This document shows, one piece after another, positions 1-35,674 of a DNA stretch of 35,674 nucleotides; the first letter of the stretch is position 1; every line of letters starts with the position of its first letter. This stretch comes from Candidatus Babelota bacterium (GTDB lineage Bacteria > Babelota > Babeliae > Babelales > UASB340). The position numbers and the translations under genes are program-made. Below the pieces are notes generated by a model. It worked only from the letters and a program-made list of their open reading frames with translations. It searched no databases and was not told the DNA's origin. The DNA lies in NCBI GenBank assembly GCA_014730005.1, contig WJIY01000042.1:1-35674 (forward strand), written 5' to 3'.

Positions 1-56
1 AAAATGCTTGCAAAAATTGTCAAATTCGTAGAAAATTGTTTCCAACATTATTTGTT

Positions 57-119
57 CCTTTCTCTAAATTTCTTTCTGGGTAGTTTACCTAGTTTTTTAG
101 AGAAAGGTTATTTTTTTCT
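57..119 (+). terminator. Rho-independent terminator of a gene left of the window
   Basis: A 12-bp perfect inverted repeat (arms CCTTTCTCTAAA at 57-68 and TTTAGAGAAAGG at 96-107) encloses a second, slightly imperfect stem (CTGGGTA/TACCTAG) and is followed by a T-rich tract at 108-119. The T tract lies only on the plus-strand side, so it should end a plus-strand transcript entering from the left. Frame 3 is open from the left edge to a TAG at 81-83 and frame 1 to a TAA at 136-138, but neither is long enough to call a gene. The convergent penicillin-binding protein gene ends at 206. Confidence 0.6.
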
Positions 120-205
120 TATCCAGAGTTGGCGTTAAATAAATAAATAAAAATTTTATGTAAATGAATTTAATTTGGATTTATTATTTCGAAAATGTTT
201 AAGTA

Positions 206-2098
206 TTATTTTAAAATAGAAACAGATCTTAAGCTTTTTAAATTACTTGTAGGCAGACCAGTAAACCAGTCGATCGTTATTTCTTTTAATGTAGGATCAA
301 TATAAAAGTATTTTTTTTCAAATTTTATTGATTTATTAAAATCAAGCCAAATTGGAAATGTAATTTTATTGGCATAAACATTTTGTCCTAAAGGTTTGTT
401 ATCATCCCGACCCACATAAATACATGTTGTTAATTCTGGAGTAGATCCAACGAACCATGTAGAAGAGGCATCATTTGTGGCTCCGGTTTTTCCAATAGCT
501 TCTGTTTGTAACCAAGTTTTTTGATTTAATAAAATTTTAGCACGTTTTATTCTATGTGATAGAGCATTTATCATTTTACTGTTTGTTTTTATATCTAAAA
601 CTTCCCAAGTTTCAATTTCTTCTTTTTCCCATATTTTATTGTTCCATTCATTTTTTATCCACTCAATAAAATAAGGTTTAATATATTTTCCATAATTAGC
701 GAAAATGTTGAAAGCTGCGACCATTTCAAAAACAGTAGCTTCTGCTGTTCCAAGTGCTAAAGAAGGATAAGGTAAGATTTCATTTTTTAACCCAAACTTT
801 CTGGCCCATTCAATTACAGTGGTTGCACCTAGTTGCAAAAATAATTTAATAGTTACAATATTATTTGAAAGCGTTAGTGCACGTACAAGAGTCATTGGAC
901 CTTCAAATGTATGCGTCCAATTACGCGGTTTCCAAATTTGATTATTTGGCATTTCAAGCTCAAATGGTTCATCTATTAAAATATCATCCATGCTAAAACC
1001 ATTTTTTAATGCAGCTGCATAAATGATAGGTTTAAATGTTGATCCAATTTGACGTACTGATTGAAATGCCCGGTTGAATTGTGACTCTTGAAAATTACAT
1101 CCACCAATTAAAGCTTTTATCTTTCCACTTGATGATTCCATTGCAATCATTGCACCATTTACTTGTTTATCAATATTTTCTTTACATTCTTGTATTTTTT
1201 GACGAAAAATATTTTCTGCTAAATTTTGCTTTTCAGTATTTATTGTGGTTTTTATTTTTAAGCCCTTTGTATATAAAGTATCTTTACCCCATTTACTTTC
1301 AGCCCAGTTTCTTATCCATTCAATGATATATAAACGAATTGAATTACCTGAAATATGATCATTGATAATTAATTCCTTATCTATTGAATTATCATATTCT
1401 TCTTGAGAAATAAGGTTTAATTTTTTCATTTGTCCTAAAATAATATTTCGACGTTTTTTTGCTGTCAGGGGTGCATTTAGAGGGGAATAAAGATATGCGG
1501 ATTTTGCAACTGCTGCCAATGTAGCAGCCTCATCTAAAGTTACATTGGTAACTGACTTGTTCCAAAATCTTCTGCAAGCTGCTTCTATACCATAAATGCC
1601 TCTGCCGAAATATATGCTATTTAAATAAATTTCTAGTATTTGGTGTTTAGAAAATTTTTTTTCCAATTGTAATGCTAAAAAGATTTCCTGCAATTTTCGT
1701 TTTATTGTTTTGTTGTAATGTAAAAACATTAAGCGAGCGAGTTGTTGTGTTATTGTACTTGCTCCCTGAGCTTTTTTTCTTAAACAAATATTTGTGATTA
1801 ATGATCGTAAGATACCTTTAAGAGATATTCCATAATGATTAAAAAAATTCCAATCTTCAGCAGCAACAAATGCATCTATAACGGTTTTAGGAAGCTGATT
1901 AAATGAGATTAATTCACGTTTGTCTAATTCAAATTTTGCAAATTCTTTTCCTTCATCATCTAAAATGATAGATGGTTTTGCTGTTGTAATTTCAAGAGCA
2001 GAAAAATTAAATTTTTCCTCCTCAAAAAAAGATAAAAATGCTCCTATGCAAAATGAAAATAATAAAAAGCAAAATGTAAAAACATAACGAAAATACAA
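206..2098 (-). CDS. mrcA: Class A penicillin-binding protein (bifunctional transglycosylase/transpeptidase)
   Basis: Polymerises lipid II into glycan strands and cross-links peptide stems at the outer face of the inner membrane. One N-terminal membrane segment (about residues 4-25) anchors it. The GT51 transglycosylase domain (about 60-240) has the catalytic Glu81 in EDWNFF, the QGASTITQQLAR block (111-122) and EIYLNSIYFGRGIYG (156-170). The transpeptidase domain (about 315-600) has STFK (353-356, Ser353 nucleophile), SNN (411-413) and KTG (537-539). At 630 residues it is a compact PBP1A-type protein with all catalytic motifs. The start codon is TTG, supported by AGGAAA about 9 nt upstream and by the lack of an in-frame ATG nearby. 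It lies 4 bp behind bioY, so it is probably co-transcribed from recD2. The symbol is at class level; the exact subfamily (mrcA, pbpC, ponA) was not resolved. Confidence 0.93.
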   Translation of the reverse strand: MYFRYVFTFCFLLFSFCIGAFLSFFEEEKFNFSALEITTAKPSIILDDEGKEFAKFELDKRELISFNQLPKTVIDAFVAAEDWNFFNHYGISLKGILRSLITNICLRKKAQGASTITQQLARLMFLHYNKTIKRKLQEIFLALQLEKKFSKHQILEIYLNSIYFGRGIYGIEAACRRFWNKSVTNVTLDEAATLAAVAKSAYLYSPLNAPLTAKKRRNIILGQMKKLNLISQEEYDNSIDKELIINDHISGNSIRLYIIEWIRNWAESKWGKDTLYTKGLKIKTTINTEKQNLAENIFRQKIQECKENIDKQVNGAMIAMESSSGKIKALIGGCNFQESQFNRAFQSVRQIGSTFKPIIYAAALKNGFSMDDILIDEPFELEMPNNQIWKPRNWTHTFEGPMTLVRALTLSNNIVTIKLFLQLGATTVIEWARKFGLKNEILPYPSLALGTAEATVFEMVAAFNIFANYGKYIKPYFIEWIKNEWNNKIWEKEEIETWEVLDIKTNSKMINALSHRIKRAKILLNQKTWLQTEAIGKTGATNDASSTWFVGSTPELTTCIYVGRDDNKPLGQNVYANKITFPIWLDFNKSIKFEKKYFYIDPTLKEITIDWFTGLPTSNLKSLRSVSILK

Positions 2099-2102
2099 AT
2101 TT

Positions 2103-2666
2103 TTATTTCCTAAAATAACTTATAACCAAAGTACTTAGAATGACTTTAATTAAACAACCAAAAAAAAATGGATAAAAACCCATATATAATAATTTTTTAA
2201 ATGGAACAAATATTGATAATTGCAACAAACCGAATGCGTAATATATGAACATTGAAATAAATAAATTAAAAAATATTGTAATTATATTTTTTTTAAAAAA
2301 ATTTTTGGTCATGACAATGAAAATCATTGTAAATAAAAATCCTAGAATATATCCACCAGTAGGCCCAACTAATTTTGTTAGCCCCCCTTGAAATCCTGAA
2401 AAAAATGGAGCACCAAAAGCTGTTTGTATGATTGTTAGCAAATATGCATAAACTGAATGCCATCCTAAAAAATAGCTGGATAAAATTAATGGCAAAGGTT
2501 GAAGGCTTATTGGAACTAAATTAAATGGTAATGGAATAATGATTTGTGAACAAAATGCAAAAAACCAAGATAATAAGAAATAAAAAATTATTTTTATTGG
2601 GACTGATTTTTTATAAAACAAAATTATATTTTTATAAATATATAGATTATTTTTAAACATTTGCAT
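2103..2666 (-). CDS. bioY: BioY-type biotin transporter S component
   Basis: Substrate-binding membrane subunit of an ECF-type biotin importer. The family pattern is clear: VPISLQPLPLILSSYFLG followed by a loop with GAPFF and the signature GPTGGYILGF, among about six hydrophobic segments. The 187-residue length is normal for BioY, with a short extra N-terminal stretch. The start at 2666 has AGGAAAT ideally spaced; an ATG two codons later is also possible. It sits 8 bp after recD2 and 4 bp before the PBP gene. No EcfA or EcfT genes lie in the window, so it works alone or with a shared energising module encoded elsewhere. Its presence suggests that biotin is taken up rather than made, probably from a host. 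Confidence 0.88.
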   Translation of the reverse strand: MQMFKNNLYIYKNIILFYKKSVPIKIIFYFLLSWFFAFCSQIIIPLPFNLVPISLQPLPLILSSYFLGWHSVYAYLLTIIQTAFGAPFFSGFQGGLTKLVGPTGGYILGFLFTMIFIVMTKNFFKKNIITIFFNLFISMFIYYAFGLLQLSIFVPFKKLLYMGFYPFFFGCLIKVILSTLVISYFRK

Positions 2667-2674
2667 CTTATTTC

Positions 2675-4864
2675 CTATCTAGCTTTAAGATTAGAAATTA
2701 AAAATTCTCTCAAAAATGTATTACGTTTTGTTCCTTTATTATTTTTAATACCCATGGCAATTGCTTTTGGTTGACCGATTAAAATACATAATTTTTTTGC
2801 TCTTGTAACTGCAGTATAGATTAAATTTCTTTGTAATAAAATAAAGTGTTGCATAAAGATTGGAATTATAACAGCACCAAATTCTGAGCCTTGACTTTTG
2901 TGAATTGATATAGCATATGAAAGTATAATTTCATCAAGTTCTGCAAAATCATATTCTAATATTCGATCTCCAAAATTTATAAATATTTTTTGATCGATAT
3001 GATTAATTTCATTAATTGTTCCAAGGTCTCCATTAAATATAAATTTATCATAATTATTTCTAATCTGCATTACTCGATCCCCAAGTCTGTAAACTTGTCC
3101 AAAACGGGAAATTTGTTTACAGTTTGTTGTTTCTGGATTTAGGATTGATTGGAGTTCTTGGTTTATTCTTTGTGTACCTACAATGCCTCGATTCATAGGA
3201 GTTAGAACAACGCAATTACTTGGTAAAATATTATATTTTGTAAGAGTTGTTTTATAAATTTTATGTAAAATAGAAAAAGTATTTTCGGCATTGTCTTCTT
3301 TTATATAAAAAAAATCTTTTTTTTTACAAATATTTGAAGATGTTGGAAATTCACCTTTATTAATTTTATGCGCATTTACAATAATTAAACTATTTTGTGC
3401 TTGCCTAAATATTTGTGTGAGTTTAGTTGTTGGAATGATTTGAGAACTTATAAAGTCATTTAAAATGTTTCCTGCTCCTACAGAGGGTAATTGATCAATA
3501 TCTCCAAGAAATACAACGTGTGCTTTTAATGGGATAGCTTTAAGTAATGCGTGCATCAAAAAAACATCTATCATTGATGCTTCATCAACAATTAGAAAAT
3601 CTAAATCAAGAGCATTTTGTTCGTTTTTATTAAAATTCATTATTGTTGGATTAAATTCTAGTAAACGGTGTAATGTTTCTGTATTATAACCTGTTCCCTC
3701 AAACATTCTTTTTGCAGCACGACCGGTTGGTGCTGCAAGTTTGAATTTAAAATTATATTTATTTAACACTTCTAACAATTTTTTTATCAGCGTAGTTTTA
3801 CCTGTACCGGGTCCGCCAGTTATTATTGTTACCTTTTTTTGTAAGCAAGAAAGAATTCCTTTTTGTTGTTCTTCATTTAATTGAACAGAATTAGAATCTG
3901 GTTTTTTTATTTGATTATAAATTTCTTGAAGATTTAAATTAAAGTTAGTTTTTTGGGAAATTAAGCATTCAATTTTTTTCGAGATACCTATTTCTGAAAA
4001 ATAATATTGAGGTAAAGATATAAAATGTTTTTCATTATAAGTAATTAGTTTTATTTTTTCTTCATTATAAAGTTCGGTAAGTGCTTTTTTTATTAAATTT
4101 TCATGTTCATTGTTTTGTTCAAGTTCAAGTATTTTGATAACAGATGTTTTTACAGTTTCAACTTCTAAATATAAATGTCCATTACCACAAGCTTGCGTGA
4201 TTGAATATAAAATTCCTGATTTTATTCTTTTAATTGATTTTTTATCTAAGCCTAATTTTAAGGCTAGAGTATCAGCACTTTTAAAACCAATTCCCCATAT
4301 ATCTTCAACAAGTTTATATGGATTTTGCTGTATTTTATTTAATGATTCTTTGCCATACGTTTTGTATATTTTAACAGCGAATGACGTTGGAATATCACGT
4401 GATTTTAAAAATACCATGACCTTTGAAATTTCTTTTTGATCATGCCAAGCATTTTTTATAGCAGTTACGCGATGAGGTCCAACACCATCAACCAAAGCTA
4501 ATTTTTCAGGTTCTTTGTCAATTATTTCTAGCGTTTGTTCTCCAAATTTTTCAACAAGACGTTTTGCAAATTTTGGACCAATTCCTTTGATTAAGCCAGA
4601 TGCAAGATATTTTTGTATTCCTATAATTGAGTTTGGAAGTTGTGTAGTACATTCTTGAGCTATAAATTGACGTCCATATTTTTTATGAAAAGACCATTTG
4701 CCTTGTAATGTTACATTTTCACCTTGATGTATTTGTGGAAGGAAGCCTTGAATTATAATAGATTGTTTTGAATTTATTTTTAAAGAAAAAACAGAAAATC
4801 CATTTTCTTGATTTTTGTAAATTTGTTTTTCAATTGTTCCACAAAGTTCAACTAATTTTTCCAT
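2675..4864 (-). CDS. recD2: RecD2-type SF1B ATP-dependent DNA helicase
   Basis: 5'-3' DNA helicase of the RecD2/RecD-like family, found in bacteria without a RecBC partner and linked to replication-fork repair. The N-terminal region has an OB-like part (1-75) and three helix-hairpin-helix units (GIGPKFAKRLVEKFG near 94-108, VDGVGPHRVTAI near 125-136, GIGFKSADTLALKLG near 191-205). Helicase motifs are intact: Walker A GGPGTGKTT (350-358), GRAAKRM (381-387), Walker B DEAS (427-430), motif III GDIDQLPSVGAG (454-465), a Q-I-F-R motif IV (484-487) and motif VI YTAVTRAKK (683-691). The 729 residues match the family. No recB or recC is present here. It is first in the recD2-bioY-PBP operon and starts just after a strong hairpin. 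Confidence 0.94.
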   Translation of the reverse strand: MEKLVELCGTIEKQIYKNQENGFSVFSLKINSKQSIIIQGFLPQIHQGENVTLQGKWSFHKKYGRQFIAQECTTQLPNSIIGIQKYLASGLIKGIGPKFAKRLVEKFGEQTLEIIDKEPEKLALVDGVGPHRVTAIKNAWHDQKEISKVMVFLKSRDIPTSFAVKIYKTYGKESLNKIQQNPYKLVEDIWGIGFKSADTLALKLGLDKKSIKRIKSGILYSITQACGNGHLYLEVETVKTSVIKILELEQNNEHENLIKKALTELYNEEKIKLITYNEKHFISLPQYYFSEIGISKKIECLISQKTNFNLNLQEIYNQIKKPDSNSVQLNEEQQKGILSCLQKKVTIITGGPGTGKTTLIKKLLEVLNKYNFKFKLAAPTGRAAKRMFEGTGYNTETLHRLLEFNPTIMNFNKNEQNALDLDFLIVDEASMIDVFLMHALLKAIPLKAHVVFLGDIDQLPSVGAGNILNDFISSQIIPTTKLTQIFRQAQNSLIIVNAHKINKGEFPTSSNICKKKDFFYIKEDNAENTFSILHKIYKTTLTKYNILPSNCVVLTPMNRGIVGTQRINQELQSILNPETTNCKQISRFGQVYRLGDRVMQIRNNYDKFIFNGDLGTINEINHIDQKIFINFGDRILEYDFAELDEIILSYAISIHKSQGSEFGAVIIPIFMQHFILLQRNLIYTAVTRAKKLCILIGQPKAIAMGIKNNKGTKRNTFLREFLISNLKAR

Positions 4865-4885
4865 GTTTATGCTTTGGCTTGTTTT

Positions 4886-4925
4886 ATAAATTAATGGCCG
4901 TTCACATGAACGGCCATTAATTTAT
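4886..4925 (-). terminator. Perfect 19-bp hairpin between two minus-strand genes
   Basis: A 19-bp perfect inverted repeat (core AATGGCCGTTCA / TGAACGGCCATT) with a 2-4 nt loop lies between the end of the exported-protein gene (4945) and the recD2 start (4864). Its GGCCGTT core stands out in this AT-rich sequence. It probably ends transcription of the 4945-5625 gene, although no clean U tract follows on the minus strand; it could instead be a processing or stability hairpin in the recD2 leader. Confidence 0.5.
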
Positions 4926-4944
4926 TTTAAAAAACTTTCAAATT

Positions 4945-5625
4945 TTATTTTTTCTTATTTTTTAATTGTTTTGCTAAATCTTCAGCTTTTTGTGCAACCT
5001 CATTAGAAAGATTATTTGTTATTGTTCCACAAATTCTTATAAATTCATCACATAATTGAAGAACTTTTTCTTTATTATCAAGTTTTTGATCAAAAAATTT
5101 ATAACAGGAATTGGTTATAATTTCTTTTTCTAATTTTTCCTTTTTTTCTTTAGGTATATTTGGATTAGAATATTGCTGGTTTTTTTCTTTTTCTGATTGA
5201 ATAATTGGTTCAATTTCTTGGAAAAAATTGCAACATATAAAATCAGTATTAGGATTTTTAGTATTATCTGAATCAAGAAGTTTTGGCAAAAAGTTTGAAA
5301 TAGTTCCAAATGAATAAAAAACTGTGAATAAGCTTTTTGCTGGTATTAAGATTTGCTTTTTAAATTTATCTAAATTTGTTATAGAATCATCATTTAAAAG
5401 TTTATTTTCAACCTTTTGCGATGATTGTAATGTTGCTTTTATTCTGACAATTAATGAAGCATTTTGTTTTAAAAATTGATTAAGGATGTTTTTTTCTGAA
5501 TCAGACAGTTTTTGTATCCTGGTCAATGTTTCTTCCTCTTGTTTTTTTGCATATTGTGGTACGTTGAAGCATAATAAGAATAGAAAAAATACAAACATTT
5601 TGTTTAAAAAAATATTTTTTTTCAT
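4945..5625 (-). CDS. Exported helical protein of unknown function
   Basis: A Sec signal peptide is visible: KK-rich start, a hydrophobic run FVFFLFLLCF and a likely cleavage near residue 26 (VPQYAKK). The 200-residue mature part is charged, lysine- and glutamate-rich and mostly helical by composition, with two adjacent cysteines near the middle (FICCNFF) and further cysteines near the end (NSCYKFF, QLCDEF, RICGT), so disulfides in the periplasm are possible. No known domain was recognised. The start is supported by AAGGAAAC upstream. It follows the predicted beta-barrel gene (start 7174, end 5711) by 85 bp on the same strand and may be co-transcribed with it. Confidence 0.72.
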   Translation of the reverse strand: MKKNIFLNKMFVFFLFLLCFNVPQYAKKQEEETLTRIQKLSDSEKNILNQFLKQNASLIVRIKATLQSSQKVENKLLNDDSITNLDKFKKQILIPAKSLFTVFYSFGTISNFLPKLLDSDNTKNPNTDFICCNFFQEIEPIIQSEKEKNQQYSNPNIPKEKKEKLEKEIITNSCYKFFDQKLDNKEKVLQLCDEFIRICGTITNNLSNEVAQKAEDLAKQLKNKKK

Positions 5626-5710
5626 ATCTTGTTTCCTTCTTTATAAAATAGTTTAATTTTTTTTATATAAATCTATAAGAATTATAATCTACCAAATGAT
5701 TTCTTTTTAA

Positions 5711-7174
5711 TCAAAACGAACCTCCTATTCGAATAAATATGGTCCAATCATTACCCATATTTTTAGCTGAAAATGTATAATCACCTCCCAACGCTGTAAC
5801 AAGTTTCCAATTTTTTTGTGATTTACTATAATTAATTTCTCCAAAAATCTTATGTTGTTGTGCGTTGATTAATTCTGCATCACTTAATCGAAGAGTATTT
5901 GGATCAATGTTTTCTGTGTAAATTTTTTCGATATGTTCTTCTTGTTGTCCATAATAATCATATCCTATTCCGAATCCTATGTTTTTACCTGGTTCAAATG
6001 TGGCATTTAAAACATAATTAATAATTGAACCTGGCTTTACTGATACGCGATACGGTGGAGGGAAAATATATTGTTTAATAAATTCTGTTCGTCCTTCAGA
6101 AGAACTTATAACATTCAAAAAATTTGCTAAATCTTGTGCTGGTGGCGGAATAGTTTGTGCTGAAAGGATTAAACGGTCTTCTTGAGCTGTAAAAAAGTTA
6201 TCAAAAGATATTCTATTCCAAAGTTGTATTGCATCATGAAATAAATCAACTTTAGCCTCCATATAACAACCCAACCCAAAATGGCCACCATTGCCAATTC
6301 GAGGATTTATCAAATTATCTCGAATGCTATATAAAACTGTTGGCAAATCATCTTCAAAATTCTCCAGATTAATTGAATAACTTTGTAATCTTGGAATACT
6401 AGAAATTATGCTTGTTGGTACAATTCCTTCAAATCCAATGTCCATTTGAAAATTGCTCATATTTAAAGTATTTAGTCCTAATTTTAAGCGAGTATCTCCC
6501 ATTCCAAATTTGGTTTTGTAAAATTCTTTTGTATCTAAAGAGTCGCCTGTCTCTGAAAATAAACTTTTTAAACGATTTTGCTCTTTTTGAGTCAACCAAA
6601 AATTTCTTTCTGCAAATTGAAGCGATGTATTTAATTGAAAAATAAATGGACCGCTATAGAAACCGCCTTGAATTAAGGCGCCTGCTTTTCGTTCTTGTAA
6701 TGTAAAATTTTTAAATAAAGGGATAACACTTGATGCTTCTTGAGAAGTTAACGATTTATTTAATGCTTTAATAAATTCTTCTAGAGCAGGTTGATTTATT
6801 TCTAGATTAAAAATTTCATTTGGCCGCATAGCCATATCATCTGTATAATTATAAAAAATGTTAAATACTAAACCTCCATATTCGATTGCATTTAATCTTT
6901 GTGGAATAAGATATAAAGCATCTCTGCCTCGCGGTGGTTTTGTTATTAACCATAAAGGCGCTTCTATTTTTTGAACGGCTTGCATTAATGTATTAAAATC
7001 TATACCACCGTTACTTCGAGTTTCAAGTTCTAGATCATCTAAATCTAAATTGGAATAATCTATTACTTCTTCAAAATCATTATTGTTTGCTTCTTGAGCA
7101 TAGAGGAAGAAAGAAGAATTAAAATTTAAGATTAATAAAAATATAGCTAAATAAAATTTATAAGATAGCTTCAT
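5711..7174 (-). CDS. Predicted outer-membrane beta-barrel protein
   Basis: 487 residues with a signal peptide (hydrophobic FYLAIFLLILNF, likely cleavage after FFLYA near residue 26). An acidic N-terminal linker follows, containing DYSNLDLDDL at 39-48. The remainder alternates polar and aromatic residues in strand-like patterns and ends in FIRIGGSF, a terminal Phe typical of BAM-folded barrels. Several segments look like amphipathic strands (GFGIGYDYYG, KLVTALGGDYTF). No specific porin family was recognised; the protein is consistent with lineage-specific surface proteins. The DYSNLDL motif recurs in the unrelated membrane protein encoded at 25452-25856. Transcription probably starts in the divergent region to its right. 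Confidence 0.7.
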   Translation of the reverse strand: MKLSYKFYLAIFLLILNFNSSFFLYAQEANNNDFEEVIDYSNLDLDDLELETRSNGGIDFNTLMQAVQKIEAPLWLITKPPRGRDALYLIPQRLNAIEYGGLVFNIFYNYTDDMAMRPNEIFNLEINQPALEEFIKALNKSLTSQEASSVIPLFKNFTLQERKAGALIQGGFYSGPFIFQLNTSLQFAERNFWLTQKEQNRLKSLFSETGDSLDTKEFYKTKFGMGDTRLKLGLNTLNMSNFQMDIGFEGIVPTSIISSIPRLQSYSINLENFEDDLPTVLYSIRDNLINPRIGNGGHFGLGCYMEAKVDLFHDAIQLWNRISFDNFFTAQEDRLILSAQTIPPPAQDLANFLNVISSSEGRTEFIKQYIFPPPYRVSVKPGSIINYVLNATFEPGKNIGFGIGYDYYGQQEEHIEKIYTENIDPNTLRLSDAELINAQQHKIFGEINYSKSQKNWKLVTALGGDYTFSAKNMGNDWTIFIRIGGSF

Positions 7175-7479
7175 AATTTTTTATTTTTTCAAATTTGAGC
7201 ATTATAAAATAATTACAATTACAACCAAATATATCTTTTTTTTTGTATATTTGTGATTATGTCAATATAAATCATTTACTTTTGATATGGAAATTTTATT
7301 TATAAAGACCCATCCCAAAAATTTTAAATTTTAAATATTAATTAAAAACAAAATATCTTAAAAGTCAATTGGAAAGCTTTTTTTTTGTGATAAAAATAAT
7401 TTTTTTTGCTTAAAATCTCTTTTAAATTAAAATTTGCATAGCTGTTTTATTAAAAATTTAATTTAGGAGAATTATATTA
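7175..7479. promoter_or_regulatory. Divergent intergenic region (beta-barrel gene / deoxynucleoside kinase)
   Basis: About 305 bp of very AT-rich sequence between two divergent genes. On the plus strand a candidate sigma70-type promoter, TTGCTT (7406-7411), 16-bp spacer, TAAAAT (7428-7433), lies about 47 bp before the kinase start, whose Shine-Dalgarno is TTTAGGAGAA. No RNA gene or further reading frame was seen. Confidence 0.35.
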
Positions 7480-8208
7480 ATGATTAATCAAAATGATAGG
7501 AAAGCAATAGTTGTGGAAGGAAATATTGGTGCGGGCAAATCAACTTTTTTGAAGTTTTTAAAAAATAATTTTAATTTGGATATAATTTATGAACCTACTG
7601 ATAAGTGGCAAAACATAGAGGGACAGGGTAATTTATTGGATTATTTTTATAAGGATACCAAACGCTGGGCTTATACATTTCAGTCGTATGCCTTTGTAAC
7701 TAGGGTTCAATCTCAGATAGAAGCTGAAAATTTTGGTAATAATTCTATACAAATATTTGAACGTTCAGTTTATTGCGATCGTTATTGTTTTGCCAAAAGT
7801 TGTTTTGAAACTGGAGCAATGACAACATTAGAATGGCAAATATATAAAGAATGGTTTGCTTGGTTAGTTGAAAATTATACAAAAAAACCTGCAGGCTTTA
7901 TATATTTGCAAGCAGATCCAGAAGTTTGTTTTTCAAGATTAAAAAAAAGAAATCGATCTGAAGAAGCTGGAGTATCTTTGGAGTATTTAAATATGTTGCA
8001 TCAAAAGCATGAGGATTGGTTAATATATAAAAAGGATTTAAATAAAAAAATATGCAAAATTCCTGTTTTGGTTTTGAATTGTAATCAAGAATTTGAATCG
8101 GATTATATAGTTCAAAAAAGTTTTATAAAAAAAGTTAATATTTTTTTAAATGAATTAAAAAATACAGATTCTATTGAGGTAGAAAGATCTAAGCAAATTG
8201 GAATATAA
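7480..8208 (+). CDS. Deoxynucleoside kinase (dCK/dGK/TK2-like family)
   Basis: Phosphorylates deoxynucleosides to monophosphates for salvage. P-loop GNIGAGKST (14-22), YEP (37-39) with the Glu expected to contact the sugar, the ERSVYCDRYCFA block (94-105) containing the ERS motif, and an arginine-rich LID region RLKKRNRSEE (153-162), followed by EYLNMLHQKHEDWL. These are features of the deoxynucleoside kinase family shared by animals, some viruses and some bacteria, not of bacterial thymidylate kinase. The 242-residue length fits. The start has AGGAGAA 8-9 nt upstream. It is followed by the ATP synthase cluster, but a separate promoter at 8258-8287 suggests distinct transcription. Specificity (dA, dC, dG or dT) cannot be read from sequence. 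It implies scavenging of deoxynucleosides, likely from a host. Confidence 0.9.
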   Translation: MINQNDRKAIVVEGNIGAGKSTFLKFLKNNFNLDIIYEPTDKWQNIEGQGNLLDYFYKDTKRWAYTFQSYAFVTRVQSQIEAENFGNNSIQIFERSVYCDRYCFAKSCFETGAMTTLEWQIYKEWFAWLVENYTKKPAGFIYLQADPEVCFSRLKKRNRSEEAGVSLEYLNMLHQKHEDWLIYKKDLNKKICKIPVLVLNCNQEFESDYIVQKSFIKKVNIFLNELKNTDSIEVERSKQIGI

Positions 8209-8257
8209 ATATTTGATACTGTGATTATTGAATAATTAACATTTATAAACTACAAAT

Positions 8258-8287
8258 TTGACAAAGTTTTTTTGGAATCATAATAAT
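8258..8287 (+). promoter_or_regulatory. Sigma70-type promoter of the ATP synthase cluster
   Basis: Consensus -35 TTGACA (8258-8263), 18-bp spacer, -10 AATAAT (8282-8287, five of six consensus bases). Transcription would start near 8293-8295, leaving a leader of about 40 nt before the ATG at 8335. This argues against the upstream ATG at 8293 as the atpE start. Confidence 0.55.
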
Positions 8288-8334
8288 ACTTAATGATTAA
8301 TGTTAAATCTTTTGTTTTATTTGAAAGGGTAAAA

Positions 8335-8586
8335 ATGGTAGAAGTAGTTAACTGGGTTAAAGTAGCTGCTTGTATAGCTGCCGGTCTTTGTATGGGAATT
8401 GGATCTATTGGACCTGCATTAGGACAGGGATTTGTTGGAGGTAAGGCTTGTGAAAGTATTGGAAAAAGACCTGAAAGTGCAGGTCTTATAACAAGGACTA
8501 TGGTTGTGGCATTAGCTTTTGTTGAGTCATCTGCTATATATTCGCTATTAGTAGCATTAGTTTTAATGTTTATTATTGCGAGATAA
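8335..8586 (+). CDS. atpE: ATP synthase F0 subunit c
   Basis: Ring-forming proteolipid that carries the coupling ion across the inner membrane. Two hydrophobic hairpin helices (about 8-36 and 54-80) flank the polar loop GKRPES. The conserved carboxylate is Glu64 in FVESSAIYSL. Pro27-x3-Gln31 in helix 1 together with Glu64, Ser65, Ser66 and Tyr69 matches the sodium-binding residues known from Ilyobacter and Propionigenium c rings (Gln32, Glu65, Ser66, Thr67, Tyr70), so Na+ coupling is predicted. The start at 8335 was chosen because GAAAGGG lies 5 nt upstream, the protein then has the usual 83-residue length, and the promoter would start transcription at the alternative ATG at 8293. First gene of the cluster; no atpB (subunit a) precedes it. 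Confidence 0.93.
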   Translation: MVEVVNWVKVAACIAAGLCMGIGSIGPALGQGFVGGKACESIGKRPESAGLITRTMVVALAFVESSAIYSLLVALVLMFIIAR

Positions 8587-8597
8587 TTTAGGATCTT

Positions 8598-8954
8598 ATG
8601 AAAATTAACCTGACTCTTTTTGTTCAGATTATAAATTTTTATATTACATATTATTTTTTGAATAATTTTATGTATAAGCCTGTTACTTCATTTTTGAATA
8701 AACAAAAACAAAAAGAATCTGAGATTAAGAAAAATTTAGATAAAAAAGAAAAAGAGCTATTAGAATTAGAAAATGCTAAAAAAATTGATTTAATTAGTTT
8801 TAAAGAAGAAATAGATAATAAGTATCAATTTAAGCCATTTGAAGTAAAAGATATTCCAACTCAAATTCCTTTTAAGATAGATCGGCAACAAACAGATAAA
8901 ATAACAAAGATAGTTAAAGAAAAATTGGTAAAAGAGGTTCCTCATGTTGATTGA
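8598..8954 (+). CDS. atpF: ATP synthase F0 subunit b (short form)
   Basis: Peripheral stalk subunit of the F-type ATP synthase. One N-terminal membrane segment (about 5-25), a YKPVTSFLNKQ juncture typical of b subunits, then a charged helical region KQKQKESEIKKNLDKKEKELLELE. At 118 residues it is shorter than usual (about 155-165), and the C-terminal third is atypical, with PFEVKDIPTQIPF containing three prolines that would break the stalk helix. The call rests on position between c and the second b-like gene, the single membrane segment and the charged helix, not on a long sequence match. It begins 11 bp after atpE with AGGA upstream and overlaps the next gene by 11 bp. Confidence 0.72.
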   Translation: MKINLTLFVQIINFYITYYFLNNFMYKPVTSFLNKQKQKESEIKKNLDKKEKELLELENAKKIDLISFKEEIDNKYQFKPFEVKDIPTQIPFKIDRQQTDKITKIVKEKLVKEVPHVD

Positions 8955-9444
8955 CAGTGTTAATTTTTTATTGAATATTTTTTTTGAAATAACAATCTTT
9001 TTTTTGCTGGTTATGTTTGTAACAAATTTATTCAAAAAATACGCATTAACACCTTTATATCAAGAAATAAGAAATAAAAAAGAGTATGAAAAATATGTAA
9101 AAAATAAAAAAAATCTTTTACATAAAAGTGAGATAAGACTAAAAGATGAATTAATTGCTCAAAAAGAAGATTTCTTTTATTTAGAAAAAAAGGTTAATTT
9201 ATGGAATGCAGCCTATTTGCAAAAAAAAAAAGAAAAATATGAAACAAATGAAAAACTTCTGAATAAAATAATTAAAAAACGAAAAAAGCAGAAAGAAAAT
9301 TTAGCTTTATTAAAAATGCAGGAAATAGTTATTCCAAAAGCAGAGAAAGAAGCTTATAAAGAAATTGAGCATATTTATGCAGGGGATAAAGGAAAAAAAC
9401 TTTTAAAAGAATTGATATTAACAATTAAACCAAAAATTGGTTAA
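8944..9444 (+). CDS. ATP synthase F0 subunit b' (second b-type stalk subunit)
   Basis: A 166-residue protein with an N-terminal membrane segment (about 8-30, FFEITIFFLLVMFV) followed by a long lysine- and glutamate-rich helix to the C terminus, the layout of b/b' stalk subunits. Tandem b and b' genes imply a heterodimeric stalk as in cyanobacteria, chloroplasts and alphaproteobacteria. The pair here is unequal: this protein has a longer, uninterrupted helix than the preceding one. Its ATG lies inside the end of the previous gene (11-bp overlap), which suggests translational coupling. Low-complexity A runs in the DNA (for example 9223-9232) could be prone to slippage. Confidence 0.7.
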   Translation: MLIDSVNFLLNIFFEITIFFLLVMFVTNLFKKYALTPLYQEIRNKKEYEKYVKNKKNLLHKSEIRLKDELIAQKEDFFYLEKKVNLWNAAYLQKKKEKYETNEKLLNKIIKKRKKQKENLALLKMQEIVIPKAEKEAYKEIEHIYAGDKGKKLLKELILTIKPKIG

Positions 9445-9464
9445 TTTAAAATAGGTATTGCAAA

Positions 9465-10022
9465 ATGCAAGTTACAAAAAATATTATTGCCAAAAAATAT
9501 GCAGTTGCTTTTTTAAATTTATTTTTTGATCAGATAACAGAAGTATATATCAATAGGTTGTTTAGGTTGAAAGATTTTTTAAAAAAAAATAAATTATTTT
9601 ATATATATTTGCGCATACCAACAATTTCTTATTTAGTAAAACAAAAAGCATTAAACAGATTAGCACAATATTTTGAATTTAATAAACCGCTAAAAAGATT
9701 AATGTTTTTATTACTTGATCAAGGAAGAATTGATATTCTTGATAAAGTAATTGAAAAAATAATAATTGTATATAGGCAAAAAAAAAATATTGAAATGTTT
9801 AAAATTTTTAGTTCACATGAAATTGCAGAACTCGAAAAAAAACATGTTATAAAATTTATAAAACATATAGCAAAAGGAGATATAATAACAAAGTTTATGA
9901 TTGATAAAAAACTGATTGCTGGTTTAAGAATTCAAAGTAATACATTTTTATGGGAAAGATCTATTGCAAAACAGCTTAGAGATGTTAAGCGATCCATTTT
10001 TAAACAGGTAGGTATATGGTAG
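9465..10022 (+). CDS. atpH: ATP synthase F1 subunit delta (OSCP)
   Basis: Connects the F1 alpha/beta head to the b-type stalk. The N-terminal helical domain begins IIAKKYAVAFLN, like the A-x-x-Y-A-x-A-L pattern of delta. The C-terminal signature is strong: IDKKLIAGLRIQSNTFLW followed by SIAKQLRDVKRSI, matching the usual delta C-terminal block (IGGxRIQ ... DxSIxxQLxxL). The 185 residues are normal. Its stop overlaps the atpA start by 7 bp, and it follows b' by 20 bp. Confidence 0.9.
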   Translation: MQVTKNIIAKKYAVAFLNLFFDQITEVYINRLFRLKDFLKKNKLFYIYLRIPTISYLVKQKALNRLAQYFEFNKPLKRLMFLLLDQGRIDILDKVIEKIIIVYRQKKNIEMFKIFSSHEIAELEKKHVIKFIKHIAKGDIITKFMIDKKLIAGLRIQSNTFLWERSIAKQLRDVKRSIFKQVGIW

Positions 10023-11521
10023 AAAAAGAAACAGATATTATTTCTTTGTTAGAAAGAGCTTTAAGTGCTCAACCACAAGAAAAATTGGAAGAAATTGGAA
10101 CAGTCATAAAAGTTGGTGATGATATTTGCAAAGTTTATGGCTTAACTAAAGCTGTTTATGGAGAATTAATAGAATTTGAACGTGGGTGCCAAGGGATTGT
10201 CTTAGATTTGGATGAGGATTATGTCTCTGTGGTTTTATTAGACACACAGGTACCAGTTGAAGAACAAGAGGTTGCGCGTAGAACAGGAACAGTTTTTAAA
10301 GTTCCTGCAGGTGAAGGATTATTGGGACGTATAATAAATGCTGTTGGTAAACCATTGGATGCTTTAGGTGAAATTAAATATGACGTGAGTTTACCTATCG
10401 AAAGATTAGCCCCGGGCATAGTGCAACGAACTCCTGTTAATCAGCCTTTACAGACAGGTATTATTGTTGTTGATTCATTATTTCCTATAGGTAAAGGGCA
10501 ACGAGAATTGATAATTGGAAATAGAAGTACCGGGAAAACTTCTATAGCTCTTGATACAATTATTAATCAAAAAAATAAAGATGTTATTTGTATTTATATA
10601 GCGATTGGACACAAACAATCTGGAACTGCAAAGTTTATTTATCAATTAGAGAAATATGATGCGTTAGATTACACTGTTGTTGTAAGTGCAGATGCAAAAG
10701 ATAGTGCTTTAAACCAATTTTTGGCTCCTTATTCAGGTTGTTCAATAGCCGAATATTTCATGAATAAGGGAAATGATGTTTTAATTATTTATGATGATTT
10801 GAGCAAACATGCTATTGCGTATCGAGAATTATCATTGCTTTTAAGAAGACCCCCAGGAAGAGAAGCATATCCCGGAGATATTTTTTATATACATTCTAGA
10901 TTGTTGGAAAGATCTTGTAAGTTATCAGATAGTTTAGGAGGCGGTTCTTTAACTGCATTACCGATTGCTCAAACTCAAGGCGATGATATTTCAGCTTATA
11001 TACCAACAAATTTAATTTCAATTACAGATGGACAAATTTTTTTAGATACGAATTTATTTAATCAAGGAATAAGACCTGCAGTTAATATTGGATTATCAGT
11101 ATCTCGAGTTGGTGGTGCTGCACAAACGAAGGCAATGAAAAAAATTGCTGGAGCTTTAAAATTAGAACTTGCGCAGTATAATGAATTACAAGCTTTTATT
11201 CAATTTGGTTCTGAATTAGATAAAGAAAGCCAAAAAACTATAAGCAGAGGAAAAAAAGCTGTTGAATTATTAAAACAGGATGAACGTAAAACATATGACT
11301 ATGTTGATGAAATTATTATGTTGTTTTTACTTAAGGCAAATCATTTGGATAATTTAAATTTGGATATCGTTAAAGAGTTTGCAGAACAATTTGCAAGTTA
11401 TGTTAAAGAAACCAATTCAAAATTGCATAATCGAATTGACGAAAGTGGCGATTTAACAAAAGATGATGAAATTGAACTTAATGAATTAGTAAGTGAATTT
11501 AAAATTATATTTAAAAAGTAA
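10016..11521 (+). CDS. atpA: ATP synthase F1 subunit alpha
   Basis: Non-catalytic nucleotide-binding subunit of F1. The N-terminal barrel, the central nucleotide domain and the C-terminal helical domain are all present in 501 residues. Diagnostic stretches: PIGKGQRELIIGNRSTGKTS with the P-loop at 168-176, the conserved Asp in IIYDDLSKHA, and ITDGQIFLD followed by NIGLSVSRVGGAAQ, which carries the conserved arginine that reaches the catalytic site. The P-loop is GNRSTGKT where most alpha subunits have GDRQTGKT; the GKT core is intact. The start overlaps atpH by 7 bp with AGGTAGGT upstream. The usual followers gamma, beta and epsilon are missing; a lipoprotein gene comes next. Confidence 0.97.
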   Translation: MVEKETDIISLLERALSAQPQEKLEEIGTVIKVGDDICKVYGLTKAVYGELIEFERGCQGIVLDLDEDYVSVVLLDTQVPVEEQEVARRTGTVFKVPAGEGLLGRIINAVGKPLDALGEIKYDVSLPIERLAPGIVQRTPVNQPLQTGIIVVDSLFPIGKGQRELIIGNRSTGKTSIALDTIINQKNKDVICIYIAIGHKQSGTAKFIYQLEKYDALDYTVVVSADAKDSALNQFLAPYSGCSIAEYFMNKGNDVLIIYDDLSKHAIAYRELSLLLRRPPGREAYPGDIFYIHSRLLERSCKLSDSLGGGSLTALPIAQTQGDDISAYIPTNLISITDGQIFLDTNLFNQGIRPAVNIGLSVSRVGGAAQTKAMKKIAGALKLELAQYNELQAFIQFGSELDKESQKTISRGKKAVELLKQDERKTYDYVDEIIMLFLLKANHLDNLNLDIVKEFAEQFASYVKETNSKLHNRIDESGDLTKDDEIELNELVSEFKIIFKK

Positions 11522-11559
11522 TTAAAAATCTAAATTTTCTTATTTATCAATAAATCTAA

Positions 11560-12054
11560 ATGTGTAGTACAAATTTAATTAAACTTAGTTTTTATTTTTT
11601 AATTAGTATTATTTTTTTTGGTTGTGGGAGAAAACAAAAAAATATTTTTGATTTTCCTGATCCAAATCAGCAAAAAAAAGAATCTTTTAATGTGAATAAG
11701 TTATTATTGCCTTGTACTAGAGGTATAAAACTTGAAAAAACAAAACAAGGTAATTTAATTTCGTGGCAAAATATAAAAAAATCTGAAGAATTTTATAAAA
11801 AAAATTCTTATCCAATGTTTCAAGATGAAAAAAGTTTTTTGGGTTATAACATTTATAAATTAGTTAATGCCTTTTTTGTTCCAAAAGAACCATTAAATTC
11901 AAGTTTTTTAAAAGAAACAAAGTTTTTAGATAAAGAAGTATTAAAAGATAATAAAACGCGTGAGACTTTAAATTGTTATCTAGTTCAAGCCGTGTTTAAA
12001 ATTAAAGGAAAAATTTTTAAAGGTCCATTTAGCCAAATCATTTGTGATTGCTAA
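11560..12054 (+). CDS. Predicted lipoprotein with a fibronectin III-like domain
   Basis: A 164-residue protein with a hydrophobic leader and a possible lipobox ending IIFFGC (Cys22); the -3 and -2 positions are Phe, a weak match to the consensus. Beyond a short linker the pattern resembles one FN3 domain: G-N-L-I-S-W (strand B tryptophan), G-Y-N-I-Y-K (strand C, YxIY/R motif), a proline-containing C'-E region, an F-x-D element and NCYLVQAVFKIKGKIF (strand F, Y-x-V-x-A). It begins 38 bp after atpA on the same strand and may be the last gene of that transcript. Function unknown; it probably sits in the inner or outer membrane facing the periplasm. The domain call is pattern-based only. Confidence 0.6.
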   Translation: MCSTNLIKLSFYFLISIIFFGCGRKQKNIFDFPDPNQQKKESFNVNKLLLPCTRGIKLEKTKQGNLISWQNIKKSEEFYKKNSYPMFQDEKSFLGYNIYKLVNAFFVPKEPLNSSFLKETKFLDKEVLKDNKTRETLNCYLVQAVFKIKGKIFKGPFSQIICDC

Positions 12055-12061
12055 AAAACTT

Positions 12062-12122
12062 CCCTCCAACTTAGGACAAGCTGGAGGGTTGGGGGGGCGA
12101 ACAATACTTTTACGTATTGTTC
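12062..12122 (+). other. Stacked hairpins with two competing pairings
   Basis: Right after the lipoprotein gene, CCCTCCA (12062-12068) can pair with TGGAGGG (12082-12088), or CCCTCCAAC (12062-12070) can pair with GTTGGGGGG (12088-12096, one G-U pair). The two pairings exclude each other. A separate 9-bp perfect stem GAACAATAC (12099-12107) / GTATTGTTC (12114-12122) follows, with broken T tracts from 12134 to 12157. It is by far the most GC-rich patch of the region. It probably marks the 3' end of the atp transcript, but could be a small structured RNA. Confidence 0.45.
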
Positions 12123-12286
12123 ATTTAGGGACTCTTTTTTTGTTTTTTTATTTTTTACAATATTGTTTTGCTAATTGCAACCAACAAATTTAATTTCAAG
12201 CAAAATACTAGCAATCTGCATTTCTGATGTCAAGCAAAAAACCCCAATCAATAATTTTTTTATAAATAATTTTTTTTTATAATTTT

Positions 12287-12327
12287 TTATAATGTTTAAA
12301 CTGATTTTAAACATTATAATTTTTTTT
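12287..12327 (+). terminator. Rho-independent terminator facing bamA
   Basis: A 14-bp perfect stem (TTATAATGTTTAAA 12287-12300 / TTTAAACATTATAA 12306-12319) with a 5-nt loop is followed directly by eight Ts (12320-12327). The T tract overlaps the bamA stop codon, which lies on the other strand. It should end plus-strand transcripts from the atp cluster and prevent antisense transcription of bamA. Confidence 0.7.
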
Positions 12328-14779
12328 ACCATGCATAATTCATACTTAAATGGAATTCATGTGGTGATTCACCGGCTTTTTTATTTCGATCAAGTTTGTA
12401 TCCCCAATCAATTTTTGCAGGTGTTGGTTTTAAAAGATTTAAACCAAATCCAACAGAATGTCTTAAATTAAATTTATCACGCATAATATTATTAACATTA
12501 ACGTCTCCATATTTTGGTGTATCCCATCCAGCTCCCGCATCATAAAAGACATGTCCTTTCATGGAATAATCTGGAATCAATGGAAAAACAAGTTCAGCAT
12601 TAAATTGGATTGCATGCCTACCACCTAAAGGATCTCCTGTTTGCCATGCAGGTCCAATACTTCCCCAGACAAAACCACGTACAGTATTTTGTCCTCCCAT
12701 ATGAAAAAGTTCTTTGTATGGTATAATTTTTTTCTTTTTATTTTTTGGATCCGTATCTCCAAGCGAGTATATTGTACCTGCTTTACCATGTAAAACTAAT
12801 ACTAATGAATCCTCACCAATTAAGGCATTGTACCAGCTTGTATCAAATTCAATTTTCATAAAGCTGTATTCTTGATTTATAAAAGGTGGAGCAATTTTTG
12901 TATTTAATATAATTTTGTATCCTTTGCTAGGATAAATTTGATGATTTCGTGTATCTTTAATTAAATCTATACCTGTCCAAAAAAGAGTTCCACGTTGAAA
13001 TGTTCTATTAACTATAGGTGTAAGTTGTTCTTTATAATTTCCAGTTGCTATCGGATTATTATTTTCTATATCTTCCACACCAAACTCTAGTAAAAGTTGT
13101 AGACGTTTATCAATTTCTGGCAATTGAAATCCAAATCTAATATTACCGCCAGTTACAGTTTCTTTTGGTGTTTTATTAACATTTTTCCATTGATCATATT
13201 CGTCCCATCTTCTATAAAAATTAAGACCACCCGATACATCTGTATCAAATATGCTTGGATCAAAAAAATGGAATTCGACTTTTTTGAATTGATGTCGATT
13301 TGCTTGCACCATCAAACCGGTATCCCAACCCATTCCAAGAAGGTTTTTCTTTTCAACAGTTAATGTTCCTCTTAAAGATGGTTGAGCTGTATTTTTATCG
13401 CTACCATATGTTAGTCCAGCTTGCAGATTTCCGGTTTTTGTTTCTTTTATATTCATTTCTAAATCAACTTTATCTTCAGAGATTCTATGCATTTTCCAAT
13501 TGACTCCGCCCCTTTCAAAAAAACTTAGATATTCAACGTTGGATTTAGATTGTGATAATTTTTTGGATGTAATAAGATCACCTTCGGCTATATCTAATTG
13601 TCTTCTGATAACTTTATCATGTGTGTTTTTATTTCCAGTAATATTGATTCGATTTACATATAACTTTTTACCTTTTTCTACATAAAAAGTTATATCTACA
13701 ATATTGGTTATTTCATTTGGTTTTATTTGTGGATACACATCAGCATAAATATAACCTTTATTTCCATATAAATTTTTAATATTATTTATCGATTCCACAA
13801 GTTTAGTTTGAGAATATGGATTATTTTCTTCAAGTGTTACGTAGTGCAATAATTCTTGCTCGCTAAAAAACTCATCTCCAATAGCTTCGAGTTTTCCAAC
13901 GGTAAAAAGATCACCCTCTTTTATGTAAAAAGTTATAATTATATCGCGTTCGTTCTTAGAAAATTCTACTTTGGCATCTACAACAGTAGCCATAAGGTAC
14001 CCATGATCTTTATAAAAGTATTCTATTCTATGTTTATCTAATTCAAGGGCATCTTCTTGAAATTCTCCTGCTTCGTCAATAAAGTTTAGCAACCAGTCTT
14101 CACGTGTAAAAATAATTGTTCTTAATTTTCTGTCGGGTATATGTTCATTTCCTTTAAAATAAACTCTAGCGATTCTCGATGGTAACCCTTCTTTTATTAT
14201 TATAAGAGCCGTAGCTTTATCTGGAACTTGAGGATTTGGAATTATTTCAGTTTTGATTTCTACTTTATGATAATTTTCTTTTGCATACATTTTTTTAATG
14301 CCTATTGATATGCGGTGTAATACTTCATCATCTATTGTTGTAAGTTTATCCAGGTTTAATTCTTCCTTTATAGTTTTGGTTTTTATTGCTTTATTTCCTT
14401 GAATTTCAATTTTTTCTATTAACTTATTTTCTTCTACTTTTACATATAAGTTTATTGTATTTGAATCTAATTCTTCGGTTTTAATTTTAACTTGATTGAA
14501 ATATCCGAGTTGTAAAATATTTTTGATAGCTTGGCCTGTTAATGATTTATCGAATTTTTCATTTTCTTTATATGGAATTCTATTAAGTATAACTTCATTA
14601 TTTATATATTTATTTCCCATTATTATTATTTTATTTATAACAGGATTATCTGATTTTTTGACAGACTCATCTTGTAAATTTTCTTCAGATTTAAAATCTT
14701 CAGATAAGATTTCAATAGGTAATACAAAAATACTAAACAAAAATATGACGCTAATTTTTTTAAAAACTTTTTTAAACAT
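12326..14779 (-). CDS. bamA: BamA outer-membrane protein assembly factor (Omp85)
   Basis: Core of the machine that folds beta-barrel proteins into the outer membrane. The start at 14779 is chosen over an ATG 69 bp upstream because GGAG lies 6 nt before it and a normal signal peptide follows (FKKISVIFLFSIFVLP, cleavage near EILS). Five POTRA domains can be traced at about residues 47-117, 121-197, 201-288, 293-369 and 373-447, each with the usual G-N-x-x-I element (IMGNKYI, IQGNKAI, FKGNEHI, EAIGDEF, ITGNKNT). The 16-strand barrel covers about 450-817, with loop 6 motif NTVRGF near 699-703 and a terminal aromatic residue (SMNYAW). The 817 residues are normal. It implies a diderm envelope. No skp or lpx neighbours are present. 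Confidence 0.95.
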   Translation of the reverse strand: MFKKVFKKISVIFLFSIFVLPIEILSEDFKSEENLQDESVKKSDNPVINKIIIMGNKYINNEVILNRIPYKENEKFDKSLTGQAIKNILQLGYFNQVKIKTEELDSNTINLYVKVEENKLIEKIEIQGNKAIKTKTIKEELNLDKLTTIDDEVLHRISIGIKKMYAKENYHKVEIKTEIIPNPQVPDKATALIIIKEGLPSRIARVYFKGNEHIPDRKLRTIIFTREDWLLNFIDEAGEFQEDALELDKHRIEYFYKDHGYLMATVVDAKVEFSKNERDIIITFYIKEGDLFTVGKLEAIGDEFFSEQELLHYVTLEENNPYSQTKLVESINNIKNLYGNKGYIYADVYPQIKPNEITNIVDITFYVEKGKKLYVNRINITGNKNTHDKVIRRQLDIAEGDLITSKKLSQSKSNVEYLSFFERGGVNWKMHRISEDKVDLEMNIKETKTGNLQAGLTYGSDKNTAQPSLRGTLTVEKKNLLGMGWDTGLMVQANRHQFKKVEFHFFDPSIFDTDVSGGLNFYRRWDEYDQWKNVNKTPKETVTGGNIRFGFQLPEIDKRLQLLLEFGVEDIENNNPIATGNYKEQLTPIVNRTFQRGTLFWTGIDLIKDTRNHQIYPSKGYKIILNTKIAPPFINQEYSFMKIEFDTSWYNALIGEDSLVLVLHGKAGTIYSLGDTDPKNKKKKIIPYKELFHMGGQNTVRGFVWGSIGPAWQTGDPLGGRHAIQFNAELVFPLIPDYSMKGHVFYDAGAGWDTPKYGDVNVNNIMRDKFNLRHSVGFGLNLLKPTPAKIDWGYKLDRNKKAGESPHEFHLSMNYAW

Positions 14780-14846
14780 TATTTTCTCCAAACTACTCGA
14801 ACATGTTTTCATGTAGGCATTAGGAAAATAGAATACAATTTTGAGC

Positions 14847-14865
14847 AAAAAAAGCTATGCTTTTT
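14847..14865 (-). terminator. Small hairpin with U tract after the lipase-like gene
   Basis: Read on the minus strand, AAAAAGC-ATA-GCTTTTTTT forms a 7-bp stem with a 3-nt loop running straight into a T tract, about 45 bp after the stop of the 14908-16413 gene. It lies between that gene and bamA, so it would separate the two transcripts, although the stem is short and A/T-rich. Confidence 0.4.
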
Positions 14866-14907
14866 CGCAGTTTAGCTTGATATTAAAAAGATTAAAAGTA
14901 CAAATTG

Positions 14908-16413
14908 TTATAAACAACTACTATGTTTTTTTATTATGTTAAATTCAGTGGATGAAGAAACATCTTCGGGTTTCCATACAAAAAATTTTGTTTTGATTTC
15001 ATTTAATGTAGATATTGGTATTGAAATTTTGTCTTCAACTAATAATTTATTATGTTGAAAAACATATAATTTCATTTTTTTATCTGAAAAATTTATATTT
15101 ATATCAATGTCATCGAAATTATTTTTTAATTTTTTTATCATGTTTAAAAATATTGGTGTTAATACAACAATAGGCAGTGGATTTAAATAATCTTCATTTT
15201 CCCATGATGCAAACCAGAGTTCTTTATGTGTTGGATCTAGGTTTTTACGTTTAAAAGAGAAAAAACTTGACCAAAAGCTAGCGGTAGGTTGATTTGTTGT
15301 AAAAGTTTTGTTCAAATTTTTGTGAATATTGGGACGGAACATTATTTTTGCTTGAATAATTTTAGGAAAGCCTGTTTTATTTTTTTTATCTAATAAAATA
15401 TCAAGTAAATTAAAGCGATTAAAACTATATCTTTTTTTTGTAGAAATCCAGTCTATTTTTTGCACAAAATCTTCATCTGAATAAAAATTGAAGACATTTT
15501 TGAAAGTGTTATCAAAAATAAAAGGTTCAGTTTCTTGTTGAATGGGCGTTCCTAATAATACAAGTTCATCGATTACTAATTCGTTGTTGTTTGGTATATA
15601 ATCAAAATTTTTTTGACTGGAGTTTTTATAAGTATGTTCTAACGGTTTATTAGGTAATTGTTTTATTATTTGATAAATATTAATTAAAGAGTCGTATTCA
15701 TCGTTGTTTTTTGCAATTATTTTGAGTGTTTCTGGATTATTTAAATTTTTAATGACGTTTTTAATTCCTGCCAAGTTTAATGCTAAGTTGCCTCCATGAC
15801 TGTGACATATGATTCTTATTTTTGGATTAATTCCTTTTTGTTTATATTTTTCAATTTCTTTGCTTAATTGATTATAGAACCTTATTGCTTCTTTACGGCG
15901 ACGTTGTTGACTGATTAATCCACTCCAACCAAATGTATAAAAATTATTATTTTCGGAGGATATATTTATAGAATTTAAAAAAAAATCATAAGATTTTGCA
16001 ATTGGATATACAACATATTTTTTATTTCCGATTGAATTAAGATCAAATGTTGGAGCAAACTTTATTAAACCTTTTTGGAGCATTGGTTGACTTTTATAAA
16101 AGTAATCATCGTTTCGTACTTTGTTTACTAATTTTTTATAGTTGGTTCCTGAAATGTTATCTTGAATAACTTCCACGACGTTTAATAAACCTAAAAGACA
16201 TCCAAAGGTTCCATGTGTAAAAATGGTTATCCATTCTTCAGATTGTTCCGGTTTAGAAATTTTTCCTTTTTTAAAGATAATTTCCGACTTATATAAGAAA
16301 ATGTAAATAGAAAATAAAGTAGTCATACATATTAAAACTATCGATATTATATATATTAGTGGACGCCTTTTTTTTGATTGATTTTCTTTATCTTCATTTT
16401 TTTCATTTTTCAT
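14908..16413 (-). CDS. Membrane-anchored alpha/beta-hydrolase (lipase-like)
   Basis: A charged N terminus, one membrane anchor (about 19-41) and a long presumably periplasmic domain. ITIFTHGTFG (63-71) resembles the HG oxyanion-hole motif of lipases. CHSHGGNLAL (203-212) is a nucleophile elbow with Ser205; the usual first Gly of G-x-S-x-G is replaced by Cys-His. ELVLLGTPIQ (283-292) matches the strand and GTP turn after the elbow in many lipases, and YSDEDFVQ (311-318) is a good site for the catalytic Asp. The catalytic His would be in the last third (candidates in NIHKNL or PTHKEL). The family resembles DUF676/PGAP1-like serine esterases, but the substrate is unknown. 501 residues; it lies upstream of bamA on the same strand. 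Confidence 0.68.
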   Translation of the reverse strand: MKNEKNEDKENQSKKRRPLIYIISIVLICMTTLFSIYIFLYKSEIIFKKGKISKPEQSEEWITIFTHGTFGCLLGLLNVVEVIQDNISGTNYKKLVNKVRNDDYFYKSQPMLQKGLIKFAPTFDLNSIGNKKYVVYPIAKSYDFFLNSINISSENNNFYTFGWSGLISQQRRRKEAIRFYNQLSKEIEKYKQKGINPKIRIICHSHGGNLALNLAGIKNVIKNLNNPETLKIIAKNNDEYDSLINIYQIIKQLPNKPLEHTYKNSSQKNFDYIPNNNELVIDELVLLGTPIQQETEPFIFDNTFKNVFNFYSDEDFVQKIDWISTKKRYSFNRFNLLDILLDKKNKTGFPKIIQAKIMFRPNIHKNLNKTFTTNQPTASFWSSFFSFKRKNLDPTHKELWFASWENEDYLNPLPIVVLTPIFLNMIKKLKNNFDDIDININFSDKKMKLYVFQHNKLLVEDKISIPISTLNEIKTKFFVWKPEDVSSSTEFNIIKKHSSCL

Positions 16414-16445
16414 ATAAATTCTTTCGCCGGATTTATAATTATTAG

Positions 16446-16482
16446 ATGATTAATTTAATCATACTATATCTTTAAAAAGATA
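16446..16482. promoter_or_regulatory. Two adjacent palindromes between divergent genes
   Basis: ATGATTA-ATT-TAATCAT (16446-16462) and TATCTTT-AA-AAAGATA (16467-16482) lie back to back in the 153-bp gap between the lipase-like gene and the exported coiled-coil gene. They could be operators for a shared regulator, but both are short and AT-only apart from one G-C pair each, so chance is possible. Confidence 0.22.
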
Positions 16483-16566
16483 AGTTTAATAAAGTAAAAA
16501 GCAAGTAATTTAAACATGCAATTTGTTAATAGGTTTACAAAGTTTTACTAATCAGGAGAAGAAATT

Positions 16567-17592
16567 ATGAAAAATTTTTATATTACATGGTTTTTTATAC
16601 TTGTTTGTATAAGTTTTTTTAAAATTAATTCACAAAAATTTATAGCGAAAATTGAGCCGTTAGATTCTAATAATAGTAAATCGAATAATATTTTTAATGA
16701 GGTTGTACAGGAATCAAAGGAAAATGGATTGCAAGATATGAATAAAAAAAGAATAAGTCCCCAATGGAAAGAAAAAATAGCTGAGCAGATTGATCAAGAT
16801 GTTCAATTAATCAAGCAAATTATTCTTGAGGGTGAGCCAGACAAGGATGAGGTGAGAGATTTTATAAGTTTATTTAAGGAACAAAGATATTGGTTGGATA
16901 AAATGATTACAGGAACCAAATATTTTTTTGATCCTAAATATAACGCTCTTATGCAAAAGAAGGCAGCGTTACAAAGAGTTGCAAAGGCACAAGAAAAAGC
17001 GGATAAATTTTTAAAAGAACTAGTAGATTCTGATGGATTAGAAGAAAATGTTTATAAAAAGTTACGTTTAGTTATTTTGTATGATATTAATTCATTAATT
17101 CAGAATGCTATTGAGACTGGAACAGCTAATAAATTTTCTACTGGAATTTCTGAGCGAAAAATAAAAGAAACGGCAAAAGATGTTTTTCAGGATTATAAGG
17201 ATAAACGGGCTAAAAGCTTAATTATTGAAAATCAAGTAAAATTAGAAATCGATAAAATTGAAAATGAATTAGTCCGAATTAAGCATGAATTAGAAAAACA
17301 AAAATTAGAAACAGAATTAACTGAGAAAAAAATGATAGAAAAGATTGAGAATAAAAATAGAATAATTTTGGAATTAGAAATGCTTTTAGATAAAACAATG
17401 CAAAATATGGAAAAACTCAAAAAAGAAGAAGCATTAAGAACAAAAATGCAACAAGATGAAAAATATAGAAAGATTATAGAAGATAAAAATAAGGAAAACT
17501 TAGATTTACAATTAAAACTTAAAACTTTGCAAAGAAAAGTTTCTGATTTAAAAAATGAATTACAAAAATATAAAACGACAAATGAGGAATAA
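16567..17592 (+). CDS. Exported coiled-coil protein of unknown function
   Basis: 341 residues with an N-terminal signal sequence (YITWFFILVCISFF, possible cleavage after INSQ). A linker and helical middle (about 60-210) are followed by an unbroken charged coiled coil from about 215 to the end, dense in Lys, Glu and Leu with a heptad rhythm (KLEIDKIENELVRIKHELE, LQRKVSDLKNELQKY). No catalytic motif or known domain was recognised. The strong AGGAGAAG 6 nt before the ATG fixes the start. It is followed by a 532-bp gap containing a repeat element. A structural or tethering role in the periplasm is only a guess. Confidence 0.7.
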   Translation: MKNFYITWFFILVCISFFKINSQKFIAKIEPLDSNNSKSNNIFNEVVQESKENGLQDMNKKRISPQWKEKIAEQIDQDVQLIKQIILEGEPDKDEVRDFISLFKEQRYWLDKMITGTKYFFDPKYNALMQKKAALQRVAKAQEKADKFLKELVDSDGLEENVYKKLRLVILYDINSLIQNAIETGTANKFSTGISERKIKETAKDVFQDYKDKRAKSLIIENQVKLEIDKIENELVRIKHELEKQKLETELTEKKMIEKIENKNRIILELEMLLDKTMQNMEKLKKEEALRTKMQQDEKYRKIIEDKNKENLDLQLKLKTLQRKVSDLKNELQKYKTTNEE

Positions 17593-18124
17593 AAAAATAA
17601 GAATAACTATTTAACGCAAACCCGACAGTTGTTTTGTAATAAAATAAGTATAATATTTATAAATTCGCTTCCTTGAGTGATTTTGCAAATACGATATTTT
17701 TTTGATATATTTGCCGCCGTTTCTATTATTATTTGTAATAACGCTATATTTGGCCAAAGATCTATTGTGGATACTTCCGTCCTTGCTAAAGACTACGACG
17801 GAGTATGCAAGATAATATTTTAGTATGAGTAAAATCACTCAGGATGTGCGGTTGAAGAAAATTTTATCTCAGGATTAATAGAATAGTTATTTTTGAGATT
17901 ATCAGTTATCGAACTTGCATTATTTAACAAAAATACAATTTGAATAAAATACATTTTTTTTGAACGCCCTATTCACAATGCTTGTTTAGATTTGCGATTT
18001 ATGCTGATCAATGATATATTCATTTCTTAATTATTAGTTGATTATGAGCTTTTTTATTTATTAAATATAAAAAAGCTTAGCGGGATAATTTTTTTAATAA
18101 AAACCTTGTTGGGGAGGATTTCTT
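17593..18124. other. 532-bp intergenic region
   Basis: No credible gene. A 75-codon minus-strand frame (17611-17838) overlaps the repeat described at 17611-17867, has no ribosome binding site and looks incidental. From 17868 to 18040 nothing is recognisable. At 18047-18077 an 11-bp perfect stem (AGCTTTTTTAT / ATAAAAAAGCT) with a 9-nt loop lies in the probable leader of the next gene. Confidence 0.5.
17611..17867 (+). repeat. Intergenic repeat element, copy A
   Basis: About 257 bp that resembles 35316-35530 in the same orientation: both begin TTAAC-CAAAC, contain TTATAAA, a CCTTGAGTGATTTTGCAAA-like block, an AAGACTACGACGGA / AAAACTATGATGGA block, and an AAAATCACTCAGGATG-like block ending in AGAAAATT. 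The blocks 17670-17686 and 17829-17844 are inverted repeats of each other (16 pairs with one bulge and one G-U). It looks like a degenerate non-autonomous mobile element or a structured RNA; which one is unresolved. Confidence 0.55.
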
Positions 18125-19930
18125 GTGAAGTTTAAAATTAATAAATATGTTTTATTTTTATATTCAATTGTATTTAGCTTTAGTTTTATTACAGTTTTTT
18201 CTGAAGATAGTAATACTGCTTTAAAAGCATTAGATAATAATACAAATTTAGTAATATTAAAAAATGCTTTTGAAAATTTAAAAGATTTGGATTATTACAA
18301 TTCAACTAAATTATCTGTGTTGGTTCCAGGAGGAAGGCAGCTTAATCTGGATTGGGGTTTTAAGGGATCTGGAGATATTTTGGAAGCTTTTCCTGATATA
18401 AATATTTCTGTTGTTAATTTGAATAAAGAATTAGATGTTGGTTTATCAGGAAAGGACAACAAATTTAATTGGGCCGTTTTTGCAAAAATAGTTGCTCAAA
18501 ATAAATTTAAAAATTTGTTTCAAAATGAATTACAAGAGTATTTCTCAGGAATATCATGGTTTTTAAGTCCGAAGGCCTCACCTTTAAAAATTTTTGCATT
18601 AAAATTATTTTTATTGTTGAAGCATCCTTTTCCTGATGGATTTGAGTTTAAACGAAAGATAGAAATTTTAAGATTATTATTTAGGCTAAGTCAAAGTAAC
18701 ATTAGTGAAATATCTAATATAAACCGTCCTTTATCTAGCTATTTTCCTAAAGCGTTAGTTCAAATTTTAGAAGATAATGTTTCTGTAGAATGGAGACAAT
18801 TTATTGATCAGGCTTGGAATAGTTTTGCAAAAGGACTCAATGATTATAAATTTAAAAAAGATGGTTCCTATGATAAAGATATATTTGGTAGATATGTAAA
18901 AGGATTTGTTTTTGATAATAATTCTGTTGCACAGGCTTGCTATAATTCTTTATCTAAAAAGATTGGTAATATTTCTGATCTTGATGATGAAATTAGTAAA
19001 ATAGCTGGATCGAAATATGAAATTATAGATTATAGTGATTATGATAAATATGGTGCTTTAAAGAATTATAATTTTATTGGCAGCAAAGATTTTGGACGAA
19101 TGAATATTGAATCAAAAATTGATAATAATATACCTGAACAAATAAAAAAAGTTGTTTTTAGTGTTCATGATTTGCCTGCGGTAATTAAGTTTGAGGAATC
19201 TGATAATAGGATTTGGTTATTATATATTTCTGAAAAATTATATTTTTTAGATTCAATCAAGCTTTTGTGCGCATCATTATTAGATGTCTTTAAAAATTAC
19301 AAGAAGATAAAAGCAACTTTGCCTGAGAATGATTATCAAGAAGATAACAATCAAAACGAAATTAAATTGGCTGAATTCACTGCAAAAAAACAAGATTTAA
19401 ATAATAAAATTAATGCTTTATTCTTAAATTTGCAGGAAGAAAAAAAGAATTTAATAAAGAAAAAGAAAAATAGTACTGGAAGCATATTAGATCTTAATTT
19501 GATAGAAAAATCTCAAGATAAGATTAATGATCTTGAAAAACAAATATCCTCTTTGAAAATTGAATTAATTGAAGTTGAAAAACAGATTAAAATAATTGAA
19601 AAAAATCCGTATGATATTTTTGGAATAAATAATAATTCGGAAAACAAAAAAAATATATTCAACTTTATAATTAACGCCGTTATTAGCAGTCCTGAATTTA
19701 ATGGGATGCTAAAAGATTTAAGTTATAATTCGAAATATTTCAAAGAACTTAAAGAAGATTTGTTCAAAAAGATTGTTTGTGTTTTAAAAAATACAGAGAA
19801 TCTTAAATCTAATTTAGAAATTTATAGATATTTAATATCAACAATTTTACCAGAGTTTAAAGATGAATTTGAAAATATGACAAAGGAACTAGAAGAGCCC
19901 AATTTGTTTTTAAACTTATTGAACGGATAA
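18125..19930 (+). CDS. Large exported protein of unknown function, first of a pair
   Basis: 601 residues starting at GTG, supported by the strong Shine-Dalgarno GGGGAGGA upstream. Signal peptide: YVLFLYSIVFSFSFITVFS with likely cleavage near residue 27. The mature N-terminal third has a mixed alpha/beta character (LSVLVPGGRQLNLDWGFKG, DINISVVNLN), the middle is helical, and about 410-495 forms a lysine-rich coiled coil (LNNKINALFLNLQEEKK, INDLEKQISSLKIELIEVEK). No known family was recognised. The next exported-protein gene begins 17 bp downstream, so both are probably co-transcribed. A helical C terminus without a terminal membrane strand suggests a periplasmic or secreted location. Confidence 0.7.
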   Translation: MKFKINKYVLFLYSIVFSFSFITVFSEDSNTALKALDNNTNLVILKNAFENLKDLDYYNSTKLSVLVPGGRQLNLDWGFKGSGDILEAFPDINISVVNLNKELDVGLSGKDNKFNWAVFAKIVAQNKFKNLFQNELQEYFSGISWFLSPKASPLKIFALKLFLLLKHPFPDGFEFKRKIEILRLLFRLSQSNISEISNINRPLSSYFPKALVQILEDNVSVEWRQFIDQAWNSFAKGLNDYKFKKDGSYDKDIFGRYVKGFVFDNNSVAQACYNSLSKKIGNISDLDDEISKIAGSKYEIIDYSDYDKYGALKNYNFIGSKDFGRMNIESKIDNNIPEQIKKVVFSVHDLPAVIKFEESDNRIWLLYISEKLYFLDSIKLLCASLLDVFKNYKKIKATLPENDYQEDNNQNEIKLAEFTAKKQDLNNKINALFLNLQEEKKNLIKKKKNSTGSILDLNLIEKSQDKINDLEKQISSLKIELIEVEKQIKIIEKNPYDIFGINNNSENKKNIFNFIINAVISSPEFNGMLKDLSYNSKYFKELKEDLFKKIVCVLKNTENLKSNLEIYRYLISTILPEFKDEFENMTKELEEPNLFLNLLNG

Positions 19931-19947
19931 TATATTGGGGTATAAAA

Positions 19948-21345
19948 ATGATGCAATTTGATTTTTTAAATAAAATCTTTATAAAGTTTCTAATATTTTT
20001 AGTAATTATTGGGATGTCTTTTTTAAAGGCTGAAAATTTTTACAAAATTGATTTGCTTTCAAAAAAACAGAAAATTGATTTATTAATGGATGAAATATCT
20101 TATTTGCGGGATACTGTTTTAGACGAAGAATTTTTATTTGATTGTGATTTGCAAGATTTTAGTAATTTATCTGTTTATCTAAAAAATGAAATTGATTTCG
20201 ATTTTGAATCTATTTTATTGGATTTGAATAATAATAAATTAAATATTCAACAAATAAGAATGTTATTATTGTTGGTTGAATTAGAAAAAAGAGCTATTTA
20301 TAAAATAAGCATTTTGAATGCTGCGAATATAGATTTATTAGGGCCTGAGCAATATAAAAGAATTAAGCTTGAATTGTTGAATCTTTTTTACAGGGATATA
20401 CAAAAACATAAAAAAGATTTTTTGAATACCCAAACTAATTGTAAAGTAGATGAATCTTTGAATAAAGGATTTGGCTTTGAAAATATTAAGATAAAATTTT
20501 TTAATGATACTTACATTACAAATTGTGTGAAAAAAATTTTAACTAATTTTGGTTATGCAAATATATTTAATTTTTTTAAAAAAATTAATTCTAATAAGTT
20601 GTTAAATACTGATTTGTATGAGAATAATTTAAATTTTTGCCAAGATTATGTTCAAATTATTGATCAATATAAAAAAGATGATTTTAGTATATTGACCTTT
20701 GATCAAAATAAAATAGAAGTATTAATTAAAACTATTCAAGAAAAAAAAACAGCTTATAAAAAAATAATAGGAGATAATAATTATCCGGGAGATAAAACTT
20801 TTTTTCAAGATGGTATTATCATTTTGGATTTAATGATTAGTTGTTTAATTAAAATTAAGAATAGGATTGAATTATTCAAAGAGTTTTTAATTGATTTGGG
20901 TAATTTTGATGATTTTAAAAAAGATATAATTATCAAACATCTTGTTTTATTAGAAAGTGATGATTTTAGAAAAATATTAGATTTTGAAAAATTCAATCAT
21001 TATTTAAGTTTATATAATCAATTGGTCAGAGATTATGTAAAGTTAGATGGTTTAAATAAAGATACGTTTAGATTTAAGCTTTGTTATGTTATTTCGAAAT
21101 TAGAAGGTTTAAAAAAAGAAAGTGGTGGATTTTTAAAATCTATATTTAATAAAAAAATTAATATATTACATTGCTTAATAAATAATATGCTTGGAATTTT
21201 AAATAAAATACATGAAAAATTAATAGAAAAAAATGAGTGTAAATCAACATCTAGTTTTGTTAAAAAATTTTTAAATGGTGAGATAGAAGTTCCTGATAAA
21301 GTTAAAAAGGTTTTGCTTGCAGCATTTCAATCTGTTTTAGAATAG
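19948..21345 (+). CDS. Large exported protein of unknown function, second of a pair
   Basis: 465 residues with an N-terminal signal peptide (FIKFLIFLVIIGMSF, likely cleavage after LKAEN near residue 30). The rest is strongly helical, rich in Leu, Ile, Asn and Lys, with scattered cysteines (DCDLQD, TNCKVD, CVKKIL, FCQDY, NECKST). No motif or known domain was found, and no clear similarity by eye to the preceding product. A GGGG element 10 nt before the ATG and the 17-bp spacing suggest co-expression with the 18125 gene. The two may act together outside the inner membrane, but no function can be assigned. Confidence 0.68.
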   Translation: MMQFDFLNKIFIKFLIFLVIIGMSFLKAENFYKIDLLSKKQKIDLLMDEISYLRDTVLDEEFLFDCDLQDFSNLSVYLKNEIDFDFESILLDLNNNKLNIQQIRMLLLLVELEKRAIYKISILNAANIDLLGPEQYKRIKLELLNLFYRDIQKHKKDFLNTQTNCKVDESLNKGFGFENIKIKFFNDTYITNCVKKILTNFGYANIFNFFKKINSNKLLNTDLYENNLNFCQDYVQIIDQYKKDDFSILTFDQNKIEVLIKTIQEKKTAYKKIIGDNNYPGDKTFFQDGIIILDLMISCLIKIKNRIELFKEFLIDLGNFDDFKKDIIIKHLVLLESDDFRKILDFEKFNHYLSLYNQLVRDYVKLDGLNKDTFRFKLCYVISKLEGLKKESGGFLKSIFNKKINILHCLINNMLGILNKIHEKLIEKNECKSTSSFVKKFLNGEIEVPDKVKKVLLAAFQSVLE

Positions 21346-21713
21346 CTATTTTTGTTTATTTTTGTAATATGAGCAATATTATAAAAATATTTTTATAAGT
21401 TTATATTTTTTGATTGTAGCTGAAAATTATTCAAAAAGAATTTGAGGGGTTCAAATTTGGAGTTTCATTTTCAGATTTCGAATTAATCAAAGATCTGCTA
21501 GATGGGTTTATTATAATCTTAAATTATATTTTATAAAATCTTAGTCGATTGATATAAAATCTAGTTGATTTTTTAGTTTATTAACTTATAATAATCACTT
21601 GGTTGGTAATTGACTATATTTTTTACATTGTCGATATTGGTTAGTTTTGTAAGTTTATTAGTAAAGTTGAGTAATATTTTAAAATGTTATTTTAAAAATT
21701 AGAGGAGTTTTGT
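21346..21713 (+). promoter_or_regulatory. groESL upstream region with tandem repeat and candidate promoter
   Basis: 368 bp without a gene. No CIRCE operator (TTAGCACTC-N9-GAGTGCTAA) was found. Two direct repeats of the form ATAAAATCT-AGT-GATT start at 21533 and 21554, a 21-bp period placing them on the same face of the helix. A candidate promoter follows: TTGACT (21610-21615), 17-bp spacer, GATATT (21633-21638), about 75 bp before groES. The repeats could be the operator of an alternative heat-shock regulator. Confidence 0.35.
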
Positions 21714-22007
21714 ATGGCACAAAAAATTATACCTCTTTATGATCGGGTTCTCTTAAAAAGAACAGAAAGTGAACAAAAATCTGCTGGAGGGATTATAATT
21801 CCTGATACTGCAAAAGAAAAAACACAAATTGGATTAGTTGAATCAGTTGGGGAGGGTAAGATTACTAAAGATGGATCGATTAAAAAATTAAAGGTAAAAC
21901 CGGGAGATAAAGTTCTTTTTGGAAAATATTCTGGCACAGAAATAGCATTTGGTGGTGAAGAATATTTGATTGTAAGAGAGGATGAAATATTAGGTATTGT
22001 CAAATAA
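21714..22007 (+). CDS. groES: GroES co-chaperonin
   Basis: The 97-residue heptameric lid of the GroEL cage. Diagnostic parts: [10 protein letters not shown] at the N terminus, the mobile loop around [14 protein letters not shown] that docks on GroEL, and the C-terminal [14 protein letters not shown]. Length and order of motifs are normal. It is preceded by GAGGAG and followed by groEL after 61 bp. A standard two-gene operon. Confidence 0.97.
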
Positions 22008-22032
22008 AACGGTAGATAGATAAAGGGGATAA

Positions 22033-23709
<1,677 letters not shown>

Positions 23710-23725
23710 TAAGTGATTAAGTTTT

Positions 23726-23766
23726 TTAGAAAAAAGGGCTTGAAAATTTCAAGCCCTTTTTTCTAA
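23726..23766. terminator. Bidirectional terminator between groEL and gpmI
   Basis: A perfect 20-bp inverted repeat (core AAAAAAGGGCTTGAAA / TTTCAAGCCCTTTTTT) with T runs on both strands sits between the convergent groEL and gpmI genes, 16 bp after groEL and 11 bp after gpmI. It should stop transcription from both sides. Confidence 0.9.
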
Positions 23767-23777
23767 TTTTGAAGTTG

Positions 23778-25358
23778 CTATTCAAGAGTTATTATTTTTT
23801 GGTCCATTTTTGCAGGAATTTTTAGATTTAAATATTTCAAAATTGTAGGGGCTATGTTTGCGAGGCCAAATTTTGGTTTTTTATATTTTTTAGATGTCTT
23901 TTTATTTTCATAGTATTTGTTGATCAACATAAATATTACAGGATTAGTGGTATGAGAAGTTTTATATTTATTTTTCATTTCTTCAGCATTACCATGATCT
24001 GCTGTAATAAAAATTGTTCCATTTTGTTTTTCAATCACTTCTTTATATAATTTTTCTAATTGAATATCTAAAAATTCACATGCTTTTTTTGTTGCTGCAA
24101 AATTTCCAGAGTGTCCCACCATATCTGGATTTGCGTAATTAACTAAATAAAAATATGCAGGATCTTTTTTTAATGAATCTAAAATATGATTAGTAATCTT
24201 TTGTGCAGACATTTCTGGATTATCAATATAATTTTTAGTTTTTATTGATGGTATTAGCGTGTATTTTTCATTAGGAAGTTTTTTTTCTTTTCTTCCTCTA
24301 AAAAAATAAGTTACGTGTGCATATTTTTCAGTTTCTGCAATGATGTAAACTTTTTTATTGGTTTGTTTTGATATCTCATCTAAAAGCGTATTTTCTATTT
24401 TTTCTTTTTCAAAAATAATATCATTATCGAATTTAGAAAATTCATTTTTGTATCTAGTAGTGGTTATAAAAAAAGAAAGTGTTCCTTTAGTTGAATTAAG
24501 ATTTTTGACTTTAAATTCATTAAAATTCGGATCAATGAAACATCGAGTTAGTTGTCTTGCTCTATCTGGCCTAAAATTGAAAAATATTATTCCATCCCCT
24601 TTTTCAATTATACCATCAGAAATTAATCGTATTGGTTTTAAAAATTCGTCAGTGTTTTTTTGTTTGTAGGAATTTTCTAGGGCTGCTTGCCATGTTAAAT
24701 TTTTTAAATTTTTATTTTGATTACTACATAAAATATCATAACTTTGTTTTGTTCTATTCCAGTTTTTATCTCTATCCATTGCATAAAATCTACCATGTAA
24801 AGATGCAATTTTTCCTAAATTTAATTTATTGCAAAAATCTTGTAATTTTTGTAGATATTGGCGTGCAGATTTTGGAGCAGTATCTCTTCCATCTAAAAAT
24901 GTATGAATGTAAACTTTTTTAAGTCCAATTTTTTTAGCAAGCTTTATTAATGCATATAGGTGTTTTTCATGACTATGGATTCCCGCGTCTGATAGCAATC
25001 CCATAAGATGTAATGCATGATTATTTTTTTTTTTTAATTTTTCAAAATTTTTAATTAATAGTTTGTTTTTAAAAAAATCACCATTTTTTATTGATTCATT
25101 AAATTTTTTTAAGATTGTTTTTACAATTCTACCACTTCCAATACAAGTATGCCCTACTTCTGAATTACCCATATATTTTTTAGGTAAACCAACAGCTTCT
25201 CCAGATGCTTTTAATAAACAATTTGGATATTTTTGTAACCAATTTTTAAAATTAGGCATGTTGGCAGCCGCAACGGCGTTTCCTTCTTTTTGTCTTGAAT
25301 ATCCAAAACCATCTAAAATTATTAGTAGATTCGGTCTTTTTTTATCATTTTTTGTCAT
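23778..25358 (-). CDS. gpmI: 2,3-bisphosphoglycerate-independent phosphoglycerate mutase
   Basis: Interconverts 3- and 2-phosphoglycerate in lower glycolysis, using two Mn ions. The alkaline-phosphatase-like fold is evident: LLIILDGFG (11-19, metal-binding Asp16), GNSEVGH (64-70, nucleophile Ser66), FLDGRDTAP, GRFYAMDRD, FFNFRPDRARQ, NPDMVGHSGN and TADHGNAEEM near the end with the second set of metal ligands. 526 residues, slightly above the usual 510. The start has AAGGAAATAC before it. It is convergent with groEL and divergent from the small membrane protein gene at 25452. Confidence 0.97.
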   Translation of the reverse strand: MTKNDKKRPNLLIILDGFGYSRQKEGNAVAAANMPNFKNWLQKYPNCLLKASGEAVGLPKKYMGNSEVGHTCIGSGRIVKTILKKFNESIKNGDFFKNKLLIKNFEKLKKKNNHALHLMGLLSDAGIHSHEKHLYALIKLAKKIGLKKVYIHTFLDGRDTAPKSARQYLQKLQDFCNKLNLGKIASLHGRFYAMDRDKNWNRTKQSYDILCSNQNKNLKNLTWQAALENSYKQKNTDEFLKPIRLISDGIIEKGDGIIFFNFRPDRARQLTRCFIDPNFNEFKVKNLNSTKGTLSFFITTTRYKNEFSKFDNDIIFEKEKIENTLLDEISKQTNKKVYIIAETEKYAHVTYFFRGRKEKKLPNEKYTLIPSIKTKNYIDNPEMSAQKITNHILDSLKKDPAYFYLVNYANPDMVGHSGNFAATKKACEFLDIQLEKLYKEVIEKQNGTIFITADHGNAEEMKNKYKTSHTTNPVIFMLINKYYENKKTSKKYKKPKFGLANIAPTILKYLNLKIPAKMDQKIITLE

Positions 25359-25451
25359 CTGTATTTCCTTTTTTTACAAATTTTATTTTCCATTTAAATT
25401 ATAAATTTATAGTGCTAGTTTGATTTTACAAAAAACGATGGGATTTTTAGT

Positions 25452-25856
25452 ATGTTTAAAAATAATTTTAAATTTATTTTTATTTTTTTATTTATTTTTT
25501 ATACAACTGGGTTTTGTGTTTCCTCTGATTTAGATTCTTTAATTGAGAGTGGGGAAACAATAGATTTTTGTGAAGAAGAGAAGAACTCTATAGATGTTTC
25601 AAACTTTGAAGAAACGAAAGATGTTTTTGAAGAACAAGATTATGATGAGGAGGAAGAGCTTGATTATAGTAATTTGGACTTAAATGATTTATCTGAATCA
25701 GAAGATATAAAGCTTACAACCAAAAATAAAATATATTTTGCTTTACAATATTTAAAGTATCATGTTAAAGAAAATGTTAAGTGGTATTTAACTTATTTAT
25801 TAATTGGTTCTACTACTGCCATGTGTATTATTTATAAATTAAAACGCAAAAAATGA
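25452..25856 (+). CDS. Small acidic bitopic membrane protein of unknown function
   Basis: 134 residues. An N-terminal hydrophobic segment (about 7-24, signal peptide or anchor) is followed by a very acidic region (about 27-88) and a C-terminal membrane helix (about 111-128) ending in a positive tail KLKRKK, which favours a cytoplasmic C terminus. The acidic part contains DYSNLDLNDL (71-80), nearly identical to DYSNLDLDDL in the predicted barrel protein encoded at 5711-7174. The stop overlaps the rsmE start (ATGA), so the two are translationally coupled. No known family was recognised. Confidence 0.66.
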   Translation: MFKNNFKFIFIFLFIFYTTGFCVSSDLDSLIESGETIDFCEEEKNSIDVSNFEETKDVFEEQDYDEEEELDYSNLDLNDLSESEDIKLTTKNKIYFALQYLKYHVKENVKWYLTYLLIGSTTAMCIIYKLKRKK

Positions 25857-26641
25857 TAAATACTTCAACGAAAAACAATAAACATTTTTTTTCAATTTTT
25901 GTATCTGATCTTTCGAATTTAATTCAAGGATGTATTAATAACCAAATTATTATTTGCGACAAACGTTTGTATAAACGATTAATTTCTGTTTTGCGATTAA
26001 AGCCTAATGATTATTTTATTTTGTTTGATTATCAATACAATATAATTTTTTCTTTAGATAAAAAGACATTTGAAAATAAAAAATGTATTTGTGCAAATTT
26101 GATACAACAAAAACGAAATAAGCCATTTAATACTGAAATTATTTTTTGTCCTGCCCTTTTGAAAAAGAGCTCATTTGAGAATATTATTTATTTTTCGGCT
26201 CAAATGGGAGCAACAAAAATTATTCCTGTTTTGACAGAAAAAGTTCAAAGAAAATTTGAAGGTGAAAAAGAGCGACAGAGATTAGAAAAAATTATTATTT
26301 CAGCTTGCGAGCAATCAAAAAATTTTAATGTGCCAGAATTGTGTGGAGCTTTGAATTTAAAAAAAATTTTTAAAAAAATAGAAGAAGAAGAATCTAAAAA
26401 TTCAAAAAAGGTATTATTTGATTATTCCGGTAGCCCATTAATTATGTTACTTAATGAGATCCATAATGAAAAAACAATAAAAGTTTTTATATTAATTGGA
26501 CCTGAAGGTGACTTTACTACTTCTGAGATTTCTTTAATAAGAGAAAATAATTTTAAATTATATAAATTAACCCCAACTATTTTAAGATCAACACAGGCAG
26601 CCGCTGTAGGATTGGGAAGTATTAGAAGTGTTGCAGATTAG
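25853..26641 (+). CDS. rsmE: RsmE 16S rRNA m3U1498 methyltransferase
   Basis: SAM-dependent SPOUT methyltransferase acting on U1498 of 16S rRNA in the 30S subunit. An N-terminal PUA-like part (about 10-85, HFFSIFVSDL to a VLRLKPND element) precedes the knotted domain: ACEQSKNFNVP (151-161), LIGPEGDFTTSEI (214-226) and ILRSTQAAAVGLGSI (243-257). The last block normally reads LRTETA; here Glu is Gln. 262 residues, normal. It shares an ATGA overlap with the preceding gene, and its stop overlaps the stop of tsaB on the other strand by 3 bp. Confidence 0.92.
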   Translation: MINTSTKNNKHFFSIFVSDLSNLIQGCINNQIIICDKRLYKRLISVLRLKPNDYFILFDYQYNIIFSLDKKTFENKKCICANLIQQKRNKPFNTEIIFCPALLKKSSFENIIYFSAQMGATKIIPVLTEKVQRKFEGEKERQRLEKIIISACEQSKNFNVPELCGALNLKKIFKKIEEEESKNSKKVLFDYSGSPLIMLLNEIHNEKTIKVFILIGPEGDFTTSEISLIRENNFKLYKLTPTILRSTQAAAVGLGSIRSVAD

Positions 26642-27384
26642 TTTTTTATAGGTCGAATTGCAAAAGTTTGTGATTTTAAATATAACGGTGAAAGCTTATA
26701 TTTAAAATTCTCTTTTTTATTAGTTGATTGACTCCATTTATGTAGAGCTATTTTTGAAATTTGTTTAGCTGAACATACATCTTGGTTTATTATTATTGCA
26801 TTTTTTTTAAACTCATTCTCAATTAGATTTTGATAAAGTATTGCTCCATTTCCAACAAATGCGATTTTTTTATTTAAAAAATTACTTTTTAATTCTTTTA
26901 AAAGAGTATCTATTTTTTGATAAGTTTTTTTAGAGCATATTGTTTCTTGAATGTTTAATGAATCAGATAACTTGTTTATTAAAAAATAAACATCTTCATT
27001 ATAAGCATTTAGTAATGTAATTAAGATTTGTGGTGCAAAATTTGCATAAGAATTTTTTATTTTTATTAATGTTTCCTCACTTAAAGCATATAATCCATTT
27101 ATTCCAATTAAAGGTATCTTTGAGGCAAATGATATACCATTGACTGTTGTTATTGTAACTCTTAATGAAGTAAATGCTCCTGGACCTTGGTCGATACAAA
27201 TAAAATCTAAATTATTTAAATTAAATAATTTAGATTTTAAGATTTTGTCTATTAATGGAATTAGAAAAGAGCTTGCTTTTATATTTTTTTCATTAATTAT
27301 TTGTAAACAATTTGTATTTTGATATAACGCAAGTTCCAATTGATTATAACTTCCTTGGATACTTATAAATAGAGGAGGTTTCAT
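26638..27384 (-). CDS. tsaB: TsaB, tRNA t6A threonylcarbamoyl synthesis subunit
   Basis: Non-catalytic ASKHA-fold partner of TsaD in making the t6A modification at position 37 of ANN-decoding tRNAs. Signature: CIDQGPGAFTSLRV (63-76), matching the TsaB consensus GPGSFTGLR, and PLIGINGLYAL (91-101). The N terminus begins ISIQGSYNQLELAL in place of the usual D-T-S motif. 248 residues, near the normal 230. The gene contains a 39-bp near-perfect palindrome at 27201-27239. A zinc-ribbon gene ends 17 bp upstream on the same strand, and rsmE converges on it with overlapping stops. TsaD is encoded at 34248-35291; TsaC and TsaE are not in the window. Confidence 0.9.
   Translation of the reverse strand: MKPPLFISIQGSYNQLELALYQNTNCLQIINEKNIKASSFLIPLIDKILKSKLFNLNNLDFICIDQGPGAFTSLRVTITTVNGISFASKIPLIGINGLYALSEETLIKIKNSYANFAPQILITLLNAYNEDVYFLINKLSDSLNIQETICSKKTYQKIDTLLKELKSNFLNKKIAFVGNGAILYQNLIENEFKKNAIIINQDVCSAKQISKIALHKWSQSTNKKENFKYKLSPLYLKSQTFAIRPIKN
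27201..27239. repeat. 39-bp perfect inverted repeat inside tsaB
   Basis: Arms of 19 bp (27201-27219 and 27221-27239, TAAAATCTAAATTATTTAA and its complement) around a single central base, within tsaB codons 49-62 (encoding SKLFNLNNLDF). The repeat is AT-rich, but 19 consecutive paired positions inside a coding region are unlikely by chance. It could form an mRNA hairpin on either strand. Confidence 0.75.
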
Positions 27385-27401
27385 AATTTTTATTTTTTAA
27401 G

Positions 27402-27584
27402 TCAATCACCTTGTTTTTTTATTTTTTGTCGTTGATAAAAAATACTAAATGCATCATCTTTAATTGTATTTTCTTTTTTTTCGATGACTTTACCACAATT
27501 AAGACATTTCCAGCCCTCGAAATTTATGAAGTGATCGAAGAACGATTGCATAACCATTAAACCGTCGCACTTGGGACACTTCAT
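27402..27584 (-). CDS. Small zinc-ribbon protein
   Basis: 60 residues with two cysteine pairs, CPKC at 3-6 and CLNC at 27-30, forming a zinc ribbon. The MKCPKCDGLMV opening, W-K-C-L-N-C-G-K and a basic tail match a widespread family of tiny uncharacterised bacterial zinc-ribbon proteins. The Shine-Dalgarno TAAGGAGGGT is one of the strongest in the window, which argues for a real, well-translated gene. It is upstream of tsaB on the same strand (17-bp gap). Role unknown; such ribbons often bind nucleic acid or ribosomal partners. Confidence 0.72.
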   Translation of the reverse strand: MKCPKCDGLMVMQSFFDHFINFEGWKCLNCGKVIEKKENTIKDDAFSIFYQRQKIKKQGD

Positions 27585-27746
27585 AATATTTTACCCTCCT
27601 TAGCCAATTTATAAGCTTAAGCAAGCCTTTTTTAATAAAAAATATGTTAAGGCTTACATGTAATCCTTTTTATATAAACTTACCCCTTTTTTATATAATT
27701 GTAAAAGGTAACCATTTAAGCTTTTATTATGGGATAGTTTAAGAAC

Positions 27747-28160
27747 TTACAGATTTTTGAATGCTAGATTGTCTAAATAGCTTTGAAGAATGAAGGCCGC
27801 TGCAATAGAGTGACTTTTAAGTTTTTCTTCTTTTGTTTTAAAAGTTTTATTTTTTAATTGATCTGCTCGTTTGCTACTTAAACGTTCATCCCATAAAATC
27901 CAAGCAACTTTTGGAAATTTTTTTTCAAGTTCATTTTTTATTTTAACTGTTTTTTTTGTTTGTAGGCTTTCTGTTCCCTTGATTGTCTTTGGATGTCCTA
28001 CTATTATTGTACTAATATTTTTTTCAGAAATTATTGATTCCAAAAAATTCATTAAATTTTCTATACCTATTGTTTTATATGGTTTGCAAGTTATATTTAG
28101 AGAGTCTGAAATTGCTGTTCCAATCCATTTATCTCCAATATCTAAAGCTAATTTTTTCAT
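27747..28160 (-). CDS. ruvX: RuvX/YqgF-family RNase H-like nuclease, one catalytic residue altered
   Basis: YqgF family, with roles in processing pre-16S rRNA 5' ends and as a proposed Holliday-junction resolvase. LALDIGDKWIGTAISD (4-19) supplies the first catalytic Asp, IIVGHPKTIKGT the second strand, WDERLSSKRA (89-98) the conserved DER block. The last block normally reads x-D-x-x-A-A-x-x-I-L-Q; here it is SHSIAAAFILQSYLD with His at the Asp position. A single base (CAC versus GAC) separates the two. 137 residues, normal. It is divergent from polA. Activity may be reduced or altered. Confidence 0.88.
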   Translation of the reverse strand: MKKLALDIGDKWIGTAISDSLNITCKPYKTIGIENLMNFLESIISEKNISTIIVGHPKTIKGTESLQTKKTVKIKNELEKKFPKVAWILWDERLSSKRADQLKNKTFKTKEEKLKSHSIAAAFILQSYLDNLAFKNL

Positions 28161-28323
28161 AATTTAATAATCTTCATAAACGATAGTAATTCTTAATTAA
28201 ATTTAAAAATTATAAACAAATAAATTTTTAAATTTCTTATTTTATATTGTTTATTGTTTTTATGACGTTATTTTAATAAATTATATTTTAATTTGCGAAT
28301 AAATAAAAATTAAGGTTTTTAAT

Positions 28324-31116
28324 ATGCCGAAAATAAAAGAAGATGCTCTTTTTTTAATAGATGGTTCTTACATTTTATATAGATCTTATTATGGTTTGAG
28401 GTCTTTACAAACATCGAAGGGTATCCCGACACAGGCTATTTACGGTTTTTGTAGAACTATAAAAAAAATGATTGATGATTTTAATCCTCATAATATGATT
28501 TTAGTTTGGGATAGTAAAGGTAAAACATTTAGAAGTGAAATTTTTCAGGAATATAAAGCAACCAGAACAGCAGCACCAAGTGATCTTTTTGAGCAAAAAG
28601 AAGCGATAATGCGTTTTGCATATTTGATTGGATTAAAACAACTTTCTAAAGTTGGATTTGAAGCAGATGACATTATAAATTCGGTCGTACAAAATTTCAA
28701 AGATAGACAAATAATTATAGTTGGACCAGATAAAGATTTATATCAACTATTAACAGATGAAACTGTAATGATATTTGATTCTTTCAAAGATGAGTTGATT
28801 GATGCAAAGACTTTTGAAAAACAAAAAGGTTTTGGGCCAGAAAAAGTGGCGTTTTATTATTCATTATTAGGAGATGTTTCTGATAATATTCCTGGTGTTA
28901 GAAGTATCGGTAAAAAAACAGCGTCAGAGCTTGTGCAAAAATTTGATTCACTAGAAAATTTATATGAAAAAATTGATGTTATAAAAAAAGATCGGATTAA
29001 AAATTTGTTATTTGAAGGAAAAGATAATGCTTTTTTAAGTTTTAGGCTTTTTTCTTTAAAAAATTTTAAGATTAATTTGAAAGAAGAAGATTTTAGATTT
29101 GACAAGGAAAATTGGTCAAATGCAGCATCTTTTTTTAAGGAGTATGAATTTTTAAGTTTACTAAAAGATTTAAAGAAAAAATATGGTTTACCTGTGGAAA
29201 TGAGACAAGATGAAGCCAGGGAAAGACAATTATCAATATTGCAAGCCGAGGGTATAAGCGAAAAAGATGTTCAAGATGCGATTAAAAAAGCGAAAAAATG
29301 GAATTGTTATATAGTAAAGACTGTAGATGGGTTAAATAAAATTATTGAGTTGGCAAATAAAAAAAAAGAGCTTGCACTTGATACAGAAACTACAGGATTT
29401 AAACCATTACAAGATCAATTAGTTGGGATGTCTTTTTCTTTTAATAAAAAAGATGGTTATTATATTCCTTTTTCACATGAAGAAAATGGAGCCAAAGAGC
29501 AATTAAAAAGAAATTATGTTTTAAGTGCAATAGAACCCATTATGCATAATTTAAAAATAAAAAAAATTTTACATAATACGAAATTTGATCAATTGGTTCT
29601 TTTGCAATATGGAATTAATATAAAAAATATCAAATTTGATACGTTAATAGCAGCTAATTTATTGAGAAAGCAGGATTCTGAAAAAATTAATTTAAAAATT
29701 CTTTCAATAAGATATTTAGATGAACCGATGCAAACTTTTAAAGATATTTTGGGTAAACATAAAAAGTTTAATCATGTTCCTATACAACGAGCAGCAGAAT
29801 ACGCAGCTCACGATGCTTTGCAGACTTTTAAATTAAGATCTGTTTTAGAAAAGAAATTGAATAAATATAAAAAAGTAAAAAAAATTTTCAATGATTTAGA
29901 AATGCCAATTTCGCAGGTTCTTTTGAGAATGGAATTAAAAGGCATATTATTAGATGTTGATCGGTTAAAAGAGATTGGGGAAAATATAAATAAAGATTTG
30001 AAAAAGATAAAACAAAAAATTTATGCGGCAATTGAATATAAAAAAAAGTTTCAAAATATAAATTTGAATTCACCGCAACAAATAGAAAAGCTTTTATTTG
30101 AAGAATTAAAACTTCCAGTCTTAAAAAAAAGTGGAAAGGGGCAACGTTCAACAGAACATGAAGTTTTGTTAGAACTTAGTAAGATAAATCCTATTCCTGG
30201 CATGATAATAAAATATAGAGAATATTTTAAATTAAAAAATACATATGTTGAACCTTTAATAAAACAAGTTAATCCAAATACAAATAGAATACATACATCT
30301 TTTAGTCAGATTATGGTAGCGACAGGTAGGATTTCTAGCGCTAATCCTAATTTGCAAAATATTCCAGTTATATCTGAACATGGGATTAAAATTCGTTCTG
30401 CTTTTATTGCGCCGCGGGGACATAGATTTTTATCTGCAGATTATTCGCAAATTGATTTGCGTTCATTAGCGCATCTTTCTGGTGATAAAAAGTTAAAAGA
30501 GGCTTTTTTGCACAATATAGATATTCATGCACAAACGGCGAGCCAGATTTTTGGTATTCCATTAAATAAAGTCACAAATAAAGAAAGACAACTTGGAAAG
30601 CGTATAAATTTTGGAATAATATATGGTTTGACACCTTTTGGTTTAGCAAAGGATTTAAATATTAAAACAAGCGAGGCAAAAGATTATATAGAAAAATATT
30701 TTGAAAATTACAAAGGTGTTACCGCATGGATAGAAAAAACAATTGCATTTGCACATGATAAAGGATTTGTTGAAACTTGGATGGGACGACGTAGATATAT
30801 TCCTGCAATTAAGGAAAAAAATAAAATGTTGTATGAAGCGGCAAAAAGAATAGCAATCAATACTCCTGTCCAAGGTACTTCGGCTGAGATATTAAAATTG
30901 GCTATGATTGCTATTGATAAAGAGTTATCAAAAAATGATTTAGATGCTTTTATGGTATTGCAGATTCATGATGAAGTAATTATAGAATTCGATATGTATG
31001 AAACTGATAAAATCGAAAAAATTGTTAAAAAATGCATGAAAAGTGTTGTTAATTTGAAAGTACCCTTAGATGTTTCTTTAAGAATTGGTAAAAATTGGGA
31101 AAAAATTAGTAAATAA
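28324..31116 (+). CDS. polA: DNA polymerase I
   Basis: Okazaki-fragment maturation and repair polymerase. 930 residues with three working domains. 5' nuclease (about 5-290): Asp13, EADD (113-116), Asp136 in GPDKD and GDVSDNIPG (183-191). 3'-5' proofreading exonuclease (about 330-515): LALDTETTGF with Asp353 and Glu355, FDT (438-440) and the HDALQTF block (496-502), all acidic residues kept, so proofreading is probably active. Polymerase: motif A LSADYSQIDLRS (703-714, Asp706), the O-helix RQLGKRINFGIIYGL (755-769) with Phe763 at the ddNTP-discrimination site, and motif C QIHDEV (880-885). The gene begins in a divergent region shared with ruvX. Confidence 0.98.
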   Translation: MPKIKEDALFLIDGSYILYRSYYGLRSLQTSKGIPTQAIYGFCRTIKKMIDDFNPHNMILVWDSKGKTFRSEIFQEYKATRTAAPSDLFEQKEAIMRFAYLIGLKQLSKVGFEADDIINSVVQNFKDRQIIIVGPDKDLYQLLTDETVMIFDSFKDELIDAKTFEKQKGFGPEKVAFYYSLLGDVSDNIPGVRSIGKKTASELVQKFDSLENLYEKIDVIKKDRIKNLLFEGKDNAFLSFRLFSLKNFKINLKEEDFRFDKENWSNAASFFKEYEFLSLLKDLKKKYGLPVEMRQDEARERQLSILQAEGISEKDVQDAIKKAKKWNCYIVKTVDGLNKIIELANKKKELALDTETTGFKPLQDQLVGMSFSFNKKDGYYIPFSHEENGAKEQLKRNYVLSAIEPIMHNLKIKKILHNTKFDQLVLLQYGINIKNIKFDTLIAANLLRKQDSEKINLKILSIRYLDEPMQTFKDILGKHKKFNHVPIQRAAEYAAHDALQTFKLRSVLEKKLNKYKKVKKIFNDLEMPISQVLLRMELKGILLDVDRLKEIGENINKDLKKIKQKIYAAIEYKKKFQNINLNSPQQIEKLLFEELKLPVLKKSGKGQRSTEHEVLLELSKINPIPGMIIKYREYFKLKNTYVEPLIKQVNPNTNRIHTSFSQIMVATGRISSANPNLQNIPVISEHGIKIRSAFIAPRGHRFLSADYSQIDLRSLAHLSGDKKLKEAFLHNIDIHAQTASQIFGIPLNKVTNKERQLGKRINFGIIYGLTPFGLAKDLNIKTSEAKDYIEKYFENYKGVTAWIEKTIAFAHDKGFVETWMGRRRYIPAIKEKNKMLYEAAKRIAINTPVQGTSAEILKLAMIAIDKELSKNDLDAFMVLQIHDEVIIEFDMYETDKIEKIVKKCMKSVVNLKVPLDVSLRIGKNWEKISK

Positions 31117-31265
31117 GTTTTGACTTTTATTTAAAAAAAAGGCAAAATAATGGTGTCTTAGAGGTTAGAATTGAAAAAACTTCGCAGAAGTAGTCTTTTA
31201 TAAAATTTAAAGAATTCGTATTTAAAAGTATTTTAATTAATGTTGATCATTTGTAAGGAATATTC

Positions 31266-31523
31266 ATGGCAACTAGTAAAAGTGGTGGTTCTACTAGTAA
31301 CGGTCGCGATAGCCAAAGTAAACGTTTAGGTTGTAAGCGTTTTGGAGGTCAAAGAGTTACTTGCGGACAAATTTTAATTAGACAGAGAGGTGCCAAGATT
31401 CATCCAGGAAAAGGTGTTAAAAGAGGCGGTGATTGCACATTATTTGCAATTAAAGATGGTTTTGTTAAGTTTCATACAGGTTTAAAACGAAGAAAATTTG
31501 TTTCTGTAGTGGATGAGATATAG
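31266..31523 (+). CDS. rpmA: 50S ribosomal protein L27
   Basis: 85-residue bL27, whose N-terminal tail reaches the peptidyl-transferase centre. The family blocks [33 protein letters not shown] and [12 protein letters not shown] are clear. The start follows AAGGAA. There is no N-terminal extension of the cleaved type seen in Firmicutes. The usual partner rplU (L21) is not upstream; polA ends 149 bp before it. The gap holds a short hairpin ACTTC-GCA-GAAGT near 31179-31191, followed by a T run, which may end polA transcription. Confidence 0.97.
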
Positions 31524-31589
31524 TAATATGTTTGTTTTAATGAAGTTATGTAATGAGATTTTTAAAGGGATGAGTAGTTAGGAATAATC

Positions 31590-32462
31590 ATGATAAATTT
31601 CTTAAAATATCGTTATTTTTGTTTTGCTTTATCTGTAGCTTTTTTATTGGTAGGTTTGATTGCATATTTTATTAAAGGTGGCTTTACCTATCATATTGAT
31701 TTTTCTGGTGGAGCTGAATTACGTATATCTTTTGAAAATAAAATTGATATCTCAAAAGTAAGAAAAGCAATGTCGGAAAAAGGATGGAAAAATTTTGTTA
31801 TACAAAGTATTGGTAATCAAGGTAAAGAGTTTATTGTCCGTGTTGGTAGTAAAAGTTTAGAAGGACTTGAAAACAAATTTAAAAAAGATATAGACAGTGC
31901 AACGCCTGGAAATAAAATGACTATTAAAAACATCGATTGGGTTGGTGCAGAAGTTGGTAGTGACATGCAGAAAAATGCAATTTTTGCAGTCTTATTATCT
32001 CTTTTGGTTATTTTATTATACATTTCTATTCGTTCTAAATATGCTTATGCAATAGGAGCAGTGGTTGCAATTGCACATGATATTTTAGCTGTTTTAGTTT
32101 TTTTATTACTTGTTGGTGAGCCTATTTCATTATCTGTAGTGGCTGCTTTGTTAGCAATTTTGGGTTATTCTCTTAATGATACAATAGTAATATTTAGTAG
32201 AATAAAAGAAAATTTAATTAAAATGAGAGGTGATTCAATTTATCAAATTGCGAATGTAAGTTTGAATCAAACTTTTACTAGAACCATACGGACCAGTATT
32301 TCAACACTTTTAGCGGTGGGTTCATTTTATATATTTGGGGGTGAAACTTTAAGAGGATTTGCTTTAGCTATGATTGCTGGTACCATTATTGGTACGTATT
32401 CATCTATTTATATTGCAAGTCCTGTAATGTTATCAATTATTTCATTTAAAAACCTGAAGTAA
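31590..32462 (+). CDS. secF: SecF protein-export membrane protein
   Basis: Part of SecDF, which uses ion flow to pull preproteins through the Sec channel. Six membrane segments are visible (about 10-28, 131-147, 152-175, 180-197, 235-250, 255-285) with the large periplasmic P1-like loop between the first two. Signatures: YHIDFSGGAELRISF (34-48) and GYSLNDTIVIFSRIKENL (192-209). 290 residues, normal. SecD usually lies directly upstream; here it is absent and rpmA takes its place, so SecD must be elsewhere. SecDF systems can use Na+ or H+, which is relevant beside a predicted Na+-type ATP synthase. Confidence 0.95.
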   Translation: MINFLKYRYFCFALSVAFLLVGLIAYFIKGGFTYHIDFSGGAELRISFENKIDISKVRKAMSEKGWKNFVIQSIGNQGKEFIVRVGSKSLEGLENKFKKDIDSATPGNKMTIKNIDWVGAEVGSDMQKNAIFAVLLSLLVILLYISIRSKYAYAIGAVVAIAHDILAVLVFLLLVGEPISLSVVAALLAILGYSLNDTIVIFSRIKENLIKMRGDSIYQIANVSLNQTFTRTIRTSISTLLAVGSFYIFGGETLRGFALAMIAGTIIGTYSSIYIASPVMLSIISFKNLK

Positions 32463-32721
32463 GATAAAGTTTAGGTTAAAATAAAAATTTGTTGAAAAAA
32501 TAAATTATAATTAAATACCTTATTTTTTTTTGATAATTTTATATCATAAATTAAGTTTTCCTTAATCCTTAAATTGAGAGTTTCTCTGGATATATTAATA
32601 GGTTGTTTAGTATTTTTTTATTTTTTTAATATTTAATTGAAGTTTAACGTATAAATTAATGTAAGAATGAGTTTTTTATTAAAATTTTCTTGGTAACAAT
32701 TTAAAATTTTTTAGAATAATT

Positions 32722-34242
32722 ATGGAAACTAATAAAGATAAAAATGTAATAAAGAGGGGAAATATAAAAAAAAGATCAGGGAGTAGGTTTAATGATAAAG
32801 GAATTAAAATTGCTGGAGGTAAAAATTACATGACTAAAAAGGATGATTCTTTAAAAAGAAAAGATGATAATGTTCAAAATAGAAATAATAATAATGCAAG
32901 AACGCGGTATAATAATAAAATAGAAAATAAGAAAAATAGTAGCGATATTAAAGATATAACAAATAAAGAGCATGTTTCTAAAACATCAATAAATGTTCAA
33001 GAATTAAAAGAAATGCCTATTACCGAATTGATAAAATATGCACAAAAATTGGGTATACCAGAGGTATCAGCTTTAAAAAAACAAGAGATTATTTTTAAAA
33101 TTTTAGAATTACAATCTGATAGGAAGATTGAAATATATGGAGAGGGAATATTAGAAAGATTACCCGACGGATTTGGTTTTTTGAGGTCACCTAAATTTAA
33201 TTATGTACCAGGTCCTGATGATATATATGTATCTCCTATTCATATAAAAAGATTTGCCTTAAAAACGGGAGATGTTATTAAGGGAACTTTAAGAAAACCA
33301 AAAGATGGCGAAAAGTATTTTGCACTTAATAGAATTGAAAGTGTTAATTTTCAATCACCGATGCAAACTTTTAATAAAACAGTTTTTGAAAATTTAACTC
33401 CTATTTTTCCAAACGAAAAATTTGATTTAGAGGGTCCCCCATCAGTTATTTCGACACGAATTATGGATATGTTAACACCAATTGGTAAGGGTCAACGTGC
33501 AATGATTGTTGCTCCTCCAAGAACGGGTAAAACAACCTTATTAAAAGAGATTGCTAATACTATTTCTATGAATCATCCTAAAGTTATAATGATGTTATTG
33601 TTAATTGATGAACGACCTGAAGAAGTTACAGATATGCAACGAAGTGTAAATGCTGAGGTTGTTAGTTCAACCTTTGATGAGTATGCTACAAGACATGTGC
33701 AAGTTGCTGAAATTGTTTTAGAAAAAGCAAAACGACTTGTGGAATATGGTCATGATGTTGTTATTTTACTTGATTCTCTTACTCGTTTGGCTCGTGCTTA
33801 TAATACATTAGCGCCAGCTTCAGGTAGAGTTTTGAGTGGCGGTATTGATGCAACAGCTTTACAAAAACCAAAAAGATTTTTTGGTGCTGCTAGAAATATT
33901 GAAGAAGGTGGTTCCTTGACAATAATAGCAACAGCACTTGTTGAAACCGGTTCAAGAATGGATGAAGTTATTTTTGAAGAATTTAAAGGAACTGGTAACA
34001 TGGAAATTCATCTTACTCGCAAGCTTTCTAATAGAAGAATTTATCCAGCATTTGATTTACAAAGTTCAGGAACGCGTCGTGAAGAATTGTTGTTACATGA
34101 AGATGGTGTAAAAAAGATGTGGGTACTTCAGAAATTATTAGGCACAATGAATACTGTTGAAGGAATGGAATTTTTGATTGATAAAATCAAAAAGACTAAG
34201 ACAAATGAAGAATTCTGGAAATTAATGAGTAAGAAGAAATAA
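32722..34242 (+). CDS. rho: Transcription termination factor Rho
   Basis: Hexameric RNA helicase that ends transcripts. The N-terminal 90 residues are lysine-, asparagine- and arginine-rich and look disordered, an extension absent from E. coli Rho but common in other phyla. Then the Rho N-terminal helices (about 92-130), the cold-shock RNA-binding domain ([17 protein letters not shown], 139-155; GPDDIYVS, 164-171), Walker [10 protein letters not shown] (264-272), Walker [11 protein letters not shown] (346-355), and the Q and R loops GRVLSGGID (368-376) and GTGNMEIHL. 506 residues. A 259-bp gap upstream may hold an autoregulated leader, but no clear structure was found in it. tsaD starts 5 bp downstream, so they form an operon. 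Confidence 0.97.
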
Positions 34243-34247
34243 TAAAT

Positions 34248-35291
34248 ATGTGCATTATTTTAGGCATAGAAACTTCTTGTGATGAAACAGCAGCAGCCGT
34301 CTATGATTTTAAAAATAGACGGCTGCTGTCAAATGAAGTATTTTCTCAAATAAAATTACATGAAATATATGGAGGAGTTGTTCCTGAAATTGCCTCGCGT
34401 TCGCATTTAGAAAAAATCGATATAATAATTCAGCAAGCATTAAATAAATCTAATAAAAATTTAGAAAAAATTGATTATATAGCTGTTACGACAACTCCAG
34501 GCTTGGTGGGGTCACTTTTAATTGGTATTTGTTTTGCAAAAGCGTTAGTTTATGCAAAAAATAAAAAAATAATAGCTGTAAATCATTTAGAAGGACATGT
34601 GTTTTCATCTTGTTTAAAAGATGATTTTTCTACAATCAATGTAGAATTTCCACACATATCTCTTTTAGTTTCAGGAGGCAATTCTGCATTTTATTTGGTT
34701 GATGATTTTGGAAAATATAAGGTTATTGGTCAAACATTAGATGATGCTGCGGGTGAAGCTTTTGATAAAATTGCAAAAATAATTGGTTTTGGATATCCAG
34801 GTGGAGCAAAAATTGAACAGGCAGCTGCGGAAGTTGGATTTAAGGATTTTTTTCATTATCCGAGATTAAAAAATATAAATAAAGATTTAAATTTAAGTTT
34901 TTCAGGTTTAAAAACGGCTGTTCTTTATGATTTAGTCAAACGAAATGCTTATAATTTACAAGATGGACCAGTTTGGGAAAATTTAACTATGGAATTACAA
35001 AATAAAGTTTCAAGCTCTCTTTTGGTTTGTATTGGCGATATTTTTGAGACAAAACTTAAATTGGCGTTTAAATTATATCCAGGCGTTAAAGCATTTACTT
35101 TTGTTGGAGGAGTTGCTTGTAATAAATATCTTGTTAAAAGATTACAAGGTATTTGCCAGAAATATAATAAAAGATTTATAAGTCCTCCGTGTAAATTTTG
35201 TGGAGATAATGCTGCTATGATTGCCTTTGTTGCAGGATATAAATCTTACAAAAATGAATTTTCTCCTTTGACATTAGATGTTTTAAAATAA
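34248..35291 (+). CDS. tsaD: TsaD, tRNA t6A threonylcarbamoyltransferase
   Basis: Catalytic subunit that transfers threonylcarbamoyl to A37 of tRNA. ASKHA fold: GIETSCDETAAAV (6-18), the metal-binding H-x3-H in NHLEGH (112-117), LVSGGNSAF, GEAFDKIAK, the block GGAKIEQ, and FVGGVACNKYL near the C terminus. 347 residues, normal. It begins 5 bp after rho. Codons 15-27 hold a strong GC-rich hairpin (34291-34328). Its partner TsaB is encoded about 7 kb to the left. It converges on the truncated minus-strand gene at the right edge. Confidence 0.97.
   Translation: MCIILGIETSCDETAAAVYDFKNRRLLSNEVFSQIKLHEIYGGVVPEIASRSHLEKIDIIIQQALNKSNKNLEKIDYIAVTTTPGLVGSLLIGICFAKALVYAKNKKIIAVNHLEGHVFSSCLKDDFSTINVEFPHISLLVSGGNSAFYLVDDFGKYKVIGQTLDDAAGEAFDKIAKIIGFGYPGGAKIEQAAAEVGFKDFFHYPRLKNINKDLNLSFSGLKTAVLYDLVKRNAYNLQDGPVWENLTMELQNKVSSSLLVCIGDIFETKLKLAFKLYPGVKAFTFVGGVACNKYLVKRLQGICQKYNKRFISPPCKFCGDNAAMIAFVAGYKSYKNEFSPLTLDVLK
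34291..34328 (+). repeat. GC-rich hairpin in the first codons of tsaD
   Basis: A 14-bp perfect stem CAGCAGCCGTCTAT (34291-34304) / ATAGACGGCTGCTG (34315-34328) with a 10-nt loop, about 40 nt into tsaD and 49 nt after the rho stop. The stem is about 57% GC in a genome that is mostly A and T. It may slow translation of tsaD or protect the rho message end. Confidence 0.8.
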
Positions 35292-35315
35292 AATTCGATA
35301 AAAAAATATTTATAA

Positions 35316-35530
35316 TTAACACAAACTCGTAATGTTTTGCAAAATAAATAAACTGTAGAGTTATAAACCTACTTTTCCTGAATGATTTTGCAAACATCAT
35401 ATTCCTGGATTCATCTGTTTTCACAAAAACTATGATGGACAAGCGGATAAAACTTTGCATTCGATATAATCTTTTGATACGTTTATGAAAAGCAAAATTA
35501 CTCAGAATGAACGAGTAAGAAAATTGCATT
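35316..35530 (+). repeat. Intergenic repeat element, copy B
   Basis: Same-orientation relative of 17611-17867, about 215 bp, between the converging tsaD and the truncated gene. It shares the opening TTAAC-CAAAC, TTATAAA, CCTGAATGATTTTGCAAA, AAAACTATGATGGA, and AGCAAAATTACTCAGAATG. Arms 35376-35391 and 35492-35507 pair at 14 of 16 positions. An outer ACTCGT/ACGAGT (35325-35330 / 35511-35516) pair also exists. A 104-codon minus-strand frame crosses it but looks incidental. Confidence 0.55.
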
Positions 35531-35536
35531 TAAGTA

Positions 35537-35674
35537 TTACAGGACTTTACCTAATGCATAATAGTTTGCTCCAGCAGGTATGATTGAAAATTTTTCATGT
35601 ATGTTTTTTGAATTCTTAAATCCATTAAAACCTGCTCTGTAGATTTTTTCCGTTTGAAAATTTTTTGTTCTTCG
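35537..35674 (-). CDS. C-terminal end of an unidentified protein (runs off the window)
   Basis: A minus-strand frame is open from the right edge to a TAA at 35537-35539, giving the last 45 residues of a longer protein. It reads like real coding sequence (IYRAGFNGFK, IIPAGANYYALGKVL) with balanced composition, unlike the lysine-rich shadow frames. No family was recognised from this fragment. It converges with tsaD across the repeat copy. Confidence 0.6.
   Translation of the reverse strand, partial: RRTKNFQTEKIYRAGFNGFKNSKNIHEKFSIIPAGANYYALGKVL

Follow-up and report, generated by a model that had tools for sequence, protein, structure and literature searches.

A near-identical acidic peptide in a predicted FapF-like barrel and a small exported protein of a Dependentiae genome: a possible periplasmic docking handle

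Related systems and how the locus compares

TonB boxes are common to receptors and colicins. The activity of a TonB box depends more on its local structure than on individual side chains, and changes in its sequence are tolerated (PMC11658791). A second point of reference is FapF, a 12-stranded plugged barrel in which a disordered N-terminal linker lies before the plug helix and regulation of the plug may fall to the periplasmic domain (PMC5557850). In Bacteroidota, lipoproteins are sorted by an export signal that consists of a handful of acidic residues at the N-terminus of the mature protein (PMC12578637). Similar motifs in two proteins are also known from the bacterial amyloid-signalling pairs (BASS), which are encoded by adjacent genes (PMC8086366).

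The window discussed here, that is the whole stretch of DNA that was analysed (35,674 nucleotides), is one contig (C30) of the source genome G000, which comprises 1.15 Mb in 58 contigs and is 94.6% complete; the other genome labels (G001, G002, G014 etc.) denote relatives. Two exported proteins encoded on this contig carry peptides that are identical at nine of ten positions: DYSNLDLDDL, residues 39-48 of a predicted barrel protein (7031-7060, reverse strand), and DYSNLDLNDL, residues 71-80 of a small protein (25662-25691, forward strand). The coordinates, strands and residue numbers given for both peptides in the original prediction proved correct when re-read from the window. On the left side the match extends weakly, the barrel protein having EEVIDYSNLDLDDL and the small protein EEELDYSNLDLNDL.

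Like a TonB box, the barrel's copy is short, mixes acidic with hydrophobic residues and sits in a disordered stretch of the periplasmic part ahead of a possible plug, and it is common to otherwise unrelated proteins, as TonB boxes are in proteins that use one energiser. The likeness has limits, as the barrel is FapF-like, no Pfam plug or barrel domain of TonB-dependent receptors was found in it or in 29 relatives, the second carrier is the cell's own membrane-anchored protein, and binding is hypothetical here. The Bacteroidota export signal is similar in relying on a few acidic residues, but it acts on lipidated cysteines and belongs to another phylum, whereas the two proteins described here are not lipoproteins by sequence and their motif is longer and private to the pair.

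The barrel protein and its neighborhood

The barrel protein (5711-7174, reverse strand) is 487 aa long and ends in a C-terminal F. According to its translation, its AlphaFold model (pLDDT 84, pTM 0.80) and Foldseek, it consists of a signal peptide, an acidic disordered segment up to about residue 56, a short helix (residues 60-67) and a beta-barrel that starts at residue 100. Residues 22-56, the motif included, are disordered in the model (pLDDT ~40), and this acidic segment directly precedes the short helix, which lies ahead of the first strand and may possibly act as a plug.

The best PDB matches of the model are FapF (5o65, 5o67 and 5o68) and the COG4313 channel 4rl8, the top 20 Foldseek matches having E 9e-12, probability 1.00 and a TM (target) of ~0.7. 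The fold is therefore predicted to be FapF/COG4313-like, as judged from the best structural match, although the identity with these structures is only 8-10%, with a TM-score of 0.42-0.44 by query length; both are 12-stranded channels, and a strand number for the barrel would rest on this likeness. The linker and plug helix of FapF resemble the disordered segment and helix 60-67 of the barrel protein. Unlike FapF, the model lacks an N-terminal trimeric coiled coil, since residues 22-56 are disordered and followed by one short helix, and no amyloid operon is seen at the barrel locus.

None of 30 family members (the barrel protein and 29 relatives) has a Pfam match, the family is without an NCBIfam assignment, and no credible PDB profile match was obtained for the barrel sequence. 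The family is order-wide in Dependentiae, being found by tblastn in 44 of 49 genomes, a count that depends on the sensitivity of tblastn. All of the named relatives belong to Candidatus Babeliales / Dependentiae (TM6) and the remainder are metagenome bins, with no plasmid-borne relatives found.

The gene order barrel, exported protein of 190-250 aa and recD2-like helicase (2675-7174 in the window) is kept in several of the relatives examined. The middle gene encodes 226 aa here (4945-5625, reverse strand), and its product does not reach the threshold for any Pfam match and shows an NPIxxxR-like stretch that recurs. Further along the window, 14908-16413 encodes a protein that is anchored in the membrane and weakly resembles lipases (Lipase_3 E 0.045, short of the cut-off).

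The small exported protein

The second carrier is 134 aa long (25452-25856, forward strand). On the basis of translation, synteny and a structure model, it is composed of a signal peptide, an acidic segment, an amphipathic helix (88-107), a TM helix (109-133) and a KRKK tail; the model agrees with both helices but is uncertain over the acidic part (pLDDT ~50-60). The signal peptide together with the C-terminal TM helix and the KRKK tail make it likely that the acidic segment is periplasmic. Thus, the initial description of both peptides as lying in acidic, disordered segments that face the periplasm holds for the barrel protein and is likely for the small one.

Neither convincing tblastn relatives nor a database family were found for the small protein, so its orthologues were sought by synteny with rsmE. 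Two genes served as anchors, one that we take from its sequence and established knowledge to be an rsmE-like 16S rRNA methyltransferase gene (25853-26641, forward strand), and one on the other side that is presumably, on the same grounds, a gpmI-like phosphoglycerate mutase gene (23778-25358, reverse strand). Most relatives have, directly upstream of rsmE and often also next to gpmI, a gene whose product is similarly organized, with a signal peptide and an acidic segment; in the closer relatives these are followed by an amphipathic helix, a TM helix and a basic tail. The stop codon of the small gene overlaps the rsmE start by 4 bp in an ATGA (25853-25856), which suggests that the two genes may be translationally coupled; short overlaps recur in several relatives.

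Exported proteins of Dependentiae are enriched in orphans (PMC6561590). Elsewhere in the source genome (contig C56, L003:181-1794), one exported protein has a ubiquitin-specific-protease-like core (GIKNLGNTCYFNSTLQC...) and, from its sequence, is likely a host-directed effector. In genome G032, about six exported proteins that are paralogues of each other are encoded in tandem (L126:228-7616; QGFDFLRTQNLIDTTFHDFLEQNVSHDE...).

Non-random similarity of the two peptides

Among the 29 proteins of the window, the two peptides are the sole pair of 10-mers with at least nine identities. The same comparison of a sample of 194 proteins (62,228 residues, about a fifth of the genome) gave other pairs at this level only from evident paralogues or from one P-type ATPase motif, and the barrel linker otherwise matched these proteins at no more than 6/10. 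When the two linkers were shuffled, the best score in 3000 trials was 7/10. Shuffling all window proteins in 20-residue blocks yielded at least one 9/10 pair in 9 of 927 runs, and whole-protein shuffles did so in 9 of 734; these counts correspond to p ~0.01, with the look-elsewhere effect included. The near-identity pointed out in the original prediction thus exceeds what chance would give. The match is real and improbable by chance, even though it was chosen from many impressions gained by eye.

Acidity across the families and resemblance within genomes

In the first 45 mature residues, the barrel family has a net charge of -8.3 versus -1.0 in other exported proteins, with signal peptides called by a simple hydrophobicity rule. 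In the small family, the acidic patch is usually located 47-66 residues from the C-terminus. The fit of this family to the barrel motif is order-wide about that of its own composition (median p 0.36), so that composition and not sequence is conserved across the order. An order-wide motif derived by EM from the barrel N-termini was rejected for a related reason, because its apparent enrichment in the small family is mostly explained by acidic-region shuffles, which match nearly as well as the real sequences. What is constant in both families is an acidic, K/R-poor, disordered segment dotted with hydrophobic residues, with no fixed word.

In several genomes, the two segments are nevertheless alike, each time in a different sequence. 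In G014 the barrel protein has DDGMPDLEELDL and the small protein DDGMPDFDINQL, and DDGMPD occurs genome-wide in that pair only. The G002 pair is IEDINLDLENI and IEEINIDVEDI, and a pattern built from this pair matches only there genome-wide. The G049 pair reads ISLDDIMAYEE and IDLDDLSSLED, and the G050 pair FIGLDEIPLDVI and FDVLDDIDIDII. In G001, which belongs to the same family and to another genus, FDEISFDDLE of the barrel protein and LDSLDFSDLS of the small protein align by eye with the peptides of the source genome (consensus xx[NES][LI][DS][LF][DNS]DL[ES]), but the automatic test scored this pair low; indeed, it found no resemblance between the two segments in many genomes (G001, G004, G019, G020 and G044).

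Permutation of within- versus between-genome similarity, with the discovery pair left out, gave p 0.003-0.04 depending on the test (10-27 genomes), and p 0.12-0.21 when the genomes that had prompted the idea of covariation were also dropped. Five of the available relatives are from the same family, all of them in other genera, and in one of the comparisons, which includes the G049 and G050 pairs, the segment borders were set by hand. Covariation of the two segments within genomes is therefore suggestive, not proven.

Alternative explanations

The nearest rival to a docking handle is that selection acts only to keep the segments acidic, K/R-poor and disordered, whether for export efficiency, solubility, spacing or fuzzy electrostatic contacts, and that the ten-residue likeness is a rare coincidence. 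We give this explanation considerable weight, although short of even odds. It agrees with a composition that is by itself common order-wide, with the exact motif being present in 0 of 48 relatives, with the hold-out values for covariation, and with a window-level chance of ~1% for a finding picked from many that were read by eye. Moreover, Sec export has been suggested to benefit when the first part of the mature protein carries no net charge or a negative one, according to a statement of PMC2638155 that cites Kajava et al. On the other hand, linkers shuffled with their own composition did not exceed 7/10, and G014, G002, G049 and G050 supply further matched pairs. In addition, the motif of the small protein lies ~50 residues past the signal peptide, so that a role of charge in export does not explain it.

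Direct homotypic contact between the two peptides, tethering the inner and outer membranes in the manner of amyloid-signalling motifs, appears improbable. Like motifs in two proteins per genome, in several sequence families, do resemble BASS (PMC8086366), but four aspartates per ten residues would disfavor stacking at neutral pH and the two genes lie apart, whereas BASS pairs are encoded side by side. A cleavage site common to both proteins and recognized by one periplasmic protease would fit a peptide that is short, acidic and, as the models portray it, disordered, and that occurs in two exported proteins; since no protease is linked to either gene, there is little to recommend this option either.

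The original prediction had favored a broader role, namely a motif by which exported proteins are recognized by BAM, a chaperone or another common factor. In line with such a signal, both carriers are exported, and in the barrel protein the segment comes after the signal peptide. However, DYSNLDL occurs genome-wide in these two proteins only, apart from a weaker DYSNFDF, which was discarded as a third carrier because it is a poorer match and sits inside a ubiquitin-protease-like protein. The looser pattern D[YF]xNLD[LIFMV][DN][DN]L likewise retrieves the same two proteins from the whole genome, with 0 matches for a control pattern. The motif is not found in the other predicted OMPs of the genome, including the Omp85/BamA protein at 12326-14848, and enrichment after signal peptides is not apparent, as the other exported proteins (216) attain PSSM 6 within the first 45 mature residues in only ~2% of cases. 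With two carriers in the genome and none among 48 relatives, the proteome-wide claim fails and a general OMP-targeting, BAM or chaperone signal is very improbable, while a motif private to the pair is unaffected.

Recent DNA copying or gene conversion between the two genes would account for a near identity confined to one genome, but it is the least likely explanation and is ruled out by the codons, which are the same at five of the nine identical residues against 5.6 expected from codon usage (the sum of per-residue values), one of the differences being TCC versus AGT for Ser. Because the synonymous codons are as different as random ones, the similarity is held, or has arisen, at the protein level, which leaves room for an older copy followed by selection on the protein.

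A proposed docking handle for one periplasmic partner

The likeness to TonB boxes and the presence of TonB/Tol genes in the genome favor a docking handle for one periplasmic partner. On this reading, to which we assign a probability of about 0.4, the peptide would be used for docking much as a TonB box is, in a form specific to the lineage, and the small protein would be a second client, tethered to the membrane, or a competitor. Once exported, the barrel protein would keep its segment of alternating hydrophobic and acidic residues in the periplasm, just ahead of the helix that may act as a plug, while the small protein would present the near-identical peptide on a flexible arm fixed to the inner membrane. 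A single periplasmic partner could then receive both peptides in one groove, whether jointly or competitively, and this putative partner would gate, place or assemble the barrel. If the preference of the partner drifted across lineages, the peptide would differ from genome to genome while the two proteins stayed matched within each genome.

As for the partner, the source genome has a gene for a TonB-like protein that includes the TonB C-terminal domain (contig C35, L170:694-1719; TonB_C E 3e-8, TonB_2 E 1e-9) and a cluster of ftsH, TolB-like propeller, TolA-like, TolR and TolQ genes (contig C54, L172:137-5464). Given these TonB-like and TolQ/TolR/TolA-like genes, the C-terminal domain of a TonB/TolA-like energiser is one candidate partner, by analogy and at rather long odds. 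The conserved 226-aa neighbor of the barrel protein is another candidate, by adjacency only; it was rejected as a basic partner, being weakly basic in the genomes compared (+1 to +6, one -4).

Significance

The Dependentiae live in dependence on hosts, and the biology of their envelope is barely known. The most extended form of the docking proposal, which we consider unlikely as a whole, is a matched-handle system in these bacteria: an outer membrane FapF-like channel and an inner membrane-anchored protein would share a fast-drifting acidic peptide, and a periplasmic partner common to both, perhaps a TonB/TolA-like energiser, would hold the two copies in step within each lineage and gate or place the channel. 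If true, matched handles would tie an order-wide outer membrane channel to an order-wide protein anchored in the inner membrane, both of them without a Pfam family, and the peptide could serve as bait for the partner that they share. Such handles would, in addition, exemplify a linear motif of the bacterial periplasm evolving in step in two unrelated proteins.
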